A DNA stretch of 64,000 nucleotides from a virus. The position numbers and the translations under genes were made by a program. The stretch is taken from IMG/VR virus record IMGVR_UViG_3300018080_008436, positions 308,998 through 372,997 of that record; one strand, 5' to 3'. Below, piece after piece: positions 1 to 64,000 of the stretch (position 1 is its first letter; the number at the start of each line of letters is the position of its first letter). The notes below the pieces were generated by a model. That model was not told the origin of the DNA. It was given only the letters and a program-made list of their open reading frames with translations, and ran no database searches.

Positions 1-763
1 TGAAACTCCTTTCCCATCTATCAAGTGTCTTTAGATTTTGGCCCCTTTTTTTGTTCTCAAAAGTGCTACCACCACCATATTGGGTAATAACATTGAGTCT
101 CCTGTCAGTGAACTCAACATCTAATTGTTTACAGATATTTTTCCTGTAATCAATGTCAACAAACCATTGGTCATATATAATAGGAATGAAGTTTTCAGGG
201 ATATGATTTGTGATCCCTAGAAACTCTTCCGCATAACCTATCCAAAGAGATGAAAACGTTTTGGGGCCATTTATGCGGTGCCTCAGACTTCTCCAGAAGA
301 ATGCGCTTGTTATATGATTCCAAGGAGATCTTAGGATAAAGATAAAGAAGCTTTTAGGGCTAATTGAGCGTAAGTTCTCATATTCAGGGTTAGTTTGCTT
401 CAATCTTTCTAAAAGACCCTTTTCTTCATCTTTGTAAAACTTATCGTAGATCCTGGCAAAGGATTCTGGAGATGAATTTTCTGATCCAAGAACGATAGCC
501 TGTCTTTTATCCCTGTAATGATAGTCAAGAACTTCGATATCGCTCTTCTTTTTTTCACCTTTAGCAAAGTGTTGGTATCTCCACTTTCTTCCTGGAGGGT
601 TATGGTTAATTTTAAATGACGAGTTCGATGGCTTACAACAACTCAAATTATTTTTGTAGATAGCATGATCAAAAGTTCCTAAAAGCCAAGAGCTAATTCC
701 ATGTTGTCCACATCTATTCATGCCACAAACATGAATGGTTTTTTCAGTCAGATATTCTGTCAT
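1..763 (-). CDS. sulfotransferase-like protein (3' part beyond window)
   Basis: The frame opens with ATG at 763 and runs off the left edge, about 254 codons visible. Near the N-terminus, VCGMNRCGQHGISSWL resembles the P-loop-like 5'-phosphosulfate loop of PAPS-dependent sulfotransferases, although the usual SGT is replaced by CGQHG. Further on, ILRSPWNHITSAFFWR looks like the 3'-phosphate binding segment (LRDPxxRxxSxF), and IIYDQWFVDIDYRKNICKQL matches the usual 'YEDL..DP...L..I...L' element. Family assignment is by these motifs only. It starts 2 nt after the stop of the upstream gene, so it is probably co-transcribed. A second, more canonical sulfotransferase lies at 55613-56704. Confidence 0.55.
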   Translation of the reverse strand, partial: MTEYLTEKTIHVCGMNRCGQHGISSWLLGTFDHAIYKNNLSCCKPSNSSFKINHNPPGRKWRYQHFAKGEKKKSDIEVLDYHYRDKRQAIVLGSENSSPESFARIYDKFYKDEEKGLLERLKQTNPEYENLRSISPKSFFIFILRSPWNHITSAFFWRSLRHRINGPKTFSSLWIGYAEEFLGITNHIPENFIPIIYDQWFVDIDYRKNICKQLDVEFTDRRLNVITQYGGGSTFENKKRGQNLKTLDRWERSF

Positions 764-765
764 TC

Positions 766-1353
766 TTAGCCCTCTACTATAGATATCTTTGCTACTCTGT
801 CAGGCTGTGTTAACGCCATTCCAATCTTACCCCTGGAATCATAAATGATTCCAATGTACTCAGCATCTTCTAATGCGTAGATCTCTTTCTGTGGAATTTT
901 ATCACTCCAAAAAATCCTAGCACCCTCAAATGATCCTACCGAAGTCACTCCATCAATGATCTCCAGATCCCAGCTAAAGAACTTTCCTGAGGGATCTACT
1001 TCTTTTTTAATGAACATACCCATCATTGGGTTCATGATGATAGCTTTCGGGTCTTCTAAAAGCTTACAAAGCTCATACACACCTTGTATAGTAAAGCCTC
1101 CGACAGATAAAGCATGTTTCTTTGGTAAAATACTTGCTTCTAGTAAAAGAAAAAATAGTTCATCTTCTTTTTCTTGTCCGACTTGCTCTAAAGGAGGGAT
1201 CAAAGCGGAATCTCTGCCAGTTACATGATCAACAGTATGATCAGGCATCATTAGATATCCACCAAGCTCTCTGTTTATTTCATAAACTGGATGAAGTCCA
1301 CCTAAGTCATCATTAATTAATAGGATTCTTGCAAGGTTGTTTAATTTTTTCAT
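766..1353 (-). CDS. hypothetical protein, 195 aa
   Basis: Not recognised. ATG at 1353 follows a strong GGAGG Shine-Dalgarno site, and the terminator of the upstream gene lies just before it. The protein is soluble, mixed alpha/beta in appearance, with no signal peptide or membrane segment. It starts with a hydrophobic strand (ARILLINDD) and has a Met/Gly/Pro-rich middle (IIMNPMMGMFI). The stop is 2 nt before the start of the sulfotransferase-like gene, suggesting an operon of two. No function can be assigned. Confidence 0.75.
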   Translation of the reverse strand: MKKLNNLARILLINDDLGGLHPVYEINRELGGYLMMPDHTVDHVTGRDSALIPPLEQVGQEKEDELFFLLLEASILPKKHALSVGGFTIQGVYELCKLLEDPKAIIMNPMMGMFIKKEVDPSGKFFSWDLEIIDGVTSVGSFEGARIFWSDKIPQKEIYALEDAEYIGIIYDSRGKIGMALTQPDRVAKISIVEG

Positions 1354-1367
1354 TATTTTCCTCCACT

Positions 1368-1397
1368 AAAAAAGCCCCCGAATTTAATCAGGGGCTT
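1368..1397 (-). terminator. rho-independent terminator
   Basis: On the minus strand a 7-bp stem AAGCCCC/GGGGCTT (1391-1397 with 1372-1378) encloses a 12-nt loop and runs into T6 (1368-1373). It begins 4 nt after the stop codon of the YkuK-like gene and precedes the ribosome binding site of the next gene, so it separates two transcription units. Confidence 0.8.
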
Positions 1398-1401
1398 GAG
1401 T

Positions 1402-1893
1402 TTAACATCTCTTGTCTGCGGCCCAGGTTGCGGCCCATGAGTGAGGCTTGTGTTCGCAGTGGAACCCTTGAGCGGCAACCATACCAACCAACTCTGGTAG
1501 GTATTTTGAGCTTTTGTACTTAAGATTTGGATTAACATCCAAGTGAATGGTGATGATCTTCGCAGGGTCAATCTTACCATTTAGGAACCATCCTACCTCA
1601 AGAGACCTAAAGGCTTCAATCATCAATCTCTGTCTCAAATTACTGATTCTCTCAGTTCTTTCTGAAGATAGGATTGCGCATCCACCTAATCCAAGGGTAT
1701 ATGCTACGAGGCAAGTAGTAAAGGTGCAGTACTTTTTGCCTTTTCTGGAATAGTTCTGGCTATCTGTACCAATGTAGAACTCCGCATTGGGATGTTCTCC
1801 CATAAAGTCTATCACTTCGATAGCTGTCCTATCCCCAAACCTTTTCCACTTCCAGTTAATAAAAGGCGTGTACTTCCCCTCGTAGAATCCCAT
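1402..1893 (-). CDS. YkuK-like (DUF458) RNase H-fold protein
   Basis: 163 aa. It carries YIGTDSQ (about residues 41-47), an RNase H-like first strand with Asp, then IHLDVNPN and KSSKYLPELVGMVAAQGF. The C-terminus KPHSWAATWAADKRC matches the end typical of the DUF458/YkuK family, known from Bacillus and found in phages. The family has a predicted RNase H-like fold, and its biochemical activity is not settled. The start has a GGAGAG site 7 nt upstream. A terminator directly follows the stop, so this is the last gene of its unit. Confidence 0.75.
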   Translation of the reverse strand: MGFYEGKYTPFINWKWKRFGDRTAIEVIDFMGEHPNAEFYIGTDSQNYSRKGKKYCTFTTCLVAYTLGLGGCAILSSERTERISNLRQRLMIEAFRSLEVGWFLNGKIDPAKIITIHLDVNPNLKYKSSKYLPELVGMVAAQGFHCEHKPHSWAATWAADKRC

Positions 1894-1910
1894 AATATGT
1901 CTCTCCTATT

Positions 1911-2228
1911 CTATGGTATGATGATCCCTCCTTTTCTTTTGTCGTTAGGAGTGACTATCGTACTCTGTTGTTCTTTCAATTTTTCGATAGCTTCTTGTTG
2001 AGCCTCGTCTCTCAACCGATCATACTCTTCTTCAGCGAATTTCTGAAAATCTTCGAAGCACTGCTCAAGAGTATACCCTTCTGGGAATTCAAAGTTTTGT
2101 GGATCTCCCCCATATGGAGTTGGAATGATGAACATCCCGATGAACTGAGGTTCACCTTCTCCAACGGGGAATTTGCCAACTAACTGCTTCCCGTCGTCGT
2201 CCACGAATTGTTTAATTTCGTAGATCAT
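1911..2228 (-). CDS. hypothetical protein, 105 aa
   Basis: Not recognised. The N-terminal half is beta-like, with IGMFIIPTPYGGDP. The C-terminal half is a charged predicted helix (QCFEDFQKFAEEEYDRLRDE). The ATG overlaps the upstream stop in an ATGA junction, so translation is probably coupled to the 117-aa gene before it. Confidence 0.7.
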   Translation of the reverse strand: MIYEIKQFVDDDGKQLVGKFPVGEGEPQFIGMFIIPTPYGGDPQNFEFPEGYTLEQCFEDFQKFAEEEYDRLRDEAQQEAIEKLKEQQSTIVTPNDKRKGGIIIP

Positions 2229-2578
2229 ACCCCAATCCCCAGAGTCTCTTCAAGATCCATGACAACGTCTCCACTGTCATTCCAGGAATTGACGACTTTG
2301 CTCTGGATGTTTCTCAGAGCAGGCAACGGAAGGTTCTCAATGTTGACCATATGAGGAACAACCATTACCTTAACCCCAGTTACTCCTTCGAAAAGTTCGT
2401 TTACCGTTTCGGCAACTCTTTCCATGTCGGACTTTGTTGCTGGAGTCTTTTCATTGCCAACCGTGACAATCAAAAGAGATCCGTCTTCGACATTTGGGAA
2501 CACCTGGGTTTTGAGTGTTTCCAGATCTCGATCCATCTGTCCACTCGTTTCTTTTTTTACAGTCTCTTTCTTTGACAT
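2225..2578 (-). CDS. hypothetical protein, 117 aa
   Basis: Not recognised. A Lys/Glu-rich N-terminus (MSKKETVKKETSGQ) is followed by an alternating strand/helix protein (SLLIVTVGNEKTP, VKVMVVPHMVNI). There is a plausible AAGGAG site upstream of ATG 2578. The 65-nt gap before it is AT-rich and contains ACTATAAATAT (minus strand, 2612-2622), a possible phage promoter element. It is coupled to the following gene by ATGA. Confidence 0.72.
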   Translation of the reverse strand: MSKKETVKKETSGQMDRDLETLKTQVFPNVEDGSLLIVTVGNEKTPATKSDMERVAETVNELFEGVTGVKVMVVPHMVNIENLPLPALRNIQSKVVNSWNDSGDVVMDLEETLGIGV

Positions 2579-2611
2579 TGTCTTGCTCCTTAGTTAGACT
2601 TAAGAACGATG

Positions 2612-2622
2612 ATATTTATAGT
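2612..2622 (-). promoter_or_regulatory. possible -10-only promoter element
   Basis: ACTATAAATAT lies about 35 nt upstream of the ATG at 2578 in a gap between genes. It contains TATAAATA, the form of a T4-type late promoter, and the same 11-mer recurs at 7055-7065. No -35 box is evident. Weak support. Confidence 0.3.
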
Positions 2623-2643
2623 ATAGACCGAAAAAACAATAAA

Positions 2644-3129
2644 TCAAGGGCGAGTATGCAAAATAACTTGTTCGATCAACCTTTCTATGGAAGTTTCTGG
2701 CAACCTTCTCCTTTCCTTTTTATAAAGAAAATCAAGGTATCTCGTTTTTGGTGCATTATCTGGACGACCATAAAAGAAGTTCTCAGATCCTACATGTAAC
2801 CCAAATTCAACATTGGTTGTAAACGCTGGCATTGTTTTAAGTTCTCTAGGAACCCACGCAAGTATGGCTCCAAATTCTCGACAATGCGCTAAAGCCCTAT
2901 ATTCCCAATAAACTTGTTTGTGATAGTCAAAGGTGTCATCACCCTCTTTTTCTCGTGGTTCAGGGACATAGAGAACTCCATCGAATTCATGCTGTTTAAA
3001 AATATCGATAGCATTTGGCCTCCATGACTGCACATCAATGCTTCTTGGAGATGGCCCGACTAAAAACACAGGTTTTGATATACCTCTGATATCCTCTTGA
3101 ATTGGTTCTCTTGCATAAACTACTTTCAT
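2644..3129 (-). CDS. nucleoside 2-deoxyribosyltransferase-like protein
   Basis: 161 aa. PVFLVGPSPRS near the N-terminus and SWRPNAIDIFKQ resemble the nucleoside 2-deoxyribosyltransferase-like group (Nuc_deoxyri_tr2). So do YHKQVYWEYRALAHCREFGAI followed by AWVPRELKTMPAFTTNVEFG. The Glu in 'NVEFG' corresponds to the conserved motif of that group, whose members are found in phages. Likely role: exchange or hydrolysis of the base on nucleosides in phage nucleotide salvage. The substrate cannot be read from sequence. ATG 3129 overlaps the upstream stop (ATGA). Confidence 0.7.
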   Translation of the reverse strand: MKVVYAREPIQEDIRGISKPVFLVGPSPRSIDVQSWRPNAIDIFKQHEFDGVLYVPEPREKEGDDTFDYHKQVYWEYRALAHCREFGAILAWVPRELKTMPAFTTNVEFGLHVGSENFFYGRPDNAPKTRYLDFLYKKERRRLPETSIERLIEQVILHTRP

Positions 3130-3449
3130 TGTATCTCTCCTTTATTCTTACACTCCATGTTTTTAACAGTGAAGATTTCATATCTAATGCTAAGGATGAT
3201 GTTAAACTGGCTACAAACGTCTATTAATTCTTCATCCATTGGAAAGTCAGGAATTTCTTCCCCTTCTGGCAATGCACTTATCCAATCTTCTGCTTTTTTG
3301 ACCCATTCATTCGCCATATGTAAGTTTGTAAATGTTCCCACTTTCCAAGTAGTGAAGCTATTAGTACCAGAAACGGTGCCCTCAACAAGATAGACATTAT
3401 TAACGTCTTCAAGATTATGGTGACTTAATAGAGTGGGTTTAATTTTCAT
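3126..3449 (-). CDS. hypothetical protein, 107 aa
   Basis: Not recognised. It appears as a short beta-rich N-terminal half (VYLVEGTVSGTNSFTTWKVGTF) followed by helix and strand, ending with a Cys/Lys-rich tail. It lies immediately downstream of the candidate RNase P RNA with only about 40 nt between them, so the two may share a transcript. No strong Shine-Dalgarno site is visible before ATG 3449. It is coupled by ATGA to the deoxyribosyltransferase-like gene. Confidence 0.7.
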   Translation of the reverse strand: MKIKPTLLSHHNLEDVNNVYLVEGTVSGTNSFTTWKVGTFTNLHMANEWVKKAEDWISALPEGEEIPDFPMDEELIDVCSQFNIILSIRYEIFTVKNMECKNKGEIQ

Positions 3450-3489
3450 TGTAATACTCTAAATTTTATTGCAAAACTCCAAGCTCATA

Positions 3490-3700
3490 GGCAGGATTCT
3501 GTTTAATATTTTCCATCATTTATCTATTGGCATCAACCCGACCATTATAGAGTAGCTCACCCTCTAGGTCTGTTTGAATTGCAACCTCGGTAGTGCAAAC
3601 GAATCTCTTCTCCTACCTTAAGCTAAGTTGTCCTGACCTTCCTCTCATGAGCATTACCTCGTAGAGCGATGGATCGGCTTGAAAATGTTTTATCCTGGCC
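3490..3700 (-). ncRNA. rnpB: candidate RNase P RNA (bacterial-type, compact)
   Basis: The minus-strand RNA shows the order of elements of bacterial RNase P RNA. P1 is GGCCAGGAT (3700-3692) with ATCCTGCC (3497-3490), with one bulged C. P2 is AACATTTTC (3689-3681) with GAAAATATT (3513-3505), with one mismatch. The first conserved block is GAGGAAGGTCAGGAC (3644-3630; compare GAGGAAAGTCC in bacteria). The last block is AGATAAATGAT (3525-3515; bacterial AGATRAATGAY). The conserved ACAGAA (3502-3497) sits between P2 and P1. GTCA of the first block can pair with TGAT of the last, forming P4. At about 211 nt it is shorter than the usual 330-400 nt. It overlaps the last codons of the gene at 3690-4109. 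Inferred role: 5' processing of tRNAs, perhaps with a host protein subunit. Confidence 0.72.
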
Positions 3701-4109
3701 AAGGCCAAGACATAGTTAAGTGTATTGAATACATAAATCCGCCACCATCCTTAACGGCGGAATATATAAAGGGGAAAGGCTTCTTTTTAATGTCTGCGAT
3801 GGCTTCCTCAAGATAAGCGATAACCTCTTCCTCAGCCTTATTATCTCCAAGTTCTTTCCGCTTTTCGTGCCAACGAATCTGATCCCTATTTGGAACAATC
3901 CGAATAAACATGTCAGCAGGAATCCTGTCCTCATTACTACAGAACTCAGTCTTAACCCCAATTTTCTTTTCGTTGGCTTTCTTAATAAAATCTAGGATTT
4001 CTGCTTCAGTCATCTCCATAACTTCAGACATCCCAAAATCTTCTTCTGGAATGCCAAGTGACTCTAGGATATGGACATCCTCTGCAATTGCGTGAAAAAC
4101 GACTTTCAT
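3690..4109 (-). CDS. hypothetical protein, 139 aa
   Basis: Not recognised. I place the start at ATG 4109 because GGAG lies just upstream. A longer in-frame start would need TTG and would swallow that site. The N-terminus MKVVFHAIAEDVHILESLGI is followed by an acidic helical stretch and KKPFPFIYSAV. The last codons overlap the 5' strand of helix P1 in the candidate RNase P RNA, an unusual arrangement. Confidence 0.7.
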   Translation of the reverse strand: MKVVFHAIAEDVHILESLGIPEEDFGMSEVMEMTEAEILDFIKKANEKKIGVKTEFCSNEDRIPADMFIRIVPNRDQIRWHEKRKELGDNKAEEEVIAYLEEAIADIKKKPFPFIYSAVKDGGGFMYSIHLTMSWPWPG

Positions 4110-4121
4110 TGATGGCTCCAA

Positions 4122-4511
4122 TTATTTCTGTTTTCTACCAAGCAGTTTTTTAGTCTTCTTTTCCAAATCGTTGAGTTCAGAGAGCATTTTATCTCTTTCT
4201 TTACCTTTTTTGTTGGCTCTAACCTCACGTTTCATCCTACGGATTTCAGCAAGTGCTGATTTGAGTCTGTCTTCATTGGTTTTTTCTTCAGGCTCTTCGT
4301 CAAGAGCTTCGTCTATATCATCCAAAAATTTATCAATGATATGTTCAGTATCTCCTGCCTTGTTAGCCCACTGTATAACGAGTTCTGTTGCAGTGAAGTT
4401 GAATTCATCCATAATTCCATCTATGCCAAACTCGTTGTAAGTTTCTTCTATGTTTTGGGCAATTTTCGGAGAGCATTCGTTTTTGATCAAGAATTTATAT
4501 AAGCTTTTCAT
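4122..4511 (-). CDS. hypothetical protein, 129 aa, coiled coil
   Basis: Not recognised. The N-terminal 60 residues look like a helical domain (MKSLYKFLIKNECSPKIAQN). From about residue 75 the protein is highly charged (EEPEEKTNEDRL, then Lys/Arg-rich), consistent with a coiled coil and basic tail ending LLGRKQK. Its ATG overlaps the upstream stop (ATGA). Confidence 0.7.
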   Translation of the reverse strand: MKSLYKFLIKNECSPKIAQNIEETYNEFGIDGIMDEFNFTATELVIQWANKAGDTEHIIDKFLDDIDEALDEEPEEKTNEDRLKSALAEIRRMKREVRANKKGKERDKMLSELNDLEKKTKKLLGRKQK

Positions 4512-4963
4512 CTGTTTTGCTCAATGTATTTTTTCTTGTATCTCAGTGCTACTTCGCGAGTAGTAGGAATTATTTCCCTGTTCCCTTCATTCTTTAATTT
4601 CTTGTATCCTGTTCCCCATCCCTCTTCTGCGAGGCCACATTCTCTGCAAGATCTAAAAGGAGGTCTATGAGAATGATAATCACTGCTTTTCGCTTCAGCT
4701 TCTAAAACTAATTCATGAGGACATTTGTCCATATAAGCTTCTTCAGCTTTTATTCTGAGTTCAGTCAAGGATTTTAATCTGCGTCCCACTTGGTCAATTT
4801 TGTCTTGGACTTGTTGAATGAGAGCCTTTTCAACTGCACCATCACTGATTGCTTCTTGAACAGTCGATCCTAAGTCTGCAATACTTTGGATTTCTTCTGC
4901 TTCTTCGTCTTCGCACCACATTGGGTCAGGATCTGTATCAATCATTTCATTATTTATGGACAT
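4508..4963 (-). CDS. hypothetical protein with C-terminal Cys/His cluster
   Basis: 151 aa, family not recognised. An acidic N-terminus (DTDPDPMWCEDEEAEE) and a central helix precede DKCPHELVLE and SCRECGLAEEGWG. These CPH and CREC pairs could form a zinc site. It ends in a basic segment. The start ATG 4963 has GAGG 8 nt upstream. The tRNA-Ser(GGA) gene lies directly upstream in transcription order. Confidence 0.7.
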   Translation of the reverse strand: MSINNEMIDTDPDPMWCEDEEAEEIQSIADLGSTVQEAISDGAVEKALIQQVQDKIDQVGRRLKSLTELRIKAEEAYMDKCPHELVLEAEAKSSDYHSHRPPFRSCRECGLAEEGWGTGYKKLKNEGNREIIPTTREVALRYKKKYIEQNR

Positions 4964-4993
4964 AGTCTACCTCATCGATTGTTGGTTAGACTT

Positions 4994-5085
4994 TGGCGGA
5001 AGGAGAGGGATTTGAACCCTCGTGCCCCTTTCAGGACCAACCGCTTTCCAGGCGGTGACGATTAACCAGACTCCGTCATCCTTCC
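4994..5085 (-). tRNA. tRNA-Ser(GGA)
   Basis: Cloverleaf with acceptor GGAAGGA/TCCTTCC, G73 and encoded CCA. The anticodon arm is ACCGC-CTGGAAA-GCGGT, the variable arm is long, and the T-loop is TTCAAAT. Reads UCC/UCU. Confidence 0.93.
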
Positions 5086-5091
5086 ATATTT

Positions 5092-5343
5092 TTATTTTTC
5101 ATCTTGGGTTTTCGTTTCCCCTACTTTGATCAGATGTCTTGGGTTAACTAAAACAAGATAATTTTTAAGTACACAATATCCATTATCCAACATATACTCA
5201 ATTTCATACATGGTGTTTATACTCATACTCCAAATACCTGCACCATGCCAGTCTTGATATTTTTGGGGGCGTTTAACAACATCCCCAATTTTCAAGCCGT
5301 TAGGATTGCAAACATCTGCCAGTTCAAGATCCGTTCTTTTCAT
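5092..5343 (-). CDS. hypothetical protein, 83 aa
   Basis: Not recognised. The start is placed at ATG 5343, with AAGGAA upstream, rather than an in-frame TTG two codons earlier. The protein reads as a small beta-rich domain (LKIGDVVKRPQKYQDWHGAG, then YEIEYMLDNGYCVLKNYLVL), reminiscent of SH3-like barrels. Function unknown. It overlaps the end of the upstream gene by 20 nt. Confidence 0.68.
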   Translation of the reverse strand: MKRTDLELADVCNPNGLKIGDVVKRPQKYQDWHGAGIWSMSINTMYEIEYMLDNGYCVLKNYLVLVNPRHLIKVGETKTQDEK

Positions 5344-5602
5344 CTTCAAGTTCCTTGTTGATGAAATTCTTTAACACTGCATTGAACCCAATAGAGACAA
5401 GTTCTGAAAGCTCGTCCTCTGTTAAATCATGGGTTCTGACCCCCTCAATATTTTCTGATGCTTTTACAGCAACAACAGGAAGTCCACTCTCTTTTATTAA
5501 ATCTTTTAGTGCAATAAGTATTAACGTATCGATCTCTCCTTCAGTAAGATCGATCTTAAATGGTTCGCCTGCTTCAAGTTTTTCTGGTTCAAGAATTTTC
5601 AT
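5324..5602 (-). CDS. hypothetical protein, 92 aa
   Basis: Not recognised. A short helical, acidic protein with two similar halves around 'LTEGEIDTLILIALKDLI' and 'LTEDELSELVSIGFNAVL', which looks like an internal duplication of a helical hairpin. It has an ATGA junction with the upstream gene and a 20-nt overlap with the downstream gene. Confidence 0.7.
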   Translation of the reverse strand: MKILEPEKLEAGEPFKIDLTEGEIDTLILIALKDLIKESGLPVVAVKASENIEGVRTHDLTEDELSELVSIGFNAVLKNFINKELEDEKNGS

Positions 5603-5802
5603 CGTTTAATTACCTTCTCAGGCATTTCATCTCTTTTGTTCACAACCATGTACTTCCCATTGCCCTCAAAAATAACAGAAAGACCGCCATTTATTAGCTT
5701 AGCTGTTTCGCATTTGATCATTTCTGCCCCATCTTTTCTTTTGATCATCTCCCCAACATACTCTTCCTGTACTTTTTGATTGATAAAATCTGTTAGATTC
5801 AT
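5599..5802 (-). CDS. hypothetical protein, 67 aa
   Basis: Not recognised. The start is placed at ATG 5802 (MNLTDFINQK) because AAAGGTAG lies just upstream, and the upstream gene ends at 5807. A longer form would run into that gene. Small alpha/beta protein with a C-terminal strand (GKYMVVNKRDEMPEKVI). It sits in a tight operon with the Smr and NadD genes. Confidence 0.65.
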   Translation of the reverse strand: MNLTDFINQKVQEEYVGEMIKRKDGAEMIKCETAKLINGGLSVIFEGNGKYMVVNKRDEMPEKVIKR

Positions 5803-5806
5803 ATAT

Positions 5807-6019
5807 CTACCTTTTATTTGGCTCTTCAATCACCATTATACAGCCAAGATTAGTATCAAAGTAACTAAGTCCATATTCTTCCAGAACTTCTAGGACCAGT
5901 TCCCTCATTTTAAGGGAATTTCCTGTAACAACCTCAAAAGGAGGGTCATAATTAAAAATATGAGAGTCAAGTAAAGACCGAACATCTTGATGCTTAACCC
6001 CATGTAAATCTAACTTCAT
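5807..6019 (-). CDS. Smr-domain protein
   Basis: 70 aa from ATG 6019, which overlaps the stop of nadD (ATGA). MKLDLHGVKHQDV carries the LDLHG motif of the small MutS-related (Smr) domain. EVVTGNS is in the place of the TGxG loop, and the C-terminal GCIMVIEE strand fits. It is a stand-alone Smr unit, shorter than the usual ~80 residues. Smr domains bind or cleave branched DNA or structured RNA. Here a nucleic-acid nuclease or binding role is an inference. Confidence 0.7.
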   Translation of the reverse strand: MKLDLHGVKHQDVRSLLDSHIFNYDPPFEVVTGNSLKMRELVLEVLEEYGLSYFDTNLGCIMVIEEPNKR

Positions 6020-6669
6020 TTTCCGTGTAACCAACCCTTCCGATTATGAGTCTCTTTCATTTGAACCTCTTCGGAAGGGACATAAAGACAGTGGTCCTGG
6101 ATATATCGTTGAACTTCTTCGTCCAAATATGGCAAAAAGTCTGATCTGCCATGTTTTTTGAAGTGATCTCTTGCCATAGTAGACGAACATTCGGTAATTT
6201 TGTCTTCTACGTCCAAGAAAAGATGGGGAGGATTCTTATACCATCGATATTTCTTCTTCAATTCGATTCCACTTCTTGTTACAACAACAAATTTGGCAAT
6301 TTCCCGTAATTTTTTGAAATTATGCCAGTTAATGAAGTTGTTTACGTTGTCAGCACCAATGATAAAACTGATATCAACATCAAGTTGTGGGTCTTTGAGG
6401 AGGGTTTGGACTAATTCGAAGGTCGAACCACTCAGTTCATGTCTAATTTCGTAATCAAATACATGAAGTTTCGGATTTTTTCTGCAAGCGATAGCGCACA
6501 TCCTGAGTCTGTGTAAATTAAGCTCTAAATTCTTACCAAATCGATGTTTATTGCAAGGCAAGAGCCAAACTTCATCAAATTTTCCTTTTTCAAGGACAAA
6601 TTCAGCTACTTGTATATGAGCAAGTGTTGGGGGATTGAAAGCCCCGCCAAGAATGGCAATTTTAGTCAT
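6016..6669 (-). CDS. nadD: nicotinate-nucleotide adenylyltransferase
   Basis: 217 aa from ATG 6669 (GGAG 9 nt upstream). A TTG four codons earlier is not needed. It carries ILGGAFNPPTLAH, the nucleotidyltransferase signature with the T/HxxH histidine pair, and FIIGADN and INWHNFKKL typical of NadD. SSTMAR is in the place of the ISSTxIR motif. The enzyme joins ATP and nicotinate mononucleotide to make deamido-NAD. It probably supports NAD supply during infection. No other NAD gene is in this window. tRNA-Ser(TGA) lies immediately upstream. Confidence 0.88.
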   Translation of the reverse strand: MTKIAILGGAFNPPTLAHIQVAEFVLEKGKFDEVWLLPCNKHRFGKNLELNLHRLRMCAIACRKNPKLHVFDYEIRHELSGSTFELVQTLLKDPQLDVDISFIIGADNVNNFINWHNFKKLREIAKFVVVTRSGIELKKKYRWYKNPPHLFLDVEDKITECSSTMARDHFKKHGRSDFLPYLDEEVQRYIQDHCLYVPSEEVQMKETHNRKGWLHGK

Positions 6670-6687
6670 AGTTTTCTCCAATGATTT

Positions 6688-6775
6688 TGGCGGAAGAGGT
6701 GGGATTCGAACCCACGGATGCTCTCACATCAACGGTTTTCAAGACCGCCGCCTTCGACCTCTCAGCCACTCTTCC
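6688..6775 (-). tRNA. tRNA-Ser(TGA)
   Basis: Acceptor GGAAGAG/CTCTTCC, G73, encoded CCA. The anticodon arm GCGGT-CTTGAAA-ACCGT gives UGA. The variable arm is long and the T-arm is standard. Confidence 0.92.
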
Positions 6776-6784
6776 AAATTTTGA

Positions 6785-6918
6785 TGGACAAGACGGGATT
6801 CGAACCCGCAAATCGAGATGCCTCACCCATTGCTTAGGAGAAAAATAACTCCTGCCCATGGTAGCGACATTACTCTTAAGACCAGAGCCTCAACTTTGCC
6901 AATTTAAGTTACTTGCCC
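6785..6918 (-). tRNA. tRNA-like gene with about 60-nt insertion
   Basis: 134 nt. The ends fold as a tRNA: acceptor GGGCAAG/CTTGTCC (G3-U70 wobble), T8 A9, D-arm ACTT-AAATTGGCA-AAGT with GG in the loop, T-arm GCGGG-TTCGAAT-CCCGT, A73. No CCA is encoded. Between D-arm and T-arm there are about 88 nt instead of about 27, including a hairpin AGGAG-TTATTTTT-CTCCT. No single anticodon arm is clear. One reading gives TGGT-CTTAA...ACCA, a Leu UAA-type loop enlarged by 11 nt. An 11-bp inverted repeat (6787-6797/6916-6926) overlaps the acceptor. Confidence 0.5.
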
Positions 6919-6932
6919 GTCTTGTCAAATTT

Positions 6933-7054
6933 TGGCGGATGAGGTAGGATTCGAACCTACACTGTAGCGGTTTCTGTTTTTTGGTTGCTGAAGAGAACCT
7001 TTTTGTCAAGTTCATTTTTTGGACCGCCGTCTCTGCCAGTTGGACTACTCATCC
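6933..7054 (-). tRNA. tRNA-like gene with about 44-nt insertion in the anticodon loop
   Basis: 122 nt. Acceptor GGATGAG/CTCATCC, G73, encoded CCA, D-arm GTC-CAACTGGCAGA-GAC, T-arm GTAGG-TTCGAAT-CCTAC. The anticodon stem GCGGT/ACCGC is perfect but encloses 51 nt instead of 7, with an internal GGTT/AACC hairpin. The anticodon is unresolved. CCA appears at the left edge of the loop, but the residue before it does not fit the U33 position cleanly. Either an intron or a processed/decayed gene. Confidence 0.55.
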
Positions 7055-7112
7055 ATATTTATAGTAATATAGCCTTAAAATAAGAGATTGCAAGTTAAAT
7101 ATAAAGAAAAAT

Positions 7113-7199
7113 TGGAGGAAGATTGAGGGTTCGAACCCCATCCCTTTCGGAACCATCTGTTTTCGAAACAGTGACAGGAGCCATCCTGCATAATCTTCC
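7113..7199 (-). tRNA. tRNA-Ser(CGA)
   Basis: Acceptor GGAAGAT/ATCTTCC, U73, CCA encoded. The anticodon arm CTGT-TTCGAAA-ACAG gives CGA. The long variable arm with TTCCGAAAGGGA is typical of tRNA-Ser. U73 is unusual for serine. Confidence 0.85.
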
Positions 7200-7207
7200 A
7201 TAGAAAT

Positions 7208-7297
7208 TGGCGGAAGGGGAGGGATTCGAACCCTCGGACCCCTTGCGGGGTCGCAGGTTTAGCAAACCTGTACTTTCGGCCACTCAGTCACCCTTCC
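7208..7297 (-). tRNA. tRNA-Ser(GCT)
   Basis: Acceptor GGAAGGG/CCCTTCC, G73, CCA. The anticodon arm CAGGT-TTGCTAA-ACCTG gives GCU. The long variable arm is built on GACCCC/GGGGTC. Reads AGC/AGU. Confidence 0.94.
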
Positions 7298-7307
7298 ATA
7301 GGGGGCA

Positions 7308-8045
7308 TTATACCCCAAAAATCAATAATTCAAAATCGCCATTCTCATGTTCTACGATTGCAGAGCAATGCTCTACCCAATCTCCGCAGTTATAGTAGTC
7401 AATCCCATCAATTTTTTTGATTATAGGAGAATGAACATGACCACATATAACTCCATCGCAATGATTCTCTTTGGCATACTCTGAAAGGAGACCTTCAAAC
7501 TCTCCAACATAAGTAACAGCTTTTTTAAAATTTTCCCTGGCAAACTTTGATAAACGAACTCTTTTCACTCCGAACATCCTTAAACATCTTGCCAGGAACT
7601 CATTCATTGAAACAAGAGTGTCATAACCCCAACTTCCAACCTTTGAGATCATGACTCCAATTCTTGAAAAAAGAATGAAATCAAACTTATCTCCATGAGT
7701 GATGTAATACTTCTTTCCAAAACTGTGATAATATGTTTCTTTACAAATTTCCAGGTTCGGATAATGAAAACTGTCCAAAAGTTCCATCATACCATGATCA
7801 TGATTTCCTAAAACATAATGGACGTTACAGTGTTTTGACATTTTTAGAAGTCTTCTAATGACTTCTGTTTGGTTTTTATCCCATTTAGTTCTGTCTAATC
7901 TCCAAAGATCAAAGATATCTCCGATAAGATATAAATTGTCACATTCAGTCTCTTTTAGGAATTTAAGTAGTTCTTTAGATTTGCATCCAACACTGGCCAT
8001 GTGGCAGTCTGAGATGAATACTGCTCGGTACTTAGTTTTACTCAT
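7308..8045 (-). CDS. LpxH-like calcineurin-type phosphoesterase
   Basis: 245 aa from ATG 8045, which has a strong GGAGG site; the frame extends further upstream but lacks support. The metal-binding series of the metallophosphoesterase fold is complete: FISDCHMAS (DxH), LIGDIFDLW (GDxxD), VLGNHDHGM (GNHD), ITHGDKFD and VICGHVHSP (GHxH). The order and the 'GDIFDLW' form are those of the UDP-2,3-diacylglucosamine pyrophosphatase (LpxH) group, but in a phage the substrate may be another phosphodiester. It lies inside the tRNA array between tRNA-Ser(GCT) and tRNA-Ser(TGA). Confidence 0.82.
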   Translation of the reverse strand: MSKTKYRAVFISDCHMASVGCKSKELLKFLKETECDNLYLIGDIFDLWRLDRTKWDKNQTEVIRRLLKMSKHCNVHYVLGNHDHGMMELLDSFHYPNLEICKETYYHSFGKKYYITHGDKFDFILFSRIGVMISKVGSWGYDTLVSMNEFLARCLRMFGVKRVRLSKFARENFKKAVTYVGEFEGLLSEYAKENHCDGVICGHVHSPIIKKIDGIDYYNCGDWVEHCSAIVEHENGDFELLIFGV

Positions 8046-8133
8046 ATTTTTCCTCCTATAAGTAGTAAGGAATAATACTGAGAAAACAGGATAAAACCTA
8101 CTCAATAATGAGTTGTTAACCAAGTATTAATAT

Positions 8134-8224
8134 TGGCAGAGGGAGTGGGACTCGAACCCACAAACCGCATTTCTACAGCTTACATGATTTCAAATCAAGC
8201 TCTTCATCCAGCCAGATTCCCTCC
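8134..8224 (-). tRNA. tRNA-Ser(TGA), second copy
   Basis: Acceptor GGAGGGA/TCCCTCT (G1-U72 wobble), G73, CCA. The anticodon arm is CTTGA-TTTGAAA-TCATG, with one T-T mismatch. Long variable arm. Sequence differs clearly from the copy at 6688-6775. Confidence 0.85.
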
Positions 8225-8230
8225 ATTGAT

Positions 8231-8316
8231 TGGTAGCTAGGAGGGGGGTCGAACCCCTACGCCTTTCGGCATTAGTTTCTAAGACTAACATGTCTACCAA
8301 GTTCCATCACCTAGCC
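8231..8316 (-). tRNA. tRNA-Leu(TAG)
   Basis: Acceptor GGCTAGG/CCTAGCT, A73, CCA. The anticodon arm TTAGT-CTTAGAA-ACTAA gives UAG (reads CUA/CUG). Long variable arm and Leu-type D-arm (GGAACTTGGTAGAC). Confidence 0.93.
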
Positions 8317-8321
8317 ATCTT

Positions 8322-8398
8322 TGGTAGCCTCGCTGGGAGTCGAACCCAGAACATACAGTTTCTAAGACTGCCCTCTCTGCCAATTGGAGTACGAGACC
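8322..8398 (-). tRNA. tRNA with anticodon UAG, short variable loop
   Basis: Acceptor GGTCTCG/CGAGGCT, A73, CCA. The anticodon arm GCAGT-CTTAGAA-ACTGT gives UAG, a Leu anticodon, but the variable loop is short (class I), unlike ordinary tRNA-Leu. Amino acid identity is therefore uncertain. Confidence 0.82.
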
Positions 8399-8406
8399 AT
8401 TAAATT

Positions 8407-8492
8407 TGGCGGAAGGTAGGAGATTCGAACTCCTATGCCCGTGAGGACGACAGTTTAGCAAACTGCTGGCTTACCATTCGCCACAACCTTCC
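8407..8492 (-). tRNA. tRNA-Ser(GCT), second copy
   Basis: Acceptor GGAAGGT/ACCTTCC, G73, CCA. The anticodon arm GCAGT-TTGCTAA-ACTGT gives GCU. Long variable arm (GTCCTCACGGGC). Confidence 0.92.
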
Positions 8493-8494
8493 AT

Positions 8495-8581
8495 TGGTAG
8501 CCAGGGAGGGCCTCGAACCCTCACTCCCTTTCGGGAACTGGATTTTGAATCCAGCGCGTCTGCCAATTTCACCACCTGGCC
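8495..8581 (-). tRNA. tRNA-Leu(CAA)
   Basis: Acceptor GGCCAGG/CCTGGCT, A73, CCA. The anticodon arm CTGGA-TTCAAAA-TCCAG gives CAA (reads UUG). Long variable arm and typical Leu D-arm. Confidence 0.94.
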
Positions 8582-8592
8582 AATAAATTTAA

Positions 8593-8660
8593 TGGAGCTA
8601 ATGAGATTCGAACTCATCCCCCTGCCTCTATGGGCAGTTCGGCTACCGTCTAGTAACCCC
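8593..8660 (-). tRNA. short tRNA-like gene, possibly CAT anticodon
   Basis: 68 nt. Acceptor GGGGTTA/TAGCTCC with wobbles, A73, no CCA. T-arm ATGAG-TTCGAAT-CTCAT is good. The D-arm is about 3 nt short. The anticodon arm CTGC/GCAG holds CCATAGAG, with CAT in roughly the right place but no U33. Degenerate or unusual, possibly Met/Ile. Confidence 0.4.
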
Positions 8661-8692
8661 AATTGGTTGCGTATAAACATATAAACAATATT

Positions 8693-8780
8693 TGGTAGTC
8701 TCGGGGAGATTCGAACTCCCACCTCCTTCGCGGAGACAACGACCTCAACGTTGCGTGTCTGCCAGTTCCACCACGAGACC
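8693..8780 (-). tRNA. tRNA-Leu(GAG)
   Basis: Acceptor GGTCTCG/CGAGACT, A73, CCA. The anticodon arm CAACG-TTGAGGT-CGTTG gives GAG (reads CUC/CUU). Long variable arm. Confidence 0.93.
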
Positions 8781-8789
8781 ATTATAAGT

Positions 8790-8847
8790 GGCCATAACTG
8801 ACGAATTAACCCCAGTTTTGGCCGTTTATTCGTAATATATTACGAAT
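8790..8847. repeat. hairpin plus 20-bp perfect palindrome between tRNA genes
   Basis: GGCCATAACTG (8790-8800) pairs with CAGTTTTGGCC (8813-8823) with one mismatch. It is followed by the perfect palindrome ATTCGTAATATATTACGAAT (8828-8847). The pair fills the gap between tRNA-Leu(GAG) and the UAA-anticodon tRNA. No T-tract follows, so a terminator is not indicated. Possible protein site or RNA processing signal. Confidence 0.75.
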
Positions 8848-8850
8848 TAT

Positions 8851-8926
8851 TGGTAGCCCTGGTCGGATTCGAACCGACACTTTACGGATTTTAAGTCCGC
8901 TCCCTCTGCCGTTGGAGTACAGGGCC
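8851..8926 (-). tRNA. tRNA with anticodon UAA, short variable loop
   Basis: Acceptor GGCCCTG/CAGGGCT, A73, CCA. The anticodon arm GCGGA-CTTAAAA-TCCGT gives UAA (reads UUA, Leu). Short variable loop, class I. Its TACTCCAA...GGCAGAG D-region is shared with the UAG class I gene at 8322-8398, so the two look like paralogues. Confidence 0.82.
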
Positions 8927-8931
8927 ATTTT

Positions 8932-8997
8932 TAACTGTTTTTCTCGTTATAGTGGAAAATATAACTGTTTTTCCAGTTTTGTAACTGTTTTTCCAGT
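8932..8997 (-). repeat. three copies of an ACTGGAAAAACAGTTA-type element
   Basis: Two identical 16-mers (8962-8977, 8982-8997) and one diverged copy (8932-8947) lie between tRNA genes. Each of the two exact copies can form a 4-bp ACTG/CAGT hairpin with a GAAAAA loop. Function unknown. Confidence 0.65.
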
Positions 8998-9001
8998 AAA
9001 A

Positions 9002-9093
9002 TGGTGAGCAGGGAGGGATTCGAACCCCCAATGTTTACCCAAAGGGGACAGATTTACAGTCTGCCGCAACACCACCATCGTTGCCGCCTACCC
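9002..9093 (-). tRNA. tRNA-Tyr(GTA)
   Basis: Acceptor GGGTAGG/CCTGCTC, A73, CCA. The anticodon arm CAGA-CTGTAAA-TCTG gives GUA. The long variable arm is typical of bacterial tRNA-Tyr. Confidence 0.92.
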
Positions 9094-9097
9094 ATTT

Positions 9098-9185
9098 TGG
9101 TCCTGGTGGTAGGTAACGATCCTACTTGATGCGCAATGATGATAGTTTTACAGACTACCCCGTCTCCTTAACGGTCTACACCAGG
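9098..9185 (-). tRNA. tRNA-Tyr(GTA), divergent second copy
   Basis: Acceptor CCTGGTG/CACCAGG, A73, CCA encoded. The anticodon arm TAGT-CTGTAAA-ACTA gives GUA. The T-arm is GTAGG-ATCGTTA-CCTAC, where the loop departs from the usual TTCRANN. It begins with C1 rather than G1. Possibly a specialised or decaying copy. Confidence 0.75.
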
Positions 9186-9189
9186 ATAA

Positions 9190-9296
9190 AAAGGTGACTT
9201 AAGTCACCTAATGCCTCTGGGTCAGACTTACCAATACCGTCATATTGGGTCCGATAGCCCAGTAAGGACTTTAAGCGTCTGGTTTTCCCCAGACCC
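9190..9296 (-). other. structured non-tRNA spacer in the tRNA array
   Basis: About 107 nt with four clear helices but no cloverleaf. These are the perfect palindrome AGGTGACTTAAGTCACCT (9192-9209), CCAATA-TGACGG-TATTGG, TGGG-CTATCGGA-CCCA, and GTCTGG-GGAAAA-CCAGAC. CTTAC/GTAAG may enclose the middle two. It could be an unrecognised small RNA or the remains of tRNA genes. Confidence 0.5.
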
Positions 9297-9384
9297 TGGA
9301 GCGCGGTGAGGGATTCGAACCCTCGCGGACATAAGTCCCATCAGTTTTGCAGACTGTGCCATTAAACCACTCTGGCAACCGCGC
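9297..9384 (-). tRNA. tRNA-Cys(GCA) with long variable arm
   Basis: Acceptor GCGCGGT/ACCGCGC, U73 and encoded CCA. The anticodon arm CAGT-CTGCAAA-ACTG gives GCA. U73 and GCA are the cysteine identity elements. The variable region GGGAC-TTAT-GTCC is a class II arm, not found in ordinary tRNA-Cys. Confidence 0.8.
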
Positions 9385-9390
9385 ATATTA

Positions 9391-9461
9391 AGCACGATGT
9401 CGGAATCGAACCGACTTCTGCGGGTTTGCAATCCGCCGCCTCACCATCTGGCTCATCGTGC
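9391..9461 (-). tRNA. tRNA-Cys(GCA), class I
   Basis: Acceptor GCACGAT/ATCGTGC, U73, no encoded CCA. The anticodon arm is GCGGA-TTGCAAA-CCCGC, with an A-C mismatch next to the loop. Short variable loop. It is the first tRNA of the array in transcription order. Confidence 0.85.
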
Positions 9462-9497
9462 ATGGCAATAAAATTTCAAAGATCTCTTGATGTTTTA

Positions 9498-9569
9498 AAT
9501 ATTCCCGTTCGGTAACATTCGAAACACTCTGAAGTTCAAAACCTTAGAATATTACCGCTCGGTAACATT
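9498..9569 (-). promoter_or_regulatory. paired 22-bp dyad repeats upstream of the tRNA array
   Basis: Two 22-bp near-identical sites, exactly 50 bp apart (9498-9519 and 9548-9569), read AATGTTACCGAxCGGxAATATT on the minus strand. The upstream one is a perfect dyad TTACCG-AG-CGGTAA. They lie between the terminator at 9590-9622 and the first tRNA, where a promoter for the array is expected. Five helical turns of spacing suits cooperative protein binding. Role inferred. Confidence 0.55.
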
Positions 9570-9589
9570 TTGGCTATCAATTAAGCCAT

Positions 9590-9622
9590 AAAAAAACCCC
9601 GTTCGGAAAACCGAACGGGGTT
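9590..9622 (-). terminator. strong rho-independent terminator
   Basis: On the minus strand a perfect 12-bp stem AACCCCGTTCGG/CCGAACGGGGTT with a 4-nt loop runs into T7. It ends the protein operon transcribed from above 9782 and isolates the tRNA array. Confidence 0.9.
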
Positions 9623-9781
9623 GAAAACCGAGTTAAGAACTTACGTTCTCTGGACGCACAACCCCGTCCATCTCAAACTGAGATATGATGAACATAGGCT
9701 GAGCGATAAAGATTTCATTATAAGTTCTTTCCTGTTAAAAATTCAAATTACAACCCTATTATAAACTGGATCTGAAGCTTT
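9623..9781. other. intergenic stretch without a supported gene
   Basis: Between the terminator and the gene at 9782-10087. Two overlapping tiny minus-strand frames exist: 9641-9718 (25 codons, AGGAAAG upstream) and 9633-9695 (20 codons). Neither shows enough to be called. It is probably an untranslated 3' region. Confidence 0.5.
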
Positions 9782-10087
9782 TCAAGTTGAAAACGCAATT
9801 ATTTCAAATTTTTCTTTTTCTTTCAGCCATTCGTACTCATGAAGGTAAGGGTTATCGTAGAAAATAATTGGATACTTTCCACCACCAGTACATATTGGGA
9901 CAACATTATAGGATAGCCATTCAGTCGCCTCTTCAAAATCCATCCCTTCTCCCATGAACTTCTGCAACATAAGTTCATAAGAATAAATAAGTTCATCTCT
10001 TATGGTGATGCCAACAACACAATTGTCCAAATCATCTAGTTTAATGGTCCCATCATCACATTCTTCCAATATTTTTTGAATATCCAT
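9782..10087 (-). CDS. hypothetical protein, 101 aa
   Basis: Not recognised by name, though the pattern MDFEEATEWLSYNVVPICTG is of a kind common in small phage proteins ('EEAxEWLxYNVV'). Small acidic alpha/beta protein. Start ATG 10087 directly abuts the upstream stop. Last protein gene before the strong terminator. Confidence 0.72.
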   Translation of the reverse strand: MDIQKILEECDDGTIKLDDLDNCVVGITIRDELIYSYELMLQKFMGEGMDFEEATEWLSYNVVPICTGGGKYPIIFYDNPYLHEYEWLKEKEKFEIIAFST

Positions 10088-10342
10088 TTATGGGCCAACC
10101 CAAATAATTCCAATGTTTTTACCAACAGTTACTTTTAATTTAACCATATTATTGCCGATTGCAACGATTCTGTTGAATTTGTAGGTAATAATCTCTCTGG
10201 CTTGGATCATGGAGTTACATACGCCTGTTGAAACGGTAAAACAGGTATCAGGACATTCTATGCTTGCTTGAATGCCACGGGGATGAATATTCTCAAATAT
10301 TATGTGAGCTTCTTCTCCACAAACTGGGCATTTCATACTCAT
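10088..10342 (-). CDS. small zinc-ribbon protein
   Basis: 84 aa. KCPVCGEEAHI followed by ECPDTCFTV gives a CxxC...CxxxC pattern like that of small phage zinc-ribbon proteins of the Lar type. The rest is beta-rich (VKLKVTVGKNIGIIWVG). Two ATG starts are possible (10342 and 10336) and neither has a clear Shine-Dalgarno site. The start follows directly after the 3' hairpin/T-tract of the structured RNA at 10354-10462, so its translation may depend on that structure. Confidence 0.7.
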   Translation of the reverse strand: MSMKCPVCGEEAHIIFENIHPRGIQASIECPDTCFTVSTGVCNSMIQAREIITYKFNRIVAIGNNMVKLKVTVGKNIGIIWVGP

Positions 10343-10353
10343 GGCACAAAAAA

Positions 10354-10462
10354 AGTGCGATACATCTCAACATCAACAACTCGAAATAATCGTACAGGCC
10401 GCTAAACCTAACAACTACGCCCCATGGTAGCTAGAATCGCCAACGTTAAAACATACCGCACT
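10354..10462 (-). ncRNA. possible structured RNA
   Basis: 109-nt gap RNA closed by a 9-bp helix, AGTGCGGTA (10462-10454) with TATCGCACT (10362-10354), followed at once by T7. Inside, CTA-GCTAC...GTAGT-TAG forms a hairpin and AACGTTGGC can pair with GTTGATGTT, using wobbles. No open frame. It could be a leader element for the zinc-ribbon gene or a small RNA ending in its own terminator. No known riboswitch is recognised. Confidence 0.45.
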
Positions 10463-10466
10463 AAAG

Positions 10467-11066
10467 CTATTTTATCTTACCTTTCATGATTTTCTTGGCG
10501 ATATCCAAAATATTCTCGTCAATGGGGAATACATCTTTTTTCTGGTCGATCTGACCAAGATGATCTTCAAGTTCATCACTTTCGAACTCATCATCTTCAG
10601 GAATTACTCCAAAATGCTCTGGAAGAAGTTTCCTTAACAAATCAGTGCTAATCATAATATCCATGTTTTCCAACACAGAGATAATTATGGCATCAATGAA
10701 CCCTACTCTACTGATCGCATCAATAATTCCGTCTGAAACTGACGACAACATGATATTAACGTTGATTACTTCATCCCCTATTTCAGGATCATAATGCAAG
10801 TCAATATAAATACCGCTCAAGAATCGGTCTCCAGCCCTCCAAGTATTTACCATAGTTTTGTATACTTCTACCATATTTGGTGCGTGTGGGTCATCTTCGT
10901 TCACTTCCAAAACATAATTAATGGATTGGGCAACTTCATCAGATACTGGGAAAAACAATATGCAATTGTTCTGAATCTCTGAAGCTAAAGGCAATACGAG
11001 TCCCCCAGAACTATCTTCGTTGATCTGTGATTGATCAACGCATGGCATTACGTGGAATCTGTTCAT
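10467..11066 (-). CDS. bifunctional-nuclease-like (DUF151-like) protein
   Basis: 199 aa. The central region resembles the BFN/DUF151 domain: ILFFPVSDEVAQSINYVLE, then HAPNMVEVYKTMV in place of 'RPLTHDLL', a two-strand segment, VSDGIIDAISRVGFIDAIII in place of 'RPSDAIALALR...PIxV', then SVLE. The match is by pattern and the key residues are not all kept. An acidic linker (PEDDEFESDELEDHL) and a basic tail follow. GAGG precedes ATG 11066, and TATAAT at 11099-11094 may be a -10 box without a good -35. Confidence 0.5.
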   Translation of the reverse strand: MNRFHVMPCVDQSQINEDSSGGLVLPLASEIQNNCILFFPVSDEVAQSINYVLEVNEDDPHAPNMVEVYKTMVNTWRAGDRFLSGIYIDLHYDPEIGDEVINVNIMLSSVSDGIIDAISRVGFIDAIIISVLENMDIMISTDLLRKLLPEHFGVIPEDDEFESDELEDHLGQIDQKKDVFPIDENILDIAKKIMKGKIK

Positions 11067-11101
11067 GTGAAAACCTCAAAATCTTGATACCTTATTATAC
11101 A

Positions 11102-11356
11102 TTATCTTCTGCAAATTGGTAGCTGAACATACAATTGATTTGAAGAAGGCTGTTCTGTTGTGTTACCTGGGTTACCCCGAAAATGTTTTCCAGCATATCT
11201 GTAAACAGGTTGTTGCCAATACTGAGGTTGATTGATGTAATATGGATGAGTGTAGAACTTCAACCAATATGCTGGTCCAGTACTGTCTAATTGGATCAAC
11301 GGAGGTGGATATCCGCTAAATCTATACTGATACTTGTCTTTATCGTATTCTGTCAT
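11102..11356 (-). CDS. hypothetical Tyr/Gln/Pro-rich protein, 84 aa
   Basis: Not recognised. Unusual composition, rich in Tyr, Gln, Pro and Asn (YYINQPQYWQQPVYRYAG), probably extended or disordered. Its ATG overlaps the upstream stop (ATGA). It sits downstream of dnaJ in the chaperone operon. Confidence 0.65.
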   Translation of the reverse strand: MTEYDKDKYQYRFSGYPPPLIQLDSTGPAYWLKFYTHPYYINQPQYWQQPVYRYAGKHFRGNPGNTTEQPSSNQLYVQLPICRR

Positions 11357-11613
11357 ATGATATCCAAAGTGTTTTGGGTTCTTTTGGCGACAGTTCCGTA
11401 TTTGGAACCGTATCGAGTGGCAGAGAAACGATAATAATCTTTAATCTTCTGCTGATAATCTTCGTCAAAAGAATTGATGTCAACCCTACCTTCTAACACA
11501 TTAACTGCATCAATTCGGAGTTGTTGGACATCGGGAGGAACCCCAAGTACATCATCACCTATCTGCTCAGGCCCAATAGGTTCTTGGGGATACAGTTGAT
11601 TTTGATTCGCCAT
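11353..11613 (-). CDS. hypothetical protein, 86 aa
   Basis: Not recognised. The first 47 nt overlap the end of dnaJ in another frame. GAGAGAGG precedes ATG 11613. The N-terminus is Pro/Gln-rich ([17 protein letters not shown]), then a helical region with [19 protein letters not shown]. Coupled by ATGA to the next gene. Confidence 0.65.
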
Positions 11614-12625
11614 ATGCCTCTCTCAAAGCTTTTACCAAGCCTTCCCTTTTATCTTTACCAATATACTTCGAGGGAATCTGAGGCAATACCTTCACAAAAA
11701 TAGTCCCACCATTCAAGAAGTCAACTTTGATCTCATAGAATTTTTCAGTGTCCCAATCTGACTTTAGTTGAAACGTGACATCCTTCTTCTTGAACAGTTT
11801 AACGGTAATGTTTTCTTCAGCTAAAATCTTATCAATTGTAACTTGAACAGATAGAAAAAGATCCGATCCTTTCTGAACAACCCCATCTTGCTCAGAAGGA
11901 TAATTAACAACAACGTAATGAGACCCAGTATAAGTAGAGTCATCCGACTGATAAATCGTATTTCCCTTGTCTTTGAGTCTCATACTGGCATTATGATTGA
12001 TGTTTGGGGGGATCTGTATTCTCGTTTTTGAACGAGTTTGCATGTAGCCAACTCCTTTGCATTTCTCGCAAGGCTTGAATCTTTTTCCACTTCCACCACA
12101 GGCTCCACAAATGTTTATATATTGGAACCCAGGTTGATTTACGTGTTGTTGCCCTTGACCATTACAAGTAGGGCAAACAATTTCTTTTCCAAGAAATGCC
12201 CCAGTTGTTTTGCAAGCATCGCAAGCAACAACCTGTTGTATAGTGTGGTTTTTCTTACAACCAAATATCGCTTCTGCTAGAGTAATGCTAATAGATGATC
12301 TCGAATCTGGATTGATCCGTTTTCTGGAAGGCTGATTGCTTCGTTGTCCCCCAAAGAAGTCTTTGAAAACACTCCAAGTTCTTGAAGTCCCAGAATGCGG
12401 ATGTGGTTGTTGATTTCCTATCGTACCAAACCTGTCATATTGAGCTTTCTTTTGGGCATCCGAAAGGACTTCGTAAGCTAAAGAGATCTCTTTAAACTTC
12501 TCTTCTTTTGCCTCATCGCCAGCATTTTTATCAGGATGGTATTCCTTAGCTAATTTTCGATAAGCTTTCTTAATCTCATCCTGTGAAGCTTCTCGCCCCA
12601 CCCCTAATACTTCATATGGATTCAT
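11567..12625 (-). CDS. dnaJ: DnaJ (Hsp40) co-chaperone
   Basis: 352 aa with full type I architecture. The J-domain at 1-70 has HPD at 30-32. A Phe/Gly segment around 88-93 is short. Four CxxC zinc repeats sit at Cys135/138, 151/154, 173/176 and 186/189 ([32 protein letters not shown]). C-terminal substrate-binding domains follow. It would recruit and stimulate a DnaK-type Hsp70, presumably the host's, since no dnaK is in this window. ATG overlaps the stop of the Clp-like gene (ATGA), so the two are coupled. Confidence 0.93.
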
Positions 12626-14934
12626 CTGGAACGCTTTCTCTTTCTTTTTCTAATGACAATGTCGCCACTTTTATCAGCAGTTATAGTCAGAGTATAACTG
12701 TACTGATCGATATCCTCAATTTCAAGGATTGTGTCTGCAACAAGTGGCTCAACTTGTTTTGAAATAATTCGATCAAGTGACATGGCATTCATACCATGTT
12801 CAGAGTCATGATATTTAACAATAGCTTCAGCTATCTTCGCCCCAATCTTAATACTAATGTATTTGTGATTAACGCGCTGAGCGAATTCTGTAAGTCTCAT
12901 TTCTACAATGTCTTGAAGATTCTCTTTCGTCAGTTCCACAAATGGTACGAAGGCATCGACACGATTAACGAATTCTTCACCATAAGATTTCTTACAGAAG
13001 TCAATTAAACGAGTTCTCTCATTTTCCACAAGGCTTTTTTTACCTTTTGAATTAAAACCCATGGAAGCTGACTTAGAAATATTCAAACCGAAGTTACCTG
13101 TCATGATGAAGAAGATATTTTTGCAGTCAACCTTTTCACCTACTGCACTAGTAATGGTTCCTTCTGACATAACTTGTAAAAACAGCCTCATGACTTGTGG
13201 ATGAGCTTTCTCAATTTCATCGAGCAGTAGGATGCAATAAGGTCTTCTTTTGATTTTGTCAACTACAACATCAACATCCTTGAAACCCACATATCCTGGT
13301 GGACTCCCAATTATTTTGCTAATTGAGTGTTTTTCAGAGTATTCTGACATATCAATCTTAATCAGATTTTTCTCGCTTCCAAAAATTGCTTGAGATAACT
13401 GTTTGGCGGTATAAGTTTTCCCTGTTCCACTTTGCCCTCCAAAAGTAAGAACTCCAATGGGTCTGTCAGGGTTTCTAACTCCGCTATAAGCATTTCTAAG
13501 TACCCTACAAACGCTTGTAACGGCTTCTTCTTGTCCAATTACTCTTTTCTTCAGAAATTCCTCAGTCTTTTTAATTCTTTCATGTGTATCCCACATGATA
13601 ACTTCTAAAGGAACTCCGCATTGTTTACTGATGACTTTGGCAACATCATCTGAGGTAATTATGGGAGTGTGTTCGTCATTTTCCGACCAAGCGTTTTGAG
13701 CACATGCAGTATCCATACAGTCAATTGCTTTATCTGGGAAGTATTTGGTTGGTCTGTATCGTTTGGTCAGATTGATAATGGAGTCAATAGCATCGTTTGA
13801 GATCGTGCATTCATGATACTTTTCAAAACGATCTTTGATTCCCATCAAGATTTTTTTGACATCTTCATCTGATGGTTCATCAATATTGACAACTCCAAAG
13901 CGTCTTGATAATGCCCCATCGTCAACAAAATGTTTTTTATATTCTTGATGAGTTGTGGCCCCAATACACTTCAACTTCCTTGCAAGAGCAGGTTTAAGAA
14001 TGTTTGCGGCATCCATAGCGGAGCCAGCACCTCCTGCACCTACAATCGTATGAATTTCATCAATAAACAGAATGACATCTGGATCATCTTCAACGGCCTT
14101 GATTAGATCCTGTATCCTTTTTTCAAAATCTCCACGATATTTTGTCCCTGCAACCATTCCTGCCATATTGAGGGAATAAATCCTACACCCTCTGAGTTTG
14201 GGAGGGACAGCATTACTGATGATTCTTTGAGCGATGCCCTCAACAATAGCAGTCTTCCCGACTCCAGCTTCACCAACTAAAATTGGATTTGATTTTGTTC
14301 TTCTGCAAAGGATTGTAATTGTTTCTTCGATTTCTGAATCTCTTGAAATTATCGGATCAAATTCTCCGTTGTTTGCCAACTCTGTCATATCAGTGCAGTA
14401 TTGGTCAATAATAGAGTCTTTGGTCTTTTTCTTCGAACTTCTTGAAGTTTTAACTGTGCTTTTGTGAGATTTGCTACTTAAGATCTCTTCAATGCAACTC
14501 TTGAACTCCTTGCATTCTTTGGAAATGATTCTCTTAAGATTCAGGTGAAGATCCATGATAGATATGAACAGATGTCCAAGTCCAACGATTTTGTGGCCAT
14601 TATCGCGAGATAACTTATCTGCCGCTTTGCACACTTCAACGATTTCTTTTGAAATATTAATTTCGTCAAAGGTAACCCCAGAGTCCCCACTCTCATTTTC
14701 CTTTTGTCTATTGGAAAGGAGTCTCTTAAACTTCTTAACGCAAGTGTCTAAATCAACTCCATGCTCGTGCAACGCTAATGTTACAACGTTTTCTCCAGTG
14801 AGCAATGTTCCAATCAAGAATGACTCTGGATATAGGCAATCCACATGAGCATCAATACTTGCGGCTTTAGCAAATACGATCATGTGTAGAACATCGTTAC
14901 TAAACCTGTCATACATCTTCTGGTTTTCTGACAT
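12622..14934 (-). CDS. ClpA/ClpC-like AAA+ unfoldase
   Basis: 770 aa. An N-terminal Clp-N-like domain (about 1-150) precedes D1 with Walker A GEAGVGKT (221-228) and Walker B VILFIDE (287-293). D2 has Walker [10 protein letters not shown] (499-507) and Walker B ILLLDE (568-573). There is no long coiled-coil middle domain, so it is ClpA/ClpC-like rather than ClpB-like. SMGFNS at about 624-629 is where ClpA and ClpC carry their ClpP-docking xGF/L loop. Likely role: ATP-driven unfolding of proteins, possibly feeding host ClpP. It is coupled to dnaJ. Confidence 0.9.
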
Positions 14935-14952
14935 ATCTTAATCCTTTCTAAT

Positions 14953-15159
14953 TTAGGAGCAAAAAACTTCCTCTTCTTCTTCAAAACGTAAAAAACTTAA
15001 CACTTCATCAAGATCATCTCCAGACAATTCCTGGTAGATCTTTGCGATACCATTAATCTCATCATCAGACAGGTCGGGATAACGAGACAACGCCAACTTC
15101 CCCTTCTTGTTCATGCTAATCAGGGGTCTTCCTTTTTTATCTCTTATTTCGAATGACAT
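14953..15159 (-). CDS. hypothetical protein, 68 aa
   Basis: Not recognised. Basic N-terminal half (RDKKGRPLISMNKKGKLAL), helical middle (DDEINGIAKIYQELSGDDL) and acidic end (EEEEEVF). AGGAGG precedes the ATG. It is the first gene after the candidate regulated promoter at 15178-15222, just ahead of the Clp/DnaJ pair, so it may be a small partner or regulator. That is inference. Confidence 0.7.
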   Translation of the reverse strand: MSFEIRDKKGRPLISMNKKGKLALSRYPDLSDDEINGIAKIYQELSGDDLDEVLSFLRFEEEEEVFCS

Positions 15160-15177
15160 AGCTACCTCCTAAAATGT

Positions 15178-15222
15178 CTACCTTAATATACTCAGGTTTC
15201 TACTCAAGTCAAGCTAAGGTAG
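15178..15222 (-). promoter_or_regulatory. promoter flanked by an 8-bp inverted repeat
   Basis: Minus strand: -35 TTGACT (15212-15207), 16-nt spacer, -10 TATATT (15190-15185). The arms CTACCTTA (15222-15215) and TAAGGTAG (15185-15178) bracket the two boxes exactly, looking like an operator. Drives the gene at 14953-15159 and probably the Clp/DnaJ operon. Confidence 0.6.
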
Positions 15223-15228
15223 CTAATA

Positions 15229-16308
15229 TTATTCGATGTCTACAAAATTGACAATTGGGTTGTAATCTTCGGGCATATACTCGTCTTCAGCGAGAGCCAC
15301 TAATTTCCTCAAACTGTCCTTAATAACCTTTTTGTCTCGTTCGCCTTTATACTTGCTGACTTCGTTATCCAATTCTTCTAGAGTCTTCTTGATTTCTTCG
15401 TCATTATAAAAATTCAAATTGTTAATATGCTTGATCATCTTTTTGATTTTTCTGACATGCATCTTATTCACATCTCTGTCATGACGTTGTAGAACTTTGT
15501 AAGTATTATCTGCCAACTCAGCGATTTGATGCCTCAAGAAAGAAACCGTGGAATCTAGGAACGAATCTACTAGTTCTTTCTTTTTGTCTTGATATTCTTG
15601 AGCAACAACTTGCTTCATTTCAAGTTCCAAACGGTGGTCAAGAGCTTTTTGCTCACTGTCTCTTGCAATCTGTTCGGCCTTAGCGATATCACTCTGAATA
15701 AAGGATGGTAACGGGATGGACAGAAATGTAACTTCATACTTGAATGAAGCCACTATTTTTTCTCTGTCGGGGATTTTATCTATGATTCTTGAAGTGAAAC
15801 TTTCAGTAAACGATACTGGAGGGGATTTGTCATCATCTGGATACAAACGTTTCCAGACTTCATGAGCCATACCCTCATAGTCTTGTTTTACTTCTTCAAT
15901 AATTGAATCGTATCGCATCCCTATGCTTTTGGCAAGATCTAAGAACTCATCTCGGAGATCATCACTTTCTGCTTTCCAGTTCTTGAAGGCAGAATATGGG
16001 ACGAATTTTCCCCAAACAGTGTTGAAGCTATGTGATGTCAGGGTTTGTCTGGCTCGTCTTTCAACTGATGCGATTTCAGCAAGAACACTTGGAGGTAAAA
16101 GCTTCTCATGCCCTAGATCGATATAGTTGAGCATGAAATCTTTGTGATCTGAATTGTTAAAATCAATACCAAGTTCTTCATATTTTAGACGACTAATTGC
16201 TCTCCATCTGGAAAGGGTCAGTTTGACAATGACTCCTTGTTCCATTAAAGCAAGTGCCCAATCGTCCCTGAACTGTTTGATTTCAACTTCCTGTCCATTA
16301 ATTTCCAT
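15229..16308 (-). CDS. hypothetical protein, 359 aa, long coiled coil
   Basis: Family not certain; it recalls DUF3150-type phage proteins. The start is taken at ATG 16308 (MEINGQEVEIKQ), with AAGGA upstream and an 11-nt overlap with the upstream gene. The N-terminal third is mixed. From about residue 190 it is predicted long helix rich in Lys/Glu (SEQKALDHRLELEMKQVVAQ, KIKKMIKHINNL). Soluble, with no membrane segment. It sits at the end of the glycosyltransferase/replication operon. Confidence 0.72.
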   Translation of the reverse strand: MEINGQEVEIKQFRDDWALALMEQGVIVKLTLSRWRAISRLKYEELGIDFNNSDHKDFMLNYIDLGHEKLLPPSVLAEIASVERRARQTLTSHSFNTVWGKFVPYSAFKNWKAESDDLRDEFLDLAKSIGMRYDSIIEEVKQDYEGMAHEVWKRLYPDDDKSPPVSFTESFTSRIIDKIPDREKIVASFKYEVTFLSIPLPSFIQSDIAKAEQIARDSEQKALDHRLELEMKQVVAQEYQDKKKELVDSFLDSTVSFLRHQIAELADNTYKVLQRHDRDVNKMHVRKIKKMIKHINNLNFYNDEEIKKTLEELDNEVSKYKGERDKKVIKDSLRKLVALAEDEYMPEDYNPIVNFVDIE

Positions 16309-17014
16309 CTTCAGGTTCCTTAGTGCAATTCTTCCTAAAGAACTCAACTAATCGTTCTGGACAGAATTGATTTACTGTTGCTCTGGTGTCAATCCCTGGC
16401 AACCCCGCATATTTCCTAAGGAAATTATACATAAGTCTGTCATCATTGTATTCTTCAGTGTTTCGATAGAGACATGCCGCAGATACTCCATACTTTCTTT
16501 TAAAGATCATACAGTTGTTGTCAACCATCTTGTATGGAGTTTTTGCATCCTCTCCAACACTCTCGAACTCATCAATGCCAATACATTCATATTGGTCGTC
16601 TGAAGTCGTTGTCCAGATCCTTCGTCTGCAAAACCCCCATTCTTTCCCACCAAGGACTTCCATAATGTTGTCAACATGGTCAGCATCCCACATTGCGTCA
16701 TCATCTAGGAAAGTAACCCATTCAGTGTTAGCAATCATCAAGCCAACAGCCCTTAATGCAGATCCAGCGGCCTTCGAGTTGATAAGATTGTCCTTAATCA
16801 CAATACTATTTACAGAATAATTCGCTCCTTCTCGTTCCATGTCATATGGAGACCTAACTTTCCCCGCATCATTTGGGAACAGGAATTCATCTTCTCTCTT
16901 ATTGTCCCACAACAGAAGATGTTTTATGGGAATAACCGATTTCTGGTTCTGCACTGATTGCATTGTAAGCTTAAGACTGTCTCTGCCTGTTGTCGGTGTA
17001 ATTACAGTGATCAT
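16298..17014 (-). CDS. GT-A (family 2-like) glycosyltransferase
   Basis: 238 aa. ITVITPTTGRDSLKLTMQSV is the usual N-terminal nucleotide-sugar strand-loop of GT2-like enzymes. WVTFLDDDAMWDADHVDNIM carries the metal-binding DxD (DDD) and the following acceptor-side helix. Compact, single domain, no membrane anchor. It would transfer a sugar from an activated donor, with acceptor unknown (protein, DNA or polysaccharide). Its ATG overlaps the stop of the second glycosyltransferase (ATGA). Confidence 0.82.
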   Translation of the reverse strand: MITVITPTTGRDSLKLTMQSVQNQKSVIPIKHLLLWDNKREDEFLFPNDAGKVRSPYDMEREGANYSVNSIVIKDNLINSKAAGSALRAVGLMIANTEWVTFLDDDAMWDADHVDNIMEVLGGKEWGFCRRRIWTTTSDDQYECIGIDEFESVGEDAKTPYKMVDNNCMIFKRKYGVSAACLYRNTEEYNDDRLMYNFLRKYAGLPGIDTRATVNQFCPERLVEFFRKNCTKEPEDGN

Positions 17015-17847
17015 AGTTGTCCTCCTAAATCAAAACCCGCTTCTGGCAAATCCAGAACGTTTGGCATTTCTGGCATTTCTGACATTTCTGGGTTCATTAA
17101 CTCTTGTTGAGGTCCGTTGTCTTCTGGAACGCTCTTTGGCACCTTTTTCTGAACAACAACTTCAAAATTCCAAAGAGCATGAGATTTTTCACCATAATGT
17201 CTCAGAACAATACTGGTGTCTGCGAAAATCTGCCCCCCGATATCTCTCCATCTTTGGCAAAAGCTCCAATCTTCAGAGAGATATTTCTTCTTTTCTCCAT
17301 CTTTGAGATGCAAAGTCTGGAGCATTGGGATGTAAAGGCCGTAAATCTTCTTGTCTGACATATTGTCATCGCCATCATAGATTAGGTCTGGGTATGCATC
17401 GATCATTTTCTCAACTGCGCTTCTGTGCAAGCACCAACATCCGCTAGACATCCAAAGCATTGGAAGTAAGCCCTGATCGAAGTTTGGTTGTCTATTCCTG
17501 TCCATCGGAACAGATGAACAAATCGTTTCTTCATCATTCTTCAACGCATACAGTCCACCAACAAACTTTGCTTCATGAGAAACAAGTTTGGTAAAAATGT
17601 TATTGCTGGAGAATTTGTTAATGATTTCTAAGTCAGAATCAATAGAAATGAAATAGTCACACTCCTCATATTCATGCATAAATGCGCTAAGATGTACGTT
17701 CCTGACTCTAGAAATCATTGAGTCGTTTTCACTGTAATAAATCTGTATGTCATGCTCTTTACAACTATGGATGGCGCTATATAAGCTTTGCATCATTTTT
17801 AGGTGAGGTCTGCCCAAGACAGGGACGGATACCAAAATCTTTGCCAT
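17011..17847 (-). CDS. GT-A fold glycosyltransferase
   Basis: 278 aa. ILVSVPVLGRPHLKMMQSL at the N-terminus and DYFISIDSDLEII (DxD type) define the GT-A fold. YLSEDWSFCQRWRDIGGQIF and VLRHYG are typical of the C-terminal acceptor half in phage and bacterial homologues. The last ~35 residues are a Pro/Glu/Met-rich tail (NPEMSEMPEMPNVLDLPEAG), probably disordered. Paired with the preceding glycosyltransferase; start overlaps the dCMP deaminase stop by 1 nt. Confidence 0.8.
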   Translation of the reverse strand: MAKILVSVPVLGRPHLKMMQSLYSAIHSCKEHDIQIYYSENDSMISRVRNVHLSAFMHEYEECDYFISIDSDLEIINKFSSNNIFTKLVSHEAKFVGGLYALKNDEETICSSVPMDRNRQPNFDQGLLPMLWMSSGCWCLHRSAVEKMIDAYPDLIYDGDDNMSDKKIYGLYIPMLQTLHLKDGEKKKYLSEDWSFCQRWRDIGGQIFADTSIVLRHYGEKSHALWNFEVVVQKKVPKSVPEDNGPQQELMNPEMSEMPEMPNVLDLPEAGFDLGGQL

Positions 17848-18383
17848 TATTGATTCTCCTTGTACTCAATATAATCTAAAGTTTTTTGAAGTAGCTCTTT
17901 TGTATTATCAAGGTTATTATACACGATGATTTGAGGAGGAGGGGCCATAGCCGCAATCATTTTCTTTTTAGCCTTAATATCGTTCTCATCAATGCATTTT
18001 GACCCAATCGTACCATAAACAATTCTATGGATACCTTTTTGTAAAATCATCCGAAGGCATCTGTGGCAAGGTTCTCCAGTTACATATATCGTGGAGCTAC
18101 CCAAATCAGAATAACTGCCATGATAATTAATCAAACAGTTTTCTTCTGCATGAATCATATACCAGTACTTATCTGGGCGTTTGGATAAATCTTCGTCACT
18201 AAAAGTACCACCTTTTAATGGGCCGTTGTATCCAATTGACAAAAGTCTGTGATCGTAAGAGACTAAGCAGGCTCCATGAACAGTACTTTTATCAACAGAT
18301 CTTTGGGCGACAGTAAGTGCCAATGCCATATAGTAATCGTCCCAATTTGGTTTCGTCTCTTCGCCACCTTGCCATTTACCCAT
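17847..18383 (-). CDS. dCMP deaminase
   Basis: 178 aa. It has the zinc deaminase motifs HAEEN (catalytic Glu and zinc His) and GEPCHRCLRMILQKGI (two zinc Cys). VHGACLVSYDHRLLSIGYNG is typical of the deoxycytidylate deaminase family. Converts dCMP to dUMP for thymidylate synthesis. It sits in the replication operon, overlapping the primase-like gene by 8 nt. Confidence 0.88.
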   Translation of the reverse strand: MGKWQGGEETKPNWDDYYMALALTVAQRSVDKSTVHGACLVSYDHRLLSIGYNGPLKGGTFSDEDLSKRPDKYWYMIHAEENCLINYHGSYSDLGSSTIYVTGEPCHRCLRMILQKGIHRIVYGTIGSKCIDENDIKAKKKMIAAMAPPPQIIVYNNLDNTKELLQKTLDYIEYKENQ

Positions 18384-18933
18384 TTTTCAATCTCCCAAAC
18401 GCTTCATAGCCTATTTTTTGTACAGTTTGATAATTCTGATTTTCCAAAGCTTCGTTTAATCTTCTATAAGCTTTTGAAACCCATACTTTATGTTTGTGAA
18501 AGTCTTTTCTCAATAACATTCTGCATTGATTTGAGACCAGGATGTTCTCATTTTCAATTTGTCTTTCGAAATTGATCTTTTTCGAAACGTTTTTCATCCC
18601 CTGAAGGATTAAGTCATCCACATCTTTGATGTTATAGTACTTGCAAAGATAGTTGATCGCTTCCATCTGATTTCTTAAACCAAAGAAGTCGATGCAAAAG
18701 TGGATAATTGTTCCTTTCTTCTGACAGCCAAAACAATGATATAGCCAAACTCCGTCTATGTTATTTACATGGAAGGAAGGTTTAGTCTCGTAATGGTCTG
18801 GCAATGGACACTCACAAACTGCGCCCATTTCATCTCGGTTCCACTTGAGATCTAATCCAGATTCAGTTTCAATGAATTCTGGAAGATCGCAAGTTTTTAC
18901 GAGATGTTCTCTTAGATACCTTAGATCACTCAT
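18376..18933 (-). CDS. primase-type CHC2 zinc-binding domain protein
   Basis: 185 aa. CPLPDHYETKPSFHVNN followed by WLYHCFGCQKKGTIIHF is the CHC2 zinc ribbon of DnaG-type primases. The 'MEAINYLCKYYNI' helix pair follows, as in DnaG. The protein ends without the TOPRIM catalytic core, so it supplies only the template-reading zinc module. The catalytic part is presumably encoded elsewhere. ATG overlaps the DnaB-like gene stop (ATGA). Confidence 0.82.
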   Translation of the reverse strand: MSDLRYLREHLVKTCDLPEFIETESGLDLKWNRDEMGAVCECPLPDHYETKPSFHVNNIDGVWLYHCFGCQKKGTIIHFCIDFFGLRNQMEAINYLCKYYNIKDVDDLILQGMKNVSKKINFERQIENENILVSNQCRMLLRKDFHKHKVWVSKAYRRLNEALENQNYQTVQKIGYEAFGRLKNG

Positions 18934-20594
18934 TCGATGCCTAGTAGTTCTTCAAGTTCAGAGTCTGCGTCAATGATATCCTGCAATGCTTGTCCTCCAT
19001 CAGATGAAGACTCATCAGGGAAAATAATGTTATCATCGTCATCGTCCCCAAGATAGATCTGATCTTCCAGTTTCTCTTCATTAATCAATTCGTCTTCGCT
19101 GACATCACTATTGAATAGAATTTCATCAACTCCTTGGACCTGTCCTGGCTCAAAAACTGGATCTGACACTCTACCAAGACGACCATCGAAATCAAGAACC
19201 ATCGTTCTTTTTGATTCATCATCTCTGGCCTTAGTTCCAAAGACAAACATTTTGGTTGGTGGGGAGTCGCTGTTCAAAACAGCACTTAAAGCATTGTCGG
19301 CATCAGCACTGATCATATTCGAACCTGAAAGGTCTTCAGTATGAACGGCAACATCCGCATCATCTGTGCCTGTTGCTTTGTCAGATTTGTTTCTAATGTC
19401 CTTAGTGGCCGCTTTTTTGATCTGTACAGCAGATATGGTAACATAATCGTTAACTCTTCCATAAGCCTGAAGTCTTGAAGATGTATAAGCATCATCAAGA
19501 TCAGGTCTGCCCTGAGTTCTTGTTTCGTTACCAATAACGCCAAGATAGTCAACAATCAAAGTGTCAATCTTTTCGCCTTTGGCTTTCAGTTCGGCCTTAA
19601 CTTCTTCGATCTTACTGATAATCTTAGACAATTTGGTTTGCTGAGCCATCTGAATGACGTGGAAGTTAGGTTTAATCTTATCCACAAGGTCCATGGCCGC
19701 TTCTTTCAAACGGAAATAGGACTCATCATTCAAACCTTTCTCCCCTTTTCCACCTACTTTGATTCTATTGTAGTCAGTTAAAGCATGTAGGGCCAAAAGT
19801 CTGGTGAATAATGGGATGGCTTTCTTCTCCATGGAAACATAAACAACATTGTACCCTGCCTTGGCCATATTAAAGCCAATGTTGAACATTAATGTTGTTT
19901 TTCCACCATTAACCATACCGCTAATGATAGTATAGGTCCCATATTCAAATCCATGATAAATGTTATCAATGGCCATCAGACCTGTTGGAATAGTGGGGAG
20001 ACTTTCTGGATCTTCTCTTCGTTTTTCGATATACTCTAGAGTATGTTTCATCCCTTCTTCGAAGTCCATTATGAGACTGTATGGATCTGGGTCCATGTTC
20101 TCAATCTTCAGAAAGGACTCCTGAACCTCTTTTACAAGGTCAACCTGATTGTTGGTAGCCTTAACGATTTTTTCAAGATTCTCGTTAATGATTTTAAATG
20201 CTTGCCACTGGATAAATCTGTTGTTGATGTTAGTCTTCAACAATTCATAATCTTCAAGATCTACATCTCTGTGGTAAACGTCATCCCAATAGATCCTAGC
20301 GGCCCCTTTGTCCTCATCAGTCAGTTCCTTTTTACCATAATGACTCATACCATCCATTATGGACTCCATAGCCGTTCTGGTTAGAACTGCACCATGCTTA
20401 CCGTAATACGACTTGATTACCTCAAACAGGAATCTTGGCTGATCATGCCAAAAATGCCCTTCTGGTCCACCTCTAAATCCACAAGACATTGCGTCCATGA
20501 GGATCTTTTTGTCCTTCAAAAGAAGGCATAGAAATCTTGGCTCTTCTTTAAGAGCTTGGCGCTTCAGCGCCTCGTTTTTAATCCGTTCTATCAT
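18930..20594 (-). CDS. dnaB: DnaB-type replicative helicase
   Basis: 554 aa. Helical N-terminal domain (about 1-165), linker, then the RecA-like domain with Walker A GMVNGGKT (226-233) and Walker B LIVDY (346-350). GRPDLDDAYTSSRLQAYGRV and a DnaB-type 'SAVQIKK' segment follow. The C-terminal ~90 residues are strongly acidic (LGDDDDDNIIFPDESSSD), an extension not found in typical DnaB that could be a partner-docking tail. Unwinds DNA at the phage fork. Coupled to the primase zinc protein and to the putative loader. Confidence 0.9.
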   Translation of the reverse strand: MIERIKNEALKRQALKEEPRFLCLLLKDKKILMDAMSCGFRGGPEGHFWHDQPRFLFEVIKSYYGKHGAVLTRTAMESIMDGMSHYGKKELTDEDKGAARIYWDDVYHRDVDLEDYELLKTNINNRFIQWQAFKIINENLEKIVKATNNQVDLVKEVQESFLKIENMDPDPYSLIMDFEEGMKHTLEYIEKRREDPESLPTIPTGLMAIDNIYHGFEYGTYTIISGMVNGGKTTLMFNIGFNMAKAGYNVVYVSMEKKAIPLFTRLLALHALTDYNRIKVGGKGEKGLNDESYFRLKEAAMDLVDKIKPNFHVIQMAQQTKLSKIISKIEEVKAELKAKGEKIDTLIVDYLGVIGNETRTQGRPDLDDAYTSSRLQAYGRVNDYVTISAVQIKKAATKDIRNKSDKATGTDDADVAVHTEDLSGSNMISADADNALSAVLNSDSPPTKMFVFGTKARDDESKRTMVLDFDGRLGRVSDPVFEPGQVQGVDEILFNSDVSEDELINEEKLEDQIYLGDDDDDNIIFPDESSSDGGQALQDIIDADSELEELLGIE

Positions 20595-21280
20595 TTCACC
20601 CTAACCCTAAATACATTCTCATCATTTCGAATATCTGCATGAGACAACATAGCAAGATATGATCCGCAATGATCCTCCTTGATAGCGTTCTCCTGATTAG
20701 TTAACTGTCCAGCCAAAGGAACTGTAAAAGTAATAATCGTTGGCTTGGAATAATCGTCGCGATATTCTAACAATTGATCAAAGAAAACCCCCGCATCAGT
20801 CAGATACATGCTAAATCTTTTGTGATAAAATTCACTCAGAAAAAGTATCTGCTCTTCCTTGACCTTTTTGACTAAGTCATTTCTGTTCTCAAATCCAGCC
20901 CCTTTCAGTGTTTGGAACTGACCCGCAAGATTAGAACAGTTATAGGTGTTGCCATGCTTGTCACATGCGATCATTCTAAATAAGATAGCGAATGCCGCTT
21001 TTTTTCTTGCATGAGAGTCGTGCAGACTTCCACCATCAATAATAACAAATGGTTTTTTGAATAGAACCTTTGGGTTCTTGTAAACGGTCTCAGCAAATTT
21101 ATTGACATCCTTATGGTATTTGTCGCACAGCAAGTCCCTAAATTCATCTTGCTTAACTCTGAGGTATTTATCGGGGATACCTGCCCGTTTACCTCTTTGG
21201 AGGATTGCCCTCGCCTGGACGAACATTCTCCTTCTCTTTTCCATTTCGTCCTGGTAATCTTCTAATGTCTTGTCACCCAT
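20591..21280 (-). CDS. putative helicase loader (degenerate DnaC/AAA+-like)
   Basis: 229 aa from ATG 21280 (GGAG upstream; a GTG four codons earlier is less likely). It lies directly upstream of the dnaB-like gene. The layout recalls DnaC-type loaders: FVIIDGGSLHDSHARKKAAF where the Walker A strand-loop-helix would be, EEQILFLSEFYH in the Walker B place, and FFDQLLEYRDDYSKPTIITF like the 'Ry...PTIITSN' segment. The Walker A GKT is absent, so ATP binding is doubtful. Assignment rests on pattern plus neighbourhood. Confidence 0.5.
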   Translation of the reverse strand: MGDKTLEDYQDEMEKRRRMFVQARAILQRGKRAGIPDKYLRVKQDEFRDLLCDKYHKDVNKFAETVYKNPKVLFKKPFVIIDGGSLHDSHARKKAAFAILFRMIACDKHGNTYNCSNLAGQFQTLKGAGFENRNDLVKKVKEEQILFLSEFYHKRFSMYLTDAGVFFDQLLEYRDDYSKPTIITFTVPLAGQLTNQENAIKEDHCGSYLAMLSHADIRNDENVFRVRVK

Positions 21281-21281
21281 C

Positions 21282-22487
21282 TTATACTCCACAACCTATG
21301 TATCTGGAATTATAATCACTATATGTCTCCTGAAGAGACTTCAGTGAAGTCTTGTCTTTGCTTTTAGAGTTATGGCCTTTAAGTTTCGATTCTGCAAAGA
21401 AAAGAATCCATGACTTCAGAAATTCTTCGTCATGTCCAGACCCCTTAATCGTATCCAAGATAACCCCCGCATGACGTACTTCCACTCGATATTCATGGAA
21501 CTGCGCGTCACCGTATTTTGATTTTACAACACTTCTATAAAACTGGACAAGTGATTTAGAGTCTTTCATCGGCTCTAAAGACTTGAATGTTTCGAATTTT
21601 GCTTCTACGTTTTTCTGGGGAACTCTCTTTCTCTGTTTAGTTTCCTTCACCAGATTGTCATCTTTTGGTGAGAGGTTTGCCTCAAGTTCTTTATGTTCTT
21701 CTCTGGTATTTTTTTTAGGAACCAACTTATTATAAACACCTAATGGCAAACGATCATAAAAATGCTCATCTTCTTCCAAACCTTCATAGGCGTTCATTTT
21801 GGAAATTCTGCTGTTCAGTCCATTTAGATATTCTTTATACCCAACGCTTTCATTCCATCTTTCTAACTTAGCCTGAACATCAGGATGCATTTTCCCAACC
21901 ATTCGATCAACGAATTGGCAAAACGATTTGCGAACATCATGGATCGATGACTTATCTCCACTTTCAGAAAGGATTTTGAGCATACTCATGACCATGTTTT
22001 TGGTAGGGGCGATGATTTTTCTGATAGTTTTCGGAGTAACTACTCCTTCAGTATTGTAAAATTTCCATAAACCAATGTCCCTCTCAAGAATGAACATATA
22101 GTTTCTTGGAAAGCCACATTTCCAAACATAGAAAATGTTGTTCTCATCAAGTTCATTGATTCGTTTGACAATATTACCAACATCTTTATTTGCCTCTTTC
22201 CCTTCCATCCTGTATTTCACTGGATGACAGTTCTCCAGAAGCAGAACAGGATTGACAGGTATGTTTGTGTAAATCCTTCTTTCTTCTGACGCATCATAAT
22301 ATTTTGAATCTTTCTTGTAGTACATTTTATTAGATATGATCTGATCAAAGATGACCAAAGAAAGTTTCGTTAAGGTGGCGGGATATAAGCCAGCGTAACA
22401 ACTCAGAAGATTCAAATTACATAGCTTGTAATTATTCTGATGTTCTGTTAGCTTATTTCTCGCTTCGTTTTTCGCTTTTGTAGCCAT
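21282..22487 (-). CDS. hypothetical protein in the replication operon, 401 aa
   Basis: Not recognised. Start at ATG 22487 with GAGG upstream; the frame could extend to a TTG. The N-terminal half is globular (NLLSCYAGLYPATLTKLSLV, IFYVWKCGFPRNYMFILERD). A Lys/Glu-rich low-complexity linker follows around 260-300, then a second globular part (VQFYRSVVKSKYGDAQFHEY). Placed between the adenine methylase and the helicase-loader candidate, so an origin-binding or initiator role is possible but unproven. Confidence 0.68.
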   Translation of the reverse strand: MATKAKNEARNKLTEHQNNYKLCNLNLLSCYAGLYPATLTKLSLVIFDQIISNKMYYKKDSKYYDASEERRIYTNIPVNPVLLLENCHPVKYRMEGKEANKDVGNIVKRINELDENNIFYVWKCGFPRNYMFILERDIGLWKFYNTEGVVTPKTIRKIIAPTKNMVMSMLKILSESGDKSSIHDVRKSFCQFVDRMVGKMHPDVQAKLERWNESVGYKEYLNGLNSRISKMNAYEGLEEDEHFYDRLPLGVYNKLVPKKNTREEHKELEANLSPKDDNLVKETKQRKRVPQKNVEAKFETFKSLEPMKDSKSLVQFYRSVVKSKYGDAQFHEYRVEVRHAGVILDTIKGSGHDEEFLKSWILFFAESKLKGHNSKSKDKTSLKSLQETYSDYNSRYIGCGV

Positions 22488-22494
22488 AGGAGCC

Positions 22495-23835
22495 TCATCT
22501 TGCAATAATAAGGTACTCTACCCCACGTTCCACATATTTGTGTCCATCATCCAAGTAGTTCTCGAAGAAATGGTTGGCATCAACTTTATTCTTGCCTTTT
22601 CTGTACTGGTAGGTAATCGGAACCTCTATTACTTTTATGTCTGTTTTTCCAGCATTCCTGATGGTCGATGTGATAGTGTCAATATCTGCATATGAAGAGT
22701 CATTGTAGCTTAAAATCCATGTTTTGAATTTCAGACATAGACTCAATAAATACTCAAACTCGGCCTGATATCCCTTCTTGTTTGAGAACCTTTTTGAACC
22801 TTTCTGTATGTGCTCTAAGTCTTCCAACTTTTCCTCATATAAATATTCTTCCAAGAACCTGTATAAGGTGGAGTAGTCGCTACTAGCCCCACCATAAGGG
22901 GGATCTAAGTAAATCAGATCTGCATTAATAATCCCCCCTTCTAATAATTCTACAACATCCGAATTGAAAACCAAGCTTTCTCCAGAAGAAAGAACAGAAT
23001 TAAATTTCCCCAACTGTATGTCAATGTCGGTAATTTCCTTCCCTTTGTTCTTGTCATGCTTTAGTCTATGTTCTAGATCCGCAATGGTTTGCCCCTGATA
23101 ATACCTACCGCCAAGGAAGCAATGTCGGTTGATATGATTTTCCATAGCCATCAAAGAAAATGCGCCTTTGTATTTCTCGCACATTTCGTTCATTGCGGCT
23201 TCAAACATAATCTCATTATTGTCATCCCGTCTCTTTCTGGTGGTATCTCTCCATTTCTCGGTCCAGAATGATTTTCCAACTTGATGGGTGGACCTTAATT
23301 TCTTCAGATCTTTGCCATAGACAGAGAAATTACTGTTTGGGATGCTTGCCAAAGTCGCTTTGTTAAGAAGATCAATCCCGCAGTAAAACTTCTGTCCACA
23401 TAATATCTCTACATTCCTTCGATAGCGATCAAGGAATCGACATTCTTTCTCTGTAAAGAACTTGCCTTTATAGTTGTCGAGAACAAACGTTCTGCAACCT
23501 TCTGGTTGGTTTTGGCATAAGAATCGGATGTCGTCTTTGGTAACGGGCATAGTGGCGTTTTCCAAAAGACAAACTGCTGTAATGGACGAAGAAGTTAAAA
23601 GATCATTGCAGATAACTTTCTTCCCCATAGCTTTGAAAAGAAGAGATACCATAGCGCTCCCGCTGAAAGCATCGAACGCGCTGTCGAATTCAATACCTTC
23701 ACTTTCTATGGTATCCCAAATATGTAACAGGAGCCTTCTCTTGCTTCCAACGTAATTACTTGGGAGAGAAGAGATGTTTTTGACAATAGATTTTTTATCC
23801 CTGTCATTCTGCAACACTGCGAAAAAATCATCCAT
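22495..23835 (-). CDS. D12-class DNA adenine-N6 methyltransferase
   Basis: 446 aa. NYVGSKRRLLLHI (motif X), FDAFSGSAMVSLLFKAMGKK (motif I, SAM binding), VICNDLL and DLIYLDPPYGG (motif IV, catalytic DPPY) are in the order of Dam/D12 enzymes. The target-recognition region between them is long (about 200 residues). Likely protects phage DNA from restriction or marks it. The recognition site cannot be read. No restriction partner is adjacent. It is the first gene after a sigma70-like promoter. Confidence 0.9.
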   Translation of the reverse strand: MDDFFAVLQNDRDKKSIVKNISSLPSNYVGSKRRLLLHIWDTIESEGIEFDSAFDAFSGSAMVSLLFKAMGKKVICNDLLTSSSITAVCLLENATMPVTKDDIRFLCQNQPEGCRTFVLDNYKGKFFTEKECRFLDRYRRNVEILCGQKFYCGIDLLNKATLASIPNSNFSVYGKDLKKLRSTHQVGKSFWTEKWRDTTRKRRDDNNEIMFEAAMNEMCEKYKGAFSLMAMENHINRHCFLGGRYYQGQTIADLEHRLKHDKNKGKEITDIDIQLGKFNSVLSSGESLVFNSDVVELLEGGIINADLIYLDPPYGGASSDYSTLYRFLEEYLYEEKLEDLEHIQKGSKRFSNKKGYQAEFEYLLSLCLKFKTWILSYNDSSYADIDTITSTIRNAGKTDIKVIEVPITYQYRKGKNKVDANHFFENYLDDGHKYVERGVEYLIIAR

Positions 23836-23867
23836 GAAACGCCTCGTAAAATAATGTACTTCATTGT

Positions 23868-23895
23868 ATTATACTCTGGGATCTTGGAAAAACAA
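23868..23895 (-). promoter_or_regulatory. sigma70-like promoter
   Basis: Minus strand TTGTTT (23895-23890), 16-nt spacer, TATAAT (23873-23868), 33 nt before the ATG of the adenine methylase. It lies in the only gap between the helicase and replication genes. Confidence 0.6.
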
Positions 23896-23902
23896 GAAAG
23901 AC

Positions 23903-25453
23903 TTAGATATCAAAGATGGTAAAATTCTTACCTGTATCCATGATCTCATCTATTTCCCCCAATATATAGTCATCGCCAGCGGAATTAATGAGATTAAATC
24001 TCTCTTCAGCTTTCAGGAGTTTCTTCACCTTATTATTCTGTTTGGTAAGAAATCTGGCTTTGTGGTTATAAGTAACAACAATAGATTTGTCTCTGGGATT
24101 TGCAGAACCTCTATCTGGTCTGAGAGTCCTGCCAACTCTTTGATAGACTCTGGTTGCAGATGCACCACCTCCAGCAAGCAAAGCGGCATCAAGTGTAGGA
24201 ATGTCCAAACCCTCATCTGCAAGAGTAGTTGCAATCATGCACATGATATTTTTATCTCGCAGATCTTGGATACATTGTCTACGTTTTTTCCCTGTCATCT
24301 TCCCAGTTACAAATGGAGTATTTGGGATAAGTTTCTTCAATGCCTCTCCATGATGATAATGCTTAACAAGAATTAACGTACTGAGATCTCTGCTGATAAG
24401 ATGATTGGCTGTCCTGGCTACATGAGCATGAAAAGCATCATTCTTTGTTACACATTTTGAATAAACGGACGAGAATGTTGATGGTACACTATCATGATGA
24501 ATGGGATCAAATAATATATATGGAGTGAGAAGATATCCATGGTCAATTAGGTATGATGCGCTAATGTCAACAATCTTCTTGCCAAATAAGCCCTGTAAGA
24601 CGATCTCTGCGTTATCTTCCCTATAAGGGGTAGCCGTACCGCCAAAGCGCCAGTAAGCGTTTGGAGAGGCCCCTATAACGTCTCTACAGATCTTTGAACT
24701 GGCATGATGACTTTCATCAAGGTATAAGCCCTTTGTGGCTCCTAGAAGCTTTCTAATGGCTTTATTTTTATCATGTGAGAGAATATCGTTGTCATCCCAT
24801 ACATCTTCATTATCAAACATATAGTCGCTGATCTTAAAAACGTCCTCTTCATGAAGACTTCTGACCACAGATTGAATCGTACAAACATTTATATCTTTGA
24901 TATCAAAATTTCCTGCACCAATTCTTCCGATTGGAACGTTCAGAGTGGAAGATAGGGTGTCGTAAGCCTGATCAAGCAAATCTCTTGTTAGAACGTAGAA
25001 CATAAATGGAGCAGTTTTGATTTCGCCAATAAGCTGAGACACCATCATAGTTTTTCCGCCACCTGTAGCGACTTTAAGTATCCCTCTAGTTCTACTCAAA
25101 GCTCTGCTAATAGTGAAATCCTGATAGTCTCTTTGTTCAAAACATTTAGGGGGTTGGAATTCAAGGAATGGGATGTTCTTTTCAGGAGCAGACCTAATGT
25201 CGTCCTTTTTATGAGGAATGTTGTATTTATTCAATACATTTATCACTAGAGACAACATTCCCGTAAGGAATGACTGTCCTTTATTTTTGTGATAAAACCT
25301 TATACGGCCATCCCATTTCTTATCTTGATAAGATTTAGCGAATGGAGCGGCAGGAGAGAAGTACGAAAGATGTCTATGAAGTTCATCTTGTACGTAGTCT
25401 GGTAAATGTCCCACAATTTTCGAATTTGCATTTCCGATCAGTATTTTTACCAT
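23903..25453 (-). CDS. UvsW/RAD25-like superfamily II helicase
   Basis: 516 aa. Motif I ATGGGKTMM, motif II LYLDESHHAS (DESH), motif III GGTATPYRED and motif VI YQRVGRTLRPD. TLADEGLDIPTLDAAL precedes motif VI. The ~110-residue N-terminal domain before the Q-like FTISRALSR fits UvsW of T4, which resolves recombination and R-loop intermediates. A role in switching from origin- to recombination-dependent replication is inferred. No strong Shine-Dalgarno site before ATG 25453. Confidence 0.87.
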   Translation of the reverse strand: MVKILIGNANSKIVGHLPDYVQDELHRHLSYFSPAAPFAKSYQDKKWDGRIRFYHKNKGQSFLTGMLSLVINVLNKYNIPHKKDDIRSAPEKNIPFLEFQPPKCFEQRDYQDFTISRALSRTRGILKVATGGGKTMMVSQLIGEIKTAPFMFYVLTRDLLDQAYDTLSSTLNVPIGRIGAGNFDIKDINVCTIQSVVRSLHEEDVFKISDYMFDNEDVWDDNDILSHDKNKAIRKLLGATKGLYLDESHHASSKICRDVIGASPNAYWRFGGTATPYREDNAEIVLQGLFGKKIVDISASYLIDHGYLLTPYILFDPIHHDSVPSTFSSVYSKCVTKNDAFHAHVARTANHLISRDLSTLILVKHYHHGEALKKLIPNTPFVTGKMTGKKRRQCIQDLRDKNIMCMIATTLADEGLDIPTLDAALLAGGGASATRVYQRVGRTLRPDRGSANPRDKSIVVTYNHKARFLTKQNNKVKKLLKAEERFNLINSAGDDYILGEIDEIMDTGKNFTIFDI

Positions 25454-25466
25454 TGAAAGTCATCTT

Positions 25467-25679
25467 TTATTTATCTATTCTGCAAATTCTACCAACACAA
25501 TTGCAACCTGAAGGTTTCTCTTCTGGAGGGTTGTCAACCAAAACAACAACCATAGCCCCTTCGCATTTAGGACAGATTGTTGAGGTGTTGTCTACATGTC
25601 CGCACATAGCACATTTCTTCATTGAACTGATAACAGTTGGTCTGGTTGGTTCGGAATGTCCTCTTTTAATCATACTCAT
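25467..25679 (-). CDS. small zinc-ribbon protein, 70 aa
   Basis: KKCAMCGHVDNTSTICPKCEG gives a classic double CxxC zinc ribbon, and a second Cys cluster (CNCVGRIC) is near the end. Family not recognised. ATG 25679 overlaps the upstream stop (ATGA). It lies between the UvsW-like helicase and another zinc-ribbon protein, so a nucleic-acid role is likely but unproven. Confidence 0.7.
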   Translation of the reverse strand: MSMIKRGHSEPTRPTVISSMKKCAMCGHVDNTSTICPKCEGAMVVVLVDNPPEEKPSGCNCVGRICRIDK

Positions 25680-26065
25680 AGTGAATTTTCCTTTAAAAAC
25701 TTTTCCACTATGTTATTATACCCAAGTTTATACATTTCTTCCTCCACAACAGGATCTTTTGTAGGTATTTTACCATCGCTGATGTAATCTGTCAACTCAT
25801 CCAGAGATTTCTCAATGGCTTTCTGAAAGTAGACAGTATTCATGATCCCACATTTTTTACAGTAGTATTCAACAGCGATATCACCAAAGTTCCTGGCATT
25901 CAGGCAAACAGATATTTGTCGGACCCCATTCTCTTTGATTCTCTTTCTACAGGTTGGGCATTTTACTAGCGCCCAATCTGGAATCCCCATTCCCTCTGAC
26001 ATTTTTTGATGGAAATCAAGAAGCCCATCCCTCATGTCCTTCTCTTCATAAAAATTACTTTCCAT
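25676..26065 (-). CDS. zinc-ribbon protein, 129 aa
   Basis: The start is taken at ATG 26065 (MESNFYEEKDMRDG). Upstream in-frame sequence overlaps the previous gene and would need GTG. KCPTCRKRIKENG and YYCKKCGIMNTVYF give a CxxC...CxxC ribbon of about 30 residues spacing. The C-terminal 50 residues are helical. Function unknown. Overlaps the upstream gene by 11 nt. Confidence 0.7.
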   Translation of the reverse strand: MESNFYEEKDMRDGLLDFHQKMSEGMGIPDWALVKCPTCRKRIKENGVRQISVCLNARNFGDIAVEYYCKKCGIMNTVYFQKAIEKSLDELTDYISDGKIPTKDPVVEEEMYKLGYNNIVEKFLKENSL

Positions 26066-26297
26066 CTTCCTGTTTTTCGGCCCCGTTTTGAGTTTCTTCA
26101 GTTTCCCCACTGTTTTCTTCTACTTGCACTTGCGCTTCTTTGATCAACCTCTCTTTCTCTCGTTTGAGATTGGCGAGAACTCTACCCAAGTCTCTATAAG
26201 CAAGCACTTCCTGCCCATTAAGCAGTTTGCTGTCGATTTTCTCAACATCTCTTATCAGAGAGTCAAGAACGTTAACATTTTTCCATAAATCACTCAT
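26055..26297 (-). CDS. hypothetical protein, 80 aa, helical
   Basis: Not recognised. Almost entirely predicted helix (VLDSLIRDVEKIDSKLLNGQ, RVLANLKREKERLIKEAQVQ) ending in an acidic Glu/Gln-rich tail. It overlaps the stop of the metalloprotease-like gene by 8 nt and the next gene by 11 nt, so it is part of a coupled series. Confidence 0.68.
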   Translation of the reverse strand: MSDLWKNVNVLDSLIRDVEKIDSKLLNGQEVLAYRDLGRVLANLKREKERLIKEAQVQVEENSGETEETQNGAEKQEDGK

Positions 26298-28260
26298 TTT
26301 TTTGTCCCTCCAGTTCTTCTATGACACTGTCAATAATATCTTTGAAAAGTATCGCAATGTTGTAGTTCTCAGGTGTTACCTGTCCTCCGACTTTATCTCT
26401 GATCATTTCGTCAATAGAGATTCCTGACTTCAGTTCGAACTTAATTTGCTCACTATGAGCTTGTCTTTCATCCTTATCTGTAAGATACAGATACCAATAC
26501 TTATCACGATCAGTGTCTTTAAGCTTTGGATCTTTATTATACTGATTTTCGTGCTCTGGATTTGTAATTGAGAACAAATTATGCGCATATTCATGAACCA
26601 GAGTAGAAGCCTGTTCCGCAGGAGAGGGCATGTCAACCGTATCAATTGCGATCAATGGAGGATTAACAAAGATGCCCTTGGCAATCTCATATGGAGCTTC
26701 GATTTCAGACTTCTTAAACGACTCTGCGCTCATGAATCCCCCTTTGATTCCCTGACCAAACAACATCTCAACAGGGCCAACAACAACGTTCAGATTCTCA
26801 AATGAAACTTCCCTTTCTTTAGCCAATGGCTCAAGAAGTTCACAAGCATCATAATAATCTTTTAGATCCCTAAGATGAAAAGAGTCTCCATCTCCAATCC
26901 TGATACTTCTGGAGTTATGATCACTACGAAATTGAGGTTTATCTTTCCCCTCTGGAACTTCAGTTTCGTTGAAGTATCTGACTTTTGCCAATTGTGTAAG
27001 ACGATCTTTATCACCTTTCACCATATTGACATAAGAATGATCATCTGACTTGATGTCAATCGTATTGGTATAACGATTGTATCTCGTAATGAGTGGGATG
27101 GTTACTGGATGGAAGAACTTCCTCCAGATTTCTTCTCTAACATAGACAGGAGTCTCGATAATAACAAACTTAGTTTTGGTATTATAATCAATGACTCTGA
27201 ACCATGGGATCTGTCTATCTGCACTTAATTTTCCATTTCGAATCATAGATGAAATATTAATAGGGAATTTATCATCGGTTTTAAATGACACATAGTATGG
27301 TGTCTTCGCAGGGTTCTCATGCCCATCCTCTTCAAATGAATAAGCAATCTTCATCAACTCATTGGCAGACCCGATAAGCTGATGGAAGTTCCCGACATTT
27401 TTAATGAAGATGTTGCTGATCTCTTCAAAGGTCCAACCAAGTTTCAAAAACCTTTTGATAGCAAAAAGAAAAGCGTCTCTATGTGCTTGTGGTGCATCTT
27501 CGGCATAATCGCCAAAAACAGAAGGGTCAAAGAAGTATTCCCGATAACCATTCAGGATATGCCATTCCTTTTCTGGGGCTGATGGTTGAGGATCGCTACC
27601 GATATTAATTAAAATAAAGGGAGCCTTCTGAGAGAGAAGATTCTCAGGCTTATCCCGCTTACGTCCATCAATGTCTATCTCTTCATAAAAATTAATCCCT
27701 TTGGTATCATGTGGAGAGACATAGCCCCCAAGAACAGTACCTTCTCGATCATCCTGGGTTCTCATTTTTAAGTGGGGAGGGAGGGCCTTCGCAACAGATG
27801 GCATACGATTGAGATTAACCTCAATGATTGGAATCCTGTCAACGTTTTCTCCACCAAGATCTTTATGGATTAGATCCTTGATATTTTTGAAGCCATCAAG
27901 ATACCGTACTCTTAAAGATGAGAAGGGCGATCCATAAATGATAGGTTCTTTTGAGTAAGTTCCAAAAGTCTCAACGACCTTATCTTTGATCTTGTCAAAG
28001 AGTTCTTCAAACTGATAGTTAGTGAAATAATCTTTGTTGATAACATAGAACCTTCCAGAGTCGATATCATAACAGACCTGTAGAAGGTGTTTGGCATCGA
28101 ATCCCTTGAACTGCTCCTTAAGAAGCTCCAAGGCGGTTTTTGCATTCATGCTGACAGGAGCACGAAAAATTCTGGATTTGTGGTTTTTAGTTGGTAATGA
28201 CGCAAAATAACTAACGATTTGGTTTCTTAGATTCGAGGTAGTCTGTTGCTTCGATGTCAT
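26290..28260 (-). CDS. HExxH zinc metalloprotease-like protein
   Basis: 656 aa from ATG 28260, 50 nt inside the previous gene. A start at 28152 is also possible. TLVHEYAHNLFSITNPEHE near residue 575 is a zinc-protease HExxH helix, with a downstream Glu/His cluster (DERQAHSEQ) that could supply the third ligand. The large N-terminal part is not recognised (FYVINKDYFTNYQ, GGYVSPHDTKGINFYEE). Without a signal peptide it should act in the cytoplasm or the virion, for example in prohead processing or host-protein cleavage. Inference only. Confidence 0.7.
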   Translation of the reverse strand: MTSKQQTTSNLRNQIVSYFASLPTKNHKSRIFRAPVSMNAKTALELLKEQFKGFDAKHLLQVCYDIDSGRFYVINKDYFTNYQFEELFDKIKDKVVETFGTYSKEPIIYGSPFSSLRVRYLDGFKNIKDLIHKDLGGENVDRIPIIEVNLNRMPSVAKALPPHLKMRTQDDREGTVLGGYVSPHDTKGINFYEEIDIDGRKRDKPENLLSQKAPFILINIGSDPQPSAPEKEWHILNGYREYFFDPSVFGDYAEDAPQAHRDAFLFAIKRFLKLGWTFEEISNIFIKNVGNFHQLIGSANELMKIAYSFEEDGHENPAKTPYYVSFKTDDKFPINISSMIRNGKLSADRQIPWFRVIDYNTKTKFVIIETPVYVREEIWRKFFHPVTIPLITRYNRYTNTIDIKSDDHSYVNMVKGDKDRLTQLAKVRYFNETEVPEGKDKPQFRSDHNSRSIRIGDGDSFHLRDLKDYYDACELLEPLAKEREVSFENLNVVVGPVEMLFGQGIKGGFMSAESFKKSEIEAPYEIAKGIFVNPPLIAIDTVDMPSPAEQASTLVHEYAHNLFSITNPEHENQYNKDPKLKDTDRDKYWYLYLTDKDERQAHSEQIKFELKSGISIDEMIRDKVGGQVTPENYNIAILFKDIIDSVIEELEGQKNE

Positions 28261-30322
28261 ATTCAATTCTCGCTTTGAACTCGCCCAAATTCCACGAATC
28301 TGGATCAACGGGTTCGTATGTTTTGCCGTTAAGTATCAACTTATAGTTGAATATTGCTATCGTTGTTGGCCAACTCTTTCCATTGTACTGATTACACATT
28401 CCAAGACCATGAATCCAAGCGGAAGCTTCTGGTTCGTTGTATCCCTGGTCCATTAAACCTGAGAATCCAACAGCATAACAGCCGAATCGGATTGATGGAT
28501 AATGTATATGCCCAATAAATGTGTTATGACCTAACGATCTTGACGCTTTCTCCAATTTGTTTCCATTTTGGTTGTAAAAGGTCATGTCGCCATGTATGAA
28601 CTTGGCGCTACCTATTTCCAGTACATTCTTAAGATAAGTTATCTCGTATCCAGAATTTGTCAAGTCGCAAATGAACTCAACATTGAGAATTGAGTTCAAT
28701 TGAGGGTATTTTTTTATGAAATCCTGGGCAAATCGCTCATGGTTACCTGTAATCGCATGGCGTTCCTTTGCCCATTTTGCCATTCGTTTCATAATATAGC
28801 TGGTTCTTGCCCCTTCGTTCAAATAATCACCAAAAATTACATGTCCTTTGTCCAGATCATGGTGGTTAATTGCCTTGGCATCAAAAAAGTCTCCAACATT
28901 AACTAATACATCTGGTTTGTAATCTTTACATACTTGTTCCTGGAGATCAAGCACATTAGCGTCATGACTTGGAGCATGCATGTCAGCCGTCACAAAAATC
29001 TTTTTACTTGGTTCATGTACGCCTTTTGAAGAAATGATTTTGTCGAAATACGAAGTGTAGTATTCGCCATTTATTTGCTGAACCAAACATGGTACAACAG
29101 TATGATCCCCATCTTCATTTACATGAACAATCAGAATCCCCTGATTCCAAATCTCATATTTATGCTTTTGCTTTCTATACTTAGAAAACCCATCATGATA
29201 GGCGACTTTCACAGTCCTTCTGTCTTGAAAGTCAATCTGTTTGATAGTTCTAATTATGTGTTTCTCGCATAATGATCCAGGAGACATGAAGAAATGGGAA
29301 GATCCATCAGATGCGGCTTTAGAAACAACCTCTTGTCGATGACAGTTCACAATCATCTTGCCTGCAAAAATCTCGTTATCAAGGTTTTTAATAGAGGTTG
29401 AGACATAATCAGTGATCATATCCTGATTACTTACGGTCAGGTCATGTCCTAAATTAATATCTTCTCTAATAATTTTATAGCTAAAGTTATGGGAGAACCT
29501 TTTCTTATGAACAAACTTGAGTTCTTCTGTTTTAGCAAGAACAATTAAGTTCTCCACATCTCCCCACTTAAAGCTAATCTCATTATCGTCATCTAGAATA
29601 TGACCTATGTGAATGACATTGTCTGCGTCAAAGAAATCGTTGACATTATTAATTAGATCAAGCATCTTTCTCTTAGTATGCTTGCCATGAGAGTCACCAA
29701 CAACGATATAGGTTCCTTCATCAAGTTGGATCGATTCCTCATTTCCCAACCCATATTCATCAAGGTCTTGAGTTGCGAGGTCTTTAATCTCTGTAAAACA
29801 GATGGGAAGGTCTTTTTCTTGAAGGTTGATCCTTTCCAAAAAGTCGTCTTTTCTCATCTCTTTAATTCGACAGTAATTATGTCTACTCAAAGAGACCATC
29901 GCATTAACTAGATGCTGAATCAGTTCTTCATTACTTTTGGCTTCCTCATCCTCACCTTTTTCATTAGCATGGAAAGTTGCCGCATGCCATGCTTTCCAGT
30001 CTGTATTCTGTGCTTTCCTTTCAACAGAAGAGACAGTTCTCTCCATCTTCTCTGCTATAAAAGGGTATGATTTTTCAGAATCTAGATACGTATGGAGACG
30101 CAACATATCCTGTTGACTCCATACGCTTCGTCTATTTATGGGGTCGGTATTTTCTTCAGTATCATCGAAGAAATGTTTCCAATTTACTCTACTAAATTTT
30201 CTTCTGGCCGCATCACCACTACATCTCAGTTCCTCCCCGATCTCTGGCCATGTTTTTCCTTGATTAACTCTCAGTTCATACAATTGTTCGGTGTTGTCAT
30301 TAGTCCAAAAAGACACGCTCAT
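28211..30322 (-). CDS. Myb-like HTH plus tandem metallophosphoesterase protein
   Basis: 703 aa. Two SANT/Myb-like repeats at about 1-50 and 65-110 (WTNDNTEQLYELRVNQGKTW; WSQQDMLRLHTYLDSEKSYP). Then a degenerate metallophosphoesterase half (VVGDSHGKH, IGHILDDD, no GNH). The second domain, from about 445, is complete: TADMHAPSH, VGDFFDAKA, ITGNHERF, IHGDM, GHIHYP. The predicted activity is a phosphodiesterase or nuclease guided to DNA by the HTH repeats (inference). GGAGA lies before ATG 30322. First gene after the promoter at 30355-30382. Confidence 0.78.
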   Translation of the reverse strand: MSVSFWTNDNTEQLYELRVNQGKTWPEIGEELRCSGDAARRKFSRVNWKHFFDDTEENTDPINRRSVWSQQDMLRLHTYLDSEKSYPFIAEKMERTVSSVERKAQNTDWKAWHAATFHANEKGEDEEAKSNEELIQHLVNAMVSLSRHNYCRIKEMRKDDFLERINLQEKDLPICFTEIKDLATQDLDEYGLGNEESIQLDEGTYIVVGDSHGKHTKRKMLDLINNVNDFFDADNVIHIGHILDDDNEISFKWGDVENLIVLAKTEELKFVHKKRFSHNFSYKIIREDINLGHDLTVSNQDMITDYVSTSIKNLDNEIFAGKMIVNCHRQEVVSKAASDGSSHFFMSPGSLCEKHIIRTIKQIDFQDRRTVKVAYHDGFSKYRKQKHKYEIWNQGILIVHVNEDGDHTVVPCLVQQINGEYYTSYFDKIISSKGVHEPSKKIFVTADMHAPSHDANVLDLQEQVCKDYKPDVLVNVGDFFDAKAINHHDLDKGHVIFGDYLNEGARTSYIMKRMAKWAKERHAITGNHERFAQDFIKKYPQLNSILNVEFICDLTNSGYEITYLKNVLEIGSAKFIHGDMTFYNQNGNKLEKASRSLGHNTFIGHIHYPSIRFGCYAVGFSGLMDQGYNEPEASAWIHGLGMCNQYNGKSWPTTIAIFNYKLILNGKTYEPVDPDSWNLGEFKARIEYDIEATDYLESKKPNR

Positions 30323-30354
30323 ATAAATTTCTCCACAAGAAATGATATACTATA

Positions 30355-30382
30355 ATTATAGCCAGCAATCCGCCGACTACAA
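30355..30382 (-). promoter_or_regulatory. candidate promoter between structural and replication operons
   Basis: Minus strand TTGTAG (30382-30377), 16-nt spacer, TATAAT (30360-30355), 33 nt before ATG 30322. The -35 overlaps the stop codon of the upstream serine-rich gene. The -35 is a weak match. Confidence 0.5.
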
Positions 30383-31030
30383 GCAAAAATACGAAAATTC
30401 AACAAAACCCATTTCCTCAGGTACATTTTCATATCTAACAACAAACCCATTTTCGAGCAATTCATAGACATAAAGTCTTGGAAAATCGAATGGGCCTGGA
30501 TACTCGTTTGAAGTTGTGCTACTGTCACTACTTAAAGATTGGCTTGAACTACTGGATGAGTCTTTTGAGCTAGAACTGGACGTACTGTCTGAACTAGGAG
30601 TATCTTCGCTACTGGTGCTGGAAGAATCTAATGAGCTTGAACTAGAGGAATACTCTTGTGAGCTTGAACTAGGAGATCCTAAGCTACTTGAAGAAGATTC
30701 GCTTGCCTCTGTTGAGCTACTACTGCTTGATGAGTCTTTTGAGCTTGAAGAACTGGATTCAGTAGAAAGTGAAATTGAAGTAAGACTGGATTCAGAAGTT
30801 GGGCTTGATGAGCTTGATGAAGATATTCCCCCTATTGATAAACTTGATTCACTAGAAGAACTATATTCAATAGCTGGATTATAAATAGGTATAGAGGCCC
30901 ATGTGATAATGGCACTCGTTATAGGATAACCAGTTATGATAGTAATATATCCATCTCCTGAACCAGCGTAAGCCTTCTTTCCTGTCAGGGGATAGTTATC
31001 AGATCTTCTTAAATCGTATCGTCTTATCAT
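30377..31030 (-). CDS. serine-rich structural-type protein, 217 aa
   Basis: A short beta-like head (1-55; YITIITGYPITSAIITWASI) and a C-terminal head (about 180-217; RLYVYELLENGFVVRYENV) flank roughly 115 residues that are mostly Ser with Asp, Glu and Thr. No signal peptide. Last gene of the long structural run; its ATG overlaps the 2638-residue gene (ATGA). Probably a small fibre or decoration protein. The serine tract matches those of its neighbours. Confidence 0.72.
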   Translation of the reverse strand: MIRRYDLRRSDNYPLTGKKAYAGSGDGYITIITGYPITSAIITWASIPIYNPAIEYSSSSESSLSIGGISSSSSSSPTSESSLTSISLSTESSSSSSKDSSSSSSSTEASESSSSSLGSPSSSSQEYSSSSSSLDSSSTSSEDTPSSDSTSSSSSKDSSSSSSQSLSSDSSTTSNEYPGPFDFPRLYVYELLENGFVVRYENVPEEMGFVEFSYFCL

Positions 31031-34000
31031 TCTGGTAGCCTTTTGCTTATTGGAACGTTTATAATAGTTCCATCACTTGACCTCGGAATCCTTTTGGAAA
31101 TATTATACATTACTCCAATATGATGGATAACTGCGACCTCATCAGTGAAATTTGTTACTCTTGTTGCGACTCTGAATGATGACGCAAAGAACAAATCCAT
31201 AAATATAGTTGTCGATGGGTCCTGTGGAGCCAAGAATGTAATCGTCCCTTCAATATTATTGGCCGCGTATTCTGAAGAATCAATCAAAGTCCCTTGAGTC
31301 TCATCCAGTCCAAGTCTATAAACATTCAGTGTAAAGTTTGCATTCCATCGACCATTAACAGCCGTATAAGTTTTGAAATCTTCTGTTTGTAATAATTCAT
31401 TAAACCTTGTGGGCAATATCGTATGTTGATCTGGAATGATGTTATAGTACTCTTCTGGTCTCAAGGATTCACTTTGAGTCATAAGGTATTCTACAGTAGA
31501 GTTCTCTGGGACATCTGCTTCGCTAGTTATATGAATTGAAGAAATGTATTCGTCATCGTCCAAGTTCACTGAGATTGGTTTGAAGAAAATAACGAATTCT
31601 CTTGGGTTGTAATAATCAACTTCTACTCCACCGTTAATTACTGGGGTTTGGAAATCAGAGTTTCCAACGAGTTTGATCTCATATTGAATATATTTCTGCA
31701 AAGCATCAATTGACTTGTCATGTTCATAAGGAATTGAATAGTCAATGAAGTCAGTCCAGTCAGAATATGTAATCCCATCTACACTAGTTCTTATTCTGTA
31801 GGTTACTTCTGCTCCTGTAGGAACGGTAACTCCCGCTATTACAGTAGTGTCTGGGATATTGGGATTCTCAAAGACAATCGTCCCAGTAAGAGTTGTTGTG
31901 TTAATTTGTAAATTATTCCCTGATGCGATCTCATTACAAATACTATTTATTTGGGCTGAAGTGCTGTTATCTAAGTAGAATACAGACGATCCTCCCTCCT
32001 CTCCATATTTCTCAAGCAAGATAGAGTCAGATGCATGGGGTTGCCCTAATTGAATCGGAATTATCTGAACTTCACCCTCTCCATCAACAAAGTTGACAGT
32101 TTGTACAGCTTGATTTAAAGAATTCTCGGATGTATTCTCGTCGCCATCTGTGACAATGATTACAAATTTCTTATAGTCTTTGTAATCTTCGTTATTTGTT
32201 TGATATTGGACCAATTGCTCTGCGGCTCTTTTTACTGCATCATGCAATTGACTTGCACCAAAGAAACCAAATGAATCGATTGCAGAGGCCAAGTAGATAT
32301 CATCACTTGTTAACTCTGGGACTCTATGTCTAATGGATGGATACCATTGTTGAATACTGGCCACATTGATGATGAATTGTCTTTCGGAAAGATAACCATC
32401 AGACGTTGCAGAAACTCTGGCCTTAATATGCATGTAATCTCTTTTTACTCCTGCTCCCATTACCAAGAATCCAGGATCAGTTCCTTCTTCGTCTTCTGGT
32501 GGTTTGTATGGAAGTAGTTCAACAGTAATACGAGATCCATCAGTTACAATCTCTTCTGGTACGACAATTACATTCCCGATATCGTCAACGTACTGATACT
32601 CAGGGAACTTCGCATAAACACGAATATCAAAACCTCTTTCAGTTTCTTCGATATCGGTAGCAGTATAGAATGTTGCGGACGTATCTTCACTTCCAGCAGG
32701 GCCAGCAACTCCTGATTGAGATGAAGCTTCTTCTTCGTCCTCATAATCTAATATAAAGATTGGTTCACCATTATTAAGGTCGTTCCCCAATTCTATCTTA
32801 GTAGCAAGTCGTCTTGCCAATTCAGTTCCAGCAGGCACTTCGAGCGTAGCAAACATCATTCTGTTGCCTTCTGGATTCACAGGTTCATTTTCATATGGTT
32901 GCGAATTTGTGGGATCGTATCTAACTGTTCCATTTACAACAAAGTCTGTATCAATATTCTTTGTTGGAAGAATGTTCGTCATGGCAACACATCTGACATT
33001 ATGAGAGTGACTTAACTGCTCATCTGATTCATAGCTGGTAAACGTATGAGTATGATTGCCAATTGAGCCGAACAAATTAATCGTACTTGTCGTAGTGCCA
33101 TTCCCATTGATATCTAAGCTAATTACATGAGTGTGACTGCTTACTACTTCACCTCCGCTATCTTCGTCATATACGTCTGAACGAATTAAACCAGACTGAA
33201 CAGAATAGTCAGACAAAGAAATGTCTTGGTTGGGACCGACAATCAAACAACCATCAATCAGGTTTCTTGTATCCTTCATCTGAGGTAACTGTCCACCAGA
33301 AGCATTACTCTCTTCGCAAATTCCACTTTCAAATGTCACTTTTGGCAATGGATACTCTATTACTGACTCAAAATCGGTTCCCTCATTAATTGTGAGTTGA
33401 TTGAGAATTGGTTGGCCTTTCCAAGTCAATTCAGCATAGATTCTTGCAGTAGTAACTCCATCTCTGACAAAATTAGTCTCATATTTTAGCTCAATACCAA
33501 GGGGTTCCACATATTGTTGTAGTGGTTTTGGAATTCTAATGCCACCACCAGGAGTGGGGAGTGGCCTTCCATTGGCGATTTCTCCTCTTCTGTATCCCCC
33601 TTCTTCCTTTCTGTAAGAGGTATATGCTTCAACCTGACTTAACCAAGGCTCTCTAAAGATCTCACGTTCTCCAAGAGGTTGCTGATGTCCAATATTTTTG
33701 TTTTTAGGAATGGCTGTTAACTCAAGCCTATCTGTTTGCCAAGTGGACCTTCTAGGGTTTGAATTGAATGTTGTTAAAGTTCTTGGTAAATCATTCGGTT
33801 GTCCCAAACCTCTAAGCCTTTTTACACCATCCTCTCCAACGAAAATGTCAGTTGGGTTGAAGTCATCTTGTAAATCCACTACAATTTTTGCGTTTGGATT
33901 ACTTTCTCCATCAGCGTAGATAGGTGTCAGAGCGTCTTTTGCATAAAAAATGAATGAATCATCCTCATCTCCAAAGTTCTGACCAGTCAAGCTAACGATC

Positions 34001-37000
34001 CTTCTAACTTTTCTTACATATCCAGATGGATGGAAAACTTCAATATCTACATTAACATCCACAATTGGAGGGCAAAGTTCTGCCGCCGCCGCACCCGCTT
34101 CCCTTGGTTCAACTGGCTCTATTGGCCCAATGAATACCCCTCCAGCCCAACCATTATCAGTAACACTTGAGCTTGGCTCAACATTAAATTGTTTGGCTGA
34201 TCTAAAAGAGAAGTTTACTTGGACGTTATCTTCAACAACTTCACTAGCGTCAAGATATTCCACGCCAGTCCCTATCTCATAAACTTCATTTTCAGCAGGG
34301 ACCAAAACGCCTGGATTTACAGAAGTTATAGTAACTGGATTCGCTATGAAGAACATATCTGCTAATATTTGCTCATGTTGATCTCTGTCCCCAAACGATA
34401 CAGAAGCTTCGATAAATAACAAGGAAACAATATCACTCGTTGGTATTGTTATAGAGGCTTTGCCATTAACTATTTCTAAAGAGAATTGATACTGCTCAAA
34501 CTGTTTGGCATATGTCCATTCTGCTGGATCTTGATAGAAAAGTCCGCTTTCTTCCTCAGTATCTTGTTGAACAGATCCACCAACAAGTTCAATGTATTGA
34601 TTAATGATGTCATTTGCGTTAGTAGATCTGAGTCCAGTTCCAGAACTTGCACTTGGTGCGCTATCCGTCTCATTAACAGATTCAAGAACTTCTTCGAACG
34701 GATTGTTTTGAACTATTTCTCTCCATTGATCGATAGCTGTTTTGGGTGTTTCCACAGGCTCCCCATTTTCATCAACAGCCACATTTTCCAATGGTCTTAT
34801 ATTAGCAAATTGTTGAGTTGTTGGATATGAAGAATCTTTATAAACAACATTTGATGCTGTTGCATCCAAATCAATCACTCTATTTGTATACAGAGTTATA
34901 TTAATGAATTGATCGTTAGCTAAAACAAACTCATCAGCCACAATATAATTAAGAGTAATTGTACTGCCATCAGAAGCATGATATCCTCTAACATACCTTT
35001 TCTCATATCGTGGAAAACAATCTAAGCTATCTTCATCTTTTGGAGCGGCTAGATAATATTGGACCCGATCTGATTCAACATAAGTACTGTCAATAACAAT
35101 AGGGGAAATAAAAGAAACTTCAAATGGATCTAGATACAATCTAGCAAGAGTCCTCCCAGTTTCACCCATAAAATCGGCATATGCGAAAATCTCATAATCT
35201 TTCGAGAAGAATAAAGGATTTTCTATGCCAGGGATATTCAGCCCTTCAAAAGTTTTCTCCTCATATTCAGTGGCAAAACTCTGCATAGATGACGTAGCCA
35301 AACCATTAGAGGTATATATTGGAGTTTCGATTACATAATCGACATCTTCTTCTGTGGCATCAGTTTCTTCAGCAGTTGGTAATTCTGTGGCCGTTTCTTG
35401 ATCCCCATCATTTTGCTCTAATTGAGCTACAATATCCGTTTCAGGAGAGTATCTGAGTAATCGACTTAAATCTTCTTCTTTGTCTTTTACTGTTTCCAAT
35501 ATATCTTCAACAATAGGAAGTACCCTTGCACAAACGTTACCATCAACAGTTGGCATATCAAGAGTTTGCCTCTGAGTAAATTTTTCTGCAAGATTCAAAT
35601 CTTCATAAGGAGTTGATGGTGGAACTCTGTCGATATCATATGGTTTTAATAATGATGGATCAACATCTTTGTCATTAACAATTGGAGTCACATCAACGCT
35701 AAGTATCTCTGTCGCAAGAATATTATCTGTTGGAGTTAACTTCTCATCTGACGATTCGTTAAGTCTTATGGTTGTTCCCAATTCAGCAGAAACATCAAAC
35801 AAAAGTGGATCGACAATATCAATGTATGGCCCAAGATTTGGATCAGTTCCAATCTCATCAATTTTGGTTGTTTGGATGTTACCTGATTTATCTAGAATAT
35901 CAATAATACTTTCTCTGAAATACCCCTCAGTAGATTGTACATAAATTCTTTTTTGGCCAGCAAACGATGGGTATGTTACAAAGGCTGATTCTATTTTGTC
36001 TTTTGCAAAAATGTCTGGCTCTTTATCAACTAACAAATTGACTTCTGTTCCGTCAGGGAACGGAGTTCCATCTTTCTCAAAGAAACTCATTGGAAGAAGG
36101 GCTGTCTGCCCAAAGAAGAAGATGTTATAACTCACCCATTCACTAAATGCTTCGAAATCCCACTCTAAATAGTAACCATCTGAATTCTGCAAATAAAAGA
36201 CGACATCTCTTGAGACCTTAGTATCTCTAACAAGGATGTTTGCGGTTGATCCGTTAATGTTTGTTATTTTGTTATAAGAACTGTCTTGAACAATACTGCC
36301 AGCTAAACTATTATTTGTGACAGCGAGGCGCACACCAGGATCGAAGGTTATTGTATTACTATCAATCTCTGTGATTGTATGGCCAATATTAGCGGCATCC
36401 CCTTGTAAGATATCTATTACATCTCCAACTTCAAAATCAGAAGCGTCTTCAACTGTTACAGTTGTGTCTCCAACATACAAAATGCTAGTAATATTGCTTT
36501 GCGTTATTCCTGCATTTGTTAGTAGCTTTCTGGAGATAAGATTTGTAGATGCAACGATATCTATGGACTCTTCATTATTTGGGGCATTATTCCCAAGAGT
36601 AATTGAAGGAGATTCACTGCCAGGATAAAATAACTGCCAATTAGTAAGATTTACATCACTAATAACATTGAAGTCAACTTTGAAATCTCCAATATTGTAT
36701 GTATGGTTATTTTCAAGAGTCTTAAATCCATAAGCAATCATGGGATCTTCAACAGAAACAGCAGTAACTGATGAGAAATCTATTGTCGCATCACCAGTTC
36801 CAGAAACCAGATTCAAAGTCCCACTATCAATTGGACTAGTGTTACCATATGTAATTAAAGAAATCTGATCACTTTTTAGCTTATGTTGAACCGTAAACTC
36901 AGCACCATTATTCTCATAAACAGCGTCAACATCAGCCTGAGAACCCGAAACATCAAAGATGTAAGTTGTTCTACTTGGGTTATTCAGGTCTAGGTTAATC

Positions 37001-38943
37001 GTTGCGAATGTCCCAAGTCCTGCTGTAATAGTGGATACATCAACATCAGAACCCCCGAAGGTGAACATATCAAACTTTATGTCAGACGGATAGTAGGTTT
37101 TAAATCTATTTACTAAGCACTCAACGATGTTTTGTCGGTTGTTGTATCTGTCCATCATCCCCATACTTCCAGAACTATCTACAACAAATGAGAGTATTGC
37201 ATCAGAGTACTCAATTTCACCATCAACAATGTCATCTTCAATGGTTATCGGGTCTGTGGCAGGAGGTGTTGTTATAGTACTGTTTCCTGGATCGAAAGGG
37301 TCAAAGTTACCAACAACTCTTAAAGCAAAAACGGAATTGTAAAGGTCTTCCCAAGTAGTCTCATCTTTACTTGTCCATGCAAAAGTGTCTGAATCAGCAT
37401 TTTTCTCATCATATGCCCATAATACAAAATTATCTTCATCTCCATTGTGGCGCAATGTGATGGAAAGATATCCATTACTAGGAGTTGTTTCATCCATTAA
37501 ATCGAAATCGAACGCATACCAATCGTCTTTAACAATTGTTGAGGCATGAAGTGAGGCCAAATGGAGTTCGCTTTTAGGAGTCCCATCATCATAACAGTCA
37601 GATATGGACATCCTTATCCAATAATTTGATGTTCCTCTTGCCCTGTACAAGAATACATAAACCTTACCAATACTGTATTCCGAATCATAGACTTTGAATG
37701 TTTGTGCAAGTCTATTTCTTATGTTTGGGTTGGCCGCAGAAGACAAACCTAATAGCAATGGTTTTGTTTGGTTCCAAAAGAGACCCGAACTAGAAGAGCT
37801 TGAGGAAACATTTGCTTCACTTTCACTACTGGTACTGGAAGAATCAATACTTGAACTACTAGAGGTTGAATTACTTGTTGGACTGGATGAAGAAGAGTTT
37901 GACTGTGAACTTTCCGATTGAGAACTATGCCCAAGGCTTGAAGAAGATGAGCTTGAATCAAGAGAACTTGAACTAGAAGAGCTACTTGTTGTAACTGTGC
38001 TGGATGAGTAACCACCCGAATCAGAAGAGCTTGAATCAAGAGAACTTGAACTACTGCTAGAACTTGAGCTAAATTGGTTACAAGATAGGGCTAAGGTATT
38101 CGGAAATGGCAATAGGGTTCCATCCCAGTCAACTGTACCAGATAATCCACTATTGTTTTGTTCAATAAGAGTTATTGTTCCTGCGCCAGTCCTTTGACCG
38201 ACAGCTATTAAGTTGATTAAGCCAACCTCCCTATAAACTCTGACCTGTTGAATTGCTCCTTGGACAAACAAACCAACATACATATTGCAATTGGTAGTGT
38301 TTCCATCTCCCATCCCTGAAAAAGTCCAGTTTGTGAAGTAAGCACAATTGCCCCCTTCGCAGAATGGACTTGTACAACATTGGGAGCTACTTGAGCTTGG
38401 AGATTGAGTCGATTGACTGCTTGTACTTGAAGAATCAATAGAGCTAGACGAACTAGAGGTGCTTCTGTCGATACAATATATTATGCCTGAATAAGAGAAG
38501 TCAAGTGGAGTCCCATCCCAATTTACTTGTCCAGTTATCCCGCTATTATCTCTTTCTTCAAGATCTATATCTGAGGCTACCAATGAAGTAACTTGCCCCA
38601 AAGCTATGATATTAAAATATGTTGGGTCTTGGTATAGTTCAACCTGCTGAGTGTTAGTTGCTGGGAAGAACACCGTTCTTACATAAATAATTTCATAATC
38701 AAGACTTACCCCAATAAGATTCCACCCAGTTAGATGAGCACAAGCAGTTCCTTCGCATTCTGGGTATTGACAGTATCCCGAACTACTAGAGCTTGAGGAA
38801 GAGTCTATACTCGAAGATGAGCTACTAGAAGTAGAAGAAGAATCTATACTCGAAGATGAGCTACTAGAAGTAGAAGAAGAATCTATGCTCGAACTCGAAC
38901 TTGAACTTTCGCTATATTGAAAACTTGAACTTGAACTTGACAT
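31027..38943 (-). CDS. giant serine-rich virion-type protein with split VWA domain
   Basis: 2638 aa. Ser-rich tracts at about 1-55, 165-185 and 290-385 separate small beta domains, two of which are similar to each other (CAHLTGWNLIGV / CAYFTNWTFSGM). At about 585, LSFVVDSSGSMG is a VWA MIDAS DxSxS, followed by FDMFTFGG. The matching second half, FGASQLHDAVKRAAEQL and KKFVIIVTDGDENTS, appears only near residue 2200-2270. Between them lie some 1,500 residues of beta-rich modules, including HTH/HSH motifs (SSHTHVISLDINGNGT). Probably a tail-fibre or baseplate adhesin. No homology could be tested. Confidence 0.75.
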   Translation of the reverse strand: MSSSSSSFQYSESSSSSSSIDSSSTSSSSSSSIDSSSTSSSSSSSIDSSSSSSSSGYCQYPECEGTACAHLTGWNLIGVSLDYEIIYVRTVFFPATNTQQVELYQDPTYFNIIALGQVTSLVASDIDLEERDNSGITGQVNWDGTPLDFSYSGIIYCIDRSTSSSSSSIDSSSTSSQSTQSPSSSSSQCCTSPFCEGGNCAYFTNWTFSGMGDGNTTNCNMYVGLFVQGAIQQVRVYREVGLINLIAVGQRTGAGTITLIEQNNSGLSGTVDWDGTLLPFPNTLALSCNQFSSSSSSSSSSLDSSSSDSGGYSSSTVTTSSSSSSSSLDSSSSSSSLGHSSQSESSQSNSSSSSPTSNSTSSSSSIDSSSTSSESEANVSSSSSSSGLFWNQTKPLLLGLSSAANPNIRNRLAQTFKVYDSEYSIGKVYVFLYRARGTSNYWIRMSISDCYDDGTPKSELHLASLHASTIVKDDWYAFDFDLMDETTPSNGYLSITLRHNGDEDNFVLWAYDEKNADSDTFAWTSKDETTWEDLYNSVFALRVVGNFDPFDPGNSTITTPPATDPITIEDDIVDGEIEYSDAILSFVVDSSGSMGMMDRYNNRQNIVECLVNRFKTYYPSDIKFDMFTFGGSDVDVSTITAGLGTFATINLDLNNPSRTTYIFDVSGSQADVDAVYENNGAEFTVQHKLKSDQISLITYGNTSPIDSGTLNLVSGTGDATIDFSSVTAVSVEDPMIAYGFKTLENNHTYNIGDFKVDFNVISDVNLTNWQLFYPGSESPSITLGNNAPNNEESIDIVASTNLISRKLLTNAGITQSNITSILYVGDTTVTVEDASDFEVGDVIDILQGDAANIGHTITEIDSNTITFDPGVRLAVTNNSLAGSIVQDSSYNKITNINGSTANILVRDTKVSRDVVFYLQNSDGYYLEWDFEAFSEWVSYNIFFFGQTALLPMSFFEKDGTPFPDGTEVNLLVDKEPDIFAKDKIESAFVTYPSFAGQKRIYVQSTEGYFRESIIDILDKSGNIQTTKIDEIGTDPNLGPYIDIVDPLLFDVSAELGTTIRLNESSDEKLTPTDNILATEILSVDVTPIVNDKDVDPSLLKPYDIDRVPPSTPYEDLNLAEKFTQRQTLDMPTVDGNVCARVLPIVEDILETVKDKEEDLSRLLRYSPETDIVAQLEQNDGDQETATELPTAEETDATEEDVDYVIETPIYTSNGLATSSMQSFATEYEEKTFEGLNIPGIENPLFFSKDYEIFAYADFMGETGRTLARLYLDPFEVSFISPIVIDSTYVESDRVQYYLAAPKDEDSLDCFPRYEKRYVRGYHASDGSTITLNYIVADEFVLANDQFINITLYTNRVIDLDATASNVVYKDSSYPTTQQFANIRPLENVAVDENGEPVETPKTAIDQWREIVQNNPFEEVLESVNETDSAPSASSGTGLRSTNANDIINQYIELVGGSVQQDTEEESGLFYQDPAEWTYAKQFEQYQFSLEIVNGKASITIPTSDIVSLLFIEASVSFGDRDQHEQILADMFFIANPVTITSVNPGVLVPAENEVYEIGTGVEYLDASEVVEDNVQVNFSFRSAKQFNVEPSSSVTDNGWAGGVFIGPIEPVEPREAGAAAAELCPPIVDVNVDIEVFHPSGYVRKVRRIVSLTGQNFGDEDDSFIFYAKDALTPIYADGESNPNAKIVVDLQDDFNPTDIFVGEDGVKRLRGLGQPNDLPRTLTTFNSNPRRSTWQTDRLELTAIPKNKNIGHQQPLGEREIFREPWLSQVEAYTSYRKEEGGYRRGEIANGRPLPTPGGGIRIPKPLQQYVEPLGIELKYETNFVRDGVTTARIYAELTWKGQPILNQLTINEGTDFESVIEYPLPKVTFESGICEESNASGGQLPQMKDTRNLIDGCLIVGPNQDISLSDYSVQSGLIRSDVYDEDSGGEVVSSHTHVISLDINGNGTTTSTINLFGSIGNHTHTFTSYESDEQLSHSHNVRCVAMTNILPTKNIDTDFVVNGTVRYDPTNSQPYENEPVNPEGNRMMFATLEVPAGTELARRLATKIELGNDLNNGEPIFILDYEDEEEASSQSGVAGPAGSEDTSATFYTATDIEETERGFDIRVYAKFPEYQYVDDIGNVIVVPEEIVTDGSRITVELLPYKPPEDEEGTDPGFLVMGAGVKRDYMHIKARVSATSDGYLSERQFIINVASIQQWYPSIRHRVPELTSDDIYLASAIDSFGFFGASQLHDAVKRAAEQLVQYQTNNEDYKDYKKFVIIVTDGDENTSENSLNQAVQTVNFVDGEGEVQIIPIQLGQPHASDSILLEKYGEEGGSSVFYLDNSTSAQINSICNEIASGNNLQINTTTLTGTIVFENPNIPDTTVIAGVTVPTGAEVTYRIRTSVDGITYSDWTDFIDYSIPYEHDKSIDALQKYIQYEIKLVGNSDFQTPVINGGVEVDYYNPREFVIFFKPISVNLDDDEYISSIHITSEADVPENSTVEYLMTQSESLRPEEYYNIIPDQHTILPTRFNELLQTEDFKTYTAVNGRWNANFTLNVYRLGLDETQGTLIDSSEYAANNIEGTITFLAPQDPSTTIFMDLFFASSFRVATRVTNFTDEVAVIHHIGVMYNISKRIPRSSDGTIINVPISKRLPE
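38804..38889 (-). repeat. 39-bp tandem repeat (13-residue Ser unit)
   Basis: Two full copies and part of a third of a 39-bp unit encode SIDSSSTSSSSSS near the N-terminus of the 2638-residue protein. In-frame, so copy number can vary without breaking the gene. Confidence 0.8.
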
Positions 38944-38945
38944 CT

Positions 38946-41900
38946 TTAATTAACTTCTGGCTGAATCAGAGGTAAAATCTCTGAACTTCCTTTCTTTGTA
39001 GAGAAGATTTCTCCACCTGTTGTACCTGCTACTGTTTGTCCTGACGCAGATTCAACTCTTACTATACCATTGACTTCTAAGTTGCCTTCAACGAAGTCAT
39101 TTAGGTCAGCTATATTCTCCCAGGTATTCCCATCATCCTCACTATTATAAATGAAACTGCTTGAACCCACGACCAGAATATTATTTTGGTCTTTTTTCAT
39201 ATCGGAAACGACATCGATTAATGCAGTGTTTCTGTGAGTATGTTGAGAAGGCAACCCTCTAATCAGATAATCTTCCACCTGGATTGTTTCAACTTGATTG
39301 TTGCGTACCATGTGCTCATGTGTATTCGAAAATTCGTCTCTCAAAACCTTTACCTGAACAGTATTCGCAACAAAATAAGCGTTACTTGCAACGATCTCTA
39401 GTTTTATGGTTGTCGAGTCGATTACTGATTTGATAAAATTGGTTTCTGATTTATTCGCAGAAGATATGATAGTAATCTTATCTCCATTAACCATATTAGT
39501 TGTATCCTCAACCTTAATCGTTGAGTCTCCCAACTCAATATCTTCTGTGACAACATGTGTACTTGTTACAAAGTCATCATAATATATATTCTTTGTATAG
39601 CCATAATTAGTGGCGTTGATTTCCCAACTCCAAGTCTCAGAAATTTTGATATTGTTGTATTCGGTGAAGTCCCAATTAGTATTGTTGAGTAACTTAACGG
39701 TCATTGTTGTCGCTGTATGCTGAACTACCTCACTAAAATATTCAACTCCAATTTCCAATGGGTTCCAGAATCGAATTCTTGCATCTTTGAAAAGAGTTCC
39801 ATCTTTTTGAACCAATGCATTGTTAAACAAGCTTGTATCAGAGACTTCAAACTTAACAGTGGCATTTAGAACCTGTTCAAAAGAAGCTATCGATCCACTA
39901 ACAAATCCACCAACCAAATCCAAATCATGATAATGGGATGAATCCGTAGAAGTAATTTTGTTATTGAAAGAAGATAATGGTTGGTAAATCGGACCAGTTA
40001 ATCTAAATACATCGTCAGACCCTATAATCAACCCCACAGGAGTTGTTATTATTTCAGTATTAATTAAGCTAGAGAAGTCATTTAGTATGATCTTATTCCT
40101 AGAATTCTGATAAACTGTCATGCCTTCTATCAACGCGGCATCACTATCACCATTGGTAACTTGGAAATCAAAATCAACCAAGAAATTATCAACAACATTT
40201 TGGGTAAAAACTACGTCAAGGTTAACTTTTCCACTACTGTCAATCCCTACGAATGATTGCCCAGGTATGATATCTTCATTAGTAGAATCTGGAGTCTCAG
40301 CATTGTAGGGGGTGATAGTTCCGTCAATGATTATCTGATTTGACGTATTAGAAACAACTGTGTACTCTTTGCCAAGATTTCCATTTTGATCAGTTGATAC
40401 GTAAATTTTTCCGTTAGCCAATTGATTGTTTTGCGTGAGGAAGTCAAAATCAACATCAAGAACTGACCTATCTCCAACAAATTTTATTCTCTTGCCAACA
40501 TACGTTAACCAAATAGCTACGAATTCAGTTTCCAGTTCTACAGTTATTTCTCCACCAATTGTCCTAGAAGAGTTTTCCGCGATAGTGTACCCAGCTACAA
40601 TAGGCAAGTCTACAACATAAAGTGTTCTTCCTTTGTATTGATTTGCTGAAATAGTATCTGACGCTTCAATTGACAGAACTACCGCATTATTAACAGGGTT
40701 GACAGAAATCGATTTTATTAAGCCAGATACATCGATATTAGTTACCTGTCCTGGGAATCCAACAGACCAAATCTGACCATCATAAGGGAACTCACCTGTT
40801 GTAGTTTGACTATCTTCGTAAACTCCGATATCTGTACCAAATAATATATTTCCATTGTCAGCTTCTACCATATCGTTTACAACAACTGGGTAAACTTCAA
40901 ATGCCAAATTACCACTCTGGCTTTGGATAGTTTCATTAGCCTCTCTGCCAAGAACTACAATAGATGAATCAAATCCTGAGTTGAAAATCACCCTACCACT
41001 GAAGATAGGAGTGTCGTTCCCTTCGGCAAAAATGGAGATGTTGCGTTTGTCCAATTCTCCGTCTGCATATCTAAAGTCATTTGGATATGTATAGGATACT
41101 GACATAATGGTATGTCCAAAGGTTGAAACTTTGGATGACTGAATTGTTCCCCTAACTTCTTCAAACTTCCTATACGTACTCCATACCTTACCCAAGTCGG
41201 AACTTCTAAGAATATAGTGAATCACATTACTCAGGTCCGTTCCTGCGGCACTAGCGAGAATCCCACCAGTTGATATCGGCAAAAAGTTTACGATGTTTAC
41301 GTTTTCAACTGTAGCATCAAACAATCCAGAGGTCCATACAAAATCACCAAGGTATGGGGTGTAAGCAATTTTATTCTTCCCTCCAACTAGCAAAGTATTG
41401 GTCAGGTCAACGTTACCAAGGTTTTCCTCTCCATCAAACTGTTGCCACCAAGACCCCATAGTTAATCTAACACTTGCGATTGTTTCTGGATCTTCTTCAA
41501 AAGGAGGAGAAACCTGGATAGAGTTTGGAGTAGCTTTTACAATAACATAACTTGTGTTATTTTTAGGGTTCGATGGATCACTTATAGTTTCTATCTTAAC
41601 TGCTCTATTTGGTACTAACTCTGAGTAAATTCCCCCAGCCGCTTTGATAATACCAACTGTTGGATCTCCCTCAATATTTTTAAATGAAGCTTCATGAGGT
41701 GGAATAACAACAAAACTATCTTCAGGCCATCTTAAGGACATAGAGAGTGCAGGGAATCTGACGGCTTCCTGATCTTGAAGCGTCCATGTGATCATATCCT
41801 GAGTCAAATAAACCCCGTTATCAGTTGCAACTAACAGATTCTCATCCCCAAAGACACTCATATCATAAACAGGTCTTTTCAACCCCCAAACATAGAACCA

Positions 41901-44900
41901 GTTCGCGTTTACATTGTCGTTTCTTCGCGCCCAGAAAACTCCGATATCAGTTCCAACAATAATATTACCAGAGAATGTACCTGTTCCAATAAGGATCTTG
42001 TTGATTGACGTTGCTCCCTTAGCTTCAAATGGGCTTTGGAAGTTAACTAAACTGTATGCTTCGCTATTCTCAATGTCTATGTAATTCCCATAATAGTTTT
42101 CATCCGCAGGATTTTCAGAATAATGGAAGTCATAGAAAAGGCTCTGAATCATCTCAGAATCGATTTCGGGGTAGACATACCTTACAGCTTGAGTCAACTG
42201 TAAAAGGTTGCTCAGATAGGCGTTATTTAGCTCATATGGCCTTTGATCGCTTTCATACGACAGCCGATCTTCTATTTCTTCATGAGTGTTGGTGCCAATG
42301 TTGGTTAAGAAACTATCATATATGTTCAATCGGATAGCCGAACTTGCATCTAAATTAGGCAATTTATAAACAGTGGCAGGAGTATCTATTTTTATTGTTG
42401 ATCTCGGAGAGAATGAAATTATGTTATCTGAAACAGATGTGATTGTTCTATAAAGATAAGATGTCTCAACTTCTCTCTCTTCAACCGATCTTTGAGCTTC
42501 AGCTTCTGCGGCTTGTTCCGCACTTGCGCCACTTTCTCCTCCAGCCACAACAGTTTCTGTTGGTGGAGGAAGCTCATCTTTCCGAATCGAAATGCGATCT
42601 CCAGCCTGAAACTGACTTGCGTCCTCAACTTCAATGAAATTATCATAAACAGATAAACCGTTGGTCAAACTTGATGTTCCACTGAAGTCTACCAATCCTA
42701 ATGTCGGATCAACTGTGAAACTCCATCCTCTAGATGCTCTATTATCGATATCTGTTTTGGTTGAGTAAATAAGTTTACTGTTAATATAGATATCATATGG
42801 CACATCTGTTGGCCATCCTCCACTCTCGGCATACCACTTATCGAAATTAACGAGAGTTGTAATAGTTTGATCAGTTACAGTAATCTCTTTTAAATAGAAT
42901 GTTTTGCTTCTATTCCCATAAGCGTAATCGAAATATACATTTTCTCCGTTAAGAGTTAGTGATGGCAGTGGAGATCCAGAAAAACTAAACTTACTTGTAA
43001 ACGATGAAGAATATTCATAGACTTCATTAACTGAGCCAACAAAGAATGATTCTAAATCATATGACACTTGGAAAGAATATGCAACAATATCACTAATTTT
43101 ATTCCACCCCCCAGAGTATCTATAAATGCCGTCTGGTTTAGAAAGATACATAATACCATCATATGCAAAGAACTTGCCATTCTCACCTTCTTCTGGAAGA
43201 TTGCAAATAAAATTCCATGTCTCTCCACTATCTTTTGATCTATAAACCTTTGTATTTGATACGGCATAGAGAGTTATGACTAAGCTATGGGTATGGCCAT
43301 TGGCACTTTGAACAGTCCAATCGGTTACGTCATGAGTATGCCCATCTTCCAATTCAAGAGTTCCATTCCCATTAATGTTAACATCAAGAGTATGAGTGTG
43401 ACCAAGCTTAGTTGTAACTTTCATAGACTTAAAATCTTGTTCAATCTGGTTGTAGTTACCTTCGAGTTTCTCAACCCAGGTCTTTCCTTGGTCTTCTGTT
43501 TTGAAAATTCCATCAGAGGCACAATATACGTTATTACTTGTGAAAACCAGTATGTCATTAATGTTGGGAGATTCTCCTGGCCTTGTTGTATTAGAAAGTA
43601 TTGTACTTCTATTGTGAGATCTGAGAACCAGAACTCCATTATTTGAAGCAACCCAAACACTTCCTTCTTCATCTTGTTCTGCATTTTTGAACACCCCTAC
43701 ATTTGATGGAGTATTTGGGGCTTCCCAACTAAGATAGAAGTTATCTTGTAAGTTGACATTTGTTGCAACGATATCTTTTCCCACAGTCAAGATTTTATCT
43801 GTTGTAACACCATTTCTTGTAATTTCTTGAACCTCGATTGATATCGCTGGGATACCATCAAGATATCTCTCGACCTTGGCGACTGTTTTAACTGAGCCTG
43901 GATTCTCAGCAATCCTTTCTTGAACTTCTTCACTTTCTGGATCTAACAACTCATTTGTCTCTACGTCTCTAAGTTGAACCGCTATTAATGTCTCGTCATC
44001 TCCAACTTCATCAAAATCTTTAAGGTCAGTTATTTTGTAGTTTGGAACTGGAATATATGAAAGTTTTTGAATCATTGTTTGATCGGCATCACTATTTGAT
44101 TCAGATTTCCCTACAATAAGATATGAATCTCCAGTTTCTGTAAGAGTTTCTTCCGCTAAAGCAATTTGCAGTGTGTAGATATCACTTGTAATCTTCAACG
44201 GAGTGCCAGTTTCTATCTCATAATTTTGCTTTGCTTTTTCGAACATTTCTAATAGATCTGTTCCTGTCTCATAAAAAGGCAGATCGTTAATAACAAAAAC
44301 AAACGCATCATCATTTGGGATCATGATTAAATCATCGGATGTTCCAACATATAGATTACCGAATCGATCTTCAAACATAGAGTATGCAACTTTAACATCT
44401 CCAATAACTGATTGAATGATTTCATGAGTGTGAGAAGAATCCGTTTCAGTAGTTTCGTTTATGTCATTCTGCCAATCAAGCAATCCCTGACTCTCTGCAT
44501 CCTCAACAACCCCATCTTGTACTGAGTGCAAATGGGCAACCAAATACGTTTCGTCATCCTGCCCTACAGCATAGTATACAGGCTCGTCGTTGATGTATGT
44601 TTGTTCAGTAAGACCTGTATTCTCTTCATTTACCAATAAATTATGGTAATGGTCTAATGTATTTTCTGTTACTGATGGTGTTACCAAGAAATTTATACCA
44701 TCATTACTGATTACGGGATAGTTAAATGGTGAGAATGGTTCGTCTGTTCTTCCAACATGAGACAAGAATGGGATCTGAGAAATCTCAAATACTCCAGATG
44801 CGATTTTCTGAGCATTGACAAAAAAGATATTCTCATTCCTGATAACTCCTGTTACCTCTGAATTCCCAAGGATTTCAATCGTAACATGATCTGCCTCTAA

Positions 44901-46487
44901 TCCTACCGTCTTTTGATAGTCGAGTAAAGTAACTTCAATATTTCTTGCCGCGTCAGGAGTGAAAACAAACGTGTCGTCTTTATCTCTTAACAATGCCTCG
45001 GCAGTTACACTTTGACTTTTCAAATCTGCAAATCCAGCAATGGACTGAGTTTCTTCATCAAAGAATACAAATGGATTCGTGTTAATATCAACGCTTGCAA
45101 AAGAAGCATTGAATTCTGTTATCATGTTTAACATGAATCTATAAACACTACTTTGCTGTTCAGAATATTGGAATCTTGTTCCCTCATATTCAAAGTCAAC
45201 ACCATAAGTTTTGGTTATCCCTCCAATTATTCCTGTAAGAGAAATCGTCTTGGTTGTTGGGTCGGCAGTAATATCGTCAGATGTCTCGTCACCAACTGGG
45301 ATGTTGTTTACATAAACTATGTATTGGCTTGATTCATCCCATACAAAATTTGAGATATCTGGGAGAACGTGAGTGTGGTCTTCAACAGTCCCAGTTGTAA
45401 ACTCCTGAGTTTGCATTTCGTTCTCAACTATCTTATGATAGTGATTGTCAGCCGTTCCAACAATACCAACTGTTTGACCGTTACCATCAGTATCTATTGT
45501 AAATGTATGTCGATGTCCTTCGACAGTATCTGTTAGCTGACTTTCTGTTATGCTGAAATTTCCTCTTCTGCTTTCTGGGTTATAAGAGGTAAGAACTGCG
45601 TTTCTGAAATCTGTTTCAAGATTGATTCTTGCAGGATCGTATGATGCAGACCCACCATGGTGATGGGCGGCAACAATTTGATTTGCATAACTGGTGATTG
45701 TAGATTCAAGATTCTTCAAAGTATTAACATCAGAAGTGTCAATAGAAACAACCTCATTTCCTCTTGTTGTTACCAAACCTAAGAGTACTTTAGCTGGGGC
45801 CGCAGAAAAGTTTGGTGCTGAGTTAAAAGTAACTTCAGTAAAATGATTCGCAGAGTCATCTCTAAACTGATATGAGTATATCGCATCCATTTGAGTGTCG
45901 TAAGCTTCTTTTGCAACAATATAGTCATTAAAATCGTTGTAATCATTGACTGACGGTTCGGGGATCAAATATGGAGGGTAATCAGCCAAAGGCGGATAGA
46001 AATTAGAATATTTTCTAGTAACCCAAATATAAGTATCTGCATTGTTGTTTAAAGTTATGACTTCTGGTATGACAACTTTTACGTAGGCATTTTCAATTGG
46101 TTTTGTTGGATTGAATGTTGGGTCATATTCTTGAACGACTGCGATATAGGCATCTGCTTCTGCATCAGTCATATCTTCTTCTGGGGCTTCTTGAAGTTTT
46201 ACGACTTCAACTTCTCGATCTCCGCTAACCATACTTGATCTTTGTTTGACTGTATATGGGCTTTCAGCGAAGTATCCATTAATAATTCCTCTACCTGGAA
46301 GTATTTGAACTGTTGTATCTGTTAGATGTTCTATTTCCCATCCTTCAATGACACCAACACCAACGACTCCAACATATGACTCCATATTGTAGTCAACTGT
46401 GACGAATCTCTGGTATTCTGACTGAGCAGAATATGCTCCCCCTCTTGGGAAGTATTCTAATTTGAATCTTGGTGCAATTTTAGGCAT
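38946..46487 (-). CDS. giant virion-type protein with HxH motifs and Asp-boxes
   Basis: 2513 aa, no serine tract. At least ten HxH motifs are spread along it, several in the form xGHTHxxxxDxxGNG (near 326 and 1029). HxH motifs bind metal in T4-type fibre proteins. Four Asp-box/BNR motifs mark beta-propeller blades (KTEDQGKTWVE, SKDSGETWNF, RSSDLGKVWS, NSEDDGNTWE). The start MPKIAPRFKLEYFPRGGAYS has GGAT upstream. Likely a baseplate or tail-fibre component; Asp-box propellers often bind or cleave glycans. Two nt separate it from the next giant gene. Confidence 0.75.
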   Translation of the reverse strand: MPKIAPRFKLEYFPRGGAYSAQSEYQRFVTVDYNMESYVGVVGVGVIEGWEIEHLTDTTVQILPGRGIINGYFAESPYTVKQRSSMVSGDREVEVVKLQEAPEEDMTDAEADAYIAVVQEYDPTFNPTKPIENAYVKVVIPEVITLNNNADTYIWVTRKYSNFYPPLADYPPYLIPEPSVNDYNDFNDYIVAKEAYDTQMDAIYSYQFRDDSANHFTEVTFNSAPNFSAAPAKVLLGLVTTRGNEVVSIDTSDVNTLKNLESTITSYANQIVAAHHHGGSASYDPARINLETDFRNAVLTSYNPESRRGNFSITESQLTDTVEGHRHTFTIDTDGNGQTVGIVGTADNHYHKIVENEMQTQEFTTGTVEDHTHVLPDISNFVWDESSQYIVYVNNIPVGDETSDDITADPTTKTISLTGIIGGITKTYGVDFEYEGTRFQYSEQQSSVYRFMLNMITEFNASFASVDINTNPFVFFDEETQSIAGFADLKSQSVTAEALLRDKDDTFVFTPDAARNIEVTLLDYQKTVGLEADHVTIEILGNSEVTGVIRNENIFFVNAQKIASGVFEISQIPFLSHVGRTDEPFSPFNYPVISNDGINFLVTPSVTENTLDHYHNLLVNEENTGLTEQTYINDEPVYYAVGQDDETYLVAHLHSVQDGVVEDAESQGLLDWQNDINETTETDSSHTHEIIQSVIGDVKVAYSMFEDRFGNLYVGTSDDLIMIPNDDAFVFVINDLPFYETGTDLLEMFEKAKQNYEIETGTPLKITSDIYTLQIALAEETLTETGDSYLIVGKSESNSDADQTMIQKLSYIPVPNYKITDLKDFDEVGDDETLIAVQLRDVETNELLDPESEEVQERIAENPGSVKTVAKVERYLDGIPAISIEVQEITRNGVTTDKILTVGKDIVATNVNLQDNFYLSWEAPNTPSNVGVFKNAEQDEEGSVWVASNNGVLVLRSHNRSTILSNTTRPGESPNINDILVFTSNNVYCASDGIFKTEDQGKTWVEKLEGNYNQIEQDFKSMKVTTKLGHTHTLDVNINGNGTLELEDGHTHDVTDWTVQSANGHTHSLVITLYAVSNTKVYRSKDSGETWNFICNLPEEGENGKFFAYDGIMYLSKPDGIYRYSGGWNKISDIVAYSFQVSYDLESFFVGSVNEVYEYSSSFTSKFSFSGSPLPSLTLNGENVYFDYAYGNRSKTFYLKEITVTDQTITTLVNFDKWYAESGGWPTDVPYDIYINSKLIYSTKTDIDNRASRGWSFTVDPTLGLVDFSGTSSLTNGLSVYDNFIEVEDASQFQAGDRISIRKDELPPPTETVVAGGESGASAEQAAEAEAQRSVEEREVETSYLYRTITSVSDNIISFSPRSTIKIDTPATVYKLPNLDASSAIRLNIYDSFLTNIGTNTHEEIEDRLSYESDQRPYELNNAYLSNLLQLTQAVRYVYPEIDSEMIQSLFYDFHYSENPADENYYGNYIDIENSEAYSLVNFQSPFEAKGATSINKILIGTGTFSGNIIVGTDIGVFWARRNDNVNANWFYVWGLKRPVYDMSVFGDENLLVATDNGVYLTQDMITWTLQDQEAVRFPALSMSLRWPEDSFVVIPPHEASFKNIEGDPTVGIIKAAGGIYSELVPNRAVKIETISDPSNPKNNTSYVIVKATPNSIQVSPPFEEDPETIASVRLTMGSWWQQFDGEENLGNVDLTNTLLVGGKNKIAYTPYLGDFVWTSGLFDATVENVNIVNFLPISTGGILASAAGTDLSNVIHYILRSSDLGKVWSTYRKFEEVRGTIQSSKVSTFGHTIMSVSYTYPNDFRYADGELDKRNISIFAEGNDTPIFSGRVIFNSGFDSSIVVLGREANETIQSQSGNLAFEVYPVVVNDMVEADNGNILFGTDIGVYEDSQTTTGEFPYDGQIWSVGFPGQVTNIDVSGLIKSISVNPVNNAVVLSIEASDTISANQYKGRTLYVVDLPIVAGYTIAENSSRTIGGEITVELETEFVAIWLTYVGKRIKFVGDRSVLDVDFDFLTQNNQLANGKIYVSTDQNGNLGKEYTVVSNTSNQIIIDGTITPYNAETPDSTNEDIIPGQSFVGIDSSGKVNLDVVFTQNVVDNFLVDFDFQVTNGDSDAALIEGMTVYQNSRNKIILNDFSSLINTEIITTPVGLIIGSDDVFRLTGPIYQPLSSFNNKITSTDSSHYHDLDLVGGFVSGSIASFEQVLNATVKFEVSDTSLFNNALVQKDGTLFKDARIRFWNPLEIGVEYFSEVVQHTATTMTVKLLNNTNWDFTEYNNIKISETWSWEINATNYGYTKNIYYDDFVTSTHVVTEDIELGDSTIKVEDTTNMVNGDKITIISSANKSETNFIKSVIDSTTIKLEIVASNAYFVANTVQVKVLRDEFSNTHEHMVRNNQVETIQVEDYLIRGLPSQHTHRNTALIDVVSDMKKDQNNILVVGSSSFIYNSEDDGNTWENIADLNDFVEGNLEVNGIVRVESASGQTVAGTTGGEIFSTKKGSSEILPLIQPEVN

Positions 46488-46496
46488 AATTTATCC

Positions 46497-49400
46497 TTAA
46501 TCGGTTGTTACTGTCCATCCTTTTCCTTGAAGGTTTGATTTTGCTGTTAGTCCTGCTCCAGTTGGGGCAGTATTCCCTAACGTATTAACGATTCCATTAC
46601 TCAACCCATTCCCATCCAAGTCTATCAATATATTATTAACTGCTGTAGCAGAGAAACTATTATTTCTACAGTCTACATCATCCAAGGATGTGTTACTTGA
46701 CAAATCCAACGTTGTTAATGAGTTATTCCTACATTCCAAATCTTCTAGCACTGTGCAATTTGATACATCTAACGTTGTCAACGAATTATTTGAGCAATGG
46801 AGGATTTCCAAATCAACTAACAGAGATAAATCAAGCGAAGATATCGAATTGCTCCCACAGTTTAATTGGAAAAGATCAGGGTGATCTTCAACAGCCAATG
46901 AAGTCAAACCATTAGACGGAACTGAAAGTACAAACAGACTTTGGTTAGTAAGATCAAGACTTGTTAGGAGAGGGTTGCTAGTGATACTAACATTATTTAC
47001 ACTAGTAAGTTGTGAAATGTCTATGGAAGTAATGTCTGAGTCATTTACAACAACCTGAGTTGGAGACGTTGGCGATATTCCTGAGGCAAATGCAGTATGA
47101 GATGGCTCACCATCCGTATAAGTGTGAGTTACGCTGGAAGTATCGAAGTATTTTGTCTCATCATCCATGTCCCAGTCAGTATTCCCCACTGCTCCACCAC
47201 CTCCCAACGCGAAGAAGATACTATCTGGACTTGCAGATTCCGTAACAATCGTCATAATTGGGTGACCAATGCCAGATGAAGAGCTAGAATATTCTTCGGA
47301 AGAAGTACTTGAACTTTCTGAATAACCTTCTGAACTTGAACTTTCGCTTTCTGAACTACTTGATTCACTTTCTGAACTACTTGATTCACTTTCTGAACTA
47401 CTTGATTCTGAATATTCTTCGGAACTACTACTTGATTCAGATTCTGAACTGCTTGATTCGCTTTCTGAACTGCTTGATTCGCTTTCTGAACTGCCTGATT
47501 CGCTTTCTGAACTTTCACTCTGTGATGAGGACGATTCAGACTGAGAACTACTGGATTCTGACTTGGACGAACTTGATTCACTTTGAGAACTAGAACTCTC
47601 TGACTGAGAACTAGAACTCTCTGACTGAGAACTACTAGATTCACTTTGAGAGCTTGAACTCTCTGAGTAGCCTGCCGAAGAAGTACTAGAACTTTCAGAG
47701 TATCCTCCTGAACTAGAAGAACTCTCTGATTGGGAACTACTAGATTCACTCTGAGAGCTTGAGCTTAAGCTTTGACTACTTTCTGATTGAGAGCTACTGG
47801 ATTCACTCTGAGAGCTTGACGATTCAGAATATCCTTCTGAACTAGAAGAACTATCGGACTGTGAACTATTTGATTGACTACTGGAACTTTCTGAGACTCC
47901 TCCTGAACTGACAGAACTTTCTGAATAACCAAAAGAAGAGCTAGAGCTTGACGACTCCCCTAAACTCGAAGAACTACTTGAATCAAGAGAACTGGATGAA
48001 CTATCGGAACTACTGGTATATTTAAGAACTGCGCTACAATCTTCGGTTCCTCGCCCCATGTTCCACATACCTTCCCTTTCGATGCTGTTAACAACTTTGT
48101 CAACAATCAGAAAGTTATCTAATACTCCATGGAACCAATTCCCTACACTTGATGAACCCATATAAAATTCACTATTCGAATTGGCCATTGTTACATATCC
48201 AACGTCCACTTGAGAGCCAGAGATATCTACGTTCCTCAAATAAATTTTGATATCAGAAGTGTCATAAGTTACTACAAGATAGTTCCATTTGCCTTTTAGT
48301 AACGATTGGGAAGAACTTATTGATCTTGTGTTGATCCCATTGATCAAATCAAATTTTACTATTCCGTTCTCAACATATAAATCCCAAACCCCATCTTTAG
48401 AAGCGATATACTGTGTTCCTGTAATACTGTATGGCTTTACCCAACAAACTATTGAGAAGCTTTGATCACTGACTCCATCAGTAAAGTTTAGTTTGGTTCC
48501 AGCAGGAACCTCAATGTTCTGTTGAAGTAAGTTATCAAGAACAATAGCGTTGTTTACTTTTCCAACAACAGACCTGGTTGAAGTATTTATTGCCACTCCA
48601 TTCTGTTGCAAAGTTCCAATTTGAGAAAAGTCACCAGAAGAGTCCCACAAAAATGAGTTCCCATAATTCTCATTCAATTTCCAATATCCAACAATATTGT
48701 CACAGAGATCCCATTCTGTCTCCTCTATGGTACTGGATGAACTAGATGAAGATGAAGAACTGGAACTGAATAAGACGTTTTCTCCTTCTACTAGAGTAAC
48801 CAACCCATCTTTCATACCAACAACAAAACTCATTCCAAATTCTTGAATAGAACTATTGTCATAATCAAATTGAGCTAAGGTGTCTTCATCATCGACAGGA
48901 ATAGTTATCGTTTCGATATTGGATTTCAAAATCTCCCAAGTTGATGGAACGTTTGCTTGTTCAATCTCCATCATAAAAGATGAGGAGAAGTTAGCTGTGT
49001 AAAGATCGCTATTGAAACCAGCCGCTGTCCAGAATGCAAGATCATATGTTGGTCTTTGGACCGAAGAAACTTCAATTGAGTCAATTGATGACAGAATCTC
49101 TATTTCTCCTTCTTCATCTGGAGATTCAAGAATCAATCCACCTCCATCAGCAACATGCTCTTCTAAAATGTCAGGAATCTCTTCTGCGAAATCATCTGGA
49201 AGACCAATAAAATAGATAACATCAAATTCGTCAGCCCCAAATGTTTTAATATACTCTGTATCTATTTCTCTATAGGTTACTCCTTCAATTGAATCTATGT
49301 AGTTTTCGTAATATGTTTCAATGCTTTTAACAACACCAACATGCACTACTTCTCTTGGCAATTTCTGCCCAGCCCACTTGAGGAATGTTCTCCAAAAAGT

Positions 49401-49502
49401 TATTGGAGTTGTTCCATGGCCTGTTCGGAAACCTCCCAAACGGTCAGTAGTTATGGCAACTCTGCCATTAATATGTTCTTTTGTTATTAATGCTACATAC
49501 AT
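46497..49502 (-). CDS. modular virion-type protein: GATase-like, LamG, Ser-rich, LRR
   Basis: 1001 aa. Residues 1-230 resemble class I glutamine-amidotransferase-like folds of the DUF4159/ThuA sort (DVIYFIGLPDDFAEEIPDIL, ADGGGLILES). A short Ser tract follows, then a LamG/concanavalin-like domain at about 260-490 (IVGYWKLNENYGN, FSIVCWVKPYSITG, KWNYLVVTYDTSDIKIYLRN). About 250 residues of Ser/Glu/Gln repeats come next. From about 815, leucine-rich repeats run to the end (LTSLDLTNQSLF, LTTLDVSNCTVLEDLECRNN). Binding roles at both ends suggest a fibre or adhesin with a flexible stalk. Confidence 0.75.
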   Translation of the reverse strand: MYVALITKEHINGRVAITTDRLGGFRTGHGTTPITFWRTFLKWAGQKLPREVVHVGVVKSIETYYENYIDSIEGVTYREIDTEYIKTFGADEFDVIYFIGLPDDFAEEIPDILEEHVADGGGLILESPDEEGEIEILSSIDSIEVSSVQRPTYDLAFWTAAGFNSDLYTANFSSSFMMEIEQANVPSTWEILKSNIETITIPVDDEDTLAQFDYDNSSIQEFGMSFVVGMKDGLVTLVEGENVLFSSSSSSSSSSSSTIEETEWDLCDNIVGYWKLNENYGNSFLWDSSGDFSQIGTLQQNGVAINTSTRSVVGKVNNAIVLDNLLQQNIEVPAGTKLNFTDGVSDQSFSIVCWVKPYSITGTQYIASKDGVWDLYVENGIVKFDLINGINTRSISSSQSLLKGKWNYLVVTYDTSDIKIYLRNVDISGSQVDVGYVTMANSNSEFYMGSSSVGNWFHGVLDNFLIVDKVVNSIEREGMWNMGRGTEDCSAVLKYTSSSDSSSSSLDSSSSSSLGESSSSSSSFGYSESSVSSGGVSESSSSQSNSSQSDSSSSSEGYSESSSSQSESSSSQSESSQSLSSSSQSESSSSQSESSSSSGGYSESSSTSSAGYSESSSSQSESSSSQSESSSSQSESSSSQSESSSSKSESSSSQSESSSSQSESSESESGSSESESSSSESESSSSESESSSSSEEYSESSSSESESSSSESESSSSESESSSSEGYSESSSTSSEEYSSSSSGIGHPIMTIVTESASPDSIFFALGGGGAVGNTDWDMDDETKYFDTSSVTHTYTDGEPSHTAFASGISPTSPTQVVVNDSDITSIDISQLTSVNNVSITSNPLLTSLDLTNQSLFVLSVPSNGLTSLAVEDHPDLFQLNCGSNSISSLDLSLLVDLEILHCSNNSLTTLDVSNCTVLEDLECRNNSLTTLDLSSNTSLDDVDCRNNSFSATAVNNILIDLDGNGLSNGIVNTLGNTAPTGAGLTAKSNLQGKGWTVTTD
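47351..47515 (-). repeat. 21-bp tandem repeats in the Ser-rich stalk
   Basis: Period-21 copies (ctgaac at 47351, 47372, 47393, then 47444, 47465, 47486, 47507) encode a seven-residue SSSSESE unit, in two tracts separated by a diverged stretch. Confidence 0.8.
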
Positions 49503-51941
49503 TTATTGATTTACCAAATTGATTTTATCACCACTAAACATCAAAGCAAACTCATCCACAACAGGTAAGCTTGTATCATATGAAACCATCCTGATACCAA
49601 CTCTTATATTGTCAATTTCTGGCATTTCGAAAAACTCATCAGGATTTATAATTGTGTAATCATCCCAGTCAGTTGAATTATCTGCATTATACCCAAATGT
49701 TATCTCAGTATTTGTTGGTTGAGTAATTGTCCCTGTCAACAAACCTTTCTTGATATCAGATTCATTCTCAAGTGAGAACTTAACGGTATAGAAGTACTGT
49801 GCTCTTTTGGTTGAATATACCAAATTCACACTTGTAACTTTTGGAGTGAGGTCGTTGGAATTTGTTTCCATTAGAACCTGGAATTGAGCAAACTGCCCTT
49901 CAAGACGAACGTTGTTTAAATCCCTTACAATTGGATTAGCTTCACCATTATTTGAATTGTAACAAGTTCCCCAAGGTGTTTGGCGCATCTCAGAGATAGA
50001 GTTTCCAGTTCTTATACATATCGTTATTTTAGTATTGTCTGGTTTATCTTCAGACCAAATGAGTTGCTTCCAGAAACCAATGTCTTCTTGAACTTGAAGG
50101 ACGGGACTAACAAAAACAGCGGTCACCCTCTCAACTGGAATTGCAGTTGCGTCTTCCATATATTTCCATTTTTCTATCTCTTTGTCCTCATTGATTTCAA
50201 TAATTCTTTTATATAAAGCATACATAAAGGTTTCAGCGGTTGTTTCGGAAGGATTGCCAAACCCATTTGTGACATCAGCATAAACCAACCTTTCCCCCGT
50301 TCTGTAGGCATTTAAAGTAGCCTCATCTGCATATAAGATTCTGCCGAAAGATGTTGCAAACAACACTCCACCATTTTGGGTATCTTTGGTCATGAAAGTA
50401 ATCTCTTCACCATTATTAAAATGTATTATTGGAATTCCTCTGCTTTGACTGGTATCTGGTACACCTTCAGGCTCTGGTTCTGCTTCTGTATCAGTTGTTT
50501 CTGGTATACTAAACAACAATGAGAAGTCAGCATCACTTAAATCATAATCAGTCTCTGCTGGGGTTTCAGAAGCTGACAACCATTCGATGTACATTTGATA
50601 GTCCGTTCCATCCGCTAGTGACAATGGTATGTTCCACTCAAAAGTACCATCATTAGAAGTTTTCGGAGTTATTTCCAAGACCTCTGCTCCACTTTTATAC
50701 AAAGCGAGTTTGACAGCATCGTTTACTCCTCTTGTTGAAGACCAAGTAATATCAACAGTATCTCCAATTAGCCAAACCTCACCGCCATTTGGAGATGTCA
50801 TGACTACTGTTTTCCCTGCATTAGGATCTTCCTCTGGTTCAGTTGGAGTCTCCTCTTCTGCTGGAGTAATATCTCCACAATGAACTAGATACAGTTTGTC
50901 TCCCATGGCCGCTAAATTGGCTCCTGTGTCAATATTCAGGAGTTGTTGTACCCCTTCTGCGTCAGTATCGAAGATGGGAGTGAGATTTCCTTGATAGTAG
51001 TTAAAAACTCTACCCCAGTTTCCACCCCCCACAGTGACTGTAGAACCATCTTGAGCAAAACTACCGATCCCAACCAATCTGTTATATGGGAATATATCAA
51101 GGATATCTTCATTTGACAACCCATCGGTTTTTATGATATCTTTTGTATTTATAAATTCGTATGTTGTATGAGAGAAGACATTCTTAGAAACCCTTCTGGT
51201 TGTTGCAACATTATCTGGCTGTGATATTTCAATCTGCCAATTACTTCCGTCATATGAAACTACATTTTGAGCGTCCATTGCCAGGTAGATTTTGTTATCA
51301 AATGACGACATCTGGTTAATTGACGTTCCATAAGGTCTATAGAAAACAACCCATGCTTGATTTACAGCATCAAACCTATAGACAATTGCAGGTCTAGACG
51401 TTGCCGCATAAATTTCCCCATTATAGGATACAAAATTAACTACTTCTCCATTGGAAGTTTGATCAAGTGTAACCGCATTTGTTGTTAGATTTATCCTATA
51501 AATTAAACCATTAGGAGAAGTCCCTGCGAAAAGAGTTGATCCATTGACAAGCAATGCTGTGACAAGCTGATCGTCTAGTTGATAAAAGTTCTCCCATATG
51601 TATCTATCTTTACTCCTAATGATCATTCCGTCATTGCTGGTTCCAGCATAAGCATATGTCGAATCGAATGTGATTGACCAAATAGATTTCTCAGAACTCT
51701 TTTCATAGATGAATGGCAATAGTCTCTCATCTTGGTAGTCGAGATAAGAAGAGCTAGAACTAGAACTGGAATCGATAGAACTACTAGATGAGCTAGATTC
51801 GGATTGAGAACTAGAACTAATGCCAAAACTCGAACTAGATGAACTACTAGTTGAGCTTGTACTCGATTCAGAAGAATACAAGTAACTAGAGCTAGAACTA
51901 GAGTCTAGTGAACTTGATGAACTAGATGAGTTATTGGCCAT
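49503..51941 (-). CDS. virion-type protein: Ser-rich head, propeller, Ig-like module
   Basis: 812 aa. Residues 1-68 are mostly Ser. A propeller-like region follows (about 70-370; SIWSITFDSTYAYAGTSNDG, ALLVNGSTLFAGTSPNGLIY). Around 385-475, SPNGGEVWLIGDTVDITW with NDGTFEWNIP matches the Ser-Thr-rich anchored/Kre9 Ig-like family (PF10342 type). The C-terminal ~300 residues are beta-rich. ATG overlaps the upstream stop as TAATG. Probable fibre component. Confidence 0.75.
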   Translation of the reverse strand: MANNSSSSSSSLDSSSSSSYLYSSESSTSSTSSSSSSSFGISSSSQSESSSSSSSIDSSSSSSSSYLDYQDERLLPFIYEKSSEKSIWSITFDSTYAYAGTSNDGMIIRSKDRYIWENFYQLDDQLVTALLVNGSTLFAGTSPNGLIYRINLTTNAVTLDQTSNGEVVNFVSYNGEIYAATSRPAIVYRFDAVNQAWVVFYRPYGTSINQMSSFDNKIYLAMDAQNVVSYDGSNWQIEISQPDNVATTRRVSKNVFSHTTYEFINTKDIIKTDGLSNEDILDIFPYNRLVGIGSFAQDGSTVTVGGGNWGRVFNYYQGNLTPIFDTDAEGVQQLLNIDTGANLAAMGDKLYLVHCGDITPAEEETPTEPEEDPNAGKTVVMTSPNGGEVWLIGDTVDITWSSTRGVNDAVKLALYKSGAEVLEITPKTSNDGTFEWNIPLSLADGTDYQMYIEWLSASETPAETDYDLSDADFSLLFSIPETTDTEAEPEPEGVPDTSQSRGIPIIHFNNGEEITFMTKDTQNGGVLFATSFGRILYADEATLNAYRTGERLVYADVTNGFGNPSETTAETFMYALYKRIIEINEDKEIEKWKYMEDATAIPVERVTAVFVSPVLQVQEDIGFWKQLIWSEDKPDNTKITICIRTGNSISEMRQTPWGTCYNSNNGEANPIVRDLNNVRLEGQFAQFQVLMETNSNDLTPKVTSVNLVYSTKRAQYFYTVKFSLENESDIKKGLLTGTITQPTNTEITFGYNADNSTDWDDYTIINPDEFFEMPEIDNIRVGIRMVSYDTSLPVVDEFALMFSGDKINLVNQ

Positions 51942-52288
51942 TATTCTTTACCTTTTAATTCTACGAAACCTGGAGGGAGATCGACAGGAACACTAGGTTT
52001 ATGATCCTTAAAATCTTTATTCCCCGAATCCTGTTCTCTATCCTTGATCATAACGTCATTTGGTCCTTGAGCAGTCATATCAACTTTTTCTCTTATGACA
52101 ACACAAAAATCAAGATCTTCTATCTCTGGGATTTGACAATTTGTTCCAGAAATGACAAACTCGATTTCCCCCTCATCTGTTTTAATAACATCTGCAAAAT
52201 GATCAATTGTCATTGCTTCAGAAACCTCAACCTCTTCTGAATCAATTAATGATAGAGATTTATTAAATTTTATGATAGTTATCGCCAT
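51941..52288 (-). CDS. hypothetical protein, 115 aa
   Basis: Not recognised. Start at ATG 52288 (GGAG 8 nt upstream). The N-terminal ~80 residues alternate strands (ITIIKFNKSLSLIDSEEVEV, IEFVISGTNCQIPEIEDLDF). The rest is a charged, Pro-containing tail. Small enough to be an assembly partner or chaperone of the neighbouring fibre-type proteins, which is inference from position. Confidence 0.7.
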   Translation of the reverse strand: MAITIIKFNKSLSLIDSEEVEVSEAMTIDHFADVIKTDEGEIEFVISGTNCQIPEIEDLDFCVVIREKVDMTAQGPNDVMIKDREQDSGNKDFKDHKPSVPVDLPPGFVELKGKE

Positions 52289-52290
52289 AA

Positions 52291-55200
52291 TTATCTCCAA
52301 ACATCTCCATTTGAATCATGTGCCCTGATATATTTTAAGCTACCCTCACTTTGATATGCAATTGCTGGACGACCATTGGTTTCTCTTAAAGTGAGATAAG
52401 AAGCGTTTGTATCTATTATTTGAGGCGTATCTGTCCAACTAGTTCCTCCAGTATTGTCTGCTCTAATGTACTTAAGTATCCCCCCAGTTATGATATATGC
52501 TATAGCTGGGCGACCATTTATTGAGTAGACAGATACTTGTTCAATATCCACTAAAGATCCTTCGTCACTAGCGTCATATGTATTCCATGATAAAGACCCT
52601 ATAGAAAATTTCAAGATATTATTCCCAATAGATGGGTGATATCCGAAAGCGACACCATAAGATGCCCCAATTATTGCCACAGAAACAGAGTTATTATATC
52701 CAGTTGATGGGAAGCTATATACAGTGCTATATGGATTCCAAAAGCCAGCAGTTCCCCCAGTTACAGTCCCAATCTCATCCTTATTCGGATTAAAATATAC
52801 CATCCTGGTACTTCCAATGGCATCCATATATTGAGTCACTTCTGATGTAACTAATAAAGGGGATTCTGCCCCCCAGCTAGACCCATCTGCATTATCAGCT
52901 TGTAATGAGTACATGGAAAATCCGCCTTGTGAGTATACCGCTATTGGTTTTGAACCATAAGTTAACTTAAGTGGATATTCATAAAGTGCGCCACCTCCAC
53001 TTAAAATATCAGCAGGAGTATCCGTCCAAGAAGTACCGAAAGCATCGTCTGATTGGATATATTGTGTAACATAAGGGAAGCTGTCTCCTTTACAATATAA
53101 AACGGCTGGCTTAAAGTTTACTTCAGCTAATGAAGGTGGATAGGTTTCATCTTCTATTCCAAATGTGCCAATTGTAGCTGGGTTATCCCATTCATCCCCT
53201 GAAGTATCTGATGCCATAAGGAATCTCATCTCACCAGAGTTGTTGTCATAATAGGCAATTGCAGGTCTACTATTTATTATTTCCATAGAAGCATATTTTG
53301 CGTCTTGAGCCAAGACTTCATATGGAGCACTGCTAGATGATGAGCTTTCTGAATATCCCCCCGAACTTAAACTGCTGGAGCTATCACTAGACTCAGAACT
53401 AGAACTGGAACTGGAATTCTCAGAGTACATCTCGGAACTGGAGCTTTCACTAAAAGAATCTGAACTCTCTGACCAAAACTCATTATCGCAATTATAAATA
53501 TATACAAATGTTCCGTCAGAAGCGGCAACCTGACTATTGTTTAAATCAACCCCCTGCCAGAAGGAAAATGTTGGTACAAACAATATCTGGATATTTTCCC
53601 AATTCTCATCAATTTTTGTGTTTACATAAATAGGAAAAGAAACGCCTACAACATGACTGTCTTTGTAAAGTCTTGATATGTTACCTGTATTTGTTCCAAA
53701 TGAACCTTGATATACCCATGATGTTCCATTAAATTCATAGACAAGACCACCATTAACAATCAAAGTATTATCATATATTGCAACAGTCAATCCGAATTGT
53801 GTTGTAAGGCTGGGCAAAGTCTGGAACTCTGACCAAGATGAACCATTCCACCGATAAATATAAACGACTCCATTATTTGAATCGTAGCTCTTGTCTCCAA
53901 CCACAATCCAGTTTCCAAAAACATCAACGCCATCTCTGTTACCATAAGAAGGAGTGGCAGTAGTTGATCCTAAAGATGGAGTGATTTTCTGTATGAAATT
54001 CCAGCCACTAGAATAATGGTAAATATATATAGCGCCAAGAAATGAGCTATATACAGGTGCTCCGACCACTAATCTTCCGTTATGAAGCTTTATTGCAGAG
54101 CCAAAATAATCCCCGACATTTTCTCCTGCAAAAAGTGCTGTGCTGGACCAAGAGGCCCCAGTATTACGATAAACATAAACTAATCCAGTAGTTGAGAGAG
54201 ACAACTGAGAAGAGCATGCTAAGTCTTTTTGTCCAGATTGACTGTCGTCTAAAGCAACAATTCCACCAAACAAATCTCCATCCCCAGATCCATTAATTTG
54301 AGTGTCATAGCTCCATGAACCACCAGCATACTCATACAAATAAACACATCCTCTGTTGTTATTCCCAGACGTGTCATACGTTGGATTGCCAATAGCCATG
54401 TAATCATCTGTCATTGAAATGTCATCAACATTACCTCCCCCAGGATTTGGTGGTTCAAGTGTTTGGATGATTTCGCAACCAAAAGAGGAACTGGAACTTT
54501 CTGAGTCGGATTGAGAACTAGAACTGTTGGAATAATTCTCAGAACTTGAGGATTCTGAGAACCCCCCACTATCAGAACTTGAAGATTCTGAGAATCCCGC
54601 AGAACTAGGGCTAGATGTACTTGACGGATCTGAAAACATCTCTGAACTTGTTGAACTGGAACTCTCAACAAAGAAGTATTTATTCTCATCCGATATTACA
54701 TAAAATGTGTCAGAGGATGGATGCTGACTTGCTCTTAAAATATATGGGAAACTATCACTTGTTGATAAAACACCCAAATAGGTTCCACTTGAATCGAATT
54801 TAACAATTCGGAGGCTTGACTGAGTACCTCCACCAACATAAAGATAATCTGTTGAGGTGTCAATATCAAAACAGCTAACTGATTTACCTGAGAAATATGA
54901 AGTAATATTATAGTCAATAGTTTTAACTAAATTCCCATTTATATCTGCAAACTTAAAGAGCTTATTCTCAGTTAAGATGAATAGATCCCCTTTTGAATTC
55001 GATAATGCTCCAAGAACATTACTATCAGTAAAAGATCCTGTTGCAATCATATCCCCATCAGAATTAAAGCTTAGAAGACCCAGTATCTCGTCAACTACAT
55101 AACAACCTCCACTATCATGGTTAGTACAAGCTATAGTTGGGGAACTTAAGTTGATTATCTCAATGTCAATATTAAGATCTTTGTCTGTTTTGTAAACAGA

Positions 55201-55566
55201 TGTTCCATCAACAACCCAACACCCTAAACATTCATTATTTGTAGGGTTCTCGTCTTCCATGGGAACTTGATACTGAATAACAGAGATGGAGTAAGGATAA
55301 GAAAGAGACAATGAATTTAGCTCATTACCTTCATAGTCCGACTTAATAACTAATCCATTATTGGTATCTACTCTAAATATGTTCCCACTAGACCAGCAAG
55401 AGTCTACGGCCTGTTGAATGGAGAATTTAACAGGGGTATCATAAGATATTAAGGACGAAACAAATGTAAATGAAGAATTGTATTGACTATATATCTGTTG
55501 ATACCCGTCAAACCCAAAAGCCGTAACCCCTCTACTGCGTGATGTTTGTTGATTCGCAATATTCAC
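52291..55566 (-). CDS. virion-type protein: propellers, FG-GAP and Ser-rich linkers
   Basis: 1091 aa. No ATG is near the 5' end, and GTG 55566 is the likely start. N-terminal propeller (about 30-300; CWVVDGTSVYKTDKDLNIDI), Ser tract (about 302-362), FG-GAP-like propeller (about 365-690; LACSSQLSLSTTGLVYVYRN, GSAIKLHNGRLVVGAP), second Ser tract (about 695-745). The C-terminal repeat domain contains NSRPAIAYYDNNSG and NGRPAIAY units, the same module as in the gene at 57966-61019. Likely fibre or receptor-binding protein. Confidence 0.75.
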   Translation of the reverse strand: MNIANQQTSRSRGVTAFGFDGYQQIYSQYNSSFTFVSSLISYDTPVKFSIQQAVDSCWSSGNIFRVDTNNGLVIKSDYEGNELNSLSLSYPYSISVIQYQVPMEDENPTNNECLGCWVVDGTSVYKTDKDLNIDIEIINLSSPTIACTNHDSGGCYVVDEILGLLSFNSDGDMIATGSFTDSNVLGALSNSKGDLFILTENKLFKFADINGNLVKTIDYNITSYFSGKSVSCFDIDTSTDYLYVGGGTQSSLRIVKFDSSGTYLGVLSTSDSFPYILRASQHPSSDTFYVISDENKYFFVESSSSTSSEMFSDPSSTSSPSSAGFSESSSSDSGGFSESSSSENYSNSSSSQSDSESSSSSFGCEIIQTLEPPNPGGGNVDDISMTDDYMAIGNPTYDTSGNNNRGCVYLYEYAGGSWSYDTQINGSGDGDLFGGIVALDDSQSGQKDLACSSQLSLSTTGLVYVYRNTGASWSSTALFAGENVGDYFGSAIKLHNGRLVVGAPVYSSFLGAIYIYHYSSGWNFIQKITPSLGSTTATPSYGNRDGVDVFGNWIVVGDKSYDSNNGVVYIYRWNGSSWSEFQTLPSLTTQFGLTVAIYDNTLIVNGGLVYEFNGTSWVYQGSFGTNTGNISRLYKDSHVVGVSFPIYVNTKIDENWENIQILFVPTFSFWQGVDLNNSQVAASDGTFVYIYNCDNEFWSESSDSFSESSSSEMYSENSSSSSSSESSDSSSSLSSGGYSESSSSSSAPYEVLAQDAKYASMEIINSRPAIAYYDNNSGEMRFLMASDTSGDEWDNPATIGTFGIEDETYPPSLAEVNFKPAVLYCKGDSFPYVTQYIQSDDAFGTSWTDTPADILSGGGALYEYPLKLTYGSKPIAVYSQGGFSMYSLQADNADGSSWGAESPLLVTSEVTQYMDAIGSTRMVYFNPNKDEIGTVTGGTAGFWNPYSTVYSFPSTGYNNSVSVAIIGASYGVAFGYHPSIGNNILKFSIGSLSWNTYDASDEGSLVDIEQVSVYSINGRPAIAYIITGGILKYIRADNTGGTSWTDTPQIIDTNASYLTLRETNGRPAIAYQSEGSLKYIRAHDSNGDVWR

Positions 55567-55612
55567 AAGTTACACTCATATGATCATAGAATATCTAAAC
55601 ATTCTTCAATTT

Positions 55613-56704
55613 TTACTGCTCGTTTTCCTCTAACCATTTTTTAGCAAGCAAAGCCTTCCAATGATTATTCTTGACACTTTCTTGTATAGAAATGTGATCT
55701 TCTAGAGGATTTGTTAAGCAATCAAACATACATGGTTCAAATTCCCATGCGATTTTCTTCTCTTCTGCCCTTTTCCGAAGGTTGTTAACAAGATCGCATG
55801 ACTTTTTGCAGTTTATGCATTCATTGTATACCATTTGCTCCCTCAACCTAGTGCAGAAAGTTCTGACATTATCCCTAAAAATCATTTTTGCATTTTCTTC
55901 GTAGTAATCAATGATTTTCTGGTATTCTTGTTTTTTCATGAACTCATAAATTGTATCAGCATATTCCCAAAGATGATTACCTATCTCTTCTGGATAACTC
56001 CTTTTGAGTTTCGGATCAATTTGATGTCGAGAGAAGTCCCCTTCTTCCAAGAAATTTTGAACCTTGCCTAATGTTTCATCAGGATACATGATAAGATCAT
56101 CAAACGAAATAACCAGAATAGGTATGTCTGGGTTCGCTAAAAGCCATTTGCATGCCTGATATGTTACGTTAATAAACATTTCGGGAGTATGAATCCTTAA
56201 CCCTGACTCAACTTCTTCTTCATGAGTCATAAAAGGAAATCGTTTTAATCTTTCCTGAGATTTAGCAACTTGCCTTGGATCTCTAAGCATATAGATGATT
56301 TTGTCAATATATTCAGGATTACTGTTAAAAAGACCCTGGCTAACGATCTTGCATATTTGGCCATCAAGCTTAGGCATATTCATGTGCCACTTGATGCCTC
56401 TAACTGAGTATCGGCATTCCCAGAATCCGTTAGGATTCATGTCTTTGCTAATCTTAAAATCTCTTTCGGCATTTGGGGCAACTATTTCTCTTATATATTG
56501 CCTGGCCTCAAACTCTTCATCTGTTTCTTCATCGTGTTTTTGTAGTCCAATCGCGATTCTTTGTTCCTGAGGAAATTTATGACCAATTATACGATCATCT
56601 CCAAAGGCTATGCGCAAGCAATCCATCATTAATGATGTGCCAGAACGAGGACACCCAGAAACAGTAATCAGACCTTTATTTTGTTGGTCAGAAGGAACAT
56701 CCAT
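55613..56704 (-). CDS. PAPS-dependent sulfotransferase family protein
   Basis: 363 aa. TVSGCPRSGTSLMMDCL is a canonical 5'-phosphosulfate loop. DKIIYMLRDPRQVAKSQERL is the 3'-phosphate segment, and PILVISFDDLIMYPDETLGK matches the usual third element. The C-terminus has Cys pairs (CINCKKSCDLV, CMFDC) that may bind metal. GGAGA precedes ATG 56704. It is the only enzyme-like gene inside the structural run, suggesting that a virion protein or its glycan is the acceptor (inference). Confidence 0.85.
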   Translation of the reverse strand: MDVPSDQQNKGLITVSGCPRSGTSLMMDCLRIAFGDDRIIGHKFPQEQRIAIGLQKHDEETDEEFEARQYIREIVAPNAERDFKISKDMNPNGFWECRYSVRGIKWHMNMPKLDGQICKIVSQGLFNSNPEYIDKIIYMLRDPRQVAKSQERLKRFPFMTHEEEVESGLRIHTPEMFINVTYQACKWLLANPDIPILVISFDDLIMYPDETLGKVQNFLEEGDFSRHQIDPKLKRSYPEEIGNHLWEYADTIYEFMKKQEYQKIIDYYEENAKMIFRDNVRTFCTRLREQMVYNECINCKKSCDLVNNLRKRAEEKKIAWEFEPCMFDCLTNPLEDHISIQESVKNNHWKALLAKKWLEENEQ

Positions 56705-56765
56705 AATAATTCTCCATGTTATGCTAATAAATCCTTAAACATTATACATGAAGGGCTAGGTCAGA

Positions 56766-57503
56766 TTAATCAAAATAAGCAGGAATTGAGTTTTCTATCA
56801 TAATCCTGCTTACTGAACACTGGAGGTTGTTTAGATTATAAACATTGTCCAGTATCTGGAAAGGGATATCTTCAAAAACACTTGAACCTGAAGGGGCAGT
56901 TTGGCCAATGGCTGTATAGAAGGCGCTATTGACATCAAGATCATCAATAATTGGAACCCCACCACCAACAATATCTTGATCGTCAACTCGAATAACCATA
57001 GTTACATCATTACCTATATAAGAAATCTCATCTTTATCCCAGAAAAATTCAATTTCAAAGCTAGTGTTTTTTGATATTGTGGTTTCGTCGTCTATCAATG
57101 AGTAACTGCCAGCGGAAGTTTTGACTCTAAATTCTATTCCATCTTTTGTAAAAAACGCTCCAATCCCTGGAGATTCAATATCTGTTTCGCCCATATTGAC
57201 TCCCCAAAGCATATATTCCTTTTCTGAAAATCTAGCTGGGTGGATGACTCCATTCTGCAAATTAAATGGGAAAGACATGATTAATCCGACATATCCAGTT
57301 GATATAGAGAAAAGCTTGGATGCATCATCACAGAAGATTCTACCCTGATTATGCAAAGTTTTCTTTATTGATGACGCGAAATGAGGGGTTTCGTTATCCT
57401 CCACGACCTCAAAGAAACCAGAATGACGCATTTCAGCCGCATTATCAATCAAAGGGTTGTGAATGCTTTTTAGGTCTTTTGTGTCGCTATAGTAAGTGAT
57501 CAT
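56766..57503 (-). CDS. hypothetical structural-type protein, 245 aa
   Basis: Not firmly recognised. Beta-rich with a lectin-like feel: GYVGLIMSFPFNL, MLWGVNMGETDIESPGIGAF, FFTKDGIEFRVKTSAGSY and a strand-rich end, consistent with a concanavalin/LamG-type sandwich. AAGGAG precedes the ATG. It lies between the sulfotransferase and a small structural-type gene, so a virion or fibre-tip role is plausible. Confidence 0.7.
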   Translation of the reverse strand: MITYYSDTKDLKSIHNPLIDNAAEMRHSGFFEVVEDNETPHFASSIKKTLHNQGRIFCDDASKLFSISTGYVGLIMSFPFNLQNGVIHPARFSEKEYMLWGVNMGETDIESPGIGAFFTKDGIEFRVKTSAGSYSLIDDETTISKNTSFEIEFFWDKDEISYIGNDVTMVIRVDDQDIVGGGVPIIDDLDVNSAFYTAIGQTAPSGSSVFEDIPFQILDNVYNLNNLQCSVSRIMIENSIPAYFD

Positions 57504-57514
57504 TTGATTACTCC

Positions 57515-57955
57515 TTATGAATAGTCAAAGAACACCTTATATGCTCCATTTCCCGTTTCAAGATTAGTCGATCCAATCTCAATATCAAGATAGATGTAGT
57601 CAGATACAGCAGAACTTTTGTTCCCTATATCTTCATTGTTTGCGTCTCCAGATGTTCCTGTCGTGTTGAGTCCAGAAAAGTGGTTAGACAATGGGGAAGA
57701 TGCTACTGAGGAACTAAAATCTGGTGATGTTTCGATACCGAAATGGCCATCGTCCCCAGAAGTTACACTAATTCCGCCATTTGATATGACCCCCAGTTTG
57801 ATATTTCCTACTGCGGAAACATCATCAAACGCTATGTCGATGACCTTAACTCTACTATGAGTTCCAGAAGTTATTCTCCCAAAATCCAAAATAGAGACGT
57901 TGCCTAACAGAGCGCCACTCTCATTATGATACTCCCTAACTGTAATACTAGGCAT
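57515..57955 (-). CDS. hypothetical structural-type protein, 146 aa
   Basis: Not recognised. Start at ATG 57955 (MPSITVREYHNESG) with AAGGAG upstream. The longer frame overlaps the previous gene without support. All-beta appearance with Gly/Ser/Asn turns (GNIKLGVISNGGISVTSGDD). It ends with an ETGNGAYKVFFDYS strand pair. Probably a small tail or decoration protein. Confidence 0.7.
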   Translation of the reverse strand: MPSITVREYHNESGALLGNVSILDFGRITSGTHSRVKVIDIAFDDVSAVGNIKLGVISNGGISVTSGDDGHFGIETSPDFSSSVASSPLSNHFSGLNTTGTSGDANNEDIGNKSSAVSDYIYLDIEIGSTNLETGNGAYKVFFDYS

Positions 57956-57965
57956 AGTTTTCTCC

Positions 57966-60900
57966 TTATTTTTTAGGCATAATCCATTTTTTGGTTTGGA
58001 CTTCGCTCCAGCCACTATCGGCTGAGTAAACCTGAATATTTACATAATATAGTTCTCCAGGAGTCAAGTTATCTCCTCCACCATAATAGATTGAGTTCAA
58101 GTCTGTTTCAATTATACCAGAGTCCCACTTGTCGCTCAAATATGGCTGAGAACCAACAAAAATTCTTACTTTTTCAACTGTTCCGATTTCTTTGATATGT
58201 TCGTTTTTAACAACCATGGCCGTATATTCAGTGACCCCACTGTCTACCCAACCTTGGAAAGTAAAGTCTTCGAAACTCAAGAACCCAACTAACCCACTTT
58301 GAAGAACGATAACCATTTGATTATTCTGCTCGTCATAATCAACTCCAATTGATCCAAAGAAATCGATCTCCGTTTCACTTGAAGAAGGATAAATATCAAC
58401 CATACTAAAATCAGCATCTGAGAAATCTTCGTTCGCATCATTGACTTCTGCGGCAAGCCATTCCATTCTTATTTTGTAATCTGAAGCTATTTCCAAGGTT
58501 GCTGGAACATTCCAAGCAAACACTCCAGTGTTCGGAGTTGATGAAGTTATGGTTCTCAAAAATACATCTTCTTTATATAACTCAATCTTGACAGAATCAT
58601 TAATGGACTTGTTAGATTTCCATAATATCTCGACTTCTCCACCAATTAAAACATTCTCACCACCATTAGGATATTCAATCTCTACAGGTTGTGTTGCTGG
58701 AGTCGGATTATCTTCCTCATCGGGCTTAAACAAAACATTAGGAGACGTTGTAACATTGTATTCTCCGTTCAATGTATTGTAAGCGTGATGTTGAGCGACA
58801 AACTGATCTCCCCCAGCATCAATCTCAGACAATCCATATAAGAAGTTGTTAGAACAGAACTTACAATATCTAGCCTGACCGTTGGTGAATCTTTCATTAA
58901 TCAATAATCTAAAGAAGTCTCTATCAAGAACTCTCAAATAACTATCATCGGACCCATTTAATGCAATCATAAGTTGACCGTTACTTGAAATGTCGAAATC
59001 TGAGATTTCATATCCCTCAATTCCATAGATTGCTGTGATTGATCCGTCATACTTCCAAAGAACATTCGTCCCAGCAACAAATGTTGAATTGTAATAATCG
59101 GATTGTACGATTTTAAACGGAGCATCGAACCCATCAACTTCACTAACAGTTGTCAAAGCATCTGGGTCGAGTTCTTGAATCTTTCCTAACTCTGGCAGTG
59201 CTGTCCATATGTTAGTATCATACCACGACATAATTTGATAAACATTATCAACAGATGTATTCTCAGTTACAAAAAGTTGAGGTTGATCAGAGTTGTCAAT
59301 GAAATGTTCAATTGTATATTTCTTAAGTTTCTCATCTGTAGTGACATACATTTGTTGCCCTTCAGGATTAACAATAATGTTCTTAATTGTACCGTCCTCA
59401 GAGGTACTAAATGCTGATGCGGCTACATTTGAGTTATATTCGATTTTATAAAGTCTGTCGTCCGAAGTTCCAGCCCAAAATGATCCTGTTGAATCTTCTA
59501 ATGGATTGTAAGAAACATTTGATGAAATTGCATCAGTAATTAAGTCTTGATTCCAAGTGAATTTAGGTATGATAAATGAGTATTTTACTTGTTCGTCTTT
59601 ATATTTTTCTTCCTGAATCCTAACACTGATATTTTTAACAGGAGAGTCTTTGACAATTAGATCCACATAAAAAATGGGTTCATGTTTAATGTTGACATCA
59701 TCATCTTCTGGAACATAACAATTGCTTGCTCCAGCGATTTCCTCAACATCTGGAGGATTCAGTAGATTGTCGTAATTGAAAAATTCATTATTAACAGTTC
59801 TAAACGAGAATTGTATTTGTTGAGTGTCGTCATCTGAATCAAATCCACTTTGTGGAGTATAGGTAAATGGAATTAAGTTGTCTGGGTTATTTCCAGCAAT
59901 GATCTGGTTTAATACTTCTGTGAACTCATCTGGTAAGCTTGAAAAAGAAGATTCAGAAGAGGAGTTCACATCCCATTCGTCTCCGTCAACATCCTCGGAT
60001 ATTGCAAACATTAAAGAGCCATTATAAGCAATCGCTGGTCTTCCATCTACAACAGTTAAAGAAGTCCCCTCAGTATTGTTTGTCAATGAAGAGACAACCA
60101 CTGGTGTTGGCCAATTCGTGCCATTTATATCTTCAGAACGAATATATCTTAATTGAGTGTCTACAGAAGCTTGATAACTAATCGCAGGATGTCCATTCAC
60201 AATGGCTAGGGAGTTCCAAACCCCGACATAGCCACTATCAACATCTTTTATGTTCCCCGCCGACCAATTTAACCCATCAGCATCGTCTGCGATAGTGTAT
60301 TTTAGCTTAAAGCCATGGACATCATAATAGCTTACACAAGGCTTGCCATTGGTGATGGCTATAGACATATATCTATAACTTCCCGAATCAATTAAAAATC
60401 TATTTGTAGAGGTCCAGCTAGACCCATTAGCATCATCTGCCTGAAGATAAGATAAAAATGAGCTTTTTCTGTATACTACTGCTGGCTTGCCATTTACCTC
60501 TGCTAAAGAAGATTCCCTAATGAAGTCTGGAGTATTGTCAACTTGCTTGACATTTCCTGCTGACCAATTTGATCCATCAGCGTCATCTGCTATTGCATAT
60601 TTGATATATTGATTAGTCTCATCCCAATATGATATTGCTGGCTTACCATTAATTATTGCCAAAGATGGATTGTGCCCCACGTCACCAAATGAATCTACTG
60701 TTTGGTAATTCGACCAACTTGAACCATCAGCATCATCTGATTGAATATAAATGAGGTTTTCTACAACAGAGTCATAATATGCTATCGCAGGTTTTCCGTT
60801 TACAGAGGATAATGAAACCTCAAAACTAGAAGCCCCACCAGAAGAAATAGTTTTTATATTGCTGGATGGCCAGAAAAGGCCCTCTATATCACTGGCAATG

Positions 60901-61019
60901 ACATACTTTAATTGTGAATTGTCATCATCATAATATGCAATAGCTGGCTTGCCATTAATAACCGACAAGCTGGAGCTTGTCATGGTTGTTCCGCCAGAAT
61001 CTACTGTTATAATTGCCAT
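57966..61019 (-). CDS. virion-type repeat protein (NGKPAIAYY modules, Ig-like domain)
   Basis: 1017 aa. Residues 1-350 hold seven copies of a ~48-residue unit with INGKPAIAYYD and a D(D/E)xxG(S/x)xW segment, giving a propeller-like array. A short Ser tract sits near 355. A second propeller-like region follows (about 480-770; FWAGTSDDRLYKIEYNSN). PNGGENVLIGGEVEILW near 780 starts an Ig-like PF10342-type module, and the end (GELYYVNIQVYSADSGWSEV) is fibronectin-III-like. GAGG precedes the ATG. Probable long fibre protein. Confidence 0.77.
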   Translation of the reverse strand: MAIITVDSGGTTMTSSSLSVINGKPAIAYYDDDNSQLKYVIASDIEGLFWPSSNIKTISSGGASSFEVSLSSVNGKPAIAYYDSVVENLIYIQSDDADGSSWSNYQTVDSFGDVGHNPSLAIINGKPAISYWDETNQYIKYAIADDADGSNWSAGNVKQVDNTPDFIRESSLAEVNGKPAVVYRKSSFLSYLQADDANGSSWTSTNRFLIDSGSYRYMSIAITNGKPCVSYYDVHGFKLKYTIADDADGLNWSAGNIKDVDSGYVGVWNSLAIVNGHPAISYQASVDTQLRYIRSEDINGTNWPTPVVVSSLTNNTEGTSLTVVDGRPAIAYNGSLMFAISEDVDGDEWDVNSSSESSFSSLPDEFTEVLNQIIAGNNPDNLIPFTYTPQSGFDSDDDTQQIQFSFRTVNNEFFNYDNLLNPPDVEEIAGASNCYVPEDDDVNIKHEPIFYVDLIVKDSPVKNISVRIQEEKYKDEQVKYSFIIPKFTWNQDLITDAISSNVSYNPLEDSTGSFWAGTSDDRLYKIEYNSNVAASAFSTSEDGTIKNIIVNPEGQQMYVTTDEKLKKYTIEHFIDNSDQPQLFVTENTSVDNVYQIMSWYDTNIWTALPELGKIQELDPDALTTVSEVDGFDAPFKIVQSDYYNSTFVAGTNVLWKYDGSITAIYGIEGYEISDFDISSNGQLMIALNGSDDSYLRVLDRDFFRLLINERFTNGQARYCKFCSNNFLYGLSEIDAGGDQFVAQHHAYNTLNGEYNVTTSPNVLFKPDEEDNPTPATQPVEIEYPNGGENVLIGGEVEILWKSNKSINDSVKIELYKEDVFLRTITSSTPNTGVFAWNVPATLEIASDYKIRMEWLAAEVNDANEDFSDADFSMVDIYPSSSETEIDFFGSIGVDYDEQNNQMVIVLQSGLVGFLSFEDFTFQGWVDSGVTEYTAMVVKNEHIKEIGTVEKVRIFVGSQPYLSDKWDSGIIETDLNSIYYGGGDNLTPGELYYVNIQVYSADSGWSEVQTKKWIMPKK

Positions 61020-61027
61020 TCTTTACC

Positions 61028-61849
61028 TCAAGGAATCGGCTGTTCTTCTAAGTAAGCCGTACCTAATAATTTATTATTATCTCTAAAAATCTGTTGTATG
61101 TAGTAATTGACAGTATCATTTATTATAACAAAAGCATTCCCAGAACTTCTATCTATACTGACACAAGTTAAATTCTCTAATCTCTCGTCCTTCAAATCGT
61201 TCTCAATGATCTGCTGAGTATCAAAATCAACCATATAAAGAACCGAATCTGCGACAAACCATAAACGATTCAAATTAGTGTCATAATCCATCGTGAAATT
61301 CTTAGGAAGCGTTGATAGATACGGCTTCTCATATTCAATTGTGGTTGAAGGGATTGTTCCAGGAAATTCAAACTCAAACAACGTTTCGCCAATATTATTT
61401 AATTGAGTCACTTTCTGAGTTGAAGCGTCAACAAAACTCTTTACAAAAATCGTTCGATTATTCCTGTTAAGAATAATTGAATGTGGCAAAGTGAATCCTT
61501 CAATTGAACGAATAAAAGAATTGTCAACAGAACTTAAAGACAAAACATTCCCATTACCCGCATCGGCTATCCAATATCTTCTATTAAATGGATTCCAAGC
61601 CGTATCTAGAGGAAAATTAAGGTCCCCATAGTCCGTTATGGATTTGATCGTTGTTGCGCTATAATCATCGTTATTTGGGTTCTGAGGGTATAGTATGACG
61701 GTTCCATCATCTAACAATGGGTAACAGGTCAAAAACGTTCCATTAATAGGGTGAATTTTAATAGATTGAACTTCATCAATATTCTCGACTGTTCTAGTTT
61801 CGAGAAGACTGATTTCTCCTAAATTAATTGTATTGATTCTATCTGACAT
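61028..61849 (-). CDS. NHL/propeller-like protein, 273 aa
   Basis: Repeated blade-like segments are visible: IKIHPINGTFLTCYPLLDDG, DTAWNPFNRRYWIADAGNGN, HSIILNRNNRTIFVKSFVD, MDYDTNLNRLWFVADSVLYM and CVSIDRSSGNAFVIIND. These suggest a single six-bladed propeller and no enzyme motif. Spaced 8 nt from the next gene and abutting the upstream stop. Likely a virion component such as a propeller cap on a fibre. Confidence 0.72.
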   Translation of the reverse strand: MSDRINTINLGEISLLETRTVENIDEVQSIKIHPINGTFLTCYPLLDDGTVILYPQNPNNDDYSATTIKSITDYGDLNFPLDTAWNPFNRRYWIADAGNGNVLSLSSVDNSFIRSIEGFTLPHSIILNRNNRTIFVKSFVDASTQKVTQLNNIGETLFEFEFPGTIPSTTIEYEKPYLSTLPKNFTMDYDTNLNRLWFVADSVLYMVDFDTQQIIENDLKDERLENLTCVSIDRSSGNAFVIINDTVNYYIQQIFRDNNKLLGTAYLEEQPIP

Positions 61850-63988
61850 TTAGCACCCCCAATCTCCATTTCCTCTTTCCCATTTAATAGTTACTCCATC
61901 AGTTGTCAGAATATATCCAAATTGCCCATTAGCTATCTCTGATCCTAATGTCCATGTAGCAGGGTTTATATTGTCATTAGATAAGTTTATTGGATTTTGC
62001 CAAGTTCCTGAGTAATATCCAACGTATCTATTCCAGTCACCTCCATGACCATTGTTATCATAACGAACATTAAGGTACATCCATGTACTAGTATATCCAG
62101 TATAATATATTGACACAAAGGCATTCATATTAATTCTGTCGTCACCTTCAGTTTGCCGCCAATATTCTCCACCAGGAGGGCCAGGATTACAATTATAATT
62201 ATCTGGGCAAACTTCCTGAGGTTTCCCATTTGCAAATTGGCATCCAAGGAAACTTCTTTCTGTAGGTGTCTCTCCAGACCAAGATAAAGTAACAAATATT
62301 GTTGGACCTGTATCTCCAGGACAATTGCACTGAGGAAGTCCAGACGAACTTGAGCTAGAGGTAATTCCGAGAGAGCTATCACTACTTGAGGAATCCAAAG
62401 AACTAGAAGAACTACTTGATGTACTAGAGGAACTACCCTCTCTTGCACCAGTACATTCATACATATATGCTTTCCCAGGATTTCCATCATTATAGATATA
62501 TGAACCAATCCCTATATAATCTCCATTAACTGCAACCTCATTATATGTTTGGTTACTTGGGTTTGGTTCTGTAAAATTCTGATAAAATATCCAAGAATCA
62601 TCAATCCATCTATATAGATTTTGTCCGATTAATAGTTGATCTCCATCTATAGAAGTCTGAAATGAAGTGGAACCTAAAGAAAATCCCTGAACATAATCCC
62701 ATGAATCTCCATTCCACTCATATGCATAAACATATCTTGGATTGTTTTGGGAAATTGTCATTCTATCCCCATTAATCCTTACGAGATAACCAAGCCCATC
62801 ATTTGGAGTTGGCCCAGTGAAAGTTTGAATATGTTTCCATTTGCCATTTATTCTTTCATAAGCGTATGCCCTACCCCTTTCGCCATATTCTCTACGAGCA
62901 CCAACAATTGCATGATCTCCATAAATAGATACTGCGTTTCCAAAATACCCATTAGATTCTGCGTTGGGAGATGAGAGTCTTTTCTCTAGATACCATGTGC
63001 TCCCACTTCTTGCATAAATATAAGCCAACCCACCATTTGTTTCATAAGTACCTTGATATGCTCCAATAATAATCCTATCCCCACTCATATAGCATGATAC
63101 GCCAAAATAATCATCAATATTAGGATCTTGTATAATTTGATGCTGAACCCATGATGATCCATTCCATCTATAAATAAATAGATATCCCTCTTCCCTTTCT
63201 GTGGTTATAGCACAATAATTTCCTCCATCATATGCAACCTGCCATCCGAAATGCCGATACAGAGAACTATCTGCTTCGATCATTTGCTTTTGAGTCCAAG
63301 AACCATTTTCCAATTCATAATAAAAAACTTTCCCATATGAGTCCAAACTGTCATAATGACTAGCCCCAACAAACATTTTTTTACCAGAGATCTTTATTTG
63401 TGTACCATATCTGTCACCGTTTATTGGCCCCTCAATGGCTTGTTTGTATTCGAAACACCCATCATTAAAACTTGATGACGAACTATTTGGAAGACAGGCA
63501 TGTTCACAAACTTCAATTGTTTGCCCCTTCTCGTATTTAGAACTTGCGCTGAGATTGTCAAGGGTAATAACATCCTCTGCACCTTTGTTTACATAAGTTC
63601 CTTGATCAACTCCATCTATACAAACAGTTCCTTCAGGTATTACCCCCAAAAATGGAGGTGGAGAGAACCACATAGTGCCGTGAGATTGCGAAATGTTTCC
63701 GATTGCTGTTGTTACACAAATAAGAGAGCTAGAAGAAGAAATATTCTCCAAAGATTCCGAAGATGAAGATTCCCCACCAATAGATTCAGAGCTTTCTGAA
63801 ATTGAGCTTGGCATGAAGCTATCAGATGACGAACTAACAAGTTCACATTCCAAACAGGTTGAGAAAGTTCCCTCAATACTTAATGGATCAGTATCGACAG
63901 GGTCATAGGTTCTCTCAGTGTACGTATAGCACGTCCCCTCTATCCTAACTGTCTTCCCCTGATATTCTTCAAATACTATATGTCCCAT
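61850..63988 (-). CDS. virion-type protein: FG-GAP propeller with Ser-rich linkers
   Basis: 712 aa. A small N-terminal domain is followed by a Ser-rich stretch (about 50-90). A Cys-containing domain follows, then an FG-GAP-like seven-blade region at about 175-515 (FGWQVAYDGGNYCAITTERE, GNAVSIYGDHAIVGARREYG). A second Ser tract (about 516-550) leads to a Cys/Gly-rich C-terminal head (CNCPGDTGPTIFVTLSW). TAGGAG precedes ATG 63988. The operon probably continues beyond the window. Confidence 0.75.
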   Translation of the reverse strand: MGHIVFEEYQGKTVRIEGTCYTYTERTYDPVDTDPLSIEGTFSTCLECELVSSSSDSFMPSSISESSESIGGESSSSESLENISSSSSLICVTTAIGNISQSHGTMWFSPPPFLGVIPEGTVCIDGVDQGTYVNKGAEDVITLDNLSASSKYEKGQTIEVCEHACLPNSSSSSFNDGCFEYKQAIEGPINGDRYGTQIKISGKKMFVGASHYDSLDSYGKVFYYELENGSWTQKQMIEADSSLYRHFGWQVAYDGGNYCAITTEREEGYLFIYRWNGSSWVQHQIIQDPNIDDYFGVSCYMSGDRIIIGAYQGTYETNGGLAYIYARSGSTWYLEKRLSSPNAESNGYFGNAVSIYGDHAIVGARREYGERGRAYAYERINGKWKHIQTFTGPTPNDGLGYLVRINGDRMTISQNNPRYVYAYEWNGDSWDYVQGFSLGSTSFQTSIDGDQLLIGQNLYRWIDDSWIFYQNFTEPNPSNQTYNEVAVNGDYIGIGSYIYNDGNPGKAYMYECTGAREGSSSSTSSSSSSSLDSSSSDSSLGITSSSSSSGLPQCNCPGDTGPTIFVTLSWSGETPTERSFLGCQFANGKPQEVCPDNYNCNPGPPGGEYWRQTEGDDRINMNAFVSIYYTGYTSTWMYLNVRYDNNGHGGDWNRYVGYYSGTWQNPINLSNDNINPATWTLGSEIANGQFGYILTTDGVTIKWERGNGDWGC

Positions 63989-64000
63989 TATTCACTCCTA

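Follow-up and report, generated by a model that had tools for sequence, protein, structure and literature searches.

Cells have two near-universal ribozymes, RNase P RNA being one of them, and it had been assumed that phages with large tRNA sets depend on the RNase P of their host. A search covering 5.39 million open-access papers found no report of a phage RNase P RNA, and an RNase P review and a jumbo-phage review leave such an RNA unmentioned. The closest described system is the bacterial type A RNA (Rfam RF00010), with which the phage RNA described here shares the order and nesting of P1-P7, the bulged U in P4, the P6 pseudoknot, P15-P17, the GGU in L15, GCAA in J5/15, and the J18/2 and J2/4 blocks. 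It differs from type A in that P8-P14 have given way to a small hairpin, P18 is often missing, the length is 194-276 nt instead of 350-500, the score stays below the Rfam cut-off (except in member L012), P4 varies with compensation, and the gene is phage-borne.

In the archaeal type T (type P) RNA of Pyrobaculum (Lai 2010, cited in PMC4919922 and PMC5839562), nearly the whole specificity domain has been lost, P18 is absent and a P6 is proposed; that RNA is archaeal and has archaeal proteins, whereas in the phage RNA both the bacterial L15 GGU and the type A P15-P17 are retained, and two phages have it together with RnpA. Many phage members combine the loss of the specificity domain with the absence of P18, and the only identified host (that of phage DLP6) is bacterial, namely Stenotrophomonas. 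The engineered E. coli RNA Eco CP RPR is likewise restricted to the catalytic domain, in which a P6-like pairing helps and P18 is irrelevant once the specificity domain is gone (PMC5839562), but it is a laboratory construct, whereas the phage RNA is natural and evolved, with a P6 of 7 bp. Some RNase P RNAs of CPR bacteria also lack P12-P14 and P18 and fall below Rfam thresholds; these are cellular single-copy RNAs, some of them without UGG/GGU, and no mini-hairpin class is described there (PMC8172020). Finally, Mycobacterium austroafricanum has extra RNase P RNA copies with differences in the specificity domain and suspected horizontal transfer, but these, as described, are on bacterial genomes and are not tied to phages in that report (PMC9569102).

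The present RNA (~211 nt) is encoded on the minus strand at positions 3475-3690 of the window, i.e. a stretch of 64,000 nucleotides from an IMG/VR virus contig of 476,248 bases, where it occupies a 240-nt gap between the open reading frames at 3690-4121 and 3126-3449. A preliminary description had placed a candidate RNase P RNA at 3490-3700; the locus was right and the reduced size of about 211 nt correct, but P1 extends beyond these limits with its 3' strand (3480-3484). The check proposed there, a covariance-model search, was significant: RF00010 matches with 48.9 bits over the full model (1-367; window 3472-3685), at an E-value of 2.4e-13 for a 3.2-kb stretch and 8.4e-15 for the whole record, while a type B RNA is ruled out by the lack of any match to RF00011. 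Because 48.9 bits is under the curated RF00010 cut-off of 100 bits, the RNA is missing from a default Rfam scan, as in the scan of the whole window at gathering thresholds; a 501-nt scan around the locus also gave no RNase P RNA match, which is probably a filter effect. The family model R1 gives 185.6 bits, the window RNA being part of its training set. The block GAGGAAGGTCAGGAC is present once (shuffle expectation 0.00), the single-sequence folding energy is unremarkable (z -0.79), and a consensus promoter scan near the gene did no better than shuffles.

Read 5' to 3', with helices named after those of the E. coli RNA and by the RF00010 structure line of the match, the first half of the window RNA consists of P1, P2, P3, P4 with its bulged U, P5, the 5' strand of P6, and P7 with a tiny hairpin. 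The second half returns through P5 to GCAA in J5/15, P15 (loop GGU), P16 and P17, whose loop is the 3' strand of P6, and the end is formed by the J18/2 block AGAUAAAUG (3517-3525), P2, ACAGAA, P4 and P1. Missing are P8-P14, conserved regions II and III, and P18. All features are on the minus strand. P1 pairs CAAGC (3677-3681) with GCUUG (3480-3484), with 91/96 pairs kept in 16 relatives against a mean of 56 when partners are swapped, and P2 pairs UCCAUC (3668-3673) with GAUGGA (3512-3517), with 107/108 pairs kept across 18 relatives against a swap mean of 68. The preliminary description had named the conserved blocks GAGGAAGGTCAGGAC (3644-3630) and AGATAAATG(AT) (3525-3515), and had stated that two blocks could form P4. 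Indeed, GGUCAGGA (3631-3638) pairs with UCCUGCC (3490-3496), which is preceded by the J2/4 block ACAGAA (3497-3502), and leaves a bulged U at 3636, the equivalent of E. coli U69; this pairing undergoes compensatory changes in relatives (75/77 pairs across 11 members, against a swap mean of 56). Further inward, P5 joins CAAC (3627-3630) to GUUG (3582-3585; 84/84 pairs across 21 relatives, against a swap mean of 67.5), and the P6 pseudoknot joins UAGCUUA (3619-3625) to UGAGCUA in L17 (3553-3559; 145/147 pairs, swap mean 130, P6 of three members being assigned by hand). P7 (GGUAG/CUACC, 3613-3617/3589-3593, arm 3589-3617; 105/105 pairs, swap mean 77) is capped by the mini-hairpin GAA/UUC (3608-3610/3601-3603; 51/51 pairs, swap mean 37), which replaces P8-P14. 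The P15/P16/P17 arm spans 3532-3578, with the GGU of L15 at 3536-3538, a P16 (GACC/GGUC, 3567-3570/3540-3543) that covaries, and a hand-assigned P15 with 71/72 pairs (swap mean 48).

The claim that P1, P2, the conserved blocks and ACAGAA follow the order and nesting of RNase P RNA is thus borne out throughout. The universal core (P4 from conserved regions I and V, with its bulged U) is present in the phage RNAs, as are P1, P2 and P3 around the P4 pseudoknot (with a reduced P1 and permuted P2/P3 in members L005, L024 and L025) and the type A features, i.e. the P6 pseudoknot and the P15-P16-P17 arm with GGU in L15. Judged by its sequence, the window RNA is an RNase P RNA with a type A catalytic domain and with the specificity domain swapped for a hairpin, and it is classed apart from RF00010 because it lacks that domain and stays under the curated score. 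That the reduction amounts to loss of the specificity domain goes beyond the preliminary description, as do the phage-wide family, its permuted members and the RnpA genes of two phages.

Because blastn with the window RNA as query gave no match in phages, structure-based DNA patterns (for the core and the mini-domain) were needed to find relatives, and in IMG/VR these gave members on contigs of 5.8 to 533 kb. In total, 38 distinct catalytic-domain RNase P RNAs are found in viral records, 194-276 nt long (median 212) and none of them annotated, comprising 33 IMG/VR contigs, four GenBank phages (735, 642, 634 and 595 kb), among which are the largest phage genomes known, and Stenotrophomonas phage DLP6. 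Most of the IMG/VR pattern members are backed by RF00010; the pattern matches L006, L008, L023, L050, L051, L052 and L054 were discarded as coding or chance. A helicase-based search for relatives returned one near-identical contig only, and a plasmid search gave no match. R1, which was derived from 16 sequences and a structure drawn by hand, with a short calibration that makes its E-values rough, scores 91-175 bits against independent class members overall and 125-175 bits in L081-L093, which are outside its training set. The RNAs of LR756501 (735,411 bases), LR756502 (642,428) and LR756511 (595,163) were located by blastn with other family members and score 120-142 bits with R1, while Rfam models miss those of LR756501 and LR756511; LR745206 (634,780 bases) carries the RNA at 502056-502278 of the record (91 bits, rough E 3.3e-22). 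In the cultured, T4-like DLP6 the RNA (KU682439.2, 105769-106019; 92.3 bits, rough E 2.3e-24) lies in an unannotated GenBank gap ahead of a tRNA-Arg, and has a P1 of 10 bp and a P6 that is wholly different in sequence and fully paired (GUGAGAA/UUCUCAC). The publication on DLP6 gives 30 tRNAs and has no mention of RNase P; the record itself labels one tRNA as pseudo (L104:5558-5640 region). L005, L007 and L012 diverge more than the other members, and L012, which retains part of the specificity domain, alone passes the RF00010 cut-off (118.5 bits).

Compensatory changes in related phages, named in the preliminary description as a test, are abundant, and together with the RF00010 score they support the identity that it proposed. 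In alignment A1, all 16 rows have a short hairpin instead of P8-P14 and conserved regions II and III. Standard pairs make up 95.4% of its pair cells, compared to 74.0% when shuffled and 32-43% when the partners are slid; both sides are altered in 39 of its 53 pairs, and its covariation score is 0.62 (0.19 shuffled, at most 0.12 slid). In 5000 trials of partner swapping, a test that takes no account of relatedness among sequences, the observed pairing was never reached for P1, P2, P4, P5, P6, P7, the mini-hairpin or P15, and P3 is 100% paired. The bulged U in P4 and the GGU in L15 are present in 40/40 members, the J18/2 block in 37/40 and the J2/4 block in 34/40, some members having ACAAAA or ACUGAA in the latter. 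P4 is nearly invariant in cellular RNase P RNA, whereas in phages it varies with compensation, as CGCGA/UCGCG in LR756501 and CCAAA/UUUGG in L087.

It could be argued that these are ordinary bacterial RNase P RNAs on miscalled contigs, or decayed host copies, since IMG/VR calls are automatic, the terminase PF03237 is found in only 6/25 records, and one Gemmataceae MAG has the class beside bacterial genes. A decayed copy is excluded by the compensatory evolution, and contamination is refuted for the family by the presence of the RNA in cultured phage DLP6 and in GenBank phages of 595-735 kb, so that this explanation is left with hardly any probability. When 84,980 species genomes were scanned with patterns, the class turned up in no more than two MAGs, both from Gemmataceae, a family that otherwise has full-length RNase P RNA genes, and a class-wide R1 search yielded no further clear cellular member. 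One of the two copies shares a 6.8-kb contig with three tRNAs, and the other is on a 367-kb contig amid bacterial genes, in a genome in which no full-length gene was detected. The latter copy, at L072 (G029 contig C5:188000-205000), is thus of phage type on a bacterial-looking Gemmataceae contig, by an odd tRNA-Thr(agt), and the G029 MAG may be a case of phage replacement of the cellular gene. A second weak RF00010 match in G030 (also Gemmataceae) was rejected, as it looks like a decayed copy of that genome's own gene.

The adjacency to a large tRNA array that had been remarked on earlier is correct: the window RNA sits between blocks of 12 tRNAs (301.8-303.9 kb of the record) and 14 tRNAs (314.0-318.5 kb), on the same strand as both. 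The latter block (window 4994-9461, minus strand; 14 ARAGORN tRNAs, 13 with encoded CCA), presumed to contain substrates, is upstream of the RNA in the direction of transcription, and 24/26 tRNAs of the two blocks encode CCA, which matches the retained L15 GGU. Among the 38 fetched stretches, 27 have tRNAs, with the nearest tRNA co-oriented with the RNA in 27/27 and 311/312 tRNAs on its strand; 12 RNAs are within 100 nt of a tRNA, and in L011 the RNA lies within a 28-tRNA array, a few bases from each neighbour.

The sequences themselves show the homology and secondary structure of the RNA, its lost specificity domain, its setting among tRNAs, its spread and the RnpA genes of two phages, whereas its catalysis, expression, RnpA binding and substrates are what we infer. 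It is highly probable that the phage RNA is a catalytic-domain RNase P that trims the 5' leaders off phage tRNAs together with RnpA from the host or from the phage. The RNA gene, located among the phage tRNA genes, would probably be transcribed together with them, after which the RNA would join a bacterial RnpA (phage-encoded in at least two huge phages) to give an active RNase P that cuts the 5' leaders off the clustered phage pre-tRNAs. Substrates would be recognised by their acceptor stem and RCCA end via the L15 GGU, and T-arm recognition would be dispensed with for want of a specificity domain. If the gene directly precedes a tRNA, the cut at the tRNA 5' end would release the 3' end of the RNA as well. 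In E. coli RNase P RNA the catalytic domain is active by itself, but about 120-fold slower in vitro without the specificity domain (PMC5839562), and because of that slowing it is not obvious what the phage RNA would gain over that of the host. Loss of a domain that recognises the T-arm would also loosen substrate choice, and one contig has an SRP RNA nearby; an active ribozyme might therefore have phage or host transcripts, or a 4.5S-like RNA, as its main targets rather than tRNAs. This is improbable given the co-oriented nearest tRNA in every tRNA-bearing locus (several of them abutting), the retained L15 GGU, and the CCA encoded by most window tRNAs.

RnpA was not found in the window record, and the window phage would presumably use that of its host; a profile search found RnpA absent from 39/40 records, many of which are fragments. 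In LR756502, however, RnpA is encoded (TIGR00188 52.5 bits, cut-off 38.35; KRAVDRNRVKRLMRE signature; matches to 1a6f and 4jg4), and LR745206 has an RnpA that is 52% identical to it, with a third on an IMG/VR contig. All three genes (L094:1435-1803, L102:9962-10300 and L095:4001-4282) have the RNR signature. LR756502 and LR745206 each carry both RnpA and the RNA, which argues for a working RNase P in these two huge phages. Whether the RNA cuts at all is the point on which a decoy would differ: such an RNA would bind RnpA or pre-tRNAs uncut and restrain host RNase P in favour of the phage, in line with its reduced size, the lack of phage RnpA in most records and the indirect case for catalysis. 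A decoy would need neither an active site nor the L15 GGU, whereas every member retains the bulged U and a paired P4, even with a changed P4 sequence; two phages supply their own RnpA, and a block of RNase P would stop maturation of the phage's own tRNAs too. A decoy role is therefore improbable, to about the same degree as main targets other than tRNAs.

Returning to the RNA as a tRNA-trimming RNase P, three members (L005, L024 and L025), each separated from a tRNA by about 15 nt at most, have an altered order, in that the strand after J18/2 pairs just 3' of P4 and not upstream as P2. The P2 pairs in question are GACGGUU/AACCGUC, GACAGAUU/AAUCUGUC and GACGGGUU/AACCUGUC; the motif that opens P3 in other members then follows, and its partner sits at the 5' end of the RNA. 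The permuted P2/P3 pairing is perfect (21/21 and 15/15), in three sequences, which are too few for the swap test. From these sequences it is likely that the three are circular permutations opened in the P3 loop, with P1 cut to a short linker. A scan for further permuted members returned two of the same three only, and a literature search found no natural permuted RNase P RNA.

Taken as a whole, we lean towards the reading that phages own a distinct RNase P class without the specificity domain, with a permuted subset, perhaps self-maturing and partly host-independent, and making up with RnpA a complete two-part holoenzyme in at least two huge phages. This suggests that many phages with tRNA sets bring their own catalytic part, and some the protein too, which bears on why phages carry tRNAs and how far they outlast host shutdown. 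Since the phage RNAs keep P6 while the specificity domain and, in many, P18 are lost, the class would be a natural test of the catalytic domain alone, as well as of the amount of change that the near-invariant P4 tolerates, and it supplies small ribozymes for structure and engineering. Direct testing is made possible by the cultured phage DLP6.

A few further observations concern the tRNAs and other RNAs nearby. The ARAGORN tRNAs of the block at 4994-9461 are only Ser, Leu, Tyr and Cys, and the other block of the record (L074) holds other types, so that the two look as if sorted by class. Rfam tRNA matches at 6785-6918 and 6936-7054 (minus strand; 34.6 and 36.8 bits; 134 and 119 nt), which are absent from the ARAGORN result, have insertions in or near the anticodon arm and are possibly intron-bearing or expanded tRNAs. 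In L086 and L090, ARAGORN predicts a tRNA-Pyl (CUA anticodon), which may be a stop-codon suppressor. A bacterial small SRP RNA is found at L046:5828-5917 (RF00169, 49.9 bits, above its cut-off), ~460 nt from the RNase P RNA, and at L048:5662-6168 a GOLLD RNA (RF02032, 151.6 bits) encloses a tRNA-Trp on a contig that also has the RNase P RNA.
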